Shown here: piece after piece, positions 1-64,000 of the stretch
Numbering within the stretch: the first letter of the stretch is position 1
Layout: every line of letters begins with the position of its first letter
Made by a program: the position numbers and the translations under genes
The notes under the pieces: generated by a model
Database searches by the model: none
What the model was told of the DNA's origin: nothing
Seen by the model: the letters and a program-made list of their open reading frames with translations, nothing else
NCBI RefSeq assembly: GCF_900112765.1
Contig: NZ_FOMZ01000002.1
Coordinates: forward strand, 248,001-312,000
Source of the DNA: Actinopolyspora alba
GTDB lineage: Bacteria > Actinomycetota > Actinomycetes > Mycobacteriales > Pseudonocardiaceae
Reading direction: 5' to 3'
DNA length: 64,000 bases

Positions 1-147
1 GGTGAACTCGAGTACCGGTCCGTCGGGATCGCGTGAGTTCCTTATGCCGTAGGTATCACCGAGTCGCGCCACTTCGACGCACTCGGTTCCCTCGATGCTG
101 GAGGCTTCCGCCTTGCGGAAGGTGGCCTGCGACCAGTCGAAGCTCAT
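1..147 (-). CDS. DUF397 domain protein, 3' end cut by window edge
   Basis: The first 49 codons are present; the C-terminus lies left of the window. The protein begins MSFDWSQATFRKAEAS and continues with a VARLGDTYGIRNSRDPDGPVL segment, the usual pattern of the short DUF397 proteins of actinomycetes (normally 60-90 residues). A GAGGAG ribosome binding site stands 5 bases before the ATG. DUF397 genes are commonly paired with XRE-type regulators; none is visible here, so a partner may lie off the left edge. Function of the family is not established. Confidence 0.75.
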   Translation of the reverse strand, partial: MSFDWSQATFRKAEASSIEGTECVEVARLGDTYGIRNSRDPDGPVLEFT

Positions 148-222
148 ATCAGCTCCTCATCGGATCCTGCGGCCCGAGAGTCCGAGACGCTCACGGAACA
201 CGTTCTGCAGCGGGCCGCGCCT

Positions 223-594
223 TCAGTCGATCGGGAACTTCATCGCGCCCATGCTCTTGAGATCGTGCAGAATCTCCGAGTTGCGCGCGGTGACGGCAGC
301 GGCCGCACGGGTCTCGCCGGGCACCGGACCGATACGTGAACACAGCTTGCTGAACCTGCCTTCGTCCAGCATCTGGGTCACCTGCTCCCAGGGAGCATCG
401 CCGTCCCGGGAGTTGTGATCCCATGAACCGCCGCACCGCAGACAGTCGATCTGGACCAGCCACTGCTCGAACGGTCCGGTGAAATCACCGAGCCAGCGCA
501 GCCGCTCCCGCGGATGCGGGCACTCCGACCGTGTCGGCCGGATCGCGTTCGGATGGTCGAGATCGTGTCGAGGACTCTGCACTCCGTCTTCCAT
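223..594 (-). CDS. hypothetical protein
   Basis: A 123-residue protein that I do not recognise. It has a tryptophan-rich middle with a CLRCGG pair of cysteines (residues about 51-54), then a helical C-terminal half ending MGAMKFPID. It reads in the same direction as the DUF397 gene, 75 bases upstream of it, so the two may be co-transcribed. No strong ribosome binding site precedes the first ATG, and a GTG five codons further in is also possible. It could be a small partner of the DUF397 protein, but this is only inferred from position. Confidence 0.5.
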   Translation of the reverse strand: MEDGVQSPRHDLDHPNAIRPTRSECPHPRERLRWLGDFTGPFEQWLVQIDCLRCGGSWDHNSRDGDAPWEQVTQMLDEGRFSKLCSRIGPVPGETRAAAAVTARNSEILHDLKSMGAMKFPID

Positions 595-668
595 GGCCGC
601 GTGAACTCCCCTGCAATGCCGACGACAACCACGTCAAGATCATCGACAGCACACCCAAGGTAACTGAA

Positions 669-705
669 CGAACACCAAATGTAACCACACACAAGTGTGT
701 AGTTC
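669..705. promoter_or_regulatory. small inverted repeat upstream of the hypothetical/DUF397 genes
   Basis: The 227-base gap between the hypothetical gene and murA contains ACACAC-AA-GTGTGT, a 6-base inverted repeat in a locally AT-richer stretch. It lies 95-110 bases upstream of the minus-strand start at 594. It could be an operator or a hairpin in a leader. No matching regulator is identified. Confidence 0.2.
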
Positions 706-821
706 TCCGGCGAAACGACACCGTCGGGATACCGAGCACAACTCGACGTCCACGCCTGACCTCGGGGAGCTCGCCGGAGGTTCCGCGGGAACGGGCTGTT
801 CTTCGACGCTCGGGGCTCCCG

Positions 822-2078
822 TCAGTCGAACACCCGCTCGATGTCGGCCCCCAGACCGCACAGCTGCTTGACGAAGTCCGGATAACCGCGATCGATGTGG
901 AAGACGTCCCAGACCTCGGTGGTTCCCTCGGCGCACAGCCCCGCTAGAACGAGTCCCACTCCGGCCCGGATGTCCGAGGCCCACACCGGAGCGCTGGAGA
1001 GCCGTTCCTGTCCCCGCACCACGGCGTGGTGCCCGTCGGTACGCGCATCGGCCCCCATTCGGACCAGTTCCTCGATGAAGCGGAACCGGGATTCGAAGAG
1101 GTTCTCGGTGATCATGGATGTACCGTCGGCCACGGCCGACAAGGCGAGTGCCATCGGCTGCAGGTCGGTGGGAAAACCGGGGAACGGCAACGTGACGTAG
1201 TCCACCGCGCTGGGACGCCGGTCCATGGCCACGCGAAAGCTCTCGTCCTCGAACGACACCTCGGCCCCGGCGCCGCGCAGCTTCTCCAGCACGAGATTCA
1301 CGTTGTTCGGATCCACCCCGTGCACGGTCACGTCACCACGGGTGGCGGCGGCGGCGAAGGCCCAGGTCGCCGCCACGATGCGGTCGCCGATGACCTGGTG
1401 GCGAACCGGTTCGAGCCGCTGCACACCGTGCACTGTCAACGTGGAAGTACCAGCTCCCTCGATCCGTGCACCCATCTGCCGCAGCATCACGCACAGGTCC
1501 ACGATCTCCGGTTCGCGGGCCGCGTTGTCGATCACGGTGGTGCCGTCCGCGAGCACCGAGGCCATCAGAATGTTCTCGGTGGCACCGACGCTGGGGAAGT
1601 CGAGCCATATCCGCGCACCGTGCAGATTATCGGCCTGGGCCACCACGGCACCGTGCTCGATGTGGCTGGATGCCCCCAGCTGCCGCAGCCCGTTCTGGTG
1701 CATGTCCAACGGTCGGGACCCGATCGCGTCCCCGCCGGGCAGGGTGACCACCGCGCGCCTGCAGCGAGCCACGAGCGGCCCGAGTACGCACACCGAGGCA
1801 CGCAACCTGCTCATGTGAACCGAAACGGCTTCATGACTGATATCGGGCGGTGTGGTGATGGTGGTGGTGGGACCGTCGATGCTGACCGAACACCCCAGGC
1901 TGCGCAGCACATCGGCCATCAGCGGGACGTCCAGGATCTCCGGGCAGTTCGTGATGGTCGTCGTCCCCTCGGCCAGCAGCGAAGCGGCCATCAGCTTCAG
2001 CACGCTGTTCTTGGCGCCGACCACGCCGACTTCTCCGACGAGACGGGCGCCACCGTGTACCCGGAAATGCTCACTCAC
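822..2078 (-). CDS. murA: UDP-N-acetylglucosamine 1-carboxyvinyltransferase, Asp-type active site
   Basis: MurA transfers enolpyruvate from PEP to UDP-GlcNAc, the first committed step of peptidoglycan synthesis in the cytosol. The 418-residue length is normal. Visible motifs are GAKNS (about 21-25), [13 protein letters not shown] (about 93-105) and the active-site loop [11 protein letters not shown]. In that loop the usual catalytic cysteine is aspartate at residue 117, the same substitution as in Mycobacterium tuberculosis, which is known to make MurA insensitive to fosfomycin. The chosen GTG at 2078 begins [10 protein letters not shown] and matches the family N-terminus; an upstream in-frame extension exists but looks non-coding. 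It is divergent from the adenosyltransferase gene, as in mycobacteria. Confidence 0.95.
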
Positions 2079-2211
2079 GGACAGCCAGGTTACGGCCGCG
2101 GTACGGTCGATATCCGAGTGGGTGGTACAACGATCGGACCAACGCGCCCACCGATACCCCGAAACGGGCTCCGAAACGGTTCGAGGGCCGGGGACGCATA
2201 GGCTTGCACGC

Positions 2212-2796
2212 ATGAGCGTGCACCTGACCAAGATCTACACGCGTACCGGCGACTCGGGCACCACCCGGCTCTCGGACAACTCCGAGGTGTCGAAGACCGA
2301 TCCGCGGTTGGAAGCCTACGCGGACGTGGACGAGACCAACTCCGTGCTCGGTGTCGCCCTGGCCACCGCCACGTTCGACGCCGACGTGCACGACGTGCTG
2401 CGTTCGGTGCAGAACGACCTGTTCGACGTCGGGGCGGATCTGGCCACCCCGGTGCTGGCGGAACCGAAGTATCCACCGCTGCGAGTACAGCCGAGCTACG
2501 TGTCGCGGCTGGAGAGCTGGTGCGACGAGTACAACGAGCGGTTGGGCAAGCTGGAGTCGTTCATACTCCCCGGGGGCACTCCCGGTGGTGCGCTGCTGCA
2601 CCAGGCCCGTTGTGTGGCTCGGCGGGCCGAGCGTTCGGCCTGGCGGTTACTCGACACCCATCCGGATGACACCAACGAGGCACCGGCCAAGTATCTCAAC
2701 CGACTCTCCGACCTGCTGTTCATCCTCGCCCGCGTGGCGAACCCGACGGGCGACGTCCTGTGGCGTCCCGGCGGCAACGCGGAACAGGAGTCGTGA
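2212..2796 (+). CDS. PduO-type cob(I)alamin adenosyltransferase
   Basis: This enzyme transfers the 5'-deoxyadenosyl group of ATP to cob(I)alamin to make coenzyme B12. The 194-residue protein starts [18 protein letters not shown], whose TRTGDSGTT segment (10-18) is the ATP-binding signature of the family. The C-terminal half carries the expected arginine-rich helix ([13 protein letters not shown]) and the [15 protein letters not shown] segment. It stands between murA and the ATP synthase block as in M. tuberculosis (Rv1314c), so it looks vertically inherited. It gives a direct use for any cobalt or cobalamin acquired by the riboswitch-controlled operon at 37.1-45.7 kb. Confidence 0.95.
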
Positions 2797-2904
2797 GCCG
2801 AAGCCGGTTCGGCACCCCTCAGGTGGATCGACCTCCCACCGTCGGTATCGCGGTGAAGGCAGATCTATCAATCGGCACAGCAGCGCCGAATTCCCACCAA
2901 ACCC

Positions 2905-3022
2905 GCAGCTCGCACCGCCGCGGGTTCTCCCGTGCGGCTCTCGCGAGGAAGGCCCGACGTTGTGTAGTGACTACCCGATGTCGGGCCTCCCGGAACGAGA
3001 GCCGCACGGGAGGTTCCGCCCG
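2905..3022 (+). repeat. hairpin element A, copy 1
   Basis: A long imperfect palindrome in the gap after the adenosyltransferase gene. Outer arms of 17 bases are at 2927-2943 and 2996-3012, inner arms AGGCCCGAC and GTCGGGCCT at 2950-2958 and 2980-2988, and the apical region holds GTAG-TGA-CTAC (2964-2974). Two full relatives lie at 45.93 and 55.42 kb. Flanks are also shared: CCGCGGGTTCTC before and AGGTTCCGCC after. Confidence 0.85.
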
Positions 3023-3034
3023 CCCCGATGCGGT

Positions 3035-3057
3035 GTCAATTTCTCGCGAAATCGCCG
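3035..3057 (+). repeat. 23-bp intergenic motif B, copy 1
   Basis: Begins GTCAATTTCTCGCG and continues AAATCGCCG. Its centre folds as ATTTC-TCGC-GAAAT. It lies in the convergent gap between the adenosyltransferase and GNAT genes, directly after hairpin element A. Confidence 0.9.
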
Positions 3058-3082
3058 CGCCGCTCGTCGGGACGGAACTATG

Positions 3083-3213
3083 CGATTAAGCAGCGCGTGT
3101 GTCCCCGGTGCGTGAGTCGGATGCGTTGCGAGACAGGGCCGCTCGCCGCGTAGGTCGCTACTCAAGAGCCGGCCCAACGCGGCAAGGCGCCGACTCACGT
3201 GCCGGCTAACCGA
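3083..3213 (+). repeat. intergenic module C, copy 1
   Basis: A segment of about 130 bases with a close relative at 55.27-55.37 kb and partial relatives at 33.75 kb (minus strand), 15.60 kb and 18.30 kb. Ends CGTGAGTCGG (3111-3120) and CCGACTCACG (3190-3199) are exact reverse complements, so the module can close into a large stem. The order here is A, B, C. Confidence 0.75.
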
Positions 3214-3240
3214 CCACGCACACAAGCACCTTTCCGAGGT

Positions 3241-3714
3241 CTAGTTGAGTTCCTTGGCGAAGCATCGGCTGTCGGGCTCATCGCGGTACACCCCGAACTT
3301 GGCTATCTCGTGGTAACCGGACGACTCGTACAGACCGATCGCCTCGGGCTGCCGCAGCCCGGTCTCCAGGACCATACGTTTCCGGCCTGCCCGCGCGGCG
3401 GTGTCCTCCAGCTCGGCGAGAACCGCCCGCGCGAGGCCGGAGCCACGTGCTTCCGGGACCACGTACATCCGCTTCATCTCAGCGTCGCCGTCCTCGAATC
3501 CGTCGACGTCGGAGTCCTGCGAACGCCAGCCACCGATCGCCACCGGTAGCTCGGCGCGGTAGCCGATCAGGAACAGTCCGCGCGGCGGCAGGAAGTCCTC
3601 GGGCAGCAGCGGCGTGCTGTCGGGCCCGCCGTAGCGGTGCACGTACTCCTGCTGCACCTGACGGACGAGTTCCCCCGCGTCGGGATGGTCGTAGCGACAG
3701 ATCTCGATTCGCAC
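3241..3714 (-). CDS. GNAT family N-acetyltransferase
   Basis: A 157-residue single-domain GNAT. The acetyl-CoA loop is seen as VVPEARGSGLARAVL (about 85-99), followed by the usual beta strand KRMVLETG and a YESSGYHEI motif near the C-terminus. The substrate cannot be deduced; the family acetylates small amines, peptides or antibiotics in the cytosol. It sits alone between two repeat-filled gaps and breaks the murA/ATP-synthase synteny seen in mycobacteria, so it may be an insertion. Confidence 0.85.
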   Translation of the reverse strand: MRIEICRYDHPDAGELVRQVQQEYVHRYGGPDSTPLLPEDFLPPRGLFLIGYRAELPVAIGGWRSQDSDVDGFEDGDAEMKRMYVVPEARGSGLARAVLAELEDTAARAGRKRMVLETGLRQPEAIGLYESSGYHEIAKFGVYRDEPDSRCFAKELN

Positions 3715-3805
3715 TTCGCCATGCTAAGGCATGCGTCTCGCGAATCCACCACGGAATTCTCCGGAATCTTCCGCCCCGGTGGGCCGACGGCACGGCGGGG
3801 TGGGC

Positions 3806-3868
3806 GTCAATTTCTCGCGAAATCGCCGCGCCGCTGAGCGAGAGCCGTGCGAGAGGTTCCGCCACAGC
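3806..3868 (+). repeat. motif B copy 2 followed by a right-end fragment of element A
   Basis: Motif B occupies 3806-3828. It is followed after a short linker by GAGCGAGAGCCGTGCGAGAG and GTTCCGCCAC, which matches only the right arm and flank of hairpin element A. The fragment suggests recombination or deletion between modules. This copy is between two minus-strand genes rather than at a convergent junction. Confidence 0.8.
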
Positions 3869-3896
3869 AACACCCCGGCAACCCGGGCGGAAAACC

Positions 3897-4352
3897 TCAA
3901 TGCCCGGCCCAGGGGGCGACACTGCTGGGCGGCGCCGACTCCATCCAGGAGAGAAAACCCGTCAACGCGTCGTTGCCCATCGCGATCTCGATGTCGTCGC
4001 CGGGTCGGCTCAGGTGTATCACCAGCGATCCGGCGGGCATGGTGTAGGTTTCGGCGGTACTGGGGCTGCGCCGAGCGGCGATCTCCATGTCGCCTCGGTT
4101 GAGCGCCCAGTCGGGGCCGGAGCGCAAACTCAACGCGCGATACCAGGCGAACTCCTCGCCGTGGTAGTGCGCGACCCCCAGATGCCAGCCCCGACCGGGT
4201 TCACCGCGGTGGACCCGCAGCGCGACCTCGATGCCCCCCGCCTTGAGCTTGCCCAACCGCCGACGCGCCAGCAGCAGGCCGCCGAGCACCGCGAGCACGA
4301 CGACAACCGCCGAGCCGAGCACGAGGGCAAGCAGCAGGATCGAGGGGCTCAT
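3897..4352 (-). CDS. DUF2550 membrane-anchored protein
   Basis: A 151-residue protein with one N-terminal membrane helix (about 4-27) followed by positively charged RRRLGKL and a soluble beta-rich domain rich in W and H (GWHLGVAHY, FAWYRALSL). This is the DUF2550 protein found directly after atpC in many actinobacteria (Rv1312 in M. tuberculosis). It begins 12 bases after the atpC stop and is probably co-transcribed with the ATP synthase genes. Function is unknown; the soluble domain resembles a small PH-like or lipid-facing barrel, which is only a guess. Confidence 0.85.
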   Translation of the reverse strand: MSPSILLLALVLGSAVVVVLAVLGGLLLARRRLGKLKAGGIEVALRVHRGEPGRGWHLGVAHYHGEEFAWYRALSLRSGPDWALNRGDMEIAARRSPSTAETYTMPAGSLVIHLSRPGDDIEIAMGNDALTGFLSWMESAPPSSVAPWAGH

Positions 4353-4364
4353 TCGTCGTGGCCG

Positions 4365-4730
4365 TCAGACGGAGTAGCCCGCCACTCGCAGCCGTGACCT
4401 GGCCCGCACCCTGGCCTGTTCATCATCGCCCTCGGCATCACGCCGTGCGGCGGCCACGTCGATCTCCTGAGCCAGCTCCGCCGACTCCGCGAGAACGCTG
4501 ACGACGCCGTTCGAGGTCGAGAGGAAACCACCGTGCACCGCGGCGGTGACGGTCTCGTGATCGGGGGTCGTGATCTTTACGACTCCCCCTTCGACCAACT
4601 GACCGAGCATCGGCTCGTGTCCGGGCAGGATGCCGATTACACCTTCGGTCGTCTGGGCAACCACGCTGGTCGCGGTACCGGACCAGAGTCGGCGCTCCAC
4701 GGCGACCAGCTCGACGGACATCTCGGCCAC
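4365..4730 (-). CDS. atpC: ATP synthase F1 epsilon subunit
   Basis: The 121-residue epsilon subunit belongs to the central rotor stalk and can inhibit ATP hydrolysis. The N-terminal beta sandwich is recognisable ([51 protein letters not shown]), followed by a short C-terminal helical part ending RLRVAGYSV. This is shorter than the E. coli form and typical of actinobacteria. The start is GTG with a GGAG site six bases upstream. Unlike most operons it is separated from atpD by 155 bases that contain a strong hairpin. Confidence 0.95.
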
Positions 4731-4827
4731 GCGTGTCTCCTTCGTCGGTGTGTCGTCGTAGTCTATCCGATGGATCGGACACGCCCGAACAGCGGCATCA
4801 CCGCGGTTCGAACCGTCCCGAACACGG

Positions 4828-4856
4828 CGCGGGTGCCGGGAGTCCCGACACCCGCG
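4828..4856 (-). other. hairpin between atpD and atpC
   Basis: CGCGGGTG and CACCCGCG form an 8-bp stem, then a mismatch, then a 4-bp CGGG/CCCG helix with a three-base loop. No T-run follows on the minus strand, so it may act as an RNA-processing or attenuation structure that lowers atpC relative to atpD rather than as a full terminator. Confidence 0.55.
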
Positions 4857-4885
4857 ATCCGTCGAAGCAACGGGTGACTACCCGA

Positions 4886-7241
<2,356 letters not shown>

Positions 7242-7251
7242 AGCTACCCGG

Positions 7252-8904
<1,653 letters not shown>

Positions 8905-8982
8905 GTCTCGTTCCTGCTCTCGCTTCGTTCTGTGGAAAGGGGGTCCGGCCCCTTCCGACGACGGGCTCGGGAATGCCGCCCG

Positions 8983-9813
8983 TCAGTCGGAGAGGTCGCG
9001 CCGCAGTGCCTGCAGCCGTCCGGACGTGCTGCCGTCGATGACTTCCTCACCGACCCGAATGACCAGCCCACCACCGATTTGCGGGTCCACTTCCAGGTGT
9101 ACCGCAATCGGCCGCGCGTATATGCGCTGCAGGGTACTGGCCAACCGCTGCTGCTGCTCGTCGCTGAGCGGAATCGCCGAACGAACGTGGGCGACCGAAC
9201 GTTCCCGCCGCTTGGCGGAAAGCTCGGCCAGCTCCTCCAGCCCTTCGCTGAGGTGCTGCCCCGACGACTGCTCGACCAACTGCCGAACCAGTCGCTCGGT
9301 CACGTCCTCGACTCTGCCGCCGACCAGCTGTTGGATGACGGCTCCCTTACCGGTGGCATCGGCCGTGGGGTCCGACAACAGCCGTTCCAACTCGGGTTGA
9401 CCGCCGATGATGCGGCCCAGCCGGAACAGCTCGTCCTCGACCGCGTCGAGCCTGCCCGCACGCTCGGCCTGCACCAGCAGCGCGACACGGGCGAGCCGTT
9501 CGAGACCACGCACCAGGTCACCGGGGTACGACCAGCGAACTCCCACCGCCTCGGTGACCACCGGCAGCGCCCGTGCACCGAGGTGATCGGTCAGCAGTTC
9601 GCGGACCAAACCCTGCCTGGACTCAGCGGGGGTGGCGGCATCGGCAAGAGCACGCCGCAGGGCGGACTCGCCGCGCAACAGCGCGGCGACCCCGAACAAC
9701 TCCTCGGCGAGCCCGGTGATCTCCGCGGGTCCTGCCCCGTCAGTGGCCTGCAACAGCTGCAGCTCGGTGGCTGCCAGGGCATCGCGACTCGCGGCGTTCA
9801 CGAGGGTGCTCAA
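8983..9813 (-). CDS. atpH: ATP synthase delta subunit
   Basis: Peripheral-stalk delta subunit of 276 residues, a typical single OSCP-like domain with the C-terminal motif [21 protein letters not shown]. In M. tuberculosis delta is fused to a b-type subunit; here it is a separate protein next to a complete atpF, which argues against a close mycobacterial relationship. The first codon is TTG, with GAAAGG about nine bases upstream, and the N-terminus [13 protein letters not shown] fits. Confidence 0.95.
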
Positions 9814-9884
9814 CTCTGCACGCCTTTCTCTCCTGGGCCCATCACTTACGTCCCTTCGACCTTCGACCGAACGGTCGGAACCGT

Positions 9885-10439
9885 TCAGCTGTTGGCCGAC
9901 GTCGACGGGGCGGAAGCGGCGTCCAGCTCGTCCAGGAACCGGTCCACCGTGCCGCGCCGCCGGGCCTCGTCCTCGAGGGATTCACCGACGACCTTGCTCG
10001 CCAGATCAACGGCCTGCCTGCCGAGATCCTCACGCAGCTCCGCGATGACCTGCGAACGCTGCGCGGCGAGCTGTGCCTGACCCTGGCTGATGATGCGGTC
10101 GCTCTCCTCCTGAGCCTGCGAACGCATCTCGTCCAGGATCTGCTGCCCCTCGGCACGGGCGTCGTCACGGATCCTGGCGGCCTCCGCACGTGCCTCGGCG
10201 AGCTGTGCCTTGTACTGCTCCAGGGTGCGCTGTGCCTCGGCCTGCGCCTCCTCGGCACGGGCGATGCCACCCTCGATCCGCTCGCTGCGCTCCTGGTAGA
10301 CCTTCTCGAAGCGTGGAACGGCGTACCTGTAGAGCACGAAGAGGAGGGCGGCGAACGCGACGAAACCGACGATTATCTCGGCCGGAGCGGGCAGAATCGG
10401 ATTGTGGCCCTCCGCTGCCAGCACCATCTTGTTCTCCAT
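9885..10439 (-). CDS. atpF: ATP synthase Fo b subunit
   Basis: The 184-residue b subunit forms the stator stalk. It has one N-terminal membrane helix (about residues 18-38, [21 protein letters not shown]) and then a long charged coiled coil rich in E, A, R and Q to the C-terminus. ATG at 10439 is preferred over the upstream TTG because GGGAGAAG stands six bases before it. It lies between atpE and atpH as expected. Confidence 0.95.
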
Positions 10440-10472
10440 CAGGACTTCTCCCAACCCGTCAAGCTGTCAGAC

Positions 10473-10730
10473 TCAGGCGGCGGAAGCGATGAAGTAGATG
10501 ACCAGACCGATCAGCGCCAGCACCTCGACCAGAACGAAGGAGATCCAGGCGATACCCATCAACTGGCCCTGCGCCTCGGGCTGGCGAGCGGTTCCGTTGA
10601 TAACGGCCGACCAGATCAGACCAACGCCGATGCCGGGACCGATCGCACCGAGGCCGTAGCCGATGGCGGCCAGCCCCGGGTTGATGTTGCTTGCGGTCTC
10701 CGCAGCCTGTGCAAGAACGATGTTGCTCAC
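10473..10730 (-). CDS. atpE: ATP synthase Fo c subunit
   Basis: The 85-residue proteolipid that forms the rotor ring: two membrane helices around the polar loop RQP (49-51). The proton-carrying carboxylate is glutamate 69 in FVLVEVLALIG. No sodium-binding residue pattern is evident, so a proton-driven enzyme is expected. The glycine-rich first helix is GYGLGAIGPGIGVGLIW. This is the subunit targeted by bedaquiline in mycobacteria. The start is GTG behind AAAGGTAG. Confidence 0.97.
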   Translation of the reverse strand: MSNIVLAQAAETASNINPGLAAIGYGLGAIGPGIGVGLIWSAVINGTARQPEAQGQLMGIAWISFVLVEVLALIGLVIYFIASAA

Positions 10731-10790
10731 TGTTACTACCTTTCAACTCGGTCCGCATAACTCGCGGATCGTGAGGTCTCGATCTGTCCT

Positions 10791-11570
10791 TCAGTGGTCT
10801 TGCGCGAGTGCGGCACCGATGAAGTTGGCGGTGAGCACCGCGAAAATGTACGCCTGCAAGACCTGAATCAAGGCCTCGGCGAAGGTCAGAAGGATCGCGA
10901 AGGCGAAGCTGACGATGGAAACCGGCTTGAGCAGCGCACTCCCCTCGAGCAGCAGGAACTGCCCACCGAGGGTGAACACCAGCAGAATGAGGTGTCCGGC
11001 GAACATGGCCGCGAAGACTCGGATGGCCAGCGCCGCCGGCTGAAACAGGAACTTCTGCAGGAACTCGATGGGGGCCAGCAGAACGTAGACCGGCTTGGGT
11101 ACCCCCGGGGGGAACATCACATGCTTGAAGTACCCCAGGAAGCCGTGCCGCCGGAATCCCACGGTGTGGATAACGACGTAGACCATGAGGAACAGTGCGA
11201 TCGGGAAACCGATCTTGGCCATCGTGGGGTACTGGATCAGCGGAATGATCCCGAACAGGTTGTTCACCAGGATGAAGGTGAACAGCCCGAAGATCAGCCC
11301 GATGAAGGGGCGGAAGTGCTGCGCCCCGATCTGATCCCTGGCGATCGTGTTCCTGCTGAAGTCGTAGATGTACTCCGCCGCGAACTGAGCCTTGCCAGGT
11401 ACCAACTTGAGATTGCGGGTGGCAATCAAGAAGTACGCACCGACGATGACAGCCGAGAGCACTACGAGCACGATCGGCTTGGTGACTTCACCAAAGATCG
11501 GCGGGAGGAAAAAGCTATCGACACCGGGCGGCTCGAAAGTTCCGCCCTGGCTCAACACCAGCGCGCCCAA
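10791..11570 (-). CDS. atpB: ATP synthase Fo a subunit
   Basis: The 259-residue membrane subunit forms the proton half-channels. The essential arginine is in LAIRVFAAMFAGH, and the last helix carries ALIQVLQAYIFAVL, both diagnostic. About five to six membrane helices are visible. The start is TTG, supported by AAGGAG five bases upstream; no better ATG is available at the N-terminus. It is the first structural gene of the operon after the AtpI-like gene. Confidence 0.96.
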   Translation of the reverse strand: MGALVLSQGGTFEPPGVDSFFLPPIFGEVTKPIVLVVLSAVIVGAYFLIATRNLKLVPGKAQFAAEYIYDFSRNTIARDQIGAQHFRPFIGLIFGLFTFILVNNLFGIIPLIQYPTMAKIGFPIALFLMVYVVIHTVGFRRHGFLGYFKHVMFPPGVPKPVYVLLAPIEFLQKFLFQPAALAIRVFAAMFAGHLILLVFTLGGQFLLLEGSALLKPVSIVSFAFAILLTFAEALIQVLQAYIFAVLTANFIGAALAQDH

Positions 11571-11847
11571 CTGGGCTCCTTCCGGTTCTCCCGGCTGGAG
11601 CTAACTCCACCGGGGGAATCGTCACGATTTGCACTCAACGTACCTGATACACGATCGAGGACTAAGGGGCCCTCCCACCGGGCAGGTTCCGCCAGGCAAG
11701 CCCCACGGGACGGACCACGACTTCCGGCGACGGAAGACGTACTCGCGCCGAAACCCGAGTTACCTGCGCAACGGACCCTACCATTCGGTAACAAAACGGT
11801 CGTAACGCCCACACGCCAGGACGCGTGCCCCGGGTGAGTCGGTCCGT

Positions 11848-12327
11848 TCAGGAGCGGTCCGCCACCGCGATCGTGGGGGTCCTGGTCTTGCGGAAGCCGC
11901 GCACCTCGGCCGCGGTCCACACCAGGACCGTGACCAGTATCGTCAGCGCCACGGACTCCACGTGGACGAAGTCGAGCCCACGCAGCAGGGTCACCACCAC
12001 GAACAGCGCGACCATCTTCCCGATGTAGCCGCCCAGCGCGGCGACCATCACGAACATCGGGTGAAAATCGGCTGTACTTCGCATCAACCACAGCGTGAGC
12101 AGCGACGAACCGAAAGCCACCGCGCCACCGATCAACCCGCCCAGCAGCCCCGGCACCCCTGTCAGAAAAGCGGCGACGACCGTGCACAACAGCACGGCCA
12201 GGGCACCCGGCAGCACGGCGGCGCGAAGCATGGCCGCGGCCAACCGGCGCACCGTCCGGGCATGTGGATTCGTCTCCTCGGCCGTGGGCCGGTCGGTGTC
12301 GTCGGGCGCTCCGGTCGCTTCCGTCAT
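11848..12327 (-). CDS. AtpI-like membrane protein of the ATP synthase operon
   Basis: A 159-residue protein with four predicted membrane helices after a charged, acidic N-terminal tail (residues 1-25). It occupies the atpI position (Rv1303 in M. tuberculosis) but is only distantly like E. coli AtpI, which assists c-ring assembly. ATG at 12327 has GGGAGAG five bases upstream; a longer reading into wecA is not supported. The gene is 20 bases after wecA and 277 bases before atpB, so an internal promoter for atpB is possible. Confidence 0.8.
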   Translation of the reverse strand: MTEATGAPDDTDRPTAEETNPHARTVRRLAAAMLRAAVLPGALAVLLCTVVAAFLTGVPGLLGGLIGGAVAFGSSLLTLWLMRSTADFHPMFVMVAALGGYIGKMVALFVVVTLLRGLDFVHVESVALTILVTVLVWTAAEVRGFRKTRTPTIAVADRS

Positions 12328-12347
12328 CACTCTCCCGCCGCGAAGTT

Positions 12348-13487
12348 CTACTTGGTCCTCATTCGGGGTATCGCGGATACGGTACCCGCTACGAGCACCG
12401 CGAAGCCCACAGCCCATGCCACGAGCAGCATATCGTCGAACAGCGTGAGCGAGACGGCGCCGAACGCGACCACCCCGGCCCACAGGTAGATGAGCAGCAC
12501 CGCACGCCGCTGCGAGTGCCCCAGCTCCAGCAGCCGGTGGTGGAGGTGCATCTTGTCGGCGTGGAACGGGCTCTTCCCCGCCCTGGTCCTGCGCACCACG
12601 GCCAGGCTCAGGTCGAGCAGTGGCACGAACAGCACCGCCGCCACCACCAACAACGGGGCGAACAGCCCGAAGGCGTCCAGGCTCGTGGGGTCCATCTTGC
12701 CCGCGGCGGTGGTGCTGGCCGAGGCGAGCATCAGCCCGATCAGCATGGAGCCCGAGTCGCCCATGAAGATGCGAGCGGGCTGGAAGTTGTGCGGCAGAAA
12801 GCCGAGACAGGCTCCGGCTATGGTCGCCGCGATGAGCGCGGGGGGGTAAGCGGTGACATCGCCGCCCTGGTCGCTGAGCAGTCCCAGGCAGAACGCGCAG
12901 GTCGCGCTGGCGGCTATCAGACCTATGCCGGAGGCGAGCCCGTCCAGCCCGTCGACGAAGTTCATGGCGTTGACCATCGCCACGGTCAACAGCACCGTCA
13001 GCAACTGCCCCTGGTTCCCGCTGAGCACCAGCACCGAACCGGACTCACCGCCCTGGCCGCCGGGCAGCATGTACCACTGCACGCCCATCAGCACCAGAAT
13101 CCCCGCCGCGGTGACCTGGCCCGCCAGCTTGGTCCACGAATCGAGTTCGAAGCGGTCGTCCAGCGCGCCGACGAGCGTGATCAGCCCACCGGCGAAGATC
13201 ACGGCGAGCGCGTCGTTGGAGTAGTCGAACCCGCGGGAGAGAGCGGGCAGATTGTCGGCGAGGAACATGCCGCCGAGCACGCCGAAGTACATCGCGACCC
13301 CACCCATCCTGGGGATGGGGGTCGAGTGCACGTCCCGGCGTCTGGGATGCGCCACGGCCCCGCCGCGGATGGCGAACACCCGGATCAGCCCGGTGAGCAG
13401 GAAGGTCACGGCCGCGGAAGTCAGACACACCAGCAAGTACTCGCGTGCGGGCAACCCGACCGGCGCCCAGGAGGGGACGGTATCCAT
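12348..13487 (-). CDS. wecA: WecA/MraY-family undecaprenyl-phosphate GlcNAc-1-phosphate transferase
   Basis: This integral membrane enzyme of 379 residues with ten to eleven helices transfers a sugar-1-phosphate to the polyprenyl carrier, which in mycobacteria (Rv1302) begins arabinogalactan linker synthesis. Family motifs are GGVAMYFG, ALDDRFEL, NAMNFVDGLDGLASG (Mg-binding aspartates), ARIFMGDSGS and HLHHRLLELGHS. ATG at 13487 is favoured by AGGTGG six bases before it; a GTG three codons upstream is possible. Located just before the ATP synthase genes as in M. tuberculosis. Confidence 0.92.
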   Translation of the reverse strand: MDTVPSWAPVGLPAREYLLVCLTSAAVTFLLTGLIRVFAIRGGAVAHPRRRDVHSTPIPRMGGVAMYFGVLGGMFLADNLPALSRGFDYSNDALAVIFAGGLITLVGALDDRFELDSWTKLAGQVTAAGILVLMGVQWYMLPGGQGGESGSVLVLSGNQGQLLTVLLTVAMVNAMNFVDGLDGLASGIGLIAASATCAFCLGLLSDQGGDVTAYPPALIAATIAGACLGFLPHNFQPARIFMGDSGSMLIGLMLASASTTAAGKMDPTSLDAFGLFAPLLVVAAVLFVPLLDLSLAVVRRTRAGKSPFHADKMHLHHRLLELGHSQRRAVLLIYLWAGVVAFGAVSLTLFDDMLLVAWAVGFAVLVAGTVSAIPRMRTK

Positions 13488-13869
13488 CGTCGCCACCTAG
13501 CCGTGCGTGGGAACGTGGCGTACGACACCGCTTTGATCCCACGACAGCACAGTCACCGTTGGTTGCTCCTCGTCATTTTCCGGGGCGAACACGAAAACCG
13601 ACGCAGCCGCGCCGACGCGCCGTTGCCGACAACCGCGCGGCACGGGACGAAAGCGTCGTCCACTGGCCGCGCACGCTCGTTCACGCTATCGAGAAGCGGT
13701 GCGGCGCGCCGCGCGGGTCCCACCGACGATCTCGGGAGATCACAGCGACACCGTTTCAGCAGGTCAATAGCCCGCACGGCCCAGAGCGACACGAATTCCA
13801 GACATCGGCGGTTCCCCCGTCCGCGGGAAGGCCAGGTCGAACGAACAGCGGTACGACACGAACGGCGCG
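13488..13869. other. 382-base gap between wecA and tsaC
   Basis: No convincing gene was found on either strand. Short reading frames here have arginine- and serine-rich translations without family character. The region should hold the promoter of the wecA-ATP synthase unit on the minus strand, but no clear -10/-35 pair could be chosen. Confidence 0.5.
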
Positions 13870-14517
13870 TTACTCCACCGGAAGCTCGACGCCCAATTCG
13901 GCGGCCAGCTCGTCCCGACTCACCGCTCCTTCACGCAGCACCCGCGGCTGATCCCCGGTAAGGTCCACGATCGTGGAAGCGACGGGTTCGCCGGAGGGGC
14001 CGCCGTCCAGATAGACCGGAACGGCCTCGCCGAGCTGCTCCCGCGCCTGCTCCACCGTGGCGGCGGGGGGATTGCCCGTGGTGTTGGCACTCGAAACCGC
14101 CATGGGACCGACCTCGCGCAACAGATCCAGCGCCACCGGGTGCAACGGCATCCGGAGGTTGACGGTGCCGCGGGTCTCCCCAAGGTCCCAGGACAGGGAA
14201 GGTGCCTGCGGCAGCACCAGCGAAAGCCCACCGGGCCAGAACGCCTCGATGAGTGCCCTGGCCTGCCGCGGCACGGACATGACCAACCCGTCGACGGTGT
14301 TCCACGAACCAACCAGCACCGGAACGGGCATGTCGGGGCCGCGTCCCTTCGCCGAGAGCAATGCGCGGACCGCCTCCGGGTCGAACGCGTCCGCACCGAT
14401 TCCGTAAACCGTGTCGGTAGGCAGGACAACCAGCCCACCGCCGCGCAACGAACTCGCAGCCCTGCTCAGGCCGGCGCTGCGACCCTCCGGGCTCTCGCAA
14501 TCATAGACCGTGCTCAC
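13870..14517 (-). CDS. tsaC: L-threonylcarbamoyladenylate synthase
   Basis: This YrdC/Sua5-type enzyme of 215 residues makes threonylcarbamoyl-AMP from threonine, bicarbonate and ATP, the first step of t6A37 tRNA modification. Seen motifs: GGLVVLPTDTVYGIGADAF, KGRGPDMPVPVLVG, WPGGLSLVLP, TVNLRMPLHPVALDLL and the SSANTTGNPPAAT loop. GTG at 14517 starts STVYDCESPEGR, the typical actinobacterial N-terminus. It belongs to the conserved prfA-prmC-tsaC-wecA string, but the hydrolase at 14639 is inserted on the other strand between it and prmC. Confidence 0.93.
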   Translation of the reverse strand: MSTVYDCESPEGRSAGLSRAASSLRGGGLVVLPTDTVYGIGADAFDPEAVRALLSAKGRGPDMPVPVLVGSWNTVDGLVMSVPRQARALIEAFWPGGLSLVLPQAPSLSWDLGETRGTVNLRMPLHPVALDLLREVGPMAVSSANTTGNPPAATVEQAREQLGEAVPVYLDGGPSGEPVASTIVDLTGDQPRVLREGAVSRDELAAELGVELPVE

Positions 14518-14638
14518 GGTGTCAAATCCTGGCACGTACCGGAAGCTCGGCTGCGAGTGGTACCTCACCCGCGCATCGGGCAACATGTCCGAACGATCAT
14601 CCTCGTCAGGATCGACGACAGTTCCAGGAGGACAACCC

Positions 14639-15514
14639 ATGACCGCTCCACCACAGGGTGCGGCGACCGAACACGTCGAGTTCCCGGCGGGAACGATCCG
14701 CTACTACCGGGCAGGCACGGTGGGCCCCGCGATCGTGCTGGTGCACGGCGGCGGCATCGACAACGCGATGATCAGCTGGCGGCACACGATTCCGGCCCTG
14801 GCAACCGACCACCGCGTCTTCGTCCCGGATCTTCCACGGCACGGTGGCAGCCGGAACTGGTCGGGACGGGTCGGTCAGCGCACGATGGAGGAGATACTGC
14901 GCTGGCTGCTGGATCTCTGGGGGCTCGACAGGGCGATACTGGTGGGGCTGTCCACGGGAGGCAGCGCGGTGACGGGTTTCACACTGCGACATCCCCAACG
15001 GGTCAGCGGACTCGTACTCGTCGCCTCTGGCGGCCTGCGGCACCGGATCGCCGGGCAGCTGCCGATGTATCTGATGCTGCGGTCCCGAATCGCCGGAGTG
15101 GCGATCGCGAGGCTGACCAAGCTTTCCCGCGGGATGTGTCGGCGCTACCTGAGTCGCGGTGTGCTGCACGCCCCCGGCCGCGTGGCCGACGCCGAGCAGT
15201 TGCTCGACGAAGTTCACGCGGAGCTTCGTGAGACGGATTCGGTGTTCTCCGACTGGCTTTTCGAGGCGGTGGGGAGCCGGAACATGCGGGTCAACCACCT
15301 CCCGCTGCTGGACCGTATCCGCTGCCCGACCATGCTCATCCACGGTGCGGCCGACCGGAGGGTTCCGCTCCAGGTCTCCCGAACGGCGGCCGATGTCGTG
15401 CCGGGCTCGGAGCTGCGGGTGCTCGCCGAAGCCGGCCACTGGTGCCACCGCGAGAAACCCGGCGAGTTCAACGCCGCGCTGCGGGAGTTCCTCAACCGCT
15501 GCGGGACTCCCTGA
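14639..15514 (+). CDS. alpha/beta hydrolase
   Basis: A 291-residue alpha/beta hydrolase without signal peptide. The oxyanion segment is VHGGG (35-39), the nucleophile elbow GLSTG places serine at 105, the acid is probably the aspartate in GAADRRVP, and the histidine is in EAGHWCHRE. Substrate unknown; it resembles meta-cleavage or haloperoxidase-like hydrolases. A perfect AGGAGG lies six bases before the ATG. It interrupts the otherwise conserved prfA-prmC-tsaC order and is followed by motif B and a C fragment, which suggests insertion into this block. Confidence 0.88.
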   Translation: MTAPPQGAATEHVEFPAGTIRYYRAGTVGPAIVLVHGGGIDNAMISWRHTIPALATDHRVFVPDLPRHGGSRNWSGRVGQRTMEEILRWLLDLWGLDRAILVGLSTGGSAVTGFTLRHPQRVSGLVLVASGGLRHRIAGQLPMYLMLRSRIAGVAIARLTKLSRGMCRRYLSRGVLHAPGRVADAEQLLDEVHAELRETDSVFSDWLFEAVGSRNMRVNHLPLLDRIRCPTMLIHGAADRRVPLQVSRTAADVVPGSELRVLAEAGHWCHREKPGEFNAALREFLNRCGTP

Positions 15515-15565
15515 CTCACGCGGCGGGACCCCTGACTCGGATCGCCGGAACCACTTCGGAACGGC

Positions 15566-15640
15566 GTCAATTTCTCGCGAAATCGCCGCGCCGCGAGGTG
15601 TCGGATCACGTGCACGGCTGCCCGACCACGCACCCGAGCT
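15566..15640 (+). repeat. motif B copy 3 with a partial module C
   Basis: Motif B is at 15566-15588 in the convergent gap between the hydrolase and prmC. It is followed by GCGCCGCGAGG and then TCACGTGCACGGCTGCCCG and ACCACGCACCC, a shortened relative of the right end of module C. Confidence 0.8.
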
Positions 15641-15643
15641 CCG

Positions 15644-16531
15644 TCACGAGTTCCCGGCGGAATCCGGGGGCTTCTTCGCTGCCGTGGCGAAGCGAGGCCG
15701 CCCCGCCAGATCCGAATGATCGTGCACCTCGGTCAGCGTCCCGCTGTCGTTCATGAGCGCGGGCACCGCCTCGGCGTGCGTGTCGTCGTGCTCGACCGCG
15801 AGAACCCCACCGGGACGCAGCAGGCCGATGGCACGCGTCAGCACGTGCGGCACGATCTCGAGACCGTCACGACCGGCGAAGACCGCCGCGTACGGGTCGT
15901 ACTCCCACACCTCCGGAGGCACCGGAGTGCCTTCCGGCACGTAGGGCGGATTGCAGACCACCAGGTCGACGGTCCCGTCGAACCCGGTGAGCAGGGTGGG
16001 GTCGGTGACGTCCCCGGCGATCACCTCCACGGAGGTGTCCGCGGTGGCGCGAAGCGAGTCGGCGTTGTGCCGGGCCCATTCCAACGCGGCCGGATCGTTG
16101 TCCACGGCAAGCACGCGAGCGTCAGGGCGCCGCTGGGCGACGGCCAGCGCGAGTGCGCCGGATCCACTGCACAGATCGACCACGAGGGGGTCACGCACCG
16201 ACCGGATGCGGGTCAACGCCCATTCCAGCAACTGCTCGGTTTCCGGACGAGGCACGAACACGCCGGGGCCGACGGAGAGCGTCGTGCTCCCCAACGCGGC
16301 GGTACCGGTCAGATGCTGCAGCGGGACGCGCTCCGCGCGGCGACGTACCAACTCCTGCAACGAGTCGAGCACGGCGGGTTCGAGGGGCGGCAACAGCAGC
16401 AACCGTGGGCGCTCGACGCCGAGCAGGTGAGCCGCGAGTGACTCCACGTCGGCACGTGGGCTGGGAATCCCCGCCGCTGCCAACGCGCGCTCTCCTTCCA
16501 GGATGGCCAACCGCAACGGCTTTCGTTCCAC
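15644..16531 (-). CDS. prmC: release factor glutamine methyltransferase
   Basis: PrmC uses S-adenosylmethionine to N5-methylate the glutamine of the GGQ motif in release factors. The 295-residue protein shows an N-terminal helical domain, FVPRPETEQLLEW, the SAM loop VDLCSGSGALALA and the catalytic NPPY at 194-197. Its substrate RF1 is encoded immediately upstream in the same direction. The GTG at 16531 is used because residues before it are unlike the family. Length and motifs are normal. Confidence 0.95.
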   Translation of the reverse strand: MERKPLRLAILEGERALAAAGIPSPRADVESLAAHLLGVERPRLLLLPPLEPAVLDSLQELVRRRAERVPLQHLTGTAALGSTTLSVGPGVFVPRPETEQLLEWALTRIRSVRDPLVVDLCSGSGALALAVAQRRPDARVLAVDNDPAALEWARHNADSLRATADTSVEVIAGDVTDPTLLTGFDGTVDLVVCNPPYVPEGTPVPPEVWEYDPYAAVFAGRDGLEIVPHVLTRAIGLLRPGGVLAVEHDDTHAEAVPALMNDSGTLTEVHDHSDLAGRPRFATAAKKPPDSAGNS

Positions 16532-16707
16532 GGTGGTAACGATCCTTTCAGCATGCTCGCGGGGGCGAGTTCGGCGGGAATCACCGTGCGCTGCACCGGA
16601 GGCTTCGGAGAACTCCGAGAACGGAGCAACCGAGGTACGACGTTCCCGGTGGTCGAGCACGGACGGCCTCACGGGCTCCTGTCGGCGGACCGGGCGGAGA
16701 ACCGGAA

Positions 16708-17790
16708 TCAGACCCCGGCCTGCATCCGTTCGTTCCGATCGGCCTCACGCAACGCGCCGAGCACCGAGTCCAACTCGCCTTCGAGCACGTGGTCGAGGTT
16801 GTACGCCTTGAAGTTGATGCGGTGGTCGGAGATCCGGTTCTCCGGGAAGTTGTAGGTGCGCACCCGCTCCGAACGATCCACGGTACGGACCTGGCTGCGT
16901 CGTGTCTCCGCCACCTCGCGTTCGGCCTCTTCCTCGGCCATGGCCTGCAGCCGAGCGCGCAGCACCTGGATGGCGCGCAGCTTGTTCTGCAGTTGCGACT
17001 TCTCGTTCTGGCAAGCCACCACGACACCCGAGGGCAGGTGTGTGATCCGCACCGCGGAGTCGGTCGTGTTCACGCTCTGTCCGCCGGGCCCCGAGGAGCG
17101 GTAGACGTCGATGCGCAGGTCCTTCTCGTCGACCTCGACCTCGACCTCCTCCGGCTCCGGGTAAACCAGCACGCCGGCGGCTGAGGTGTGCACTCGTCCC
17201 TGCGACTCGGTGACGGGGACACGCTGCACCCGGTGCACCCCGCCCTCGAACTTGAGCTTGGACCAAACTCCTTCGAGACCGGGCTCCCCCTTGGACTTGA
17301 CCGTGGCGATGACGTCCTTGTACCCGCCGAGGTCGGATTCGGTGGCGCCGAGTATCTCGGCATGCCAACCCTGCCGCTCGGCGAACCGCAGATACATCCG
17401 GAGCAGATCACCGGCGAACAGTGCCGACTCCTCGCCGCCCTCGCCGGACTTGATCTCCAACACGACATCGGAACCGTCGCGTTGGTCCCGCGGCGCCAGC
17501 AGTTCGGCGAGCCTGTCCTCCAGCTCCGGAATCCGCTGTTCGAGCTGGTCGGCCTCACTGGCCAGACCGGGATCCTCGTCGGCGAGTTCCCGTGCGGTGG
17601 CCAGGTCGGAGCGGGCGTTCTCGAGCTCTCGCGCCGTGCGCACGATCGGAGTCAGCTCGGCGTGTCGCTTGCCGAGCTTACGGGCCCGCGCCTGGTCGGC
17701 ATGCACGTCCGGATCCGCGAGCCGCCCTTCAAGCTCGGTGTACTCGGCGAGCAACTCCTCGAGCCTCGACGTCTCCACGGTGCTCCCCAC
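16708..17790 (-). CDS. prfA: peptide chain release factor 1
   Basis: RF1 reads UAA and UAG and triggers peptide release. The 360-residue protein has the stop-codon recognition tripeptide PVT (192-194), in place of the more usual PAT, and the catalytic GGQ at 236-238 within [11 protein letters not shown]. The methylase for that glutamine, PrmC, follows 176 bases later. The first codon is GTG. The gene follows rpmE with a terminator-like hairpin in between, so RF1 probably has its own promoter or relies on read-through. Confidence 0.97.
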
Positions 17791-17815
17791 TTTCGCTACG
17801 AGTCCGATACGAGAA

Positions 17816-17850
17816 CGGCGCCCGCCACGTTGTCGAAACGGCGGGCGCCG
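17816..17850 (-). terminator. hairpin after rpmE
   Basis: CGGCGCCCGCC (17816-17826) and GGCGGGCGCCG (17840-17850) are perfect 11-base arms around a 13-base loop, nine bases beyond the rpmE stop. No clear T-run follows, as is common in high-GC actinobacteria. It may terminate or reduce rpmE read-through into prfA. Confidence 0.65.
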
Positions 17851-17859
17851 CGGACCCGG

Positions 17860-18090
17860 CTACTTCTTGGTGCGAGCGTTCTGCGGACGACGACCGTAGC
17901 GAGCCTCGAACTTGGCCACGCGGCCGCCGGTGTCCAGGATCTTCTGCTTGCCCGTGTAGAACGGGTGGCAGTTGGAGCAGACCTCGACGCTGATGTGCCC
18001 GCTGGTCTTGGTGCTGCGGGTGGTGAAGCTGTGCCCGCAGTCGCAGATGACCTGGGTCTCGACGTACTCGGGATGAATGTCGCTCTTCAT
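17860..18090 (-). CDS. rpmE: 50S ribosomal protein L31, zinc-binding form
   Basis: The 76-residue L31 starts [20 protein letters not shown]. Four cysteines (16, 18, 38, 41) make the zinc site, so this is the C+ form normally used in zinc-replete cells and also a zinc store. No second zinc-free L31 is visible in the window. ATG at 18090 is chosen for its perfect family N-terminus; the upstream extension is not conserved. It lies between rho and prfA as in other actinobacteria. Confidence 0.97.
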
Positions 18091-18510
18091 GTCTCGTCCT
18101 CTCTTCGTGGCACCGGGTCCTCGCGGTGTCAACCGGAGGTGAACCGGCACCGGAACCGGAACAGGTCCCGATTCTGTCAGACCGGGGACCGCTGCTCGGC
18201 AACGCCCGAGCCAGCGTGGGTATTCCCGGAGGAGGCATGTTCGGGGGCGGTGTGGACCGCCCGCGTCGGCGGCTCGTCGTAGTCCCCGTAGCTCGCGCTG
18301 CTCGAGAGCGGCCCAACGCCGCGAGGTGACGCCTCACGTGCCGGGCCGGCCTGCCCACCCCGCGAATTTCGTCACGGGCTCCACGAGCCGCACGGGTTGA
18401 GCTTGGGTCGGGCGTGTGTCGCGACCTCGGTTCGACATCACCGAGAAGCGGCGGGAGCCGCTTCGCGACGGCTCACCGCACCAGCGACACAGCCCGTCCC
18501 ACGCACTCGC
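18091..18510. other. 420-base gap between rho and rpmE with a degenerate module C/A remnant
   Basis: No gene was found. Around 18300-18356 the sequence CGGCCCAACGCCGCGAGG followed by CTCACGTGCCGG resembles module C at 3170-3206, and CACGAGCCGCACGGG at 18380-18395 resembles the right arm of element A. No motif B core is present. The rpmE promoter should also lie here. Confidence 0.5.
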
Positions 18511-20538
18511 CTACTCGTCCTCCTTGCCCGGAGTGGTCTTGGCGACCTGGGTGAGGAACTCGATGTTGGTACGGGTCTTGCGCAACTGGTCCCGGACCAG
18601 TTCGAGCGCCTGCTGCGTGTCCAACGCCGCCAGCACCCGGCGCAGCTTCTGATGCACGGCCAGTTCGTCGGACGACATCAGCAGCTCGTCCTTACGAGTG
18701 CTGGAGGCGTCCACGTCCACCGCCGGGAACAGCTGCTTGTTGGCCAGCTTGCGGTCGAGCTTGAGCTCGGCGTTGCCGGTTCCCTTGAACTCCTCGAAAA
18801 TCACGGTGTCCATGGCGGAACCGGTTTCCACCAGCGCGGTGGCGAAAATGGTCAGCGAACCGCCGTTCTCGATGTTGCGTGCCGCGCCCAGGAACCGCTT
18901 GGGCGGGTACAGCGCCGTGGAGTCCACACCACCGGACAGGATCCGTCCGGACGCCGGTGCGGAGAGGTTGTAGGCACGTCCGAGACGCGTGATCGAGTCC
19001 AACAGCACCACCACGTCGTGTCCCATCTCGACCAGCCGCTTGGCACGCTCGATGGAGAGCTCGGCGACCGTGGTGTGGTCCGACGGCGGACGGTCGAAGG
19101 TGGAGGCGATGACCTCACCCTTGACCGAGCGCTGCATGTCGGTGACCTCTTCGGGGCGCTCGTCGGCGAGCACGACCATCAGGTGGCACTCGGGGTTGTT
19201 CGTGGTGATCGAGTTGGCGATCGACTGCAGGATCATCGTCTTGCCCGCCTTCGGCGGGGAGACGATCAACGCACGCTGCCCCTTGCCGACGGGCATGACC
19301 AGGTCGATAACCCTGCTGGTCATACCCTGCGGGTCGGTTTCCAGGCGGAGCCGTTCGTTGGGGTAGAGCGGAGTGAGCTTGTGGAACTCCGAACGCTTCT
19401 TGGCGGCCTCGGGCTCCAGCCCGTTGATGGCGTCGACCCGCACCAGCGGGTTGAACTTCTGTCGCTGCTGCTCACCCTCGCGCGGCTGCCGGACCACACC
19501 CTTGAGCGCGTCGCCGCGACGCAGTCCGTACTTGCGAACGAGCGAGAGCGAGACGTAGACGTCGTTGGGTCCGGCGAGATAGCCGGAGGTCCGGACGAAC
19601 GCGTAGTTCTCCAGCACGTCGAGGATGCCCGCCACGGGTAGCAGCACGTCGTCGTCGCGCACCTCGGGCTCGTTGTCCCCGCGGCCACGCCCGCGTCTGC
19701 GGTCCCGGAAACGACGGCTGCGCCTGTTGCCGCGATCCTCGTCGTCCTGCCTGTTGTTGTCGTTGCGGTTGTTGTCGCCACGACCGTCCCGACGGCTCTC
19801 CTGCCGGTCACCGTTACCGCCGTCCTGGCGATCCTGGCGGTTGTCGGTGCGTTCAGCCCGACCCCCGCCGTCCGCGCCGCCACCCCGGTCGTTGCGGTCG
19901 CCGCGCTCGTCCTGGTCCTGGTTGCCGGACGGACGCTGCGAGGAACGGCGACGACGGTTGTTCCGACGTCCCTCCTCACCGGATCCGTCGTTACCGGAGC
20001 GACGTGAACCGCCCCGATTCGGTGCGGAACCGTTGGAGCGTTTCTCGGTGCCGGTGCCGGATTCGGTGGCCGGGTCCTGGACATCGTCCTTATCGGAGGG
20101 CGAGCCCGCGGCGGGTTTGCCGGACGTCCGCTCCGCTGTCCGGTTCCCGGCGCCCTGATCCCTGCCACCTCGACCCTTGGTCTGCTGACCCTTGGTCCCT
20201 TGGCTTTCGGTGTCCTGGGTGTTGTTCTCCGGGGCCGCCTGCTGGTCGAGAGTCGGCTGACGGGTACCGGACTCCGCCTGGCGCGGCGCGGCGGCACCTC
20301 CCTGGCGCTCCTTGATTGCGGCGATCAGGTCGCCCTTACGCAAGCCCGTGGTGTCGATCCCCAATTCGTCGGCGAGTTGCCGCAGTTCGGCGAGCACCAT
20401 GCCCGACAGGCCACCCCGGCGGCGTGCGCTGCCGTTGGTTCCTGATCCGGAGGCTGCCTGCTGCGACTCGGACTCCTGCCGGCCGGACGGAGAGACGCCG
20501 TTGGTCGTCTCGCTGCTCAACAGATCGGTGTTGCTCAC
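18511..20538 (-). CDS. rho: transcription termination factor Rho with long disordered insert
   Basis: Rho is the hexameric RNA-dependent ATPase that ends transcription. The 675-residue protein has an N-terminal helical domain (about 44-78), then an insert of about 210 residues (79-290) made almost only of R, G, N, D, Q, S and E, then the RNA-binding OB fold (about 296-370) and the ATPase with Walker A PPKAGKT (428-434), VLADERPEEVTDMQ and the secondary-channel segment SGGVDSTALYPPKRFLGAARN. Such inserts occur in other actinobacterial Rho proteins and add RNA contacts. The start is GTG behind AGGAAGGA. It precedes rpmE as in M. tuberculosis. Confidence 0.97.
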   Translation of the reverse strand: MSNTDLLSSETTNGVSPSGRQESESQQAASGSGTNGSARRRGGLSGMVLAELRQLADELGIDTTGLRKGDLIAAIKERQGGAAAPRQAESGTRQPTLDQQAAPENNTQDTESQGTKGQQTKGRGGRDQGAGNRTAERTSGKPAAGSPSDKDDVQDPATESGTGTEKRSNGSAPNRGGSRRSGNDGSGEEGRRNNRRRRSSQRPSGNQDQDERGDRNDRGGGADGGGRAERTDNRQDRQDGGNGDRQESRRDGRGDNNRNDNNRQDDEDRGNRRSRRFRDRRRGRGRGDNEPEVRDDDVLLPVAGILDVLENYAFVRTSGYLAGPNDVYVSLSLVRKYGLRRGDALKGVVRQPREGEQQRQKFNPLVRVDAINGLEPEAAKKRSEFHKLTPLYPNERLRLETDPQGMTSRVIDLVMPVGKGQRALIVSPPKAGKTMILQSIANSITTNNPECHLMVVLADERPEEVTDMQRSVKGEVIASTFDRPPSDHTTVAELSIERAKRLVEMGHDVVVLLDSITRLGRAYNLSAPASGRILSGGVDSTALYPPKRFLGAARNIENGGSLTIFATALVETGSAMDTVIFEEFKGTGNAELKLDRKLANKQLFPAVDVDASSTRKDELLMSSDELAVHQKLRRVLAALDTQQALELVRDQLRKTRTNIEFLTQVAKTTPGKEDE

Positions 20539-21572
20539 GAATGTCCTTCCTGACCGGATCCGCGCCTCCTACGCGGCCCAGCGGATTACCCCGCTCGCTG
20601 CGAACACGAGCGGCCTTGTAGTGCTACCGGCCCCTTTATCGAATGAACTCGACGAGGACACCCGGCGCGCGTGGTGTCGGCACCCACTCGAAAACCGGCA
20701 GCACCGGGCAGCGGAGGCGCCCGACTCGCGCACCCGTGGTGATATCACTCGTCCACAGCGGTACCACCACCTGCCGGAACAACCGTGACCGTGTCCGTTC
20801 ACCACTCCCGGATGCGTACCTTGCTGCTCACTCGTTACCGGACTCACCGAATCGACCGATGTCGAGGAGGTTCGCACTGTTCGTTCGGAGCGCGATCCCG
20901 CGCGGTCGCGGAATACGGTGACCCGAGAGGCCGAAGCCTCCACTGTGGTCACCGAGTTATTCGTGACTGCCGTGCGGAACCACAATCCGTAACGCCAGAG
21001 CTCCCAGTCCGACACCGGCAACTGCGTGAAGTTCGACTCGACGACGCGAACCCCATTGAGTTGACAACTCCTGCCTCGGCCACCGCGATCGGCCACTCGC
21101 CATCCTGATCTTCACCCGTAAGGTGCAGTCGATTCACAGCGAGGGATGCATCCCGGAAAGAAGCTCCCGGGCAAGGCACCGGCGCCGATGCGCCCGGTGA
21201 CTGATTGACCTTGAGGGTATACGCCGAGTCACTCCGGTGCAACAACCAAGAGCATGACACGCCCACAGTTGGAGCGCCCCTACTCGGTCACGAGTTCGTC
21301 GGTCTCACCCGCCGAACCACGAACCCGGTGCGACAGCACGGGAATTCACCGGCCGCGGCTACCGTGCCCCGGGCCTCGCAGGACCGCCGGTCCGACGACG
21401 GCGATGCCGACATTCCCTTTATACCACTCGAAACACCGGCCACCACGACCCCGGCCCCGATCGGGATCCACCGTCACGGAACACCTGCCGGAAAACCCCA
21501 CCGGGAACGAGCGGGGCCGGTGCCACCACCCCGAGGACGAACGACGGACGAGGCCGATGACCACCGCCCCGG
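20539..21572 (-). other. 1034-base gap between thrB and rho, probable rho promoter and long leader
   Basis: No reading frame here has a recognisable product or a good ribosome binding site. It holds the upstream region of rho. Because rho is known to be autoregulated through long leaders in several bacteria, a long 5' untranslated region is reasonable. A short cluster of CGGAACG-like words and locally lower GC near 20600-20660 is compatible with a leader. Confidence 0.5.
21216..21245 (-). promoter_or_regulatory. candidate promoter for rho
   Basis: Read on the minus strand, TTGTTG and TATACC are separated by 18 bases, a reasonable match to vegetative -35 and -10 elements. Transcription from here would give a rho leader of nearly 0.7 kb. 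This is a visual match only. Confidence 0.3.
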
Positions 21573-22532
21573 TCAACTCATCCGCTCGACCCGCACGCCG
21601 GTCCGGTCCACATCCAGCCGCCTGACCTCGAAGTCCCCCACCGCCGACGGATCGGGAAGCTCACCGCCGGGTGGCAGGGCGAACACCGTGGGGCCCGCTC
21701 CGGAAACAACGGCCGGCACTCCGTTATTCCGGAGCCGGTGGACGAGTTCCAGCGTTTCCGGCATCGCGGGCCCGCGGTACTCCTGGTGCAGCCGGTCCTC
21801 GGTGGCTTCGAGCAGCAGTTCCGGCTCGGTGGTCAGCGCGTGCACGGCCAGAGCCGTGCGCCCGGCGGCGAACACCGCGTCGGAGTGCGGCACCGTCTCA
21901 GGCAGCAACCCCCTCATCGTGTGGGTGGCGGACTCCACACCGGGGATGAACACCACGGGAGCCAACTCCGAATGCGGTTCCAGTCGAACGGATCGATAAC
22001 GATTTTCCACATTCCACGCGACATTCAGCCCGCCGAACAGCGCCGCCGCGACATTGTCGGCATGTCCCTCGTAGGAGGCCGCCAGTCGCAGCGCCTCCGG
22101 ACGAACCCGTTCGGCGCGAACGTCGATCCCGGCCAGCCGATAACCGGCTGCCACCCCCGCGACGATCGCGGCGGCGGACGAACCGAGCCCCCGCGCGTGC
22201 GGTACGGCGTTCGTGCAACGCAGCAGCAGCGCGGGTGGTGAAACACCGAGTCGATCCATGGTCGCGTGCAGTACCCGAACCACCAGGTGACTCTCGTCGA
22301 CGGAGACCTCACCGGCGCCGGAACCGGTGACCTCGACACGCGCGGTCCGCGGTGCGGCATCGGTAGGGGTGACCTCCACGACATCGTGCAGCGCCAACGC
22401 CACGGCCAGCGTGTCGAACCCGGAACCGAGATTCGCGGTGGAAGCGGGAACGGTCACCCGGAAAGCGGCGTCCGTTCCACCCGTGGCCGATTCGGCGTCG
22501 TAGCCGGAAGGAAGGACGGCACCGGAACTCAA
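21573..22532 (-). CDS. thrB: homoserine kinase
   Basis: ThrB phosphorylates homoserine for threonine synthesis. The 319-residue GHMP kinase shows [15 protein letters not shown] (about 28-42), the ATP loop [17 protein letters not shown] (about 110-126) and the C-terminal [11 protein letters not shown]. The only sensible start is a TTG at 22532 that shares TTGA with the thrC stop, so translation is coupled. It is the last gene of the hom-thrC-thrB unit. Confidence 0.95.
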
Positions 22533-23620
22533 GACAGCTCCAGAGCCGTGGCCACCGCATCCGGATCGACCGGCAGGGGCTCCACCTCCACCATGTCGGC
22601 CAAGGCGGTGTCCGGATCCTTGAGGCCGTGCCCGGTTACCGTGCACACGACGGTGGAACCGCTCGGTAACCGGCCGTCGGCCGAGGTCGCGAGCAGCCCG
22701 GCGACGCTCGAAGCCGAGGCGGGTTCCACGAAAACGCCCTCCTTCGAGGCCAGCAGCCGATAGGCCTCCAGGATCCGCTCGTCGGTGATCGCCTCGAACA
22801 ACCCGTTCGAGGCGTTCTTGGCCTCCACCGCCCCGGCCCAGGAGGCCGGGCTGCCGACACGGATCGCGGTGGCCACGGTTTCGGGCGAGGCGACGGGCTC
22901 ACCGGAAACCAGCGGTGCGGCGCCGGCGGCCTGGAAACCGAACATGGCCGGTGTGCGATCGCTGCGCCCCTCCTCGGCGTACTGGCCGTAACCGGCCCAG
23001 TAGGCGGTGATGTTTCCCGCGTTGCCCACCGGGAGGCAGTGCACGTCCGGCGCCGTGCCGAGCGCGTCGCAGATCTCGAAAGCGGCCGTCTTCTGGCCCG
23101 CCAACCGAACCGGATTGACGGAGTTGACCAGCGTCACCGGGTACTCCACCGCCGTTTTGCGCGCCAGTTCCAGGCAGTCGTCGAAGCTTCCCCGCACCTG
23201 CAGGATGCGCGCGCCGTGCACCACGGCCTGGGCGAGCTTGCCCATGGCGATCTTGCCCTGCGGCACGAGCACGGCCGAGGTCATTCCGGCGCGTGTGGCG
23301 TATGCCGCCGCCGAGGCCGAGGTGTTGCCGGTGGAGGCACAGATCACGGCACGCATGCCCGCGGCCTTGGCGTGGGTCATCGCCATCGTCATACCGCGGT
23401 CCTTGAACGAACCGGTCGGATTGGCTCCCTCGACCTTGACGAGGACCCGGCAACCGGTCAGTTCCGAGAGGTGGGGAGCGGGCACCAGCGGGGTGTCGCC
23501 CTCGTACAGGGTCACCACCTCGGCGTCGTCGGGAACGCCGATCCGGTCACCGTAGGCTTCGATGATCCCACGCCAACCGGTGCCTGCCCCGGACGCCGCG
23601 AGTTGTGCTTGCGAGGTCAA
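22529..23620 (-). CDS. thrC: threonine synthase
   Basis: This PLP enzyme of 363 residues converts O-phosphohomoserine to threonine. The cofactor lysine is K73 in [12 protein letters not shown], and [16 protein letters not shown] forms the phosphate-binding loop. The shorter length and motif pattern match the bacterial ThrC used by mycobacteria. It starts with TTG inside the sequence TTGA that also contains the hom stop, an arrangement repeated at the next junction with thrB. Confidence 0.96.
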
Positions 23621-24921
23621 GACGGTTCACCCTCCACACGCATAACGCTGGCGACCTCGTTGACCGAGGAGAGCCGCGCGATCTGTTCCACGGTGGCGCG
23701 CAGCGCGGAGTCCGCGGCGGTGTGGGTGACCACCACGAGGCTGGCATCGGCCCCCCGGCCCTGCTGTCGAACCACGGAGATACTGACGTCGTGCTCGTTG
23801 AACGTGGCGGCCACCTGGGAGAGCACACCCGGCCGGTCGGCCACGTCCAGACTGATGTGGTACCGCGTGGGAGTCCAGTCCATGGAACGCGCGGGGAGCT
23901 GCGCGTGCGCGGACTCGCGCGGTCCCTTGCCGGAAACCACCACGTTGCGGGCGGCGGCGACGAGATCGCCCAGCACCGCACTGGCGGTGGGAGCACCACC
24001 GGCTCCCTGCCCGTAGAACATGAGCTGCCCCGCGGAGTCGGCTTCGACGAAGACCGCGTTGAACGCCCCGCCGACGCCGGCCAGCGGGTGGTCCCGCGGG
24101 ATCATGGCCGGATGAACGCGCGCGGAGACGGACTCGGTACCGTCCTCGTCGATCACGCGCTCGCAGATGGCCAGCAGCTTGACCGTGCGGTTCAGCGAGC
24201 GTGCCGCCTCGATGTCACCGGCTCCGATACCCGAGATCCCCTCCCGGTGGACGTCACCGGCGCCGACCCTGGTGTGGAAGGCCAGTGAAGCCAGGATGGC
24301 GGCCTTGGAGGCGGCGTCGAATCCGTCGACGTCGGCCGTGGGGTCGGCCTCGGCGTAACCGAGCCGGCCCGCCTCTTCCAGGGTCTCCTCGTAACCGGCG
24401 CCCGTGGAGTCCATGGCGGAGAGGATGTAGTTGCTGGTGCCGTTGACGATCCCGGTCACCCGGTTGATGCGGTCGCCCGCCAGCGACTCCCGCAGCGGAC
24501 GAAGCAGCGGAATCGCCCCGGCCACCGCCGCCTCGAAGTAGATGTCCACCCCGTTGGCGTCGGCGGCCGCGTACAGTTCCGAGCCGTGCTCGGCCAGCAA
24601 TGCCTTGTTGGCGGTCACCACGGACTTACCGGCGCGCAGCGCGGCCAGCAACAGCGAACGCGCGGGTTCGATACCGCCGATCAGCTCCACGACCACGTCC
24701 GCACCTCCCTCTACCAGGGCGGCGGCGTCCGTGGTCAGCAGCTGCTCGGGTACATCGGGGTGCTTGTGCGGACGACGTACCGCCACTCCGGTGACACGAA
24801 CCGGCGCACCGGTTCGAGCGGCGTACTCGGTGGGATACTCCTGCAGCAGGCGCACCACCTCGGTGCCGACGGTGCCGCAGCCCAGCAGCGCCACCCTGAT
24901 CGGTTCCCGATCCTCGATCAC
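23617..24921 (-). CDS. hom: homoserine dehydrogenase
   Basis: Hom reduces aspartate semialdehyde to homoserine. The 434-residue protein has an N-terminal NAD(P) fold ([13 protein letters not shown]), the catalytic domain with [14 protein letters not shown] and [15 protein letters not shown], and a C-terminal ACT domain (about 355-430, [18 protein letters not shown]) that normally mediates threonine inhibition. The start GTG directly follows the lysA stop with no spacer, indicating one transcript from lysA. Confidence 0.97.
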
Positions 24922-26343
24922 TCACACCTCCAGGCGAAGCAGGTCGTCCTCGGTCTCCCTGCGTAGCAACAACCGCGACTGCCCGTCGCGTACCGCGACG
25001 ACCGCGGGCTTGGGGAGTCGGTTGTAATTGCTGGCCATCACGTAGCAGTACGCACCGGTGGCGGCCACCGCCACCAGATCCCCCGGTGCGACATCCTCGG
25101 GCATCCAGCTGTCGCGCACCACCACATCGCCGGATTCGCAGTGTTTGCCCACGATGCGGGACAACGCACCGCTCCGTTCCCCGGCACGGGAGACCAGTCG
25201 GCAGTCGTATGCGGCGTCGTAGAGCGAAGTGCGGATGTTGTCACTCATACCGCCGTCGACGCTTATGTAGCGGCGGGAAGCCCCGCCGTCGAGGGCGACG
25301 TCCTTGATCGTGCCCACTTCGTAGAGCGTGACCGTGCCGGGTCCCGCGATGGCACGACCCGGTTCGACGGCTATCCGGGGCGGGTCGAACCCGGCCGCCG
25401 CGCACTCCTTGCGCACGATCTCGTGCAGCCCGGCGGCGAGTTCGGCGGGCGGCAGCGGATCGTCGTCGGCGGTGTAGGCGATGCCCTGCCCCCCGCCGAG
25501 GTCCACCGTTCCGACCGTCTCCAGCGCCCCCTCACCGTGTTCGGCACGCAGTTCGGCCAGCAGACCGATCACCCGGTGTGCCGCCAGTTCGAAACCGTTG
25601 TCATCGAAGATCTGCGAGCCGATGTGGCTGTGCAGCCCCACCAGCAGCAGTGAATCCGACTTCAGCACGCGGTGCGCCGCTTCGGCGGCGTCGCCGGAAG
25701 CGAGCGAGAAACCGAACTTCTGGTCCTCGTGCGCGGTGGCGATGAACTCGTGGGTGTGCGCCTCCACGCCCACGGTCAGCCGGATCATCACCCGCTGGCG
25801 CGTGCCGTGCTCGGCGGCGAGGTGCTCCAGCCTGGCGATCTCGTGGAACGAGTCGAGCACGATCGCGCCGACACCGGCTTCGAGCGCGGCCGCCAGCTCC
25901 GCGGTGGACTTGTTGTTGCCGTGCATCGCGATGCGCTCCGGTGGGAAGCCGGCTCGCAGCGCCACTCGCAGTTCGCCACCGCTGCAGACGTCCAGCCCGA
26001 GGCCCTCCTGGTCGACCCAGCGGGCCACCTCGGTGCACAGGAACGCCTTGGCGGCGTAGTGCACGGCGGCGGGATCGCCGAACGCGGCGGTGTACTCCCG
26101 GCACCGGGTACGGAAGTCGTCCTCGTCGAGCACGAACAGCGGAGTGCCGTACTGCTCGGCCAGTTCACGGACGTCGCATCCGGCGATGGTGGCCACCCCG
26201 TCGGCGCCCCGCGTCGCGTTGCGGGGCCAGACCGCGGGGTTCAGCCGATTGGTCTCCTCCACGGAGGAGGGGGCCGGTCCGGCGGCATCGGCGTTCACGG
26301 CGACGTCGGCGTGCCTCGGCCCGGCTGGATGGGCGCGCATCAT
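24922..26343 (-). CDS. lysA: diaminopimelate decarboxylase
   Basis: LysA makes lysine from meso-diaminopimelate with PLP. In 473 residues the PLP lysine is K99 ([10 protein letters not shown]), with HGNNKS, the HSHIGSQI loop, GGGQGI, EPGRAI and the active-site CESGD all present. Two adjacent ATG codons follow AGAGGAGG; the second (26340) has the better six-base spacing. The gene starts 9 bases after argS and abuts hom, linking lysine and threonine formation in one unit as in M. tuberculosis. Confidence 0.97.
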
Positions 26344-26352
26344 GCGCCTCCT

Positions 26353-28017
26353 CTACATCTGTTCGGGAGCACTGACACCGAGCAGGCTCAGCCCGTTCGC
26401 CAGCACCTGGCGGGCCGCTTCACAGAGCTGCAGCCGGGCGATGGTCAACGGCCCGGGCTGGTCGTCCCCTGGTTGCAGGACGCGGCAGGAGTCGTAGAAG
26501 CGGTGGTACGCGCTGGCCAGGTCCTCCAGGTAACGGGCCACGCGGTGTGGCTCGCGCAGCTCCGCGGCCGAGCGCACCACCCTGGGGAACTCGCCCAGCG
26601 TACGGATCAGGTCGCCTTCCCGGTCGTGCGTGAGCAGCGCCAGGTCCGCGGCCTCGACGTCACCCCGGTCGATACCGAGCGAAAGCGCGTTGCGCTGCAA
26701 CGAGGACAGCCTGGCGTGCGCGTACTGCACGTAGAAGACCGGGTTCTCGTTGGTGTGCTTGCTGATGAGGTCGAGGTCGATGTCCACGGCCGAGTCGACC
26801 GAGGAACGGATCAGGGAGTAGCGAGCCGCGTCCACCCCGACCGCCTCGACGAGATCCTCGAGCGTGACGACCGTGCCCGCGCGTTTGCTCATCCGCACCG
26901 GCTCGCCGTGCCGAACCAGGTTGACCAGTTGGCCGATGAGAACTTCCACCGAGTCGGGGTCCTGGCCCATCGCCGCCGCGGCGGCCTTCAGCCGCGAGAC
27001 GTAGCCGTGGTGGTCCGCGCCGAGCATGTACAGGCAGAGTTGGAAGCCGCGGTCGCTCTTGTCCCGCAGGTAGGCGATGTCACCGGCGATGTAGGCGGGC
27101 GCGCCGTCGCTCTTTATGACGACCCTGTCCTTGTCGTCGCCGAACTCGGAGGAGCGCAACCACCACGCCCCCTCGGCGTGGTAGAGGTTGCCGGAGTCCT
27201 TGAGCCGCTGAACGCATTCGGCGACCGCGCCGGAGTTGTGCAGCGAATCCTCGTGGAAGAAGACGTCGAAGTCGGTGCCGAACTCGTGCAGGCTGCGCTT
27301 GATCTCGTCGAACATGAGCCCGACGCCGACCCTGCGGAACACCTCGTCGCGTTCCTCGGCGGGCAGCGCGAGCACGTCGTCCGAGCGGGATTTCACGACC
27401 TCGGAGGCGATCTCGGCGATGTATTCCCCGCCGTAACCGTCCTCGGGGATCTCCTCGCCCAGCGCGGTGGCGACGAGTGACCGCACGAAGCGGTCGATCT
27501 GCGCACCGGCGTCGTTGAAGTAGTACTCCCTGGTCACCTCGGCGCCCTGTGCCGTGAGCACGCGCCCCAGCGCGTCACCGACGGCGGCCCAACGACTTCC
27601 CCCCAGATGAATGGGACCGGTCGGATTGGCCGAGACGAATTCCAGGTTGACCCGCAGCCCGCTGTAGAGCTCACCAGCACCGAAGGCCGCCTGCCTGGTC
27701 AGCACGTCGCGGACGATGGCCGCCTGGGCATCGGCGGCGAGCCGCAGGTTGAGGAAACCGGGCCCCGCCACCTCCGCGGAAGTGATCTCGTCGCGCTGTG
27801 CGAGCGATTCGGCGAGCCACCCCGCCAGTTCCCGGGGGTTGAGACCGGCCGGTTTGGCGACCTGCATGGCCAGGTTGGTCGCGTAGTCGCCGTGCTCCGG
27901 GTTTCGGGGACGCTCGACCGTGACCTTCTCCGGCAGCACCGAGGTGTCCACCCCTCGGGCGGACAGGACGTCGGCAGCGGTCGTTCGGACGAGTTCGGCA
28001 AGCGCGGCTGGTGTCAC
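26353..28017 (-). CDS. argS: arginyl-tRNA synthetase
   Basis: Class I synthetase of 554 residues. The HIGH equivalent is HLGG in [13 protein letters not shown] and the KMSK equivalent is MSKRAG. The N-terminal additional domain (about 1-110, [14 protein letters not shown]) and the C-terminal DALR domain ([17 protein letters not shown] onwards) are complete. It is the first gene of the argS-lysA-hom-thrC-thrB run. A tRNA-Arg gene lies 1.4 kb upstream. Confidence 0.97.
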
Positions 28018-28104
28018 CTGATGAAGTCTAAGAAAGCAATGCCGCTGGTTAACGAGCGGGTGGCCGGGACAGTGGGTTCCGGAACGGACCGGGCGAACAT
28101 GGTC

Positions 28105-29025
28105 TCACCATCTGAGAGAATGACAGCCGGTGGTGCGGTCGTGCGGCTCGATCTGCAGGGTCGCGTGCTCGATGTGGTACCGCTCGGAAAGCAGTCGCTG
28201 CGCACTGGCCAGCACGTCGCAGTGGTCGGCTTCGGAGACCGTGGTGAGGTGCGCCGAGGCCACCTCCATGCCGGAGGTCAGCGTCCAAACGTGCAGATCG
28301 TGCACCTCCGTCACCGGCTCGATGTCGACGAGATCACCGTGCATCCGCTCGACGTCGACTCCCTCCGGTGCCTGTTGCACCAGAATGCGCAACGCCTGTC
28401 GTGCCAGCTTGTAGGTGCGGGGCAGCACGAACAGTCCCACTGCCACGGCCACGATCGGATCCGCCAGCCCCCATCCGAAAGCCCAGGTGAGCGCACCACC
28501 GATCAGCACACCGACCGAACCGACCGTGTCGGCGAGCACCTCCAGGTAGGCGCCGCGCACGTTCAGGCTCTCGTCCGCGCCGCGTCGCAGCAGCGCGAAC
28601 ACCACGAGATTGGCCATCAGCCCGGCCGCGGCGGTGAGCATCATCGGCAGCCCCGGGACCTCCGGAGGGCTCGCCAGGCGCCCGATCGCCTCGTAGAGGA
28701 TGTATCCCGCCACGCCGAACAACAGCACGGCGTTGGCCAGAGCGGCCAACACCTCCACCCGGTAGAGCCCGAAGGTGCTCCTGGAGCCGGAGGTCCGCCG
28801 TGCGGCGGTGATGGCGGCCAGGGCCATGCCGATTCCGAGCACGTCGGTGAGCATGTGGCCCGCGTCGGAGAGCAGGGCCAGCGAGGAGGTCATGAAGCCG
28901 ACGACGACTTCGACGACCAGGAACGCCAGCAGTACGAGCAGGGACAGCGCCAGTCTGCGCACGTAACGTCCCGAGGCACTGGCGGCCGCTTCGCCGGTTC
29001 CGCCGTGTCCGTGACCGTGTCCCAC
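28105..29025 (-). CDS. cation diffusion facilitator metal exporter
   Basis: A 306-residue CDF protein with six membrane helices. The N-terminus is histidine-rich (GHGHGHGG). Helix 2 carries LLSDAGHMLTD, the usual HxxxD half-site, while helix 5 reads AYLEVLADTVGSVG, with glutamate where ZitB/CzcD proteins have histidine. This variant is common in actinobacteria and may alter metal choice. The GTG at 29025 is preferred because GGGAGG lies seven bases before it and it opens the His-rich tail. The C-terminal cytosolic domain (HDLHVWTLTSGMEVASAHL) is complete. Likely substrates are zinc, cobalt or manganese. Confidence 0.9.
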   Translation of the reverse strand: MGHGHGHGGTGEAAASASGRYVRRLALSLLVLLAFLVVEVVVGFMTSSLALLSDAGHMLTDVLGIGMALAAITAARRTSGSRSTFGLYRVEVLAALANAVLLFGVAGYILYEAIGRLASPPEVPGLPMMLTAAAGLMANLVVFALLRRGADESLNVRGAYLEVLADTVGSVGVLIGGALTWAFGWGLADPIVAVAVGLFVLPRTYKLARQALRILVQQAPEGVDVERMHGDLVDIEPVTEVHDLHVWTLTSGMEVASAHLTTVSEADHCDVLASAQRLLSERYHIEHATLQIEPHDRTTGCHSLRW

Positions 29026-29054
29026 AGCCGCACCTCCCGATAGCTTCCGACGAA

Positions 29055-29075
29055 CACATAGTGACATATGCATAA
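29055..29075. promoter_or_regulatory. AT-rich palindromic site upstream of the CDF gene
   Basis: ACATAGTGACATATGCATAA contains the palindromes CATATG and ATGCAT and is strikingly AT-rich for this genome. It lies 30-50 bases before the CDF start. ArsR/SmtB-type metal sensors often use such sites at transporter promoters; assignment is inference. Confidence 0.35.
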
Positions 29076-29177
29076 GTCGACGCAACAAGGAACACGCACC
29101 GCACGGGTGACATCACTCACGAAGGAACACCCGACGGGGTGCCCGACCGAGCGAACGGGCCGGAGAAGTCCGATGCG

Positions 29178-29219
29178 GGACACCCGAAGCCGGACACCCG
29201 AATCGGGATACCCGCGAGG
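29178..29219 (+). repeat. three 14-base direct repeats, GGACACCCGAA type
   Basis: Units start at 29178, 29192 and 29206: GGACACCCGAAGCC, GGACACCCGAATCG and GGATACCCGCGAGG. Further ACACCCG words lie at about 29126 and 29229. They fill part of the 432-base gap between the CDF gene and the tRNA. No gene was found in that gap. Confidence 0.6.
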
Positions 29220-29457
29220 AAGGTGCGGAACACCCGGATCCGACCCGCGAACCACGGCACCGCGTGGACGTGAACACGCGAGCGCGGCCGAGCCATCCCG
29301 AACCGAACGGACGGGACCGACTCGGCGACGAGGCACGGGCCCCGAGACACGGACTCCGAAGCACGGGTAGCCGCGACGCTGGTCACGACTATCCGATCAC
29401 CCCCACCGTCGAACCCCGGCACGGCATGGGTTAGGCTTTGGGAAGTTCAACAGCAAA

Positions 29458-29530
29458 GCCCTCGTAGCTCAGCGGATAGAGCACCGCCCTCCGGAGGCGG
29501 GTGTCGCAGGTTCGAGTCCTGCCGAGGGCA
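29458..29530 (+). tRNA. tRNA-Arg (anticodon CCG)
   Basis: A 73-base cloverleaf: acceptor GCCCTCG pairs with CGAGGGC, the D arm is GCTC/GAGC, the anticodon arm CCGCC-CTCCGGA-GGCGG presents CCG, and the T arm is GCAGG-TTCGAGT-CCTGC. The discriminator base is A and CCA is not encoded. It reads CGG codons, frequent in this genome. A motif B copy begins nine bases downstream and a strong terminator follows. Confidence 0.97.
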
Positions 29531-29538
29531 CCCTCAGT

Positions 29539-29561
29539 GTCAATTTCTCGCGAAATCGCCG
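29539..29561 (+). repeat. motif B, copy 4
   Basis: Perfect consensus copy placed nine bases after the tRNA-Arg gene, in the convergent gap with the antigen-85-like gene. No A or C module accompanies it. Confidence 0.9.
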
Positions 29562-29566
29562 GACGT

Positions 29567-29592
29567 GTGCCCCGCGGCATCGCGCGGGGCAC
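29567..29592 (+). terminator. terminator after tRNA-Arg
   Basis: GTGCCCCGCG and CGCGGGGCAC form a perfect 10-bp stem with a six-base loop, followed by GTTTCCC. It can end the tRNA transcript and, from the other side, the esterase transcript. Confidence 0.75.
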
Positions 29593-29623
29593 GTTTCCCG
29601 GTCACCGGTGGAGAGATTCCCGG

Positions 29624-30703
29624 TCACTGATAGAGGTCCGCCGTGAGCATCGGCCAGGAACGGTGCAGTGCGCGTTCCCAGTACGGCCAGCTGTGCGTTC
29701 CCCGACCGTAGAAGTCCGTGGTCACGGGTATGTCGTTGGCGCGCAGCTTGCGCACGAAGAACTTCGAGGTGTACAGCGCCGAGGATTCGAGGACGTCGAG
29801 CTTCGGCTTCGGGTCCAACGGTCCAGCGATGCCGTTACCACCGGACACGTAGAGATCGGTGCCGCGCAGCGCGCCGACGTTGTTGTAAGGGTTGTGGGCG
29901 CGCCACAGCTCCCGGTTGGCCCGATCGTCCCCCCAGAGTGCTCTCCAGTCGTAGTATCCCTCGCGGATGAGGATTCCCTTGACGATCTCGGGTACGAACG
30001 GACCGGTGGTGTGAAGCATGCCGCTGTAGGAGGCGGCCGCACGGAACATGTCCGGATACCGGAACGCGTAGTGCATCGCCCCGAAACCACCTATGGAGAC
30101 ACCGGCGACCGCTCTGCGGGTTCCCGCGTTGTAGTTGCGTTCGAGGATCTGCCGCACCTCTGTGAGGTGAAAGGTCTCCCAGTCCGGGACCGTCGCCATT
30201 CCGAAGTTGCGCCACTGGCTGTACATTCCGGCGGAGCCGTCACTGGGCATGACCACCATGACGGGCTTGTCCGCGACGAACCGACGGACATCGGTGAACT
30301 CGGTCCAAGACCGGTAGTCGGCGGGCTCACAGCAGCCGTGCAGCAGGTAGAGCACCGGCCATTCCTTCGAGGGCTGCGTGCGCCACCCGGGGGGCAGCAG
30401 CACCCGCACCATCCCGACGTCCGCCAGCGAGGGGGACCGGATCCCCAGATCCAGCGCTCGTTGCCCCACCCAGTTGCGCGAGACGATCCGCGCACCGTTG
30501 TCGGCGGGCTCGCCGCGCGCGCCGGAACCGTCGTGCACCCAGGACGGCGGACCGGTCGAGAAGAGCTCGGTATCGGGACCGTTGTCACCACCGGGGTCGG
30601 CCGCGCCCCCGGCGACGGTGGCGACGGGTAGCTGCGAAATCACCAGTACGAGTGATACCGCGAGTGCTCGCCCGGCAACGCGTAAGGTTCTTCGTATCGA
30701 CAA
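29624..30703 (-). CDS. secreted antigen-85-like esterase
   Basis: A 359-residue secreted alpha/beta hydrolase. A signal peptide covers about residues 1-34 (RRTLRVAGRALAVSLVLVIS then AGGAA). The fold resembles the mycobacterial antigen 85/FbpA group: VLLPPGWRTQ, VLYLLHGCC, MPSDGSAGMYS, the nucleophile in VAGVSIGGFGAMHYA and the histidine in GRGTHSWPYW. Antigen 85 moves mycolyl groups, but relatives outside mycolate producers act as general acyl esterases or transferases. The start is TTG four bases after the MFS stop, so it is translationally coupled to the pump gene. Confidence 0.85.
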   Translation of the reverse strand: MSIRRTLRVAGRALAVSLVLVISQLPVATVAGGAADPGGDNGPDTELFSTGPPSWVHDGSGARGEPADNGARIVSRNWVGQRALDLGIRSPSLADVGMVRVLLPPGWRTQPSKEWPVLYLLHGCCEPADYRSWTEFTDVRRFVADKPVMVVMPSDGSAGMYSQWRNFGMATVPDWETFHLTEVRQILERNYNAGTRRAVAGVSIGGFGAMHYAFRYPDMFRAAASYSGMLHTTGPFVPEIVKGILIREGYYDWRALWGDDRANRELWRAHNPYNNVGALRGTDLYVSGGNGIAGPLDPKPKLDVLESSALYTSKFFVRKLRANDIPVTTDFYGRGTHSWPYWERALHRSWPMLTADLYQ

Positions 30704-30707
30704 GAGC

Positions 30708-32180
30708 TCATCGCCTCGAATTCTTCACTCGACTCGTCGGTCGCACCCCTGGAACGGGGGCGTCGGTGGAAACGGGTCGCAGCAGTGACCAGGCCAGTAC
30801 CGCCGCGATCACCTGCAGCGAGGCCGCGAGCAGGACTCCTTGCGTGTAGCCCGCGGCCAGCGCGGCCGGTTCCGGACTGCCGGTAGCGACGCGGTGCCGC
30901 AGCACGGTGGAAACGACCAGTCCGACAACCGCCACCCCGAAAGCGCTGGACAGTTCCCGTGACGCGGTGAGCACCCCGGAGGCGGTCCCCGCGTCGTCCT
31001 CGTCGCTGCTGTCCAACGCGTGGGAGGTGATCGGGGCGGTGAAGGCCGACCCCGCACCGATCAGCAACAGCGCCGGGACGCGCGGGAGTATCGCGGCGAC
31101 GGTGTTGACCGCGGCGAGTCCGAACAGCCCCAGCGCGACCACACCGAGCCCGCAGGCGACCACCCGATGTGTGCCGAATCCACGGGCCGCCGGCCCCACC
31201 AGCGGTGTCGCGGCGGTCACCCCGAACGCGACCACCACCAGTGGGAGACCGGCCGTACCGGGGTCCAGACCGAGATAACTCTGGTGCACCAGCGGTGTGA
31301 AGAAGACCACGCCGCTGATGCCGAGCCCCCACAGCAGCAACAGCACGTTGGCTCCCGGGAAGACCCGTCCGCGCAACAACCGCCGCGGAACCAGGGGTTC
31401 GGCGGCACGGCGCTCACCGAGCACGAACCCCGCCAGCAGCAGTGCGCCGAGCACTCCCAGCGGCACTGACCACGAGGGCCCCGCACCGGTTTCCGAAGCT
31501 GTCACCAGTGCCGATGTCAGCAGCACCAGTCCGGTGGTCACCGCCAGCGCGGCGGGCAGGCGCACCTTCGCGGCGCGCCGCCGGTCTCCTTGTGAAGTGC
31601 CGAGCGAGACCAGCACCACGGCGGGCAGCACGAACGGCAGATTGCCGTAGAAGATCCAGCTCCAGTGCAGGTACTGCGAAACCACACCGCCCAGCCAGGG
31701 CCCGAGTGCCAGCGCGGCGGCCAGGGCCGCGGTCCAGGTGGCGGCGGCGGTGGCGCGCAGCCGTTCCGGGAGTTCGGTGCGCAGCAGTCGCAGCGTCCCC
31801 GGCACGATGAAGGCGGCGGCGACTCCCTGGCAAGCCCGTCCCAGCAGCAGCGGGACGGCGCCGCCCGCAGCGCCGCAGACCACGGCTCCGGCCGCGAACA
31901 CACCGAAACCGGCCAGCAGCGCACGATCCCCGAGTCGGTCGAGCACGGTTCCCGCGACCAGCACCAACCCTGCGTAGGGCAGCATGTAGGCGATGCTGAC
32001 CCACTGCAGTGTCGCGAGGCCGATTCCCAGGTCACGTCCCACGGAGGGCGCGGCGGCCGCGACGATCGTGTTGTCCAGCGCCGTGACGAAGCCGACGAAC
32101 GCCACTACGGTCAGCACCGTCACGGGGGACCGTCCCGGGCTCGTCCCGACGCGAGCGGTGTCACTGGGGAGCACTGTCAT
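30708..32180 (-). CDS. MFS multidrug transporter, DHA2-like
   Basis: A 490-residue major facilitator with about 14 membrane helices. The N-terminal signature TALDNTIVAAAAPSVGRDL and TLQWVSIAYMLPYAGLVLVAG belong to the drug:proton antiporter-2 family. Helix 5 contains GVAAAFIVPGTLRLL. ATG at 32180 is chosen because the hydrophobic region begins soon after; the ribosome binding site is weak. It forms a two-gene unit with the secreted esterase, so the pump may export a lipid or drug that the esterase processes. This link is speculative. Confidence 0.85.
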   Translation of the reverse strand: MTVLPSDTARVGTSPGRSPVTVLTVVAFVGFVTALDNTIVAAAAPSVGRDLGIGLATLQWVSIAYMLPYAGLVLVAGTVLDRLGDRALLAGFGVFAAGAVVCGAAGGAVPLLLGRACQGVAAAFIVPGTLRLLRTELPERLRATAAATWTAALAAALALGPWLGGVVSQYLHWSWIFYGNLPFVLPAVVLVSLGTSQGDRRRAAKVRLPAALAVTTGLVLLTSALVTASETGAGPSWSVPLGVLGALLLAGFVLGERRAAEPLVPRRLLRGRVFPGANVLLLLWGLGISGVVFFTPLVHQSYLGLDPGTAGLPLVVVAFGVTAATPLVGPAARGFGTHRVVACGLGVVALGLFGLAAVNTVAAILPRVPALLLIGAGSAFTAPITSHALDSSDEDDAGTASGVLTASRELSSAFGVAVVGLVVSTVLRHRVATGSPEPAALAAGYTQGVLLAASLQVIAAVLAWSLLRPVSTDAPVPGVRPTSRVKNSRR

Positions 32181-32801
32181 GGGATCAGCTGATCGGGGCT
32201 CGTCATCGGATGCCGACACCTCCGGCTGGTCGAAATCGTGAACGGGATCTCGCGGGAGACACCCTTCCCGGCAACGGAGCAATCGTGGCCGGTGCACCGA
32301 ACCGGGCCGGGGAGCCGAATCGACACATCCGGTCCACACACGACTCCCGAACGATCCGTTCCTCGCCACACCGAAGTCCGTGGCGGAAAGCTACTGCCGA
32401 AAAGATCTCCGCACAACCGAGAACCGCTGCGCCGGAAACGATCCATAATCACGGTGACAAACAGTGTCCGCACCGGACTCACTCCGGTGCGCGAAACCGC
32501 GCTGTTGGCACGCGGTTGCCATAACCGGAATCCGTAGTTGTCCGCGAAATGACAGAAAGACGAGCGAACCCGTTCGGCTGGTCGCTTTCCACTCGTTTGG
32601 AGCATTGAACCGGTTCCCTCGTACTCGGACGCTGAATTCGCCGTTTCACGCGTCCAACGGCTCGGAGCCGCCCCACGAGGAAATCGGGTTTCGGTTTGGG
32701 AGTCGGGGCGGAAACGGCGACCTGAAAATCCTCGGTCGCTGCGCACGAACGCGGTTTCACCCAGTGCGCTTCGGACGACCGGGAATTCGAGAGGAGCCAG
32801 G
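32181..32801. other. 621-base divergent gap between MFS and lipase genes
   Basis: No gene was recognised. CGCACCGG (32469-32476) and CCGGTGCG (32484-32491) form an 8-bp stem with a seven-base loop. TGGCA-CGCGGT-TGCCA follows at about 32507-32522. Both could be operator or leader structures for the divergent promoters. GC content is somewhat lower than in the genes. Confidence 0.4.
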
Positions 32802-33716
32802 ATGAACCGAGCGGCGCGACTACTGCGCGGTCTGGTGGCGGGCACGGGTGCCCTGGCACTGGCCACTGTCACCGGGATCGGGATGACGGGTGTTTCCAGT
32901 GCCGAGGCCACCGCGGTGGAAACCGGCCCACGACAGGACGACTTCCTGAGCGCGTTCGCGTACTCGCAGCAGCACCCGAACGCCGTACCCGCCGGATCGA
33001 ACGATTTCTCGTGCGAACCGGGTGGCGAGCATCCGGATCCGGTGGTGCTGGTGCACGGGACCTTCGAGAATCGGTACGACAACTGGGCGGAGCTGTCACC
33101 GGAACTGGCCGAACGCGGCTACTGCGTGTTCTCGCTGAACTACGGCGGCGGCGCGAACAGCGCGATCAAGGGAACCGGCGAGATCACCCGTTCCGCCAGG
33201 GAGCTGAGCGGGTTCGTCGACCGGGTACTCGCCGCCACCGGGGCGGAGGAGGTGGACATCGTCGGACACTCCCAGGGCGGGATGATGCCCAGGTACTACA
33301 TCGAGAACCTGGGCGGCGCTTCCGAGGTGGACTCGCTCGTCGGCCTCGTTCCGTCCAACCACGGCACCACGCTGTACGGGCTCAACCAACTGGCCGGATT
33401 CCTGCCCGAGGGGCAGCCCCCGTGCGCCTCGTGCACGCAGCAACTGGCGGGCTCCGACTTCATCACGGAGCTGAACTCGGACGGTGAAACGGTGCCGGGA
33501 GTGGACTACACCAACATCGCCACCAAGTACGACGAGGTGGTCACGCCCTACACCTCCGCCTTCCTGGAAGCCGGTCCCAACGTGACCAACCTGACGCTGC
33601 AGGACTTCTGTGCCATCGACCTGACCGAGCACATCGGTATCTCTTACAACGGAACGGCGCAGCAGCTGGTGTTCAACGCCCTCGATCCCGCCAACGCGCA
33701 GCGCCCCGGCTGCTGA
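32802..33716 (+). CDS. secreted class-2-like lipase/esterase
   Basis: A 304-residue secreted alpha/beta hydrolase. The signal peptide is about residues 1-34, ending near VSSAEA. The oxyanion region is VVLVHGTFENRYDNW, the nucleophile lies in IVGHSQGGMMPRYY, and the histidine is in LTEHIGISY near the C-terminus. Paired cysteines (CASC and others) suggest disulfides. It resembles the Streptomyces and Propionibacterium triacylglycerol lipases. GAGAGGAG is seven bases before the ATG. Confidence 0.9.
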   Translation: MNRAARLLRGLVAGTGALALATVTGIGMTGVSSAEATAVETGPRQDDFLSAFAYSQQHPNAVPAGSNDFSCEPGGEHPDPVVLVHGTFENRYDNWAELSPELAERGYCVFSLNYGGGANSAIKGTGEITRSARELSGFVDRVLAATGAEEVDIVGHSQGGMMPRYYIENLGGASEVDSLVGLVPSNHGTTLYGLNQLAGFLPEGQPPCASCTQQLAGSDFITELNSDGETVPGVDYTNIATKYDEVVTPYTSAFLEAGPNVTNLTLQDFCAIDLTEHIGISYNGTAQQLVFNALDPANAQRPGC

Positions 33717-33744
33717 TGTAACGAGTGCCCGACGGGATCGCTCG

Positions 33745-33796
33745 GATGGTCGGTTAGCCGTCACGTGAGTCGGCGCCTTGCCGTGTTGGGCCGGCG
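33745..33796 (-). repeat. module C, partial copy on the minus strand
   Basis: Reverse-complemented, it reads GGCCCAACACGGCAAGGCGC then CGACTCACGTGACGGC and TAACCGACCA, differing from 3172-3216 at only a few positions. Together with the next two entries it gives the order A-B-C on the minus strand, the same order as at 2.9-3.2 kb. Confidence 0.75.
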
Positions 33797-33819
33797 CGGC
33801 GATTTCGCGAGAAATTGAC
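33797..33819 (-). repeat. motif B, copy 5 (minus strand)
   Basis: Full-consensus copy in reverse orientation in the convergent gap between the lipase and the PAS-GGDEF-EAL gene. Confidence 0.9.
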
Positions 33820-33835
33820 ACCGCGCCGAAGTCGG

Positions 33836-33900
33836 GGCGGAACCTCTGGCACGGCTCTCGCTGCGGGGAGGCCCGACATCGGGTAGCGACGTTCGTAACA
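33836..33900 (-). repeat. element A, decayed half copy on the minus strand
   Basis: Reading in reverse, the right arm and apical part of element A are recognisable (GGCGGAACCTCTGGCACGGC on the plus strand, then AGGCCCGACATCGGGTAG). The other arm is lost or rearranged, so the hairpin cannot fully form. Confidence 0.65.
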
Positions 33901-33944
33901 GGGCTGCTCAAGTGGGGCGGGAACTCGGGTGACCGGGTTCCCGC

Positions 33945-36038
33945 TCACGCGTTCTCGCCGGTCCGCTGCTCGAGCGGTCCCGCCGCCAGCAGTGTCTTGA
34001 GTTCCGTCAAAGGCATCGCGGGCGCGAACAACCACCCCTGGAAAGTGTGCACACCGACGTCACGCAGCAACTCGAACTGTTCGAACGTTTCCACCCCCTC
34101 CGCGGTGCAGGTGCACCCGATCGCCTTGGCCAGATCGGCGATCGCCTTGATGACCATGAGGTCGGCCCGGGTGTTCGCGACATCGGCGACGAAACCCCGG
34201 TCGATCTTGATGACGTCGATGGGAAGTTCGCGCAACCGCGCCAGTGAGGAATACCCGGTGCCGAAATCGTCCACGGCGAACCGCAACCCCTGCTCGGTGA
34301 GTCCGCGCATGGTCCTTCTCCCCCGGTCGGAGAGATTGATCAACGAGGTTTCCAGCAGTTCCATGACCACGTGCCGCCGGTCGAGCCCGGTCTCGGCCTC
34401 GGTCGTGTCCAGCGTGGCCGCGAAATCCGGATCGCCGGGTGACAGTTCGGCGAGGTTGATCGACACCGCTGCCTGGTTCCCGTCGGGTTTGACGGGCCAG
34501 TCCGCGGCGTCACGCATGGCCGTGCGCAGTACGCACCGGTCGAGTTCCCCGAGCAGGTCGGCGCTCTCGGCCACCGGCAGGAACGTGTCGGGGCTGAGCA
34601 GCCCCCGTCTGGGATGGTGCCAGCGAACGAGTGCCTCGGCGGCCACGATCGCGCCGCTCGCACGGACTATCGGCTGGTAGAACAGCGTCAGCTCCTCGGA
34701 CTCGAGCGCCGCGCGCAGCTCGCTCTCGAGCTCCACTTTGCGGTCCATCTCCGAGATGGTCCTCGGCCCGGCTACCGAGATCCGCCTGCGCTCGCTCGCC
34801 TTGGCTTCCATGACGGCAGCGCCCGCCGAACGCAGCAGGTCGTCGACGGTGGAGGTGGTCTCGTCGCCCACGGCTATGCCGATGGAGGCGGAGACCCGGA
34901 TCGGTGGGTGTCCGCGCAGGTACACGGGACGGTGGAGTAGCTCGCCGACAGTGTCGGCGATCGTCTCGATTCCTCCCGCCGTGGCGGGCTCGGGGCACAC
35001 GATCAGGTACTCGTCCGCTGCCATCCGGGCGGCCAGCCAGTCCCTCGGCAGGTCGCTGCGCATCCGCTTGGCCAGTTCGATGAGCAGCTCGTCCCCCGCC
35101 CGCAGCCCCAGTGATTCGTTGATCCGCCGGAAGTTGATGATGTCGCAGTACAGCATCGCGAAACCACGCGTGTCGGTTCCGCTGAGCAGCTCGTTGACCG
35201 CCGCTCGGTTCGGCAGCCCGGTCAGGCTGTCGTGCGTCGCCCAGTAGCGCCATTCCTCCGCGCGCCGGTGGCGTTCGGTGACGTCCTGGAACACCGCCAG
35301 CCAGAACGACTCCCCGCTGGCGCGAACAGATTTCGCGATGTGCAGTTCGCAAATCACCCGTCGTCCGTCAGCACGGATCATGGACCACTCCTGGGTGAGG
35401 TCCTCGTTCGGCGGTTTCCCGGAACGGAACGCCCGACGCAACGGTTCCCTGCCCGGCTCGTCCGGATGCACCATATTGGCGATGTGCGCGCCGCGCATCT
35501 CGTTCTCGTCGTAGCCGAGCAGCTCGCGCAGCGCCGGGTTGGAGTCGAGCACGTAGCCGTACCGGTCGAACACTCCGATGCCGACCGGTGTGAGTCCGAA
35601 CAAGTCGCGGAACTGACGCAGCGAACGCTCCAGCCTGGAGTGCAGCTCGGTGTCGTCCCTGGTGACGCGGGCGAAACCCCGCAGCGTCCCCTCGCTGGAC
35701 CACAGCGCGATGGTGGTCACGTGCGCCCAGAACCTGGTGCCGTCCTTGCGCACCCGCCAACCCTCGTCGGTGTGGCTGCCGAACCGGGCGGCCCGTTCGA
35801 GCAGTTCCTCCGGTTCGCCGGCGGCGAGCTGCTCTGCGGTGTAGAACACCGAGATGTTGTGCCCGATCACCTCCGCCGCCGAGGCACCGGTGATTCGTTC
35901 AGCTCCGGGGTTCCAGGTCGACACGACTCCGAACGGGTCGAGGGTGTAGACGGCGTACTCCCAGAGCGACGCGCCGAACCTGCCGATCAGTTCCTCCGCG
36001 TCGGCCCCGATACCGGGTCCGTTCTCCACTCCGCTCAT
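33945..36038 (-). CDS. PAS-PAS-GGDEF-EAL cyclic-di-GMP protein with degenerate GGDEF
   Basis: A 697-residue cytosolic protein with two PAS domains (about 20-130 and 140-260), a GGDEF domain (about 275-430) and an EAL domain (about 440-690). The GGDEF active site reads AADEY, so cyclase activity is unlikely and the domain may only bind GTP or act as regulator. The EAL domain keeps EALVRW, the INLAEL asparagine, DDFGTGYSSL and EGVET, so it should hydrolyse cyclic-di-GMP. ATG at 36038 has GGAG seven bases upstream and is preferred to a GTG 17 codons earlier. The PAS domains suggest sensing of redox state or a small ligand. Confidence 0.92.
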   Translation of the reverse strand: MSGVENGPGIGADAEELIGRFGASLWEYAVYTLDPFGVVSTWNPGAERITGASAAEVIGHNISVFYTAEQLAAGEPEELLERAARFGSHTDEGWRVRKDGTRFWAHVTTIALWSSEGTLRGFARVTRDDTELHSRLERSLRQFRDLFGLTPVGIGVFDRYGYVLDSNPALRELLGYDENEMRGAHIANMVHPDEPGREPLRRAFRSGKPPNEDLTQEWSMIRADGRRVICELHIAKSVRASGESFWLAVFQDVTERHRRAEEWRYWATHDSLTGLPNRAAVNELLSGTDTRGFAMLYCDIINFRRINESLGLRAGDELLIELAKRMRSDLPRDWLAARMAADEYLIVCPEPATAGGIETIADTVGELLHRPVYLRGHPPIRVSASIGIAVGDETTSTVDDLLRSAGAAVMEAKASERRRISVAGPRTISEMDRKVELESELRAALESEELTLFYQPIVRASGAIVAAEALVRWHHPRRGLLSPDTFLPVAESADLLGELDRCVLRTAMRDAADWPVKPDGNQAAVSINLAELSPGDPDFAATLDTTEAETGLDRRHVVMELLETSLINLSDRGRRTMRGLTEQGLRFAVDDFGTGYSSLARLRELPIDVIKIDRGFVADVANTRADLMVIKAIADLAKAIGCTCTAEGVETFEQFELLRDVGVHTFQGWLFAPAMPLTELKTLLAAGPLEQRTGENA

Positions 36039-36247
36039 CACCAGCTCCGGCCGCCGGGACACGACGACCCGCACGACCCGAGACGTCACCTGTATACCCG
36101 TCAGGCACGGAACTCACCCCGCGGAGCGAGCTCCGGAGGCTCCGGGAACGACGTCGCGGCCGTGAGGCCCGCCCCCGAGTGTCCGCCCGCCCCGCGGTGT
36201 GCGCACGGCACCGTAGGAAACGAAAAATGCTCGGCACAGCCGCCCGG

Positions 36248-36292
36248 TAGTGCTTGGTCCAGTAGTGCTTGGCCCAGTAGTGCTCGGTCGAG
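36248..36292 (+). repeat. 15-base tandem repeat, three units
   Basis: TAGTGCTTGGTCCAG, TAGTGCTTGGCCCAG and TAGTGCTCGGTCGAG follow each other without gap. They lie between the GNAT stop and the start of the PAS-GGDEF-EAL gene, both minus strand. Copy number might vary between strains. Confidence 0.85.
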
Positions 36293-36359
36293 ACTCACCG
36301 TGCCCGCGACGCGAGAGCCCGCTCCGGTTCCCGCCGAACGGTAGCGGGGGAGCGCGAAG

Positions 36360-36914
36360 TCAACGAATTCCCGCGACGGGAATCTCGAAGTGGACCGTGG
36401 AACCGTGCCCGGGATCCCGCCTGGCGTCGTGGACCTCCTTGGCGATGGCACGCCAGAAGGGCTCGGCACCGTCGATGGCCGGGTTGGTGTGCAGATAGAT
36501 CGACTCGTAGCCGGGCACGGAGGCGATGAACGAGCAGGCCGACCGAACCAGTTCGGTGGCCAGTCCCTGCCTGCGGTGTTCCGGGTCCACGTAGGTGCGG
36601 AAGATCTGCGCCGTGGGGCCGGAGGGGTAGCGCTCGGCGATCCATGCCGGGTGGGGCGGACTCTTCGGGCCGTCGGCGCGTACCGAGGCGGTGCCCACGA
36701 CCCGATCGCCGCGCACGGCGACGAACAGCGCGTGCCCCGGCGTGCGGAAGTAGGTTCCCTCGATGTCGATCACGTCGGCGTGCCATCGCGGCACGTAACC
36801 GTGCCCCAGCACCCGGTAGAAGGTGTCCAGCATCAGGGTGCGCGCACCCTCGACGTCGGCGGGTTCCGCGGGGCGAACCACGTACTCCCCCACCACCCGG
36901 GTCTCCTCGGTCAT
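36360..36914 (-). CDS. GNAT family N-acetyltransferase
   Basis: A 184-residue GNAT with the acetyl-CoA loop VDPEHRRQGLATELV (about 109-123) after a beta strand QIFRTYV. The N-terminal half has the helix pair expected for the fold (VEGARTLMLDTFYRVLGHGYVPRWH). ATG at 36914 has GGAG immediately upstream. It is divergent from the cobalamin riboswitch and about 210 bases from it; no functional tie to the operon is evident. Substrate unknown. Confidence 0.85.
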   Translation of the reverse strand: MTEETRVVGEYVVRPAEPADVEGARTLMLDTFYRVLGHGYVPRWHADVIDIEGTYFRTPGHALFVAVRGDRVVGTASVRADGPKSPPHPAWIAERYPSGPTAQIFRTYVDPEHRRQGLATELVRSACSFIASVPGYESIYLHTNPAIDGAEPFWRAIAKEVHDARRDPGHGSTVHFEIPVAGIR

Positions 36915-37126
36915 CTCGCTCCTTCGGGAGTTCTCGAACGGCTCGGAACGAGCACGGCAGTCGCCATGCGATGTCCGTTGCACAATAGTTGCATCGAATT
37001 CGTTCGTGCGGTTGGCCGGACACACCCGCTGAGCTGGAAAAGTTCTCGGATGCCGCGATGTCGTGATCGGCCGCACCTTGACAGGGCACCTACGGACTGT
37101 GAACGTCTGACTCCGGAACAACCGAA

Positions 37127-37271
37127 CGACGGCGTCCAGGAAGCCGGTGCGACTCCGGCACGGTCCCGCCACTGTGAGTGGGTAGCCACCACCAACATGC
37201 CACTGTCGGATGAACCGACGGGAAGGCGGTGGACGGTGAGGAACCACGAGTCAGGAGACTGCCGCCGTCGT
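37127..37271 (+). promoter_or_regulatory. cobalamin riboswitch
   Basis: The B12-binding aptamer is clear. ACGACGGCG (37127-37135) pairs perfectly with CGCCGTCGT (37263-37271) to form the closing stem. The conserved core AAGCCGGTGCGACTCCGGC is at 37141-37159, CCCGCCACTGTGAG follows (37165-37178), and the B12 box GAGTCAGGAGACTGCC is at 37248-37263. Adenosyl- or other cobalamins normally repress the genes behind such aptamers. Downstream, CGGGG and CCCCG (37283-37300 region) form a hairpin right before a GGAGGAGG site. The aptamer controls the 37490-45667 operon. Confidence 0.95.
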
Positions 37272-37315
37272 GCCGATTCGTACGGGGTCGCGGAGCCCCG
37301 GAGGAGGTAACGACG

Positions 37316-37417
37316 TTGCCGCACCGAGTTGCGAGCACGACACCGTTCGAGCCGTCCCGTCGCGGAAGCCGCGACGCACTCGCGCTGACACCCGCCCCAC
37401 TCGGCGTGCGCGCCTGA
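37316..37417 (+). CDS. possible 33-codon leader ORF after the riboswitch
   Basis: TTG at 37316 lies eight bases after GGAGGAGG, the strongest Shine-Dalgarno sequence near the riboswitch. It opens a 33-codon frame (MPHRVASTTPFEPSRRGS and so on) ending at 37417, 72 bases before the first large gene. The peptide is basic and matches nothing I know. It could be a leader peptide through which the riboswitch acts on translation or Rho access, or simply chance. Confidence 0.35.
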   Translation: MPHRVASTTPFEPSRRGSRDALALTPAPLGVRA

Positions 37418-37489
37418 ACGACCTCTCGCCAACAGTCGCGGCCGACTCCTCCGATTCCCCGGAGCGAACCGGGACGCGCGGAGACACTT

Positions 37490-38425
37490 ATGTCTACTAC
37501 GGACTTGTCTTCTCCGGATCCTCATCGCACCGTGCTGGACGACCTGATCCGGCGCACCCGCACGGCAGCGAACGGGCTCCCCGACGAGAACACCCCACGG
37601 CGAACGACCGCCTCGGTGGCGTTCCGCACCGAACAGAGCGCACGACACGGCGGCAGAAGCACGGGATACGTGAACTCGGTGCTCAGCATCCGTGTCGGCG
37701 AGGTGATCGGTTCCTGCGCCACCGAGCCCGGCGAACTCCACGCGGGAGCGCTCACCGGGATAGCGGGCAGCAGTGTCGACGAGCTGCTCCGGCATCCCGT
37801 GACGGCGGTGCGGGTCGCCGCGCTGGACGCGTATCTGACCTGGCTCCGGCCACACACCTCCCATCCCGCTGCCCGAACCGTGCGTGTCCCAGCCGGCGAC
37901 TCGCTGCGGAAGTCGACCGCGCGGGCCGAGATCGTGGCGAACCTGCTGCCCGAGAGCGCTACCGGCCCGGTGGCGGTGATCGGCGTGGTGAACTCGCTGC
38001 TGGCGGCGCTGACAGGACGCGGCTTCGACTACGTCCCCTGTGACCTCAAGGGTGGACACACCGAATGGGGCGAACCGATCCGGACCGAGCACTCCGAGGC
38101 GATCCGCGAGGCGGGATCGGTGCTGGCCTCCGGCATGGTGCTCGGCAACGGGACCTTCGACGAGATCGCGGCGCACTGCCGCGACAGCGGGGTACCGCTG
38201 GTGGTGTTCGCGCAAACCGGCAGTGCCGTGTTCCGGGAACTGCTCGGCGACGAGGTGACCGCCCTGTCCGCGGAGCCGTACCCGTTCTTCTGGCTGACCG
38301 GCGAGGCCGGTGACATCCACACCTACCCGGCCACGACCCCACCGCGGGCCGGCGAGCGCACCGAACCGGACACCGCCCCGCCACCCTCTCGGACGGCGCG
38401 TCGCACGGAAGGTGGTGCGGTGTGA
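37490..38425 (+). CDS. DUF4213/DUF364-like protein, putative heavy-metal chelation family
   Basis: A 311-residue protein. Residues about 12-120 resemble the DUF4213 N-terminal domain, and about 155-285 the Rossmann-like DUF364 domain: AVIGVVNSLLAALTGRGFDY, then SVLASGMVLGNGTFDEIAAH (about 210-229), where family members have a TGTTLxNGT motif. Pfam labels these families putative heavy-metal chelation; the enzymatic role is not established. A proline- and threonine-rich tail ends the protein. GGAGA precedes the ATG. It is the first gene of the riboswitch-controlled unit and overlaps the next by GTGA. I infer a part in making or handling a metal-binding small molecule. Confidence 0.7.
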   Translation: MSTTDLSSPDPHRTVLDDLIRRTRTAANGLPDENTPRRTTASVAFRTEQSARHGGRSTGYVNSVLSIRVGEVIGSCATEPGELHAGALTGIAGSSVDELLRHPVTAVRVAALDAYLTWLRPHTSHPAARTVRVPAGDSLRKSTARAEIVANLLPESATGPVAVIGVVNSLLAALTGRGFDYVPCDLKGGHTEWGEPIRTEHSEAIREAGSVLASGMVLGNGTFDEIAAHCRDSGVPLVVFAQTGSAVFRELLGDEVTALSAEPYPFFWLTGEAGDIHTYPATTPPRAGERTEPDTAPPPSRTARRTEGGAV

Positions 38426-39543
38426 GCGATCCGGAGCGCGTACCCGGCGACAGGAAGTACCACTCCCTCTCCGAGCTGGTCGGCAACACCCCGCTGCTGC
38501 GCGTCACCACCCCGCTTCCAGATCCGCAGCCGGGGTTCTGGGCGAAGCTCGAAGGACTCTCCCCCGGTGGTATGAAGGCCAGAGCGGCACTGTCCATGGT
38601 GACCGGAGCACGCCGCCGCGGCGAACTCGCCGAGGGCGGCACGATCGTGGAGTCCACCAGCGGAACCCTGGGTATCGGACTAGCCTACGTGGGAATCGCA
38701 CTCGGCCACCCCGTGATCCTGGTGACCGACCGGGAGATCGACGCGCTGACGCTGGCACTGCTGCGCGCCCACGGTGCGCGGGTCGAGATCGTCGGAGAGC
38801 CGCACCCGCGAGGCGGTTGGCAGCGGGCACGCCGCGACAGGGTGAACGAGCTGCTGGCCGAGCACGCGGGAGCCTTCTGGCCGGATCAGTACAACAACCC
38901 GGACAACGCCGCGGGCTACGAACCCCTCGGTCGAGAGCTGCTGAACCAGCTCGACCGACTGGACACAGTGGTCTGCAGTGTCGGCACCGGTGGCCACAGT
39001 GCCGGTATCGCATCCGCCATCCGCCCGCACCGGCCGGACGTCCGCATCGTCGGAGTCGACTCCCCCGGTTCCACCCTGTTCGGCGAACCACCGGAGAAAC
39101 GCCTGATGCGGGGCCTGGGAAGCAGTATCCATCCGGACAACGTCGCCTACGACCGGTTCGACGAGGTGCACTGGGTCGGCCCGGCCGAAGCGGCACGGAC
39201 GTGTCGGGAACTTGCCCGGGGGAACTTCGTCAGCGGAGGCTGGAGCACCGGCGCGGTCGCTCTCGTCTCGGCCTGGTACGCGGCCGAGACCGGGTCGGAC
39301 CGGATCGTGGGCGTCTTCCCGGACGGTCCACACCGCTATTGGGAAACCATCTACGACGACGAGTTCGTCGATCGCAACGGACTGCACACCACGCGGGGAG
39401 AGCGGCGTCCGGTCGGTCGGGAGGACGAGCGCCACGAGGGGACCGCCCGCTGGAGCAGGTCGCGCCGCGTGGCCGACCCGTGCCCGGGGCGTACCGCCGG
39501 AACCGACTGCCCGGTGTGCGGACAGGACGGTGCACTGTCTTGA
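38422..39543 (+). CDS. cysteine-synthase-like PLP enzyme with Cys-rich tail
   Basis: A 373-residue fold-type II PLP enzyme. The cofactor lysine is K52 in LSPGGMKARAAL, the substrate loop is STSGTLG (78-84) instead of the STSGNTG of CysK, and the phosphate loop is GTGGHSAG (188-195). The family is related to O-acetylserine sulfhydrylase and to SbnA, which builds diaminopropionate for staphyloferrin B. The changed substrate loop argues against simple cysteine synthesis. After about residue 320 there is an extra tail with C354, C363 and C366 (CPVC) that could bind metal. Starts with GTG overlapping the previous stop. Likely a biosynthetic enzyme for a small amino-acid-derived ligand. Confidence 0.8.
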   Translation: MSDPERVPGDRKYHSLSELVGNTPLLRVTTPLPDPQPGFWAKLEGLSPGGMKARAALSMVTGARRRGELAEGGTIVESTSGTLGIGLAYVGIALGHPVILVTDREIDALTLALLRAHGARVEIVGEPHPRGGWQRARRDRVNELLAEHAGAFWPDQYNNPDNAAGYEPLGRELLNQLDRLDTVVCSVGTGGHSAGIASAIRPHRPDVRIVGVDSPGSTLFGEPPEKRLMRGLGSSIHPDNVAYDRFDEVHWVGPAEAARTCRELARGNFVSGGWSTGAVALVSAWYAAETGSDRIVGVFPDGPHRYWETIYDDEFVDRNGLHTTRGERRPVGREDERHEGTARWSRSRRVADPCPGRTAGTDCPVCGQDGALS

Positions 39544-40826
39544 GCAAAGCCGCTTTCCGCGGGTTGTCCCCCGCGGCACGACTGCTGGTCGTCAACCAGT
39601 TCGGCATCACCCTCGGCTTCTACATGCTGCTGCCGTTCCTGGCCTCGTACATGAGCGGGCAGCTGGGGTACGGCGCGGCCGTGATCGGGCTGGTGCTGGG
39701 AATCCGCAACCTCAGCCAGCAGGGCATGTTCCTCGTCGGCGGCACCGCGGCCGACCGGCTGGGATGCAGACCGATGATCATCACGGGCTGCGCGTTGCGC
39801 GTGGTGGCGTTCGGCTCGTTCGGGCTGTTCACCTCGCTGCCCGGGCTGATCGTCGCCGCCGTGCTCACCGGGCTCGCCGGTGCGCTGTTCAACCCCGCTG
39901 TGCGCACCTACCTCATCCACGAGGCGGGCGAGCGCAGGGCGGAGGCGTTCGCGGTGTTCAACGTGTTCGCCCACGCGGGCACCCTGGTCGGACCGCTGCT
40001 CGGTGCGGCGCTGCTCAGCGTCGACTTCCGGCTGATCGCCACCTCGGCCTGCTTCGCCTTCGCGGTGCTGACGGTCGCGCAGCTGGCGGTACTGCCACAC
40101 CGGGACATCGAGCGGCAGGAGAACGGTGTGCTGGGCAGCTGGCGGGAGGTGATCGCCAACCGCCGTTTCGTGGCCTTCACGCTGTCGCTGTCGGCGTACT
40201 TCGCGCTGTACAACCAGCTGTACCTGACGATGCCGTTGGAGATTCAACGCGTCTCCGGACTGTCCTGGTCGATCGCCGCCGTGTTCGTGGTCTCCACGCT
40301 GATCGGGGTGTTCGGGCAGGTGCGGATCACCGACTGGTGCCGTCGCAACTGGGGCGCGGGACGCTCGGTCTCGACCGGGCTGTTCTGCATGGGTGCGTCC
40401 TTCCTACCGGTCCTGCTCACGAACCCGTTCATCCCGACGCACTCGGGCGCGGGCGACGGCTCCTGGGCCGGGATCGCGCTGGCCTGTCTGCCGGTACTGC
40501 TGGGCACGGTGCTGTTCACCGTGGGCATGGCCGTCACCAACCCCTTCGCCATGGAACTGCTGCCCATCGTGGGCAGCGAACGGCTGGCGGGCACGTACTA
40601 CGGCTTCTACTACCTCGTTTCCAGCGTCGTGGCCGCGGCGGTGAGCTGGCTGGCGGGCAGCCTGCTCGACGGCTTCAGCGGCTCGGCACTGGGATGGCTG
40701 CCCTGGCTGGCGCTGCTCCTGGTGGGGATCGCCGGCGGCAGCGGCGCCGCGGCGATGCGGCGGCGCGGGCTGCTCGCTCGGTCGAGCGAGCCGAATCGAT
40801 CGGAAGGAAAGGAGACCTCGGCGTGA
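39540..40826 (+). CDS. MFS transporter, candidate metallophore exporter
   Basis: A 428-residue major facilitator with about 12 membrane helices. The N-terminal half shows GFYMLLPFLASYMSG and a loop GGTAADRLGCRPMI, the MFS A-motif position. It belongs to the general drug/solute exporter type and differs from the DHA2 pump at 30.7 kb. It starts with TTG that shares TTGA with the preceding stop. In known systems such as staphylopine, an MFS protein of this type exports the newly made metallophore. That role is inferred from position next to two biosynthetic-type genes and an importer. Confidence 0.8.
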   Translation: MSKAAFRGLSPAARLLVVNQFGITLGFYMLLPFLASYMSGQLGYGAAVIGLVLGIRNLSQQGMFLVGGTAADRLGCRPMIITGCALRVVAFGSFGLFTSLPGLIVAAVLTGLAGALFNPAVRTYLIHEAGERRAEAFAVFNVFAHAGTLVGPLLGAALLSVDFRLIATSACFAFAVLTVAQLAVLPHRDIERQENGVLGSWREVIANRRFVAFTLSLSAYFALYNQLYLTMPLEIQRVSGLSWSIAAVFVVSTLIGVFGQVRITDWCRRNWGAGRSVSTGLFCMGASFLPVLLTNPFIPTHSGAGDGSWAGIALACLPVLLGTVLFTVGMAVTNPFAMELLPIVGSERLAGTYYGFYYLVSSVVAAAVSWLAGSLLDGFSGSALGWLPWLALLLVGIAGGSGAAAMRRRGLLARSSEPNRSEGKETSA

Positions 40827-42355
40827 ACGCGGGAGGTATCAGCAGAAGACGGGTGCTGTCGACGACACTGGGCGCCCTGGCACTCGGCCCACTCGCGGCC
40901 TGCGGCGCGAACACGGGCGCGAGTTCGAGCGAGAACCGGCTGCGGGTGGCGTTCTCCACCTCCGGGGACCGGGAATCACTGGATCCGCACACCAGCACCC
41001 TGTTCGTCGACCAGGCCCGGTCGAAGGCACTTTTCGACACCCTGCTCGGTTACGACCAGGACATGAGCCTCATCCCCCGCCTCGCCGAGTCGTGGGAACC
41101 CGACGATACCGGCAAACGGTGGCGGATCCGGTTACGCGAGGCCAGGTTCCACGACAACAAGCCGGTGACCGCCGAGGACGTGCTCTACAGTTACCGACGC
41201 ATCGCCGATCCCGCCACCGGGTCACCCGCCCAACCCCAGTTGTCGGGAGTGGATTTCGAGGCCAGCAAGGCGAGCTCGGACCGCGAACTCGTCCTGGTGC
41301 TGTCCGAACCGGACTTCACCTTTCCCGCCGCTATGGGCGCCCCCGCCACCGAGATCGTGCCCGCGGGCACCACGGACTTCGGCAAGCCGGTCGGCAGCGG
41401 CCCCTTCCGGTTCGTCTCGTTCGAGACCGGTGGATCGGCGGTGTTCGAGAAGTTCGCCGACCACTGGAACGGCGCCCCGAAACCGGCCGAACTGGAATTC
41501 GTGTCCGTCAACGAGGAGGACGCACGGGTGTCGGCACTGCTGTCCGGGCAGGTGCACTACTCGCACGACATCGGTGCCAACTCGGTGTCGACCGTGGACA
41601 ACGACAGCGGGGCGAGGATCCTGGCCGCGCCGTACAGCACCATGCAGGCGGTGGCGTTCAAGGTGGACAGGCCACCGTTCGACGACAACCGGGTCCTGCG
41701 CGCGGTGCTCTCGGGCGTCGACCGCGAGGCGCTGGTCAAGGTCGTGCTCAACGAGCGCGGCAAGCTCGGCAACGACCTGTTCGGCAGGGGACTCAAGTAC
41801 TACCCGGAGGAGATTCCGCAGCGCGAACGCGATGTGGACCACGCCCGCGGGCTGCTGCGCGAGGCCGGGGCGGAGGGGCTCGACTTCGAACTGCACACCA
41901 GCTCCGCCGACCCCTACTTCGAACCGGCCGCGAACCTGATCGCCGAGCAGCTCGGCGAGATCGGGCTGAAGGTCACTCCCCGGGTCGGCCCCTCCGAGAC
42001 CTACTACTCGGACATCAAGAAGAAGGGCGTAGCCGGGCACACCAGAACGGCGACGCTGCCGATCACCAGCTACCTGTCCAAACGACTGCGCGAGGCGTCG
42101 GTCAGCGCCAACTACACCGGCTACGACTCGTCCGAGTTCGACAACCGCTACGACCAGGCCGTCGCCACGCCGGACGAGCGGAAGCGCGACGAGCTGCTCA
42201 CCGAGGCACAGCGGCACGCACGCGACCACGGCGGCATGATGGTCTGGGGGTTCAGCGACTGGAACGTCGGAGTGTCCAAGCGGGTCAGCGGTCTGCGCGC
42301 GGCCACGCCGAACTCGACGCGCTGGGCCAGGTTCGACGAGGCCGAACTGGGTTGA
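40823..42355 (+). CDS. peptide/nickel-type ABC substrate-binding lipoprotein
   Basis: A 510-residue solute-binding protein of the DppA/OppA/NikA family (SBP family 5). The N-terminus carries a twin-arginine-like SRRRVL (7-12) and a lipobox LAAC with cysteine 27, so it should be an exported lipoprotein. Family marks are SLDPHTSTLF, LAESWEPDDTGKRWRIRLREARFHDNKPVTAEDVLYSYRRI-type sequence (about 95-135) and GSGPFRFVSFE. Relatives bind peptides, nickel chelates or opine metallophores. It overlaps the MFS stop by GTGA. It is the recognition component of the ABC importer formed with the next three genes. Confidence 0.9.
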   Translation: MNAGGISRRRVLSTTLGALALGPLAACGANTGASSSENRLRVAFSTSGDRESLDPHTSTLFVDQARSKALFDTLLGYDQDMSLIPRLAESWEPDDTGKRWRIRLREARFHDNKPVTAEDVLYSYRRIADPATGSPAQPQLSGVDFEASKASSDRELVLVLSEPDFTFPAAMGAPATEIVPAGTTDFGKPVGSGPFRFVSFETGGSAVFEKFADHWNGAPKPAELEFVSVNEEDARVSALLSGQVHYSHDIGANSVSTVDNDSGARILAAPYSTMQAVAFKVDRPPFDDNRVLRAVLSGVDREALVKVVLNERGKLGNDLFGRGLKYYPEEIPQRERDVDHARGLLREAGAEGLDFELHTSSADPYFEPAANLIAEQLGEIGLKVTPRVGPSETYYSDIKKKGVAGHTRTATLPITSYLSKRLREASVSANYTGYDSSEFDNRYDQAVATPDERKRDELLTEAQRHARDHGGMMVWGFSDWNVGVSKRVSGLRAATPNSTRWARFDEAELG

Positions 42356-43302
42356 CACTCGCGTACGTACCGAGACGGGTGGCGGTCGCGGTACTGCAGA
42401 TCCTCGGTGTCGCCGTGGCGGTCTTCGCGCTGAGCGCGCTGCTGCCCGGCGACACCGCGGTGGTGATCCTGGGCAAGCACGGCACCCCGGAGCAGATCGA
42501 GGCGCTGCGGCAGCGGCTGGGCCTGGACGAACCGTTCGTGCGGCGCCTGCTGACCTGGTTCGGAGGTCTGGCGCACGGCGATCTCGGCACCTCGCTGCTG
42601 ACCGGCGCGCCGGTCACCGCCGAGCTCGCCGACGGACTGGCCACCACCGCCGTGCTCACCGGTGTCGCGCTGGCGGTGATCGTACCGCTGGCGCTGCTCA
42701 TCGGAGTCACCACCGGGCTGCGCCAGGGCTCACGGTTGGACAGGGCGGTCAACTCCGTCATCGTGGTGCTCGACTCGATACCGGAGTTCGCGCTGGGACT
42801 GCTGCTGGTGGCGCTGTTCTCACTGCGGCTGGGCTGGTTGCCCGCCACCGCGGCCGGGCTTTCCGGGACCTCGCTGGCGACGCACCCCGCGGTGCTGGTG
42901 CTTCCGGTGGTCGTGCTGGTGTGCAAACAACTCTGCGCGCTGGCCCGGCAGATCCGGATCGGGGTGGCCGAGGCCAACACCGCGGAGTACACCCGGCACG
43001 TCCGTACGCACGGACTGCGGGAAAGCACCGTGCTGTTCAAGCACGTGCTGCCGAACGCGGCAGGACCATCGGTGCAGCAGCTCGCGCGCACCGTGGACGG
43101 CCTGCTGGGAGGCGTGGTGGTCGTGGAAGCGCTGTTCGCCCTTCCCGGACTGGGTTCGGGTTTCGTCGACGCGGTGATGGCTCGCGACCTGCCCACGGTG
43201 CAGGGCTACGCGCTGGTGTTCGCGGGTACGACGGTGACGGTCAACCTGCTCGCCGACATCGCCGCGTACCGACTGGTACCGCGACACCGGAGTGCGTCTT
43301 GA
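42352..43302 (+). CDS. ABC permease, DppB/NikB type
   Basis: A 316-residue inner-membrane permease with six helices. It begins TLAYVPRRVAVAVLQILGV and has LLPGDTAVVILGKHGTPEQI with RQRLGLDEPF, the hallmark of DppB/NikB proteins. The EAA loop that contacts the ATPase is near EYTRHVRTHGLRESTVLFKHVLPNA. It starts with TTG within TTGA shared with the lipoprotein stop. It pairs with the next permease to form the transmembrane channel. Confidence 0.92.
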   Translation: MTLAYVPRRVAVAVLQILGVAVAVFALSALLPGDTAVVILGKHGTPEQIEALRQRLGLDEPFVRRLLTWFGGLAHGDLGTSLLTGAPVTAELADGLATTAVLTGVALAVIVPLALLIGVTTGLRQGSRLDRAVNSVIVVLDSIPEFALGLLLVALFSLRLGWLPATAAGLSGTSLATHPAVLVLPVVVLVCKQLCALARQIRIGVAEANTAEYTRHVRTHGLRESTVLFKHVLPNAAGPSVQQLARTVDGLLGGVVVVEALFALPGLGSGFVDAVMARDLPTVQGYALVFAGTTVTVNLLADIAAYRLVPRHRSAS

Positions 43303-44111
43303 ACCGATCACGGCACCGTTTCCCGATCACGCCGATCGGCTGGCTCCTGCTGCTGGTGCCGGTGCTGACGGCGTTCCTCGGACCGCTGGTGGCCGGTTCG
43401 ACGCGCTCGGAGGGTGGTTCGCTCTCACCTCCCGGCCCCGAACATCCGCTGGGCACCGACGAGCTCGGGCGTGACGTGCTGGCGCTGGCGCTCAGCGGCG
43501 GCACCTCCATCGTGACCATGGCCGCGGCCGCGCTGCTGCTGTCCTACCTGATCGGGGTTCCGATCGCGCTGGTAATCGCCGGGGGACGACGGCGGTGGGC
43601 GGACCGACTGGTGCTGCGGCTGCTGGACTTCCTGCTGGCGCTGCCCGGACTGCTGGTGCTGCTTGTGCTGGCGGCGACCGGCTGGCGGGGCACCACGACA
43701 CTGGTACTCGCGATAGCCACGCTGCAGCTGCCCGCCGTGGTTCGGATAGCGCGCACCGCCGCGCTGAGTCCCGGGACCAGCACCGCGGTGGAGTCGATGC
43801 TCATGCAGGGCGAGGGGCGTGCCCGGATCAGGCTGGGCTATCTCGGCCGCTCGGTGCTCGGGCCGGTGCTGGTGGACGCGGCGTCCCGGCTCAGCCTGGT
43901 GCTGTACCTGATGGCCTCGGCGAACTTCCTGGGGCTCGGTCTGGCCTCGTCGGCCACCGACTGGGCGGTGTTGATCGAACTGAACCGGGACGCGCTGTTC
44001 ATCCAGCCGTGGGCGGTGACCGTTCCCGCACTGCTACTGGTGTCGCTGTGTACGGGGGTCAATCTCGTGGTGGACCGGAGCCTGTCGAACCGACGGACGG
44101 TACGACGTTGA
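43299..44111 (+). CDS. ABC permease, DppC/NikC type
   Basis: A 270-residue permease. HPLGTDELGRDVLALALSGG is the DppC/NikC signature, followed by five further helices and the EAA-like segment SMLMQGEGRARIRLGYLGRSVLGP. The N-terminal cytosolic part is short. It starts with TTG in TTGA shared with the previous stop, the fourth such junction in this unit. It forms the second half of the channel. Confidence 0.92.
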   Translation: MNRSRHRFPITPIGWLLLLVPVLTAFLGPLVAGSTRSEGGSLSPPGPEHPLGTDELGRDVLALALSGGTSIVTMAAAALLLSYLIGVPIALVIAGGRRRWADRLVLRLLDFLLALPGLLVLLVLAATGWRGTTTLVLAIATLQLPAVVRIARTAALSPGTSTAVESMLMQGEGRARIRLGYLGRSVLGPVLVDAASRLSLVLYLMASANFLGLGLASSATDWAVLIELNRDALFIQPWAVTVPALLLVSLCTGVNLVVDRSLSNRRTVRR

Positions 44112-45667
44112 ACCGACCACTTCTCGAAATCACCGGCCTGGCGGCGAACGCGGTGGGAACCCGCCTGCTCGACGACGTGACGCTGGGCGTGAATCCCGGG
44201 GAAACACTTTGCGTGCTCGGGGAGTCCGGCAGCGGCAAGACAACACTGGGGCTGGCCGCACAGGGCGAGCACGGCACCGGTGTCGAGCTGTCCGGCAGCG
44301 TACGGCTACGCGGGCTGGATCTGCTCTCGCCGCGTGAACGGCGACGGCGAGCCGCGCGCTCCCGGAGGATCGGTTACCTGCCCCAGCACCCGGCCGCGGT
44401 GCTCAATCCGGCGCGGCGGATCGGCAGTGTGCTCGGTGAACTGGCCCCGCCGAGCCACCGGACCCGCGAGCGACGCCGCGACGCGGTTCGCCGGGCGCTC
44501 GAATCGGCGCACCTGCCCCCGGACGAGCGCCTGCTGCGGCGGTTTCCGCACCAGCTCTCCGGGGGACAGCAACAGCGCGTGGCCCTGGCCCACGCGCTGA
44601 TCACCGAGCCCGAACTGTTGATACTGGACGAACCCACCAGTGGCCTGGACACGGTGACCCGGGCCGAAACCGTCGACACGCTGCGCGAGCTCACCGGCGC
44701 GGGGACCGGGGTGCTGCTGCTGACGCACGACCTCGGGTTGGCGCGGGAACTGGCGGACGGGGTGACGGTGCTGCGCGGCGGGGAGGTCGTGGAGCGGGGA
44801 GCCACCGGAAGGGTGATGCGCGAGCCGGCGCACGAGTACACCGGTGCGCTGCTCGCGGCCGAACCACGGCTCCCGGTGTCCGGACACGGAATCGCCGAAC
44901 CGGATCCGTCGCCCTCGGTGGGTGGTCTGCGGGCGGACGGTCTCCGCAGTACGAGTCCCACCGGTGTCCCGCTGCTGCACGAGGCCGAACTGGCCGTGCC
45001 CCCGGGACACCGCGTTGCCGTCGTGGGACGTTCCGGGGCGGGCAAGACCACGCTGGCACGCTGTCTCGCCGGGCTCACCCCGGCCGATTCCGGTCGGATC
45101 GAGCTCGACGGCGCCGTACTGGACAACGACATCCACCGACGGAGCAGACGGCAGCGCGGCGCGGTGCAGTACGTACACCAGGACGCCAGGGCCTCCTTCG
45201 ACGAGTTCCGCACCGTCGGAGGGCAACTGGCCCGCACCGTCCGGCTGAACCGGGGTGGCACCCGACGGTCGGCGCGGGAGGCGACGGCACGTGCGCTCCG
45301 CTCCGTGGGGTTGGACGAGGCCACGCACGAGCGGCGTCCGGCCGAGCTCTCGGGAGGACAGCTGCAACGCGCGGCACTGGCCCGGGCGTTGCTGGCCGAA
45401 CCGGCCGTGCTGATCTGCGACGAGATCACGGCCGCGCAGGACGTGGTCAACCAGTCCGAACTGCTCGGGCTGCTGCGCGAGATCACCGAACGTTCCGCGA
45501 TCGGACTCGTGCTGATCAGTCACGACCTGGCAGCGGTGGCACCGTTGGCCGACGAGGTGCTGGTGATGGCGGAGGGGCGCTGCGTGGAACGGGCTCCTAC
45601 CGGAAGGTTGCTGGGATCGCCCCGATCGACCGTGGCAACCCGTCTCGTCACCGCCGCGCGGCGGTAG
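44108..45667 (+). CDS. fused double ABC ATPase, DppDF/NikDE type
   Basis: A 519-residue protein that joins two ATPase domains. Domain 1 has Walker A GESGSGKT (38-45), signature LSGGQQQR (150-157) and Walker B LLILDEP. Domain 2 has Walker A GRSGAGKT (307-314), signature LSGGQLQR and Walker B VLICDEI. Most Dpp/Nik systems encode these as separate proteins; the fusion fixes them in a 1:1 ratio. Starts with TTG in TTGA shared with the permease. It is the last gene; the following gap contains motif B twice and element A. Confidence 0.93.
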   Translation: MNRPLLEITGLAANAVGTRLLDDVTLGVNPGETLCVLGESGSGKTTLGLAAQGEHGTGVELSGSVRLRGLDLLSPRERRRRAARSRRIGYLPQHPAAVLNPARRIGSVLGELAPPSHRTRERRRDAVRRALESAHLPPDERLLRRFPHQLSGGQQQRVALAHALITEPELLILDEPTSGLDTVTRAETVDTLRELTGAGTGVLLLTHDLGLARELADGVTVLRGGEVVERGATGRVMREPAHEYTGALLAAEPRLPVSGHGIAEPDPSPSVGGLRADGLRSTSPTGVPLLHEAELAVPPGHRVAVVGRSGAGKTTLARCLAGLTPADSGRIELDGAVLDNDIHRRSRRQRGAVQYVHQDARASFDEFRTVGGQLARTVRLNRGGTRRSAREATARALRSVGLDEATHERRPAELSGGQLQRAALARALLAEPAVLICDEITAAQDVVNQSELLGLLREITERSAIGLVLISHDLAAVAPLADEVLVMAEGRCVERAPTGRLLGSPRSTVATRLVTAARR

Positions 45668-45686
45668 CACTCGACCTGCCCGGCGG

Positions 45687-45709
45687 CGGCGATTTCGCGA
45701 GAAATCGAC
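45687..45709 (-). repeat. motif B, copy 6 (minus strand, GATTT variant)
   Basis: In this copy the second A of CAATTTC is replaced to give CGATTTC, so the stem becomes CGATTTC-TCGC-GAAATCG, seven pairs. It lies 19 bases after the ATPase stop. Confidence 0.9.
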
Positions 45710-45737
45710 GCCCCCAGGGCCATGCGCCTCAGCCGCA

Positions 45738-45760
45738 CGGCGATTTCGCGAGAAATCGAC
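45738..45760 (-). repeat. motif B, copy 7 (minus strand, GATTT variant)
   Basis: Second copy in the same orientation 51 bases from the previous one, with the same stem-improving variant. The only tandem pair in the window. Confidence 0.9.
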
Positions 45761-45913
45761 ACCACCGACGCTGCGCACCGGCACCACCGAACTCCCACCA
45801 CCCTCGCAGGCCGAACCCCGACCACCCTCGCGGTCGGCACCGCCGCGGATTCTGCGTGTGGTTCGTTGCTCGCGCGTCGTTCTTCGGCGCGCGGCGCCGA
45901 AACACCCACGCAC

Positions 45914-46032
45914 GCAGCCCGCACCGCCGCGGGTTCTCTCGTGCGGCTCTCGCGAGGACGGCTCCGACGTTGTGTAGTCGCTACCCGATGTCGGGGCACC
46001 CGCAGCGAGAGCCGCACGAGAGGTTCCGCCAC
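45914..46032 (+). repeat. hairpin element A, copy 2
   Basis: Arms at 45936-45952 and 46006-46022 pair perfectly over 17 bases. Compared with copy 1, CTCCCGTG/CACGGGAG has become CTCTCGTG/CACGAGAG, a paired C-to-T and G-to-A change that keeps the stem. The apical GTAG-TCG-CTAC keeps its stem while the loop differs. It lies between the ABC operon and the minus-strand endonuclease-like gene. Confidence 0.85.
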
Positions 46033-46064
46033 CCGGCCACCTCGACGAACCGAGCGGCGAACCC

Positions 46065-46994
46065 CTACTCGGTGGAGGTCCATTCGAAGTGGACGCGGTG
46101 CGGGAAGTGGTCGGACAGCGGCTCGCCGGATTCGTCCAGGAAAGCGGTGTGCTCGTTGCCGTACTCGATCGCCGTGAGGTCGAGACCACCGCCGTCGCGG
46201 TACAGAATCTTGTCCACCACCTCGCAGGAGTCGCTCGGCGCGTCGGGGTCGCACTCCAGCGGAGCGGCACCGGCGGCGGGACGGTTCCCACCCCGTTCGA
46301 GCCGCACCCAGGGGTCGGTGAGCCCGTTGGCGTCGACCAGTTGGCGAATGTTGTCGCCCTCCCTGGTGTATCGGGTGTTGGTGTCGCCCATGACGATCAC
46401 GGCCCTGTCCCGCGAGTTCCGCTGGATGTACTCGGAGAGCTGGGTCAGGTTGGACCGACGGGCCGCGAGATCGCCGGAGTCGGTTCCCGCGTTGGCGTGC
46501 ACGTTGTACAGGTCGAACCCGGTTCCCGCGGCGAGTTCTATCCGGGCGTGGCTGAAGCCTTTCGGCGTCAGACAGTCGGTTCCGTAGCAGTCGTCCCAGG
46601 TGATCCGTCGGAAGTCGGTGATCGGATCACGGGAGAGCGTGTTGAGTCCGTCGCCGAAGACGGCGGGACCACTGGTCTCGGTGCGATACCGGTGGTCGTC
46701 GGCGGCGTACAGCTCGTCGTGGTAGTTGAAGTCCTCCTGAACGTTGACCAGGTCGTAGTGCGGCAGCCGCTCACTGATCAACGGTGTGTTGGTCGCCGGG
46801 TCGCTGCCGGAGATAAAATCGGGCAGTCCGGCCACGTTGTAGGTCAGTGCGGAGAAGCTCCCGTCGGTTCGGGGCTGTTCGGCCGCGTGCGCGGCCCCGG
46901 AACCGGTGACCAGCGGCACGGCCAACGTGATCGAGCAGAGGGCCGCGGCCGAGCAGAGGGCTGCGACCGAGCGGAGGGCGCTGCGTCGAGGCAT
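46065..46994 (-). CDS. secreted endonuclease/exonuclease/phosphatase-fold protein
   Basis: A 309-residue secreted protein. The signal peptide (about 1-38) ends GSGAAHA-AEQ. The mature part follows the DNase-I/sphingomyelinase fold: ALTYNVAGLP, LVNVQEDFNYH, NVHANAG, VMGDTNTRY (metal-binding D and N) and the final SDHFPHRV with the catalytic DH pair. A CYGTDC and a second cysteine pair suggest disulfides. It could be a nuclease, a sphingomyelinase-like phosphodiesterase or an inositol phosphatase; the sequence alone does not decide. Confidence 0.85.
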   Translation of the reverse strand: MPRRSALRSVAALCSAAALCSITLAVPLVTGSGAAHAAEQPRTDGSFSALTYNVAGLPDFISGSDPATNTPLISERLPHYDLVNVQEDFNYHDELYAADDHRYRTETSGPAVFGDGLNTLSRDPITDFRRITWDDCYGTDCLTPKGFSHARIELAAGTGFDLYNVHANAGTDSGDLAARRSNLTQLSEYIQRNSRDRAVIVMGDTNTRYTREGDNIRQLVDANGLTDPWVRLERGGNRPAAGAAPLECDPDAPSDSCEVVDKILYRDGGGLDLTAIEYGNEHTAFLDESGEPLSDHFPHRVHFEWTSTE

Positions 46995-47129
46995 GTCGTT
47001 ACTCCGAATGAGACGGCGATCACCAAACGAATACGAAAACAACTCGCATTGAAGGTACGGTCGGGCGCCCGGCACCTCAACCCGCGACAGGAGCACCCGG
47101 AAACGGCCGTCGGAAGTATGCTCTGTGCC

Positions 47130-47726
47130 ATGCCGAGCGAATCGCCCGACTTGCGTGCGTCAGACGACGACAGGGAACAGATCGCGACCCTGCTGCGACA
47201 GGCACAGCAGGAAGGTCGGTTGACGCTGAACGAGTTCGACGAGCGGGTCGCCGAGGCGTACCGCGCGCGAACCTACAGCGAGCTGGCACCGCTGATCAGC
47301 GATCTGCCCGACGAGACCGGCAACGCGGCGGGGACCGGCACGTCCTCCCGTGACTCGACCTCGGACTCGACTCCGGGCAGGACGGCGGTGGGGATCATGA
47401 GCTACACCGAGCGCGCCGGACCCTGGCACGTGCCGCCGCGTTTCGCCACGTTCGCCTTCTGGGGCGGTGGCAGCATCGACCTCCGGGATGCCTACCTCGA
47501 CGCGGACGAGGTCGAGATCCGCTGCTACGCGATCATGGGCGGAATCGAGGTCATCGTGCCCCCGGGCACCAGGATCGAGGACCGGTGCGCCGCGATCATG
47601 GGCGGTGTGGAGCGAGAGGTGCGCGGCGCGGCCGCGCAGAGCGAGATCAAAGTACTCATAACTGGTTTCGCGTTCTGTGGCGGAGTGAGCGTCTACAGCA
47701 AAGAGCCCGGTGAGCGAGCCGACTGA
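47130..47726 (+). CDS. DUF1707 and cell-wall-response domain protein
   Basis: A 198-residue protein with an N-terminal DUF1707 domain (about 1-60: LRASDDDREQIATLLRQAQQEG, then LNEFDERVAEAYRARTYSEL) and a C-terminal beta-rich domain (about 105-195, FATFAFWGGGSIDLRDAYL, AIMGGIEVIVPPGT) like those of LiaF-type cell-wall stress proteins. There is no membrane helix. These proteins are widespread in actinomycetes and of unknown function. ATG at 47130 gives the typical N-terminus. Its stop is 12 bases from the ureD stop on the other strand. Confidence 0.88.
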   Translation: MPSESPDLRASDDDREQIATLLRQAQQEGRLTLNEFDERVAEAYRARTYSELAPLISDLPDETGNAAGTGTSSRDSTSDSTPGRTAVGIMSYTERAGPWHVPPRFATFAFWGGGSIDLRDAYLDADEVEIRCYAIMGGIEVIVPPGTRIEDRCAAIMGGVEREVRGAAAQSEIKVLITGFAFCGGVSVYSKEPGERAD

Positions 47727-47737
47727 GCGGTGCGGAT

Positions 47738-48505
47738 TCAACCGGCCGTCCCGACCGGGGTGAGATCGTCCCCTGCCGGATGCACCGCCCGGGCTTCGGC
47801 CAACCGCCGCCGAGCCGTCACCGTGTCGGCCGTGAGCACAGTGGTCAGCGATCCCCCACCCGCCAACGGCTGCAGTGCCCAGTCCACCTCCGAACGCGGC
47901 TCGGGATCCCGGTCCCAGACCACGACCTCGTTGGCCAGCACCCGGGCGCCTCCGAGGTGGGCGTGGCTGGCACGCAACCGCTGCCGCCCGGGCTCGAAGG
48001 TGTGTCGCAACAGCGGTCTGCCCGCGCGCTCCAGGCTCGTGCTGGTCACCAATCCGCCCGGTGTCTCCCCGGTGCGCCCCAGCACCAACGTCTCCCGGAA
48101 GCAGGCCCGCGCCGAGTCGGCCAGTCGCACCGAGAGGTCGGCACGGTGCTCGGCGCGGGAGGTCACCACCGTGGGCTCGGGCAGGTACTCGACGGTGCCG
48201 CCCTCCTCCACGTCGACGCTGATCGAGCCGCGGCTGCCACCGGGACCGTGCCCCGGCAACGCCAGCGAAGCCGCGATGCCGCGCAACAGCAGCCGGGCAC
48301 CGGCACCGACCCGGACCCGCAGCGTGAGGTCGTCCCCGCCCAGCGGCGAGGTGGCCGAGCCCACCAGGTGCACGACCGCCCCTCCCGTCGCTGGGGTGCC
48401 ACGACGGCGCGGCACCAGGGTCAGCGGTGCCATCGAGCGCAGCTGCCGCACCACCGTGTTGCCCGCACCGTCGAGCTCGACGGTCAACGAAGCGACCGAC
48501 TTCAT
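47738..48505 (-). CDS. ureD: urease accessory protein UreD
   Basis: A 255-residue scaffold that binds apo-urease with UreF and UreG for nickel insertion. Family segments include [36 protein letters not shown] and [21 protein letters not shown]. The sequence is weakly conserved, as usual for UreD, but the context is decisive. The ATG overlaps the ureG stop by ATGA. It is the last gene of the urease operon. Confidence 0.92.
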
Positions 48506-49242
48506 TCCGCGCTCGGCCCCACGGCGGCTCGGTGCTCCGCGACCTGCCGCCTGACCCAGTCGGCAGTCGCCGAGGCTGCCGGATCCTCGGTCAGCGACTG
48601 CGCGAGCACGGCCAGCTCACCACGCATCCGGTGGGCGTCGGCGAGCATGACCGCCATGTCCGCACCGACCCGTTCGGCCAGATCCACCTTGTTGACGACC
48701 AGCAGATCGGCGGTGGTCACGCCCGGTCCGCCCTTGCGGGGAACCTTGTCACCGCCTGCCACGTCGACCACGAAGACCTGCACGTCCGCCAACCCGCGGC
48801 TGAACACCGCGGTGAGGTTGTCGCCGCCGCTCTCGACGAGCACGAGATCCAGCGAGGCGTAGCGCTGTTGCAGCCGCTCCACCGCGTCCAGGTTCGCGGT
48901 GATGTCGTCCCTGATGGCGGTGTGCGGGCAGGCACCGGTCTGCACCGCCTCGATCCGACCGGGATCCAGCACTCCCGCCTGCCGCAGGAAGTCCGCGTCC
49001 TCGGTGGTGTAGATGTCGTTGGTTACCACGGCGAGTTCGAGTTCGCTCCCGAGGGTGCGGCACAGCGCCGCGGTCAACGCGGTCTTGCCGCTGCCGACCG
49101 GACCTCCGATGCCGATCCGCACCGGCCTGCTGCCCGAGGCCGCGGGCGCGAACGGATCGGGGCCCGCCGCGGTCGGGTCGAAATCGACCGGATGGCGGTG
49201 GCCGTTCTGGCCGTGTACGTGATGCTGGTGTTCAGCTTGCAA
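48502..49242 (-). CDS. ureG: urease accessory GTPase UreG
   Basis: UreG delivers nickel to urease using GTP. In 246 residues it shows the P-loop [43 protein letters not shown]-like [14 protein letters not shown] (nickel-binding CPH), [10 protein letters not shown] and the NKVDLA motif. The first 20 residues are histidine-rich ([14 protein letters not shown]), which may store nickel. This is relevant because no ureE is present. The start is TTG, eight bases before the ureF stop. Confidence 0.95.
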
Positions 49243-49939
49243 AGAGCCGCACCTCTTCCCGGTGGTGTCGTTGGTGTTGTTCGGCGAGCAGATCGAGTGC
49301 CGGAGAACTGGCACCAGGAAGGTTCTCGGGCCGGTGGCCCGCCGTCCGTGCCGCTTCCGCCGCGATGCGCTCGGTATCGGCCCGCAACGCGGTGACCGCC
49401 GCGTTGGCCGCGAACGGGTCCAGCCCCAGCAGCCGAACCGCGGCGGACGCCGGACCGCTGACCGACAGATAGGCCACCACGGAAGCGGCATCGGTCGGTG
49501 AAGCGGACGCGCCCGCCCCGAGCAGCACACCGACCACGATCGGATGATGTGGACTGCCAGTTGTGGCGAGTAGCTCGTCGAGGGCCCGCGAGGGCCACGC
49601 CGCCCGGCCCGAGCGAAGCGTGCCCCGGCCCTGCGCACGGCTCGCCGCGCGCTGGGCGGGCGACGGTGTTCTCGCCTCGAGTTCGGCGTCCAACAGCGAC
49701 CAGTGGTCCGGACGCACTCCCCTGGCGGCGGCGTGTGCGGCGGCAGCGGCGAAGACCGCCGTCTGCGCACCGGCTCCGTGCAACCTGCCGTGGAGGAACT
49801 CGGCCAACTGCTCCGGTCCGGACACGGTGCCGCGGTGCACCGCCTCCTCCAGACCACCGGAGTGCGCGTGACCACCGCCGGGGAACCGTGAGTCGGCGAG
49901 CGCGAGCGTCGCGAGTGAGACCGTGGGCATCGCGGTCAT
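49232..49939 (-). CDS. ureF: urease accessory protein UreF
   Basis: A 235-residue helical protein that guides UreG on the urease-UreD complex. The start [27 protein letters not shown] matches the UreF N-terminus, where PxGGxxHSxGLE is conserved. The ATG shares one base with the ureC stop (TGATG). The C-terminus is histidine-rich ([13 protein letters not shown]), an additional possible nickel ligand cluster. Confidence 0.94.
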
Positions 49940-51678
49940 CAGAACAGGAAGTAGCGCTGCGCCATGGGAACCTCGGATACCGGCCGGGGCTCGACGAGTT
50001 CACCGTCCACCCGCACCGCGAAACTGTCCGGATCGACCCGCACGTCCGGGGTGGCCTCGTTGTGCCGCATGTCCTGCTTCGTCACAGCGCGCGTGTCGGA
50101 GGTCGCGACGAGCTCTCGACGCAGCCCCAACCGTTCCGCCAACCCCGTTCCGAGCGTCTCGGGGGCCACGAAGGACACCGATCCCGCTGCGGCCGCTCGC
50201 GGTTCCGCACCGAACATCGGGCGGGACAGCACCGGCTGCGGTGTGGGTATGGAGGCGTTGGCGTCGCCCATCGCTGCCCGCACCGCGAATCCACTCTTGA
50301 ACACCGCGTGCGGTCGGACTCCGAAGAACTTCGGCTCCCACAGCACGAGGTCGGCGAGCTTGCCCACCTCGACGGATCCGACGGAGCCGTCGATACCGTG
50401 CGCGATCGCCGGGTTGACGGTGTACTTGGCGATGTAGCGGCGGGCGCGTCGGTTGTCCGCGGTGTCGTCGCCCGGCAGAGTTCCCCTGCCGCGTTTCATG
50501 ACGTGCGCCGTCTGCCAGGTGCGGGTGACCACCTCACCGATCCTGCCCATGGCCTGCGCGTCCGAACCGATCATGGAAATCGCGCCGAGGTCGTGCAGCA
50601 CGTCCTCGGCCGCGATGGTGGTCGGTCGGATGCGGCTCTCCGCGAAGGCCAGGTCCTCCGGGACCGAGGGGTTCAGGTGGTGGCAGACCATCAACATGTC
50701 CAGGTGCTCGTCGATGGTGTTGACCGTGTGCGGCCTGGTCGGATTGGTCGAGGAGGGCAGCACGTGGGAGTGGCCCGCCACCTTGATGATGTCCGGTGCG
50801 TGCCCGCCGCCGGCTCCCTCCGCGTGGTAGGCGTTGATCGACCTGCCCGCCACGGAATCCAGAGTGGACTCCAGGAAACCGGCCTCGTTGAGCGTGTCGG
50901 TGTGGATGGCCACCTGGACCCCACTGCGATCAGCGGCGCGCAGCGCGGCGTCGATGGCCGCGGGGGTGACGCCCCAGTCCTCGTGCAGCTTGAGCCCTCC
51001 GGCACCGCCACGCAGCTGCTCGGTCAGCGCCTCCTGGCTCGCCGTGTTCCCCTTTCCCAGCAGCAGGGTGTTCACCGGCGCGGTCTCCAGCGCGAGCAGC
51101 ATCCGGGAGAGGTTCCACTCGCCGGGCGTGACCGTGGTGGCCTTGGACCCCTCGGCCGGGCCGGTGCCACCTCCGATGAGGGTGGTGACGCCGGAAGCCA
51201 GCGCGGCCTCGATCTCCTGCGGGCAGATGAAGTGCACGTGGCAGTCGATGGCGCCGGCGGTGAGAATCCTGCCGTTGCCCGCGACGATCTCGGTCGCCGG
51301 GCCGATCACCATCGCGGGATCGACCCCGTCGGCGGTGTCCGGATTGCCCGCCTTGCCGATGCCGACGATCCGCCCGTCACGCACGGCCACGTCGGCCTTG
51401 ACCACACCCCAGTGGTCGAGGATCACCGCTCCGGTGATGACCAGGTCCGGTGCCCCCTCGGCCCTGGTGGCGGTCGACTGCCCCATGGACTCGCGCACGA
51501 CCTTGCCACCGCCGAACACCGCCTCCTCGCCGGATCCGTGCGGACCGGTCGCCAAATCCTCGGTGATCTCCACGAGCAGCTCGGTGTCGGCGAGCCGGAT
51601 CCGGTCACCGGTGGTGGGCCCGAACAGTTCCAGGTAGCGCTCCCGGTCGATCTCCTTGGGATCGCTGTGGTCAGTCAT
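49939..51678 (-). CDS. ureC: urease alpha subunit
   Basis: The catalytic subunit of 579 residues hydrolyses urea to ammonia and carbamate at a dinuclear nickel centre. The carbamylated lysine is in [13 protein letters not shown]; nickel ligands are in [22 protein letters not shown] and [14 protein letters not shown]; the flap cysteine is in [17 protein letters not shown] at 51678 has GGAAAGGA upstream and overlaps the end of ureB by eight bases. A longer in-frame reading through ureB is not coding. Confidence 0.98.
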
Positions 51679-52093
51679 GCGGGTCCTTTCCGGATCGCTC
51701 CGGATCCTCGGTCTCGGAGCTGCCGTCCCGGAAACGGCCGGGATCGAGACGGATGGGGTCGAGACGGGCGGCATCGAAAGACACGGAGTCGAGGGAGCCC
51801 GCGAACTCGGGACGAAGCCCCGGCACGGTGCGCGCACCCCCGATCGGAACCAGCTCGACCTCGCGTTCGATCCCCGGTTCGAAACGCACCGCGGTGCCCG
51901 CGGCGATGTCCAGCCGCTGACCCCATGCGGCGTCCCGGTCGAACTCGAGCCCCGGGTTGGCCACGGCGAAGTGGTAGTGCGAGCCGACCTGCACCGGACG
52001 GTCGGCAAGGTTGCGGACGGTCAGCCGCACCCGAGTCCGTCCCGGGTTGAGGGGCACGGGCTCGGCGGCGGGAATGATCTCTCCGGGATACAC
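51671..52093 (-). CDS. ureB: urease beta subunit
   Basis: A 140-residue beta subunit. It begins [18 protein letters not shown] with GTG and contains [28 protein letters not shown] and a [10 protein letters not shown]-like [18 protein letters not shown]. About 35 residues extend past the usual end ([19 protein letters not shown]), overlapping ureC. Separate ureA and ureB show the three-subunit bacterial type. Confidence 0.96.
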
Positions 52094-52121
52094 GCGGACT
52101 CCTGCTGGTTCGGCGAGTGCC

Positions 52122-52424
52122 CTACTGGATCGGCGAGTGCACCGTGACGAGCTTGGTTCCGTCCGGGAAAGTCGCCTCCACCTGAACGTCGTCGATCATC
52201 TCGGCCACACCCTCCATGACCTGCTCCCTGGTCAACACGTGTCGGCCACTGGACATCAGTTCGGAGACGCTGCGCCCCTCGCGCGCCCCCTCGACCACGT
52301 GATCGGTGATCAACGCGATCGCCTCGGGATGGTTCATCCGCAGCCCGCGTTCCAACCTGCTGCGGGCGAGCTGGGCCGCGACGTAGACGAGCAGCTTGTC
52401 GCGTTCCTGCGGTGCAAGGTGCAT
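52122..52424 (-). CDS. ureA: urease gamma subunit
   Basis: A 100-residue gamma subunit: [43 protein letters not shown] and [20 protein letters not shown] are nearly invariant in the family. It is the first gene of ureABCFGD. No ribosome binding site is evident; see the adjacent promoter entry. Confidence 0.98.
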
Positions 52425-52440
52425 GGCACATTTTTAGCAT
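52425..52440 (-). promoter_or_regulatory. possible -10 element for a leaderless ureA transcript
   Basis: On the minus strand TGCTAAAAATGTGCC runs directly into the ureA ATG. TGCTAAAAA resembles an extended -10, and the distance to the ATG would place the first transcript base at or near the start codon. Absence of a Shine-Dalgarno sequence agrees. A clear -35 is lacking. Confidence 0.35.
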
Positions 52441-52600
52441 CGCGAATGACTTTCCACATCAGTGCCACCACGGAATTCATCACGACGAAACAGAACTACT
52501 CAAAACGTTCATCCGCCGAAGGCGGACGGCGAAACACCGAGTCACCCCCTCTCGCCACGTTCAATCGATCGGCCGATGAGACGAGGAACGAGGGATTTCG

Positions 52601-53542
52601 TCACGAATCGGTGGTTTCGAGCGTCCCGCGCGGCGCACGGGCCTCTCCCGCGATGTCCACCGGACCGGCGGAAACGGGTCGCGCGGTGGGCAACCAGTCG
52701 CGCGCCGTGCGCCAGGCCCAGTCGATCAGTGCGGTTGCGTGGCGGAACGAGTAGGGCGAAAGCCGCTCCACCTTCGGCGAGGGCAGGACGTAGAGTTCGC
52801 AGTGCGCCGCGTTGAGCTGCATGTCCAGTGTCGAGGCCGCGAACATGGCCGCGCTCAGCGCGGCACCGCTGATACCGCTGATCGACTTGGCCGGTCTCCT
52901 CGGTGGCGGCAGCACCCCGAACCGCGCCTCGTCCGATTCCAGGGAACGGGTGCCGCTGCAGGGCAGTACGTACACGCGTTCCGCGCCCTGTGCCACCGCA
53001 CGACTGATCGGCATGAACGCCGCCGGACCACCGTCGATCAGCGAACGCCCAGCCAGCTCGACGGGCGGGAACACGCCGGGAATGGCGCACGAGGCCACCA
53101 GGGCGGGCAACGCCGGACCGCTTTCCAGGAACACCGCCTCACTGGTGTCCACATCGGTCGTGGTGACCGTGAGCGGCAACCGCGCCTCCTCCAACCTCCG
53201 AAAGGGCAGGGTTCGGTACAGCCACGTCGCCAGACCACGGTTGCTCATCAGGTGGTTCGACATCCCCAGCTTGCCCGCCAGGACGCGCAGCGGGTCGACG
53301 GGAAACACGTCGCGGCGCCGCATCCCCGTCCACAGCTCCCGAAGCCGCTCGGCGCCGCGCGAGGTCGGATCCGCTGCCAGCCAGGCCGAGTTCAGCGCTC
53401 CGGCGGAGGTGCCGACCAACATGTCGGGGGTGACACCGCCCTCGAACAGTGCACTGATCAGACCTGCCTGCACCGCGCCGAACGTGGATCCCCCCGGCAG
53501 CACCCACGCGGTGGTTCTCGTCGTTTCCCTCCCGATAGTCAC
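52601..53542 (-). CDS. patatin-like phospholipase
   Basis: A 313-residue serine lipase of the patatin family. The catalytic serine is S46 in GTSAG, the oxyanion glycines are in LPGGSTFGAV, and the aspartate is in LIDGGPAAFMP. No signal peptide is present, so it acts on cytosolic or inner-membrane lipids. It faces the same way as the urease genes but a 176-base gap with a TCCGCC-GAA-GGCGGA hairpin (52512-52526) separates them. A role linked to urease is not expected. Confidence 0.9.
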   Translation of the reverse strand: MTIGRETTRTTAWVLPGGSTFGAVQAGLISALFEGGVTPDMLVGTSAGALNSAWLAADPTSRGAERLRELWTGMRRRDVFPVDPLRVLAGKLGMSNHLMSNRGLATWLYRTLPFRRLEEARLPLTVTTTDVDTSEAVFLESGPALPALVASCAIPGVFPPVELAGRSLIDGGPAAFMPISRAVAQGAERVYVLPCSGTRSLESDEARFGVLPPPRRPAKSISGISGAALSAAMFAASTLDMQLNAAHCELYVLPSPKVERLSPYSFRHATALIDWAWRTARDWLPTARPVSAGPVDIAGEARAPRGTLETTDS

Positions 53543-53678
53543 GATCCCAAGATATCCGCGGTACGCCGCGATCGCCGGGAACCGGAGCGGCGGATCACAT
53601 CACCATGCTCGGCCGGGAGCCCCTCGACTGCGCCCGAGCGCGCGAGCACCAACTCCCCCGAACGCACCCTACTCTTTT

Positions 53679-53692
53679 TGGGAGCGCTCCCA
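53679..53692. promoter_or_regulatory. CebR-type operator upstream of the sugar dehydrogenase
   Basis: TGGGAGCGCTCCCA is a perfect 14-base palindrome and matches the site known for the LacI-family cellobiose repressor CebR of Streptomyces. It is 148 bases before the ATG. The same 14 bases recur at 57875. Confidence 0.88.
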
Positions 53693-53839
53693 TAGCATAC
53701 TTCCCAGCCACGGCGACAGCGGCGTTGCTCCACGCCCCGAACCGGGCTCCCCGGGAAAGCCGTGGCGAGCGGCTATTTCCCGCTGGATCGACCGGCGAAA
53801 CGGAACCGATCAGCAACCGCACCCGACAGGGAGAGCGAA

Positions 53840-55069
53840 ATGCGACGAAGAACCGGCACGATACTCCTGTCACTGGTCCTGAGCGCGGTAACCCTGGGCG
53901 CACCGGCCGTGGCGGAATCCCCCACCGGAACCACCGGGGCCACCACCGCCCGAGCGCAGCGACCGGCGCTGACGGACCTGAACGTCACGGCCACACGGGT
54001 GGACACGGATCGACTGCGGCGCCCCACCGACATCACGTCCGCTTCGGACGGCACCGGCCGAATGCTCATAGCCGAGAAACCGGGCACGGTACGCGCCTAC
54101 GACCCCGCGAGCGGCACCATGGGGCAGCCGGTACTCGACATAACGAACCGGGTGGAGAACGCGGGTAACGAGCAGGGGCTGCTCGGCATAGCCCCCTCCC
54201 CCGAGGACACCGAGAGCAACACCCTCTACGCCGCCTACACTCGGGCCTCCGACGCCGCCGTGACCCTGTCACGGTTCTCGCTGGCGGCGGAGGACCCCGC
54301 CACCAGCGAGGAAGTCCTGCTCAACCAGCCACACGCCGAGCACACCAACCACAACGGTGGCGACATCGCCTTCGGCCCGGACGGGTTTCTCTACATGGGA
54401 ATCGGCGACGGCGGAGGCGCGGGGGACCCGCTGCGCAGCGGACAGGACCTCGGCACGCTGCTCGGCAAGGTGCTGCGGATCGACGTCAGCAGGAAGTGCG
54501 GTGATCTGTCGTACTGCGTACCGCCGGACAACCCGTACGCGCACACCCCCGGAGCACGTGACGAGATCTGGAGTTACGGACTGCGCAATCCGTGGCGGAT
54601 CTCCTTCGACCCGGAGGGCAGATCGCTGTGGATCGCCGATGTGGGACAGGGGTCCCTCGAGGAGGTGAACCGGATCCCGCAAGGAGTGCGCGATCAGAAC
54701 TTCGGCTGGTCCTGCATGGAGGGGACGGAGCAATTCGCCCCGGACCGGTGCGACCCGGCCGCCGACTACGTGGAGCCGGTGTTCACCTACGAGACCTCGG
54801 TGGAGGGTTGCGCCGTGATCGGCGGACGGGTCTACCGGGGAGAGCGGTACTCGGACATCGCGGACGGCACCTACCTGGCGGCGGACTACTGCTCGGCCAA
54901 CGTGTGGGGCATCCGCAGCGACGACGGCGGGCACACCTATCAGAGCGCCAAGCTAGGGAAGCTGCCCATCCAGGTCACCGCCTTCGGAGCGGACAGTTCC
55001 GGTGAGCTGTACGTGGTCAACGACCTGCCCGGCAGGCTGTATCGGCTGTCCTTCTCGACCGACTCCTGA
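53840..55069 (+). CDS. secreted PQQ-type sugar dehydrogenase (GSDH family)
   Basis: A 409-residue secreted beta-propeller. The signal peptide (about 1-25) ends GAPAVA-ES. The sorbosone/glucose dehydrogenase fold is shown by GLLGIAPSPED, HTNHNGGDIAFGPDGFLYMGIGDGGGAGDP, KVLRIDV, SYGLRNPWRISFDP, LWIADVGQGSLEEVN and the NFGWSCMEG segment. Such enzymes oxidise sugars outside the cell with PQQ. The CebR operator suggests expression during growth on cello-oligosaccharides or plant cell wall. ATG at 53840 follows GGGAGAGCGAA. Confidence 0.9.
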   Translation: MRRRTGTILLSLVLSAVTLGAPAVAESPTGTTGATTARAQRPALTDLNVTATRVDTDRLRRPTDITSASDGTGRMLIAEKPGTVRAYDPASGTMGQPVLDITNRVENAGNEQGLLGIAPSPEDTESNTLYAAYTRASDAAVTLSRFSLAAEDPATSEEVLLNQPHAEHTNHNGGDIAFGPDGFLYMGIGDGGGAGDPLRSGQDLGTLLGKVLRIDVSRKCGDLSYCVPPDNPYAHTPGARDEIWSYGLRNPWRISFDPEGRSLWIADVGQGSLEEVNRIPQGVRDQNFGWSCMEGTEQFAPDRCDPAADYVEPVFTYETSVEGCAVIGGRVYRGERYSDIADGTYLAADYCSANVWGIRSDDGGHTYQSAKLGKLPIQVTAFGADSSGELYVVNDLPGRLYRLSFSTDS

Positions 55070-55094
55070 TACTCCGACGCGGCTCGTGAACGCG

Positions 55095-55135
55095 ATGAAC
55101 CGGCCGGGTGGAGCCCTTCCACCCGGCCGGTTCAT
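55095..55135 (+). terminator. terminator after the sugar dehydrogenase
   Basis: ATGAACCGGCCGGGTGGA and TCCACCCGGCCGGTTCAT are perfect 18-base arms around GCCCT. No T-run follows. It lies 25 bases after the stop and can work from both sides. Confidence 0.8.
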
Positions 55136-55211
55136 CCGCTCAGCGGAGTGAGCTCTCACCACGAGAAGCGCGGCGCGTCCCTACCCCACCCGCATCGCCG
55201 CTTTCGGTGGC

Positions 55212-55234
55212 GTCGATTTCTCGCGAAATCGCCG
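55212..55234 (+). repeat. motif B, copy 8 (GATTT variant)
   Basis: Copy with the CGATTTC variant in the convergent gap between the sugar dehydrogenase and GH74 genes. It opens the module order B, C, A, different from that at 2.9 kb. Confidence 0.9.
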
Positions 55235-55261
55235 CGCCGCTCCTCGGAACAGGACCACGCG

Positions 55262-55370
55262 GGTAAGCAGCGCATGGAACCCCGGTGCGTGAGTCGGATG
55301 CATCGCGAGGCCGGGCCGCTCGCCGCGTAGGCCGCTACTCAAGAGCCGGCCCAACGCCGCCTCACGTCCG
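55262..55370 (+). repeat. module C, copy 2
   Basis: Closely matches 3087-3199: AAGCAGCGC, CCCCGGTGCGTGAGTCGGAT, CCGCTCGCCGCGTAGG and CTACTCAAGAGCCGGCCCAA are shared. The right end is shortened (CGCCGCCTCACG), so the large closing stem is partly lost. Confidence 0.8.
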
Positions 55371-55403
55371 CTTCGGCGCTCCCAGCGCCGAAACGAACAC
55401 CTA

Positions 55404-55524
55404 AGCAGCCCGACCAACCGCGGGTTCTCCGGTGCGGCTCTCGCGAGGAAGGCCCGACGTCGTGTAGTAACTACCCAATGTCGGGCCTCCCGGAGCGAGA
55501 GCCGTGCGGGAGGTTCCGCCACCC
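55404..55524 (+). repeat. hairpin element A, copy 3
   Basis: Arms at 55427-55443 and 55496-55512, inner arms at 55450-55458 and 55480-55488, and GTAG-TAA-CTAC at the tip. Outer arm changes relative to copy 1 leave wobble pairs and one mismatch, so it is a little weaker. Confidence 0.85.
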
Positions 55525-55552
55525 GCACCGCCACGCAAACCGACCGACACAC

Positions 55553-57856
55553 CTAGTTCGAAGGGTCGGCGTATATGACCCCTCGTCCGTTGGTACCGAG
55601 GTATACCCGCCCGTAGACATCGGGGTCACCGGTGATGGCGTCGCCGATGTTGCCGTACTGATGCTGGTCGTCGTTGATGCGAGTCCAGCTCTGCCCCGCG
55701 TCGTCGGAGCGGAACACGCCGGTCACACCGTCGACGGTGGCGATCGAGTACATGGCTGGGTAGTCGCTTCCCGGTGCGGACTTGCCGAATCCGATGTTGT
55801 CGGAACCGGCCACTCCGGAGATCCTGCTGAAGGACTCTCCCGAGTCGGTCGAGTGCCAGAGCCCGCCTTCGCCGGTCAGCCAGATCTCGCCGGCGCGTCC
55901 GGGAACGGCCTTGAAGTAACCGCTGCCGCTCGGAAGCTCGGAAGCGGACGAAGCCGTGAAGGTGGCCCCACCGTCGGTGCTGACGTAGAAGGTTCCCCGG
56001 TGGAAACCGTAGAACTTGTTCGGGTCGACGCGGTCGGACTCCACGCGCGCACCGCTGGGAATACCGCTGGCGGACTGCCAGCTCGCGCCCTGGTCGGTCG
56101 TGTAGTGCACCCCGGTACCTTCCGGGCTCCAGACGAAGCCGCTGCCGTCCGCGGCGGCAGCGACCGTACCGCCGCCGGTCACACCGGACGGCTCGGTGTT
56201 CTGGAACCAGCTCTTCCCACCGTCGTGGGAGAACGCCACCCGGCTGTCATCGGGCCTGCTCGACTTGTCGAACTCACCCACCCGGACGATCGTGTCGGGC
56301 GAGGTACCCGCGTAGTCCATGCTCGTGGTGCTGGTGAAGACGGGGTTCTCGTAAATCGAGTCCGGGACCTCGTCCAGCCGCTCGTGCCGGAAACCACCGA
56401 GGTCGCCGAGGGCGGACAGCACCGGAGCGCCGCCCGGTGGGCTGATCAGGTCGAACACCGCGGTCTCCTCCAGTCCGGCTACCCGTGGTTCGATGGTGAT
56501 CTTGTTGCCCTCGTCCCACTCGGTGAGGTTGTCGGTGCCGTAGATGGTCGCACCGGTGCCGTAGAGCATGTGATCGGAGTCGAACGGGTCTATCTCCACC
56601 GATTCGGTCATCCAACCGAGCTTCGGCGAGGTCTCCGGCGGGGCGGGTTGCTCGGTTCCGAAGGTCAGCCAGGGAACCGAGGAGATGTCCATCTCGTAGT
56701 TCAGTTCCCGGTTCGGGTAGGCGTCCCAGTCCCAGATGCGGCTCCAGGTCTGGCCGCCGTCGGTACTGCGGAAGAGGATCACGTCCGGATACCACGAGAC
56801 CTGGGTGGCGACCATGAGCGTGTCCGGGTTCTGCCGGTCGATGGTCAGCCCGCTGTAGCCGTAGTAGTTGTCGGAGCTGGTCGAGGGCACCGGGCTGATG
56901 CGGGTCCACGCACCGGTTTCGGTGTCGAGTTTCCACACGTCGCCCGAGCTGCCGTCGTACGGGCCGCCGGTGTCGCTGGTGGCCATGTAGAGATAGCCGT
57001 TCCGGCTGTCGATCACTGCCTTGTGGGCGAGGTGGCCGGTCGGCTGGTTCGGCACGCGTTCCCAGGTGGCTCCGGCGTCGGTGCTGCGGTAGATCGTGTT
57101 CTGCTTGTCGGCCACCCCGACGTAGATGTCGCTGGTGGGGGAACCGCTGGATCCGCTGCCTCGGTCGAAGGCGACCCAGGTGACCCCCTGGTTGTCCGAG
57201 TACAGTCCGGTGGTGTCGCTCGGGTCGGCGACGTAGTTACCGGGGTTCGGGAAGTTCCCCACCTCGGACCAGGTCTTGCCGTGGTCGGTGCTGCGCCACA
57301 GACCGTTTCCGCTGGGAGTGCCCAGGTAGAGCACGCTGTTGTCGTTGGGATCGATCGCCAGCCGTTCTCCCATGCCGCGGCCGGGCATGTTCCCGCCGAG
57401 TTTGAACGGCAGTTCGGTGATCTTCCAGCTCTCGCCGCGGTCCTTCGAGCGCAGGATGGCGCCGTTGTTGGGGTCCCAGCTGTTGGTGTACATGCCGACC
57501 GCGGCGTAGACCCGATCCGGGTTCACCGGGTCGGTCGCCAGGCTCGCCACACCGTTGTAACCCCAGTTGTCCTGGCCCACCCAGTCCAGCAGGGGTACCC
57601 AGCGACCGTCGGTACCGGAGTCACGTCGATAGGCACCACCGATGTCGGTTCTCGCGTAGACCAGTCCCGGCTCGGTCCGGTTGAACACGATCCCCGGCAC
57701 GAATCCGCCGCCGCCGATTTGCGCGTTGCGCCAGTCGTACTGTTCGCTGTCGGCCGTGGACTCGGCCTCCGCCGAGGGTGCCGTGCTCGCCGGGCTCGTG
57801 AGCGGCACGGCAGCCAACAGCGTGGCCGCCAGCAGTACGGGTAACCGTCGCCACAT
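55553..57856 (-). CDS. secreted GH74 xyloglucanase/endoglucanase
   Basis: A 767-residue secreted glycoside hydrolase family 74 protein. The signal peptide is about 1-30. The two seven-bladed propellers show repeated SxDGGxTW motifs (RSTDHGKTW, RSTDAGATW, RSTDGGQTW, SHDGGKSW). The catalytic pair is D71 (ARTDIGGAY) and D485 (SALGDLGGFRHE). No carbohydrate-binding module is attached. Family members cut the xyloglucan backbone outside the cell. GGAGGTAGCTC precedes the ATG, and a CebR-type operator lies 19 bases upstream of it. Confidence 0.94.
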   Translation of the reverse strand: MWRRLPVLLAATLLAAVPLTSPASTAPSAEAESTADSEQYDWRNAQIGGGGFVPGIVFNRTEPGLVYARTDIGGAYRRDSGTDGRWVPLLDWVGQDNWGYNGVASLATDPVNPDRVYAAVGMYTNSWDPNNGAILRSKDRGESWKITELPFKLGGNMPGRGMGERLAIDPNDNSVLYLGTPSGNGLWRSTDHGKTWSEVGNFPNPGNYVADPSDTTGLYSDNQGVTWVAFDRGSGSSGSPTSDIYVGVADKQNTIYRSTDAGATWERVPNQPTGHLAHKAVIDSRNGYLYMATSDTGGPYDGSSGDVWKLDTETGAWTRISPVPSTSSDNYYGYSGLTIDRQNPDTLMVATQVSWYPDVILFRSTDGGQTWSRIWDWDAYPNRELNYEMDISSVPWLTFGTEQPAPPETSPKLGWMTESVEIDPFDSDHMLYGTGATIYGTDNLTEWDEGNKITIEPRVAGLEETAVFDLISPPGGAPVLSALGDLGGFRHERLDEVPDSIYENPVFTSTTSMDYAGTSPDTIVRVGEFDKSSRPDDSRVAFSHDGGKSWFQNTEPSGVTGGGTVAAAADGSGFVWSPEGTGVHYTTDQGASWQSASGIPSGARVESDRVDPNKFYGFHRGTFYVSTDGGATFTASSASELPSGSGYFKAVPGRAGEIWLTGEGGLWHSTDSGESFSRISGVAGSDNIGFGKSAPGSDYPAMYSIATVDGVTGVFRSDDAGQSWTRINDDQHQYGNIGDAITGDPDVYGRVYLGTNGRGVIYADPSN

Positions 57857-57874
57857 GAGCTACCTCCGAAGTTT

Positions 57875-57888
57875 TGGGAGCGCTCCCA
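57875..57888. promoter_or_regulatory. CebR-type operator upstream of the GH74 gene
   Basis: TGGGAGCGCTCCCA, identical to 53679-53692. A second palindrome, GAAGCGCTTC (57894-57903), follows after five bases and may be a second LacI-family half or full site. Position close to the start suits repression. Confidence 0.88.
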
Positions 57889-58028
57889 GAATCGAAGCGC
57901 TTCACATCGCTGTCAACGAGGCGACTCACGGAAACGCCGGAATGGACCAGTGTGGACTCCGGACGCGGGCGTGCGTCCGGAGTCCACGGCGAGAGTCGGC
58001 CGGAGGTCCCGGCACGGCACTGTGCGGC

Positions 58029-58051
58029 GTCAATTTCTCGCGAAATCGCCG
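58029..58051 (+). repeat. motif B, copy 9
   Basis: Full consensus copy between the GH74 promoter region and the 3' end of the aldehyde dehydrogenase gene. One of two copies not at a convergent junction. Confidence 0.9.
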
Positions 58052-58073
58052 GGCCTTCGACGCGATGTTCCGG

Positions 58074-59555
58074 TCAGCCCTGCTCGGGCGTCTCCATCCG
58101 CCCGTTCACGCGACGCGGCACTCCCAGCGGGTTGCCGTCCCGGACCGCCTCGGGCAGCACCTCCCGCGGGGCGTTCTGGAACGACACCGGACGCAGGAAT
58201 CGCTCGATGCCCGCCGTACCGACCGAGGTGTGTATCGGCGCCGTGGTGGCGGGGTACGGCCCACCGTGCTGCATGCCGTGGCTGACGCTGACCCCGGTGG
58301 GCCAGCCGTTCCAGACCAACCTGCCCACGCGCGCGCGCAGTGTCCGGTACAGCGGCGCGACGATGCTCTCCTCCTCGTTGCCGTGCACGGTCGCAGTCAG
58401 CTCCCCGGTGAAGACACCGGCCGCTTCCAGCAACTCGTCGGTGTCGGAGTAGCCCACCAACAACGAGGCCGGCCCGAAGCACTCGGCCGTGAGCTCCTCC
58501 CGGTTGTCGACGAGCTCGCGCGCGCTGGTGTAGAGCAGGCTCGGGCCGACCTCTCCCTCGGAGCGGCGCCCGGAGACCAGGGTTTCCACTGCCGCGTGGT
58601 CGCCCAACGCACCGAGGGTTTCCCGGAACGCGTTCTCGATGCCGTCGTTGAGCATGGGAGCGGCGGCGCGCTGTTCCACCTCCGGGATGAGAACGTCGCG
58701 GAACCGCTGCGCCGCGCTGGACGGCACCAGCAGCAGACCGGGCTTCGTGCAGAACTGCCCGACTCCCAGCGTGTAGGAGTCGAGATACCCCCGCGCGATC
58801 TCCGCGCCCCGACCGGCGGCGGCCTCGGGAGTCACGAAAGCGGGGTTCACGCTGCCCATCTCGGCGTAGAACGGGATGGGCGAGTTCCGGGAGCAGGCGA
58901 GATCGAACAGCGCGCGGCCCGCCGTGTTCGAACCGGTGAACGCACCGGCCCGGACCCGCTCGTCCAGCAGAACGGCCTTGGCCTGCTCGGTCCCCTCCAC
59001 GAGCGCGAAGGTCCCCTCGGGGGCCCCGGCACTCGTCAACGCCCCCGCCACGATCTCGGCGGTTCGACGGGACAGCTCGGGATGGCCCGGATGCGCCTTC
59101 ACCACCACGGGACAGCCCGCGGCCAATGCCGAGGCGGTGTCGCCCCCCGCCACGCTGAAGGCGAACGGGAAGTTGCTGGCCGCGAACACCAGAACCGGGC
59201 CGAGCGGCAGCACGGTACGACGCAGATCGGGGCGGGCACCGGTCGGCCAGTCCGGATCCGGGGTGTCGATGGTGGCCTTCAGGTGTGCGCCTTCCTCGAC
59301 GGTGTCCGCGAACAACCGCAGTTGGAACGTGGTGCGCACGAGCTCGCCGCGCAGCCGTCCCTCCGGCAGGTGGGACTCCCGCTGCGCCAGCGGCACGAGC
59401 TCCTCGGTGTGGGCGTCCAGCTCGGCCGCCACTCCACGGAGCAGTCCCGCGATGTCCGCCGGACTCGTCGCGGCGAGCTTCTCGGCGGCGGTGGTGGCGT
59501 TGTCCAGCACGGTTTCGTGGTCTTCACCGGTGGAAACGACTCGGGACGTTGTCAT
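58074..59555 (-). CDS. aldehyde dehydrogenase, ketoglutarate-semialdehyde type
   Basis: A 493-residue NAD(P) aldehyde dehydrogenase. The catalytic cysteine is in LGVGQFCTKPG and the general base glutamate in PFYAEMGSVNP; ASNFPFAFSVAGGDTASALAAGCPVVVKAHPGHP-type sequence forms the cofactor site and is characteristic of 2,5-dioxopentanoate dehydrogenases. That enzyme completes non-phosphorylating breakdown of pentoses and hexaric acids to 2-oxoglutarate. It ends the sugar-acid operon 50 bases after the alcohol dehydrogenase. Confidence 0.88.
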   Translation of the reverse strand: MTTSRVVSTGEDHETVLDNATTAAEKLAATSPADIAGLLRGVAAELDAHTEELVPLAQRESHLPEGRLRGELVRTTFQLRLFADTVEEGAHLKATIDTPDPDWPTGARPDLRRTVLPLGPVLVFAASNFPFAFSVAGGDTASALAAGCPVVVKAHPGHPELSRRTAEIVAGALTSAGAPEGTFALVEGTEQAKAVLLDERVRAGAFTGSNTAGRALFDLACSRNSPIPFYAEMGSVNPAFVTPEAAAGRGAEIARGYLDSYTLGVGQFCTKPGLLLVPSSAAQRFRDVLIPEVEQRAAAPMLNDGIENAFRETLGALGDHAAVETLVSGRRSEGEVGPSLLYTSARELVDNREELTAECFGPASLLVGYSDTDELLEAAGVFTGELTATVHGNEEESIVAPLYRTLRARVGRLVWNGWPTGVSVSHGMQHGGPYPATTAPIHTSVGTAGIERFLRPVSFQNAPREVLPEAVRDGNPLGVPRRVNGRMETPEQG

Positions 59556-59605
59556 GTGACTCGGTTTCCTCCTCTGATCGGAGTTCTGCGTTCGGACTGC
59601 CGGGG

Positions 59606-60619
59606 TCACGGGCGCAGCAGGATCTTCACGTCCGCACCCCGCTGCTCGCCGAGCAGGCGCAGCGCTTCGGAAGCCTCGTCCAGTTCCAGCTCGCGGGTAA
59701 CGAGCAGCGCCGGATCCAGCACACCGCTGGTGAACGCCGATACGGCGTGCCCCCACGCGCGGGAGGGAGCGCCGAAGACGGTGTGCACCGTGAGCTGCGA
59801 GAGCACCAGGCGTGCCGGATCCGGTGGTTCCGGATCGTCGGCGGCCACTCCGGTGAGCACCACTCTGCCGCCGGGTCGTGCCAACCGGGTGGCGAGCGCG
59901 GCCGTGCCCGGTGCTCCCGCAGCCTCCAGCACGGCGTCGTAGCTTCCCGCCAGCTGCTCGACCGCCGCGGGATCGTGGAGACCGGTGGCACCGCAGGCGG
60001 TGGCGACCCCGGCCCGCTCGCCGGGCTCCACCACGGACAGCTCCGCGGGGGAGGCAGCGGCGATCAGCTGGGTGGACAACAGCCCGAGACTCCCGCCGCC
60101 GACCACCGCGACTCGCTCTCCAGGGACCACCGCGAGCTTGAGGGTGGCCGCGGCCGCGCACGCGGCCGGCTCCAGCACCGCCGCACCGCGCGGATCGGCG
60201 TCGTCGGGCAGTACGTGCAGCAGTCTCGCGGGTAGGGTCAGGTAGTTCGACCAGGCGCCGGGCCGGGTGAAACCGGTTTCCTCGTACTGCGTGGCGCAGA
60301 GATTGTTGTCGCCTCTGCGACACGCGGGGCAGACCCCGCAACCACAGAATCCCTCCCCCACGACCAACCGGCCACGGAGATCAGCCGTGACGTCCGAACC
60401 CACCTCGACGACGGTGCCGGACCATTCGTGACCGGGGATCACGGGGTAGCTCACGAAGTCCGCGGGCCGGTTGCCGGTGAAGACCTCGCGGTCGGATCCG
60501 CAGATGCCGCTGCGGGCGATCTCGACGAGTGCCTCCCCGGGGCCGGGTTCGGTGGGTTCGGTGGGGACGACGCGAATACTGCCGGGTTCGTCGATGCGTA
60601 CCGCTCTGGCATCGCTCAC
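59606..60619 (-). CDS. zinc-dependent alcohol/sugar dehydrogenase
   Basis: A 337-residue medium-chain dehydrogenase. The catalytic zinc site is CGSD with GHE (PVIPGHEWSG), the structural zinc cysteines are in CGCGVCPACRRGDNNLC, and VAVVGGGSLGLLSTQL is the NAD fold. It is like L-threonine/sorbitol or galactitol-type dehydrogenases acting on polyols or sugar acids. It starts with GTG overlapping the dehydratase stop by GTGA, so the two are coupled and likely act in one path. Confidence 0.88.
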   Translation of the reverse strand: MSDARAVRIDEPGSIRVVPTEPTEPGPGEALVEIARSGICGSDREVFTGNRPADFVSYPVIPGHEWSGTVVEVGSDVTADLRGRLVVGEGFCGCGVCPACRRGDNNLCATQYEETGFTRPGAWSNYLTLPARLLHVLPDDADPRGAAVLEPAACAAAATLKLAVVPGERVAVVGGGSLGLLSTQLIAAASPAELSVVEPGERAGVATACGATGLHDPAAVEQLAGSYDAVLEAAGAPGTAALATRLARPGGRVVLTGVAADDPEPPDPARLVLSQLTVHTVFGAPSRAWGHAVSAFTSGVLDPALLVTRELELDEASEALRLLGEQRGADVKILLRP

Positions 60620-61779
60620 GAGGCGCTCGCTCCCTTCGTGCCCCGAAACTGCCAGTCCTCGGCGTAGAGGTCGAACCTGGCACTTCGTGCCGGGTACTCC
60701 CGCACGAAGTCGACGTCGAGCTCCACCCCCAGGCCGGGGCCCGTGGGCAGCGCGAAGTAGCCGTCCTCCACCTCGGGGACTCCGGGAGCGGCCCGCTTCA
60801 CGTGGGAGTCGGCGAAGTCGTTGAAGTGCTCCTGGATCTTGAAGTTCTCGGTCACCGCCGCGAGGTGCAGGTTGGCGGCGGTGAGCACCGGACCGCCGAC
60901 GTTGTGCGGGGCGAGCAGCACGTAGTGGGTCTCGGCGGTGGCGGCGACCTTCCGAGTCTCCGTTATTCCGCCGAAGTGCCCGATGTCGGGTTGGATGATG
61001 TCGGCGGACTGGTGTGCGAACAGCTCGCGGAACTCGATGCGGTCGTGGATACGCTCACCGGTGGCCACCGGCAGCGTGGTGTTCCGCGAGACCTTGGCCA
61101 ACGCCTCCTGGTTCTCCGGTGGCACCGGTTCCTCGATCCAGCTGGGATCGAACGGTTCGAGCTCCTTGGCGATGCGGGTGGCCTCGGCGGGGGTGAACCG
61201 GCCGTGCATCTCGACAAGGATCTCGACGTCGGGTCCGACCGCGTCCCGCACCGCGGAGACGAGTTCCACGGAACGCCGCGACTCGGCGGGCTCCAGTTCC
61301 CACCGCCCCGGGCCGAACGGATCGAACTTGAGCGCCCGGTACCCCCTGTCGACCACGGCGCGGGCCGCTTGGTGGAATTCCTCGGTGGTCCGCTCGACGG
61401 TGTACCAGCCGTTGGCGTAGGCCTTGATGCCGTCCCGGACGTTCCCGCCCAGCAACCGCCAGACGGGTTGCCCGAGCGCCTTGCCGATGATGTCCCAGCA
61501 GGCCATCTCCACGCAGGCGATGCCGGACATGACGACCTCACCGGCGCGGCCGTAGTCCCCGCGCTTCATGCGCCACACCAGCGCTTCGATGTTGAAGGGA
61601 TCGGCGCCGATCACGTGGTTGCGCGCGGCCTCGTTGAAGTAGCCGAGCAGCGCCTCGGTGTGACCCAGCATGCGGGTCTCCCCCACACCGACGATGCCGT
61701 CGTCGGTGTGCACCCGCAGATAGGTCAGATCGCGCCAAGGGGTGCCGAGTACCAGGGGTTCGAGTTTCGTGATCTTCAT
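60616..61779 (-). CDS. enolase-superfamily acid-sugar dehydratase
   Basis: A 387-residue mandelate racemase/muconate lactonising enzyme-type protein. Metal ligands are expected in VEMHGRF, IEEPVPPEN and TGERI; ALKFDPFG carries the first lysine base position, and DIGHFGGI and IQEHFND follow. The set resembles galactonate, gluconate and related acid-sugar dehydratases, which make 2-keto-3-deoxy acids. The exact sugar acid cannot be named. The ATG shares ATGA with the preceding stop. Confidence 0.85.
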   Translation of the reverse strand: MKITKLEPLVLGTPWRDLTYLRVHTDDGIVGVGETRMLGHTEALLGYFNEAARNHVIGADPFNIEALVWRMKRGDYGRAGEVVMSGIACVEMACWDIIGKALGQPVWRLLGGNVRDGIKAYANGWYTVERTTEEFHQAARAVVDRGYRALKFDPFGPGRWELEPAESRRSVELVSAVRDAVGPDVEILVEMHGRFTPAEATRIAKELEPFDPSWIEEPVPPENQEALAKVSRNTTLPVATGERIHDRIEFRELFAHQSADIIQPDIGHFGGITETRKVAATAETHYVLLAPHNVGGPVLTAANLHLAAVTENFKIQEHFNDFADSHVKRAAPGVPEVEDGYFALPTGPGLGVELDVDFVREYPARSARFDLYAEDWQFRGTKGASAS

Positions 61780-62717
61780 CGGTGTTCACCCACTTCGGTC
61801 GGGACGGCCAGATCGGCGACGGGCAACTCGGATGTCTCCGCCTCGGGCATGTAGCGGTGCAGCATGTCCAGCCCGATGCGGGCGCGGCGCACGCGTTCCT
61901 TGCCGAGGCCGACGGCCGTGTCGGTGAGATGGCTTCCGCTCGGATAGATGTTGGGTGCGTTGCGCAGCCCGAACTTGACGTAGACCGGGGCGGCCACCCG
62001 CACTATCTCGGCTATCTCGTAATGCCGGACGAATCCGCCGAGATCGTCGGGGGACTCGATGTAGACGTCGAGCGGAAGGTCCGTGGCCGCTCGGATCGCG
62101 GCCAGTTGTGCCGTGGAGAGATCGGTCGGCACGTTGTAGGTGTCGGCGCCGAACTCCTCCGCGATACGTATCGAGGCCGGATTGGACAGTGCCATTTGGA
62201 CACTGATTTTGAAGCGCATGTCCGGGGGGAGTTCCCGCTGGGCACGCATTCTGGCAGCCACGGAGAGCACTCCCAGATCGGTGATCAGCACGCTGCGCAC
62301 TCCGGCCGCCGCGCTTCTGCGGATGTCCTCGAGCACGTGAACAAGCTGCTCGGTGCCGCGCGCCTGGGACGCGACCGCGCCTCCGGTCGGGGACGAGGCC
62401 ATCGCACCGGTGTGCCAGCCGGCTTGTGGGCGGGCGAACAGGCTCAACTCGACGTGGTTGCGGGCGGCGGTGCCCGCCATGCGCGCGAGTTCGTCGTCGG
62501 TGAGCAGCATCACCCCGCTTCCCTGGGAGATCCGGTGCACCGGAACATCGCGCTCATCGGCCTCGGCAAGCACCGCGTCGAGCACTTCCGGCCCCTCGGT
62601 GCTGGGGATCTCCACCCGGTAACGAGCACCGTCCGGGAAACGCTTCGAGCTGTCCGGCGGTGACTCGGCGTCCCCGGATGGCAATCCTTGGGATCGCAAG
62701 AACGTTCGTGCTTCCAA
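61776..62717 (-). CDS. TIM-barrel protein, U32-peptidase-like, of the sugar-acid operon
   Basis: A 313-residue protein predicted as a TIM barrel. Segments RYRVEIPSTEGPEVLDAVLAEADERDVPVHR, RSVLITDLGVLSVAARMR and FGADTYNVPTDLSTAQL follow the alternating strand-helix pattern. Similar genes annotated as U32 family peptidase occur beside acid-sugar dehydratases in actinomycetes, but no peptidase residues can be pointed to. It is the first gene of the operon, starting with TTG nine bases after GGAG, and may be a lyase or epimerase for the pathway. Confidence 0.7.
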   Translation of the reverse strand: MEARTFLRSQGLPSGDAESPPDSSKRFPDGARYRVEIPSTEGPEVLDAVLAEADERDVPVHRISQGSGVMLLTDDELARMAGTAARNHVELSLFARPQAGWHTGAMASSPTGGAVASQARGTEQLVHVLEDIRRSAAAGVRSVLITDLGVLSVAARMRAQRELPPDMRFKISVQMALSNPASIRIAEEFGADTYNVPTDLSTAQLAAIRAATDLPLDVYIESPDDLGGFVRHYEIAEIVRVAAPVYVKFGLRNAPNIYPSGSHLTDTAVGLGKERVRRARIGLDMLHRYMPEAETSELPVADLAVPTEVGEHR

Positions 62718-62727
62718 CGCCTACTCC

Positions 62728-62841
62728 GTTCGAAATATCGGACGTTGTTCGGACAACTTAGTCGCGGAAGTTCCGCGAGGTCAATAGACGGCGCCGCGAG
62801 CAACCGGCTACACCGTTCGGTAGGCTGTTCGAAATACCGGT
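62728..62841. promoter_or_regulatory. pair of 14-base sites in the IclR-operon divergent region
   Basis: GTTCGAAATATCGG (62728-62741) and GTTCGAAATACCGG (62827-62840) differ at one base and are 99 bases apart in the same orientation. GTTGTTCGGACAAC, a near-palindrome, lies at 62744-62757. These are the best candidates for IclR operators controlling both the operon and the regulator. Confidence 0.6.
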
Positions 62842-62920
62842 CAAATACCGAGTTACAACCGGCAGGTATCGCGGGCCGGGTCACAGCGCGTCCCGGCTCG
62901 ACGACGGGAGGACGAATCCG

Positions 62921-63682
62921 GTGGCACGAGCGGTACCCGCACTGCAGCGGGCATTCGACATCCTGGAACTTTTCCTGGACGAACCGGAGCTCAGCGCTCC
63001 GGAGATCACGGGAAAGCTGGGACTGCCGCGCACAACGGTGCACGAGCTGCTCAGCACGCTCGTGGAACGCGGGTATCTCGTCCCCTCGGTCCGGGGCGGC
63101 GCTCGCTACCGACTGGGGGTGCGGGGTTTCCAACTCGGCTCCGCCTACGCCGACCGCCTCGACCTCGCTCGCGAGGGGCAGCTGGTGGCCGAGGAAGTGG
63201 CCGCCGAGTGCAACGAGACCGTGCACATCGGCATCCGCGAGGGAACCGAGGTGCTCTACATCGCCAAGGTCGACAGTGGACACCCGGTGCGGATGGTCTC
63301 GGCCGTGGGTAGGCGGTTGCCTGCCCACTGCACCGCTGTCGGCAAGGCCCTGCTCGCCTCGCTCTCGAAGGCGGAGCTCGACGAGCTCTACGGTTCGGAA
63401 GCGCTGCGCGCGATGACGGACAACAGCATCACCGACCTCACGAACCTGCGCACGGAGCTCGACAGCGTTGCCGAGCACGGCCGGTCACGGGAGTACTGCG
63501 AGTCCAACGACGCGGTCGCCTGTGTGGCGGCCCCGGTGCACGATCACTACGGAGTCGTCGTGGCCGCGATGAGCATCGCGGTTCCCATCCTGCGCTGGAG
63601 CGACACCTCGGAGAGCGAACTCACCGGAACCGTGATGCGGGGAGCGGAGAACCTCTCGGAACGGTTGGGCTACCGCGCGTGA
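62921..63682 (+). CDS. IclR family transcriptional regulator
   Basis: A 253-residue regulator. The winged helix-turn-helix is at about 1-60 (LQRAFDILELFLDE, LSAPEITGKLGLPRTTVHELLSTLVERGYL) and the effector domain at about 75-250, with AVGRRLPAHCTAVGKALLA and CVAAPVHDHYGVVVAAMSI, the IclR signature. It is divergent from the sugar-acid operon, which it most likely represses or activates in response to a pathway intermediate. The start is GTG after GGGAGGACG. Confidence 0.95.
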   Translation: MARAVPALQRAFDILELFLDEPELSAPEITGKLGLPRTTVHELLSTLVERGYLVPSVRGGARYRLGVRGFQLGSAYADRLDLAREGQLVAEEVAAECNETVHIGIREGTEVLYIAKVDSGHPVRMVSAVGRRLPAHCTAVGKALLASLSKAELDELYGSEALRAMTDNSITDLTNLRTELDSVAEHGRSREYCESNDAVACVAAPVHDHYGVVVAAMSIAVPILRWSDTSESELTGTVMRGAENLSERLGYRA

Positions 63683-63718
63683 CGGGGCTTTCGTTCCGGC
63701 CGGAACGAAAGCCCCGTC
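63681..63718 (+). terminator. 38-base perfect palindrome after the IclR gene
   Basis: GGGGCTTTCGTTCCGG directly joins CCGGAACGAAAGCCCC, with GAC and GTC outside, giving 19-base arms without a true loop. It begins at the stop codon and lies between convergent genes, so it should terminate both. This is one of only two convergent junctions without motif B. Confidence 0.85.
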
Positions 63719-63744
63719 GGCGGGTTTCCGCGACGTAAACCCGA

Positions 63745-64000
63745 TCAGTCGCCCTCGTCGCCCCGCGTAGGGGTTTCCAGCGGACGCAACCGCACCCACA
63801 GCAGGAAAAGCGCTCCCAGGACCAACATCGACAGTCCCGTCCAGAGATTGATGTTTACCCCCTGGGCCTTGGCCAACCCCTCCTCGGTGGGAAACAGCCC
63901 GGCCGAACCGACCAACAGGCCGTAGACCACGAACAGGCCGCCTATCACCGTCCGCACGTCGAACAGCTTCGCCGATCGCTCCCGCCGTGCGGCGTCCGAC
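63745..64000 (-). CDS. small two-helix membrane protein, 5' end cut by window edge
   Basis: The frame continues beyond the right edge. The visible part begins SDAARRERSAKLFDVRTVIGG, followed by two membrane helices (GLFVVYGLLVGSAGLF and LSMLVLGALFLLWVRL) and the tail ETPTRGDEGD. A GTG at 63957 could be a start, but the sequence before it reads naturally and resembles the cytosolic lead of such proteins, so the real start is probably outside. Function unknown. Confidence 0.65.
   Translation of the reverse strand, partial: SDAARRERSAKLFDVRTVIGGLFVVYGLLVGSAGLFPTEEGLAKAQGVNINLWTGLSMLVLGALFLLWVRLRPLETPTRGDEGD

Follow-up and report, generated by a model that had tools for sequence, protein, structure and literature searches.

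The closest described counterparts of the locus reported here are the opine-like zincophore clusters (cnt; staphylopine, pseudopaline, bacillopaline), which likewise combine a small enzyme set with an exporter and an ABC importer of the Opp/Nik or FecCD type; the actinobacterial opine-like clusters are described, in the accessible text of PMC7438024, with FecCD alone or with FecCD plus an Opp-type importer. [S,S]-EDDS of Amycolatopsis japonicum is presented as a Zur-controlled actinobacterial metallophore in the excerpts available of PMC6103462 and PMC9252823. A further comparison is offered by cobalt transporters under riboswitch control (CbtAB, NiCoT and others), and CbtBA is described as repressed by coenzyme B12 (PMC8123684, in excerpt). 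For the DUF364 family, of which one solved member is 3l5o, the accessible part of the structure paper (PMC2954201) reports a genome context that pointed to metal chelation, proposes a role in condensation or hydrolysis, and suggests flavin or pterin derivatives.

Among open-licence papers we found no dedicated cobalt metallophore, no paper joining DUF364 or a metallophore with a cobalamin riboswitch, and no Zur-controlled clusters that combine ATP-grasp with cysteine-synthase-like genes. To our knowledge, little is known of how B12-making soil bacteria win their cobalt. We propose, with a probability of roughly 65%, that an operon of Actinopolyspora alba is a B12-controlled, metallophore-type system for cobalt acquisition.

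Results

The window, a stretch of 64,000 nucleotides of the A. alba genome, contains a cobalamin aptamer followed by seven genes (Table 1), in the order DUF364-like enzyme, SbnA-like PLP enzyme, MFS transporter, SBP5 lipoprotein, two permeases and a fused double ATPase. The aptamer match lies above the Rfam gathering score of 31.5 bits, and its E-value of 1.3e-23 rejects a chance match; it is the top of nine matches to the same Rfam model in the whole genome. All six gene junctions are overlaps of 4 nt. Both the aptamer and the seven fully overlapping genes of the named families, as claimed in a preliminary description of this DNA, were thereby borne out; its coordinates were correct except that they began 14 nt within the aptamer. 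The cysteine tail of the PLP enzyme, the GNAT gene and the Zur-boxed relatives, all considered below, were absent from that description. Control of the operon by cobalamin status is predicted from the riboswitch sequence.

Table 1. Features of the riboswitch operon and its neighbourhood; positions are counted from the first letter of the window
Feature	Coordinates	Strand	Evidence
Divergent GNAT acetyltransferase, possible accessory gene	36360..36914	-	Acetyltransf_1 53.3 bits
Cobalamin riboswitch aptamer RF00174	37113..37283	+	99.4 bits, full length
DUF364-like enzyme P0001, 311 aa	37490..38425	+	Pfam 20.0 bits; 29-sequence profile matches 3npg
SbnA-like PLP enzyme P0002, 373 aa	38422..39543	+	SbnA model 249.7 bits; structures 5d84-5d87 nearest
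C-terminal Cys tail of P0002, C354-x8-C363-x2-C366	39481..39519	+	motif count in relatives
MFS transporter P0003, likely exporter (predicted)	39540..40826	+	MFS_1 118.3 bits
SBP_bac_5 substrate-binding lipoprotein P0004, twin-arginine leader	40823..42355	+	SBP_bac_5 253.2 bits
ABC permease 1 P0005, Opp/Nik type	42352..43302	+	BPD_transp_1; Opp2B/Opp1B models best
ABC permease 2 P0006, Opp/Nik type	43299..44111	+	BPD_transp_1; Opp2C best
Fused double ABC ATPase P0007	44108..45667	+	two ABC_tran stretches, 195 bits

The first enzyme would be a distant member of the DUF364 family. P0001 falls below the Pfam DUF364 (PF04016) cut-off of 23 bits and, when compared alone with solved structures, matches no DUF364 structure (best E 0.42, to an unrelated protein); a profile built from 29 relatives matches the solved DUF364 protein 3npg (E = 1.7e-5) through the Rossmann-like C-terminal part. 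A relative of P0001 in the same genome scores 49.4 bits against DUF364.

The PLP enzyme P0002 (Pfam PALP) has SbnA both as its best NCBIfam model and as its best solved structure. It remains below the cut-off of the SbnA equivalog TIGR03945 (249.7 of 349.95 bits) and of the cysteine synthase models TIGR01136 (168.7 of 344.15), TIGR01139 (142.8 of 350.95) and TIGR01138 (152.3 of 394.2). Since SbnA is preferred to cysteine synthase by the models (249.7 against 168.7 bits) and by the profile against solved structures (208 against 181 bits), and since the equivalents of SbnA Arg132 and Tyr152 are kept as R137 and Y157, we reject an ordinary cysteine synthase (CysK/CysM), in agreement with the preliminary description, which had read a cysteine-synthase-like enzyme with an altered substrate loop. 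Both residues are invariant in all 29 aligned sequences, that of the window included, whereas a solved cysteine synthase has Ala (beside a gap) and Phe there. Positions 132, 152 and 185 are those which we take to have a role in SbnA; in the aligned chains, the residues of 5d84 and 5d87 at 152 and 185 are not the same. SbnA and CmnB belong to the same PLP family, are the nearest special relatives with solved structures, and are 2,3-diaminopropionate synthases, of the staphyloferrin B and capreomycin pathways respectively. Apart from its sub-threshold score, P0002 differs from SbnA in having Gly (G188) at the Ser185 position, Thr in place of Asn in the STSGN loop, and a cysteine tail; no SbnB-like dehydrogenase occurs among the seven operon proteins.

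Among the transport proteins, P0003 has the MdtH efflux protein as its best NCBIfam model, with a score under the cut-off of that model. P0004 shows, on reading by eye, a leader with paired arginines and a lipobox cysteine; its best NCBIfam model, Opp5A/NikA, is likewise under cut-off (NikA-type 127.7 of 600 bits). No NikABCDE/Opp equivalog cut-off was reached among the matches listed (Opp2B 229.3 of 350, Opp2C 126.3 of 300 bits), and P0007 comes to 316.5 of 318.7 bits against NikD among the best 25 of its 193 ATPase matches.

Among actinobacteria the DUF364-PLP pair recurs as a cassette, of which there are three layouts. Type A, that of the window, has a riboswitch ahead of the cassette in 13/13 named loci, and a riboswitch was confirmed in all 14 type-A loci run through Rfam; the named loci, a five-locus set and the survey genomes overlap (L046, L047, L055 and L058 are genomes G005, G001, G034 and G078), so these sets are not independent. 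A Zur box was found within 1000 bp upstream of none of the 13 type-A cassettes. Type B, mostly from Streptomyces, adds genes for an ATP-grasp ligase, an enolase-superfamily protein and a methyltransferase, and 66 of its 67 loci carry a Zur box (at most four mismatches, at most 300 bp upstream) where 0.17 would be expected. These boxes were scored against the published S. coelicolor consensus, with which we repeated a search by a pattern built from the type-B promoters themselves (66/67, 0.23 expected). Type C holds the two enzymes mostly with a FecBCD importer, and has a Zur box with at most three mismatches in 6/8 loci. An MFS gene stands beside the two enzymes in 13/13 type-A, 64/67 type-B and 6/8 type-C loci, and an SBP5 importer accompanies them in 9/13 type-A and 61/67 type-B loci. 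A riboswitch copy and a Zur-boxed type-B copy occur together in four genomes (G165, G149, G131 and G095).

No confident cobalamin riboswitch was found near the 67 type-B loci. Weak R1 matches in four of them were not counted as riboswitches: L099, whose match (26.6 bits, E 0.0023) lies some 4.3 kb ahead of the ATP-grasp gene, and L076, L077 and L123 (E 0.1-1); further weak R1 matches in the type-A loci L047, L054 and L058 were also left uncounted. In a class-wide draw, a riboswitch was present in 1/30 examined cassette loci (stretches with 1.5 kb flanks), this being the window's own, while outside the window the cassette core is usually Zur-boxed. The B12 form, seen only inside the GTDB-style family of the window, therefore appears local to one lineage; the linkage to B12 riboswitches that the preliminary description looked for holds for the exact neighbourhood and fails across the class. 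Its suggestion of a role in metal supply is strengthened, because the related cassettes carry Zur boxes.

The cysteine tail goes with type A, C-x(5-16)-CxxC being found in the last 55 residues of 11/13 named type-A and 0/67 type-B PLP enzymes; it is also present in 5/5 further type-A loci, one of which shares a genome with L058. FastTree gathers type A into a single clade (1.0) that sits among the branches of type B, and gives 0.378 at the fork that holds all of A and B; a quick IQ-TREE run places A and B on opposite sides of one branch (supports 75 and 79, neither starred). One origin for each label therefore fits these trees, which do not show type A to have arisen from type B. In the explanation that we favour, type A would have a common ancestor with zinc-controlled cassettes or descend from them.

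A relative of the GNAT gene lies within the fetched flanks of 3/13 type-A and 21/67 type-B loci. If GNAT were part of the system, its presence near just three of the type-A loci would be a point against the explanation that we favour.

Five genomes, all of one genus, have the type-A importer at a separate site, where it follows its own cobalamin riboswitch in 5/5 cases; no relative of the window ATPase was found within the 15-kb stretches around these detached importers, which is a point against our explanation. The cassette of G131 consists of riboswitch, DUF364, PLP and MFS genes, with no importer relative in the next 8.7 kb. CobN is present in 14/14 type-A genomes of the family survey. Both CbiM and NicO are missing from 9/14 of these, against 26/123 other CobN-positive genomes (p = 0.0014, uncorrected for kinship, five of the nine being one genus; the count covers the transporters CbiM and NicO alone). 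A smaller sample of 11 type-A genomes gave 7/11 (p 0.006) before three were added. NicO was counted at E < 1e-20 (62 genomes; 72/150 by the tool cut-off), and none of the nine genomes appears among the 82 NicO matches. CbiM and NicO are retained in 5/14 type-A genomes, including that of the window, whose NiCoT gene follows its own cobalamin riboswitch. As CbiM and this riboswitch-preceded NiCoT are present, the operon is unlikely to be the sole cobalt route there, and we reject it as the only cobalt importer of the genome.

Discussion

The riboswitch, the gene order and families, the riboswitches of detached importers and the Zur boxes of relatives are read directly from sequence; from them we infer a ligand, the chemistry of its making (that of DUF364 included), its release from the cell, which metal it serves and which way the transporters run. 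In our proposal, low cobalamin would lead the riboswitch to permit expression, and the SbnA-like enzyme would couple a unit derived from serine, with O-phosphoserine as its probable source, to a second amino acid through the amino group of the latter. The DUF364 enzyme might then complete the ligand, which is the weakest step of the proposal; the MFS protein would export it, and the SBP5-permease-ATPase system would retrieve the cobalt complex for corrin synthesis.

Metal might instead be supplied without any secreted ligand, the ABC system importing an environmental cobalt complex (of a peptide, citrate or a foreign metallophore) and the enzymes and MFS protein degrading or expelling its organic part. 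Peptides and opines are frequent substrates of SBP5 systems, and the best solved match to P0004 is named AgaA, which we take to be an opine binder; hydrolysis is also among the roles proposed for DUF364 (PMC2954201, in part). Set against this, five genomes keep both enzymes and the MFS gene in one riboswitch-led unit and have the importer elsewhere, a split that make-and-export would lead one to expect; the type-B clusters add a ligase and a methyltransferase, which means building rather than breaking; and the closest specialised relatives of the PLP enzyme, SbnA and CmnB, are synthases. We consider supply without secretion unlikely.

It is somewhat less likely still that the product is a broad zinc/nickel/cobalt chelator, to which the B12 switch merely adds cobalt as part of general divalent-metal supply, so that the operon would not be cobalt-specific. 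The Zur boxes of close relatives agree with this, as does the binding of several metals by staphylopine-type ligands (PMC7438024, in part), but all 13 type-A cassettes lack an upstream Zur box over the distance searched, and genomes with two copies show separate control by riboswitch and Zur box. Very improbable is an operon for B12-related metabolism, whether it supplied an enzyme that bypasses a B12-dependent step or made or moved a derivative of a corrinoid, flavin or pterin. In its favour, genes that look by eye like MetE and ribonucleotide reductase lie behind other cobalamin riboswitches of this genome, and the DUF364 structure paper (PMC2954201, in part) suggested flavin or pterin derivatives; but a bypass enzyme, which we set aside, would hardly have Zur-boxed relatives or occur with so constant an MFS gene and so frequent an SBP5 importer.

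Returning to metallophore-type cobalt acquisition, the cassettes suggest one kind of metal-scavenging kit turned to two different metals. Whether this is the first dedicated cobalt metallophore, or 'cobalophore', we judge to be evenly poised: a ligand made by two enzymes, DUF364 and SbnA-like, would be exported and recovered under a B12 riboswitch, with a core found also in many zinc metallophores of actinobacteria, Zur-controlled and so far undescribed. A shift between metals would then have been accompanied by a difference in regulator (RNA switch or protein repressor), by the lack of ligase, enolase-superfamily and methyltransferase genes, and by a cysteine tail on the synthase with a possible part in sensing or loading metal. 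The finding links DUF364 with a class of function and draws attention to numerous Zur-boxed clusters in Streptomyces; the Zur-boxed and riboswitch copies, sometimes in the same genome, are a natural experiment in metal specificity.

Comparison with known systems

The parallel with staphylopine drawn in the preliminary description stands for the layout, an MFS gene and an Opp/Nik-type ABC importer (directions predicted) being present in the operon, and does not stand for the enzymes: neither an opine dehydrogenase nor a nicotianamine-synthase-like protein is among the Pfam and NCBIfam matches listed for the seven proteins. Where Cnt systems have those, the window has DUF364 and SbnA-like enzymes, and a cobalamin riboswitch. 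In the accessible text of PMC2954201, DUF364 is linked to metals and ABC transporters generally, while the SbnA-like partner, the likely exporter and the metal-specific switch belong to the window. Zur control and an actinobacterial origin make [S,S]-EDDS a candidate relative of type B or type C; the form in the window differs in having a riboswitch. The riboswitch-controlled cobalt transporters share with our operon the same RNA control and the same presumed metal; they move the ion, whereas our operon has in addition two enzymes of biosynthetic type, an MFS protein and an importer with a solute-binding protein.

An overlapping seven-gene operon behind a cobalamin riboswitch

The B12 riboswitch and overlapping seven-gene operon of the preliminary description are borne out: a full-length cobalamin riboswitch (99.4 bits) is followed by seven genes that we read as one operon, because they lie on the same strand and all six junctions are 4-nt overlaps. 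The families of the products also agree: the first gene encodes a DUF364-like protein and the second a PLP enzyme; an MFS protein and an SBP5 lipoprotein, whose twin-arginine leader was judged by eye, come next, followed by a pair of permeases and, last, a fused double ATPase. The DUF364-like protein scores 20 bits against Pfam DUF364, below the cut-off of 23; another protein of this genome, related to it, exceeds that cut-off (49.4 bits), and a profile of 29 sequences matches the Rossmann part of the solved DUF364 protein 3npg (E 1.7e-5).

Coordinates of features in the window, and of related features where stated
Feature	Position	Strand	Remarks
PAS-GGDEF-EAL type signalling gene	33945-36089	-	family by eye
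GNAT acetyltransferase gene	36360-36914	-	divergent from riboswitch
Cobalamin riboswitch	37113-37283		
Cysteine tail of PLP enzyme	C354, C363, C366		residues of the protein
Urease accessory-type gene	47738-48505		by eye
Rfam match to 5' ureB sRNA	51204-51499		42.4 bits (gathering 40)
Near-palindromic repeat sites	3038, 3809, 15569, 29542, 33801, 45691, 45742, 55215, 58032		
L033, second cassette of the window genome	G000:C26:16001-36000		MFS, FecCD, FecE, binding protein, DUF364, PLP
Zur-like box of L033	7103		3 mismatches

Three layouts among the relatives

With one genome taken per species, the best 80 of 356 relatives of the DUF364 protein were analysed, and a PLP relative was present in all 80 loci. 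Thirteen loci, from Actinopolyspora, Saccharopolyspora, Saccharomonospora, Prauserella and one MAG, resemble the window (type A): all have DUF364-PLP-MFS, nine have importer genes alongside, and none has an ATP-grasp match. The other layout among these loci (type B; 67 loci from Streptomyces, Rhodococcus, Kitasatospora and one Saccharopolyspora) has ATP-grasp in 67, an enolase-superfamily gene in 65, MFS in 64, SBP in 61 and a methyltransferase in 60, some contigs ending early; in Pfam, the extra genes are ATP-grasp with an L-amino acid ligase domain, MR_MLE_C and Methyltransf_25. A third layout (type C), found in the window genome and others, combines DUF364 with a PLP enzyme of lower similarity (26-29% identity); seven of the eight loci examined carry FecCD, FecE and binding-protein relatives, which are replaced by Opp-type genes in locus L039, and six carry an MFS relative.

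A GNAT acetyltransferase is encoded beside the riboswitch and, since GNAT relatives lie near 3/13 type-A and 21/67 type-B cassettes, it is possibly an accessory enzyme. The PAS-GGDEF-EAL type signalling gene adjoins the operon, and a similar gene, also recognised by eye, stands beside the type-A cassettes of L041 and L042.

Probable B12 control in type A and possible zinc control in the other layouts

A riboswitch model built from nine sequences matched upstream of DUF364 in 13/13 type-A loci (105-145 bits) and gave no confident match, only weak ones, near the cassettes of the 67 type-B loci. Because four of the nine sequences were themselves type A, the test was repeated with the Rfam cobalamin riboswitch, which 14/14 type-A loci scanned pass (85-103 bits) and which was absent from the three type-B and four type-C stretches scanned.

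The consensus site of the zinc regulator Zur in S. coelicolor is given as TGAAAATGATTTTCA (PMC2823685), and a 15-bp motif of the same kind is described in PMC5472717. In type B this consensus lies no more than 300 bp before the ATP-grasp gene in 25, 50 and 66 of the 67 loci when up to 2, 3 or 4 mismatches are allowed; the remaining 300-bp stretches of these loci lead one to expect 0.03, 0.09 and 0.17 loci. It was found in 0/13 type-A loci within 1000 bp upstream of DUF364 at any of these thresholds, and in six of eight type-C loci (L165 among them) at up to 3 mismatches. The motif thus appears to link types B and C to zinc. The type-B cluster of many Streptomyces and some Rhodococcus (ATP-grasp ligase, DUF364, SbnA-like enzyme, enolase-superfamily protein, MFS, methyltransferase and SBP5 importer) looks like a zinc metallophore cluster, and no description of it (loci L059-L125) was found in the literature searched.

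Both forms may occur in one genome. In genomes G165, G149, G131 and G095 the riboswitch copy is accompanied by a type-B copy, which has no riboswitch and whose ATP-grasp gene is directly preceded by a Zur-like box; G158 pairs a riboswitch copy with a type-C copy bearing a Zur-like box; and G084, G110 and G078 pair one with an ATP-grasp copy. Among 14 type-A genomes searched for ATP-grasp, eight have no relative at E 1e-20, two have distant relatives only and four have the full cluster enzyme, so that type A does not need ATP-grasp.

Distribution and detached importers

In a survey of 150 genomes of the family, as defined by the genome collection used, DUF364 matched in 62. The riboswitch form is present in 14 of the 62, counted from 11 of 29 loci and from three of seven second high-scoring loci; the count covers high-scoring matches. 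Among 394 genomes of the class there was a match in 30, and 16 of 28 new loci had a Zur-like box (up to 3 mismatches) somewhere in a short stretch. The linkage of this neighbourhood to B12 riboswitches, a check proposed in the preliminary description, holds throughout the 13 type-A loci and does not extend across the class, where only the window's own of 30 loci examined has the riboswitch. From these sequences, the B12-controlled form looks local to one lineage, which corresponds to Actinopolysporaceae plus Pseudonocardiaceae in NCBI taxonomy.

In five genomes of one genus (G165, G149, G131, G110 and G078) the type-A genes stop after MFS, with no importer relative next to them in the stretch examined. 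A search with the window SBP found in each, besides a 43-45% identical type-B copy, a 60-63% identical copy elsewhere: at distances of about 0.19, 0.27, 1.2 and 1.6 Mb in G165, G149, G131 and G110, and on another contig in G078. All five detached SBP-permease-permease sets (L202-L206) have their own cobalamin riboswitch directly upstream (90-98 bits), so that predicted B12 control covers both the import and the make-export genes even when apart; these detachments, being in one genus, may represent one event. Within the 15-kb stretches around the sets, no relative of the window ATPase was found.

Cobalt context

The window genome has nine cobalamin riboswitches; translations of genes after the others, judged by eye, include B12-type transporters, MetE, ribonucleotide reductase, corrin genes and NiCoT, the last confirmed by PF03824. 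CobN is present in 14/14 type-A genomes and in 137/150 overall. CbiM and NicO are both absent from 9/14 type-A genomes (five of the nine from one genus) versus 26/123 other CobN-positive genomes (Fisher p 0.0014, uncorrected for kinship); the remaining five type-A genomes, including the window's, have both. The operon may therefore serve some species as their principal way of acquiring cobalt and others as an additional one.

The PLP enzyme and its cysteine tail

The best family model for the window PLP enzyme is SbnA (249.7 bits, cut-off 349.95), ahead of cysteine synthase (168.7 bits, cut-off 344.15). Its closest solved structures, by single sequence and by profile, are SbnA chains; profile scores are 208 bits for SbnA, 181 for a cysteine synthase and 177 for CmnB. 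SbnA positions 132, 152 and 185 we take to be important for substrate choice. The first two correspond to R137 and Y157 of the window enzyme, invariant in 29/29 aligned type A, B and C sequences, where the aligned cysteine synthase 2egu has Ala (beside a gap) and Phe; the third is Gly in the window enzyme. By sequence the enzyme is SbnA-like, though under the SbnA equivalog cut-off.

The PLP enzymes of type A carry a C-terminal tail of the pattern C-x(n)-CxxC in 11/13 named loci (exceptions L052 and L054) and in 5/5 additional ones, one of which is from the same genome as L058. The tail occurs in 0/67 type-B enzymes and in none of six type-C tails inspected by eye. It could bind or sense metal; the counts would be no different if the tail had been gained just once, in one clade.

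Other features of the window

A short near-palindromic repeat, core GTC(A/G)ATTTCTCGCGAAATCGCC, is dispersed through the window (12 matches at nine sites, versus a mean of 0.01 in shuffles), with two copies just downstream of the operon; in the whole genome, exact copies number 102 in forward and 77 in reverse orientation (backwards control 0). The 5' ureB sRNA match, near a urease accessory-type gene, may fall on coding sequence.

Proposed function and comparison with known systems

We propose that the operon most likely runs a B12-controlled, metallophore-type cycle in which a predicted ligand is made, exported and re-imported. Low B12 would open the operon. The PLP enzyme would link a serine-derived unit with an amino acid into an aminocarboxylate ligand, in the manner of SbnA. 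DUF364 might then complete the predicted ligand; a role in condensation or hydrolysis during chelator synthesis was proposed in a 2010 structure paper (PMC2954201). The MFS protein would export the ligand and the SBP5 importer would bring the complex back. The best alternative is that foreign cobalt complexes are imported and the enzymes act on them.

Known Zur-controlled actinomycete metallophores include coelibactin and EDDS (PMC6103462). Opine-like zincophore systems have a layout like that of the operon (PMC7438024), but the family matches listed for its seven products include none of their defining enzymes. Since a known metallophore layout is seen here without those enzymes, and no report of a cobalt metallophore or of a DUF364-riboswitch link was found in the open-licence literature, there is a fair chance that this operon is the first dedicated cobalt metallophore system.
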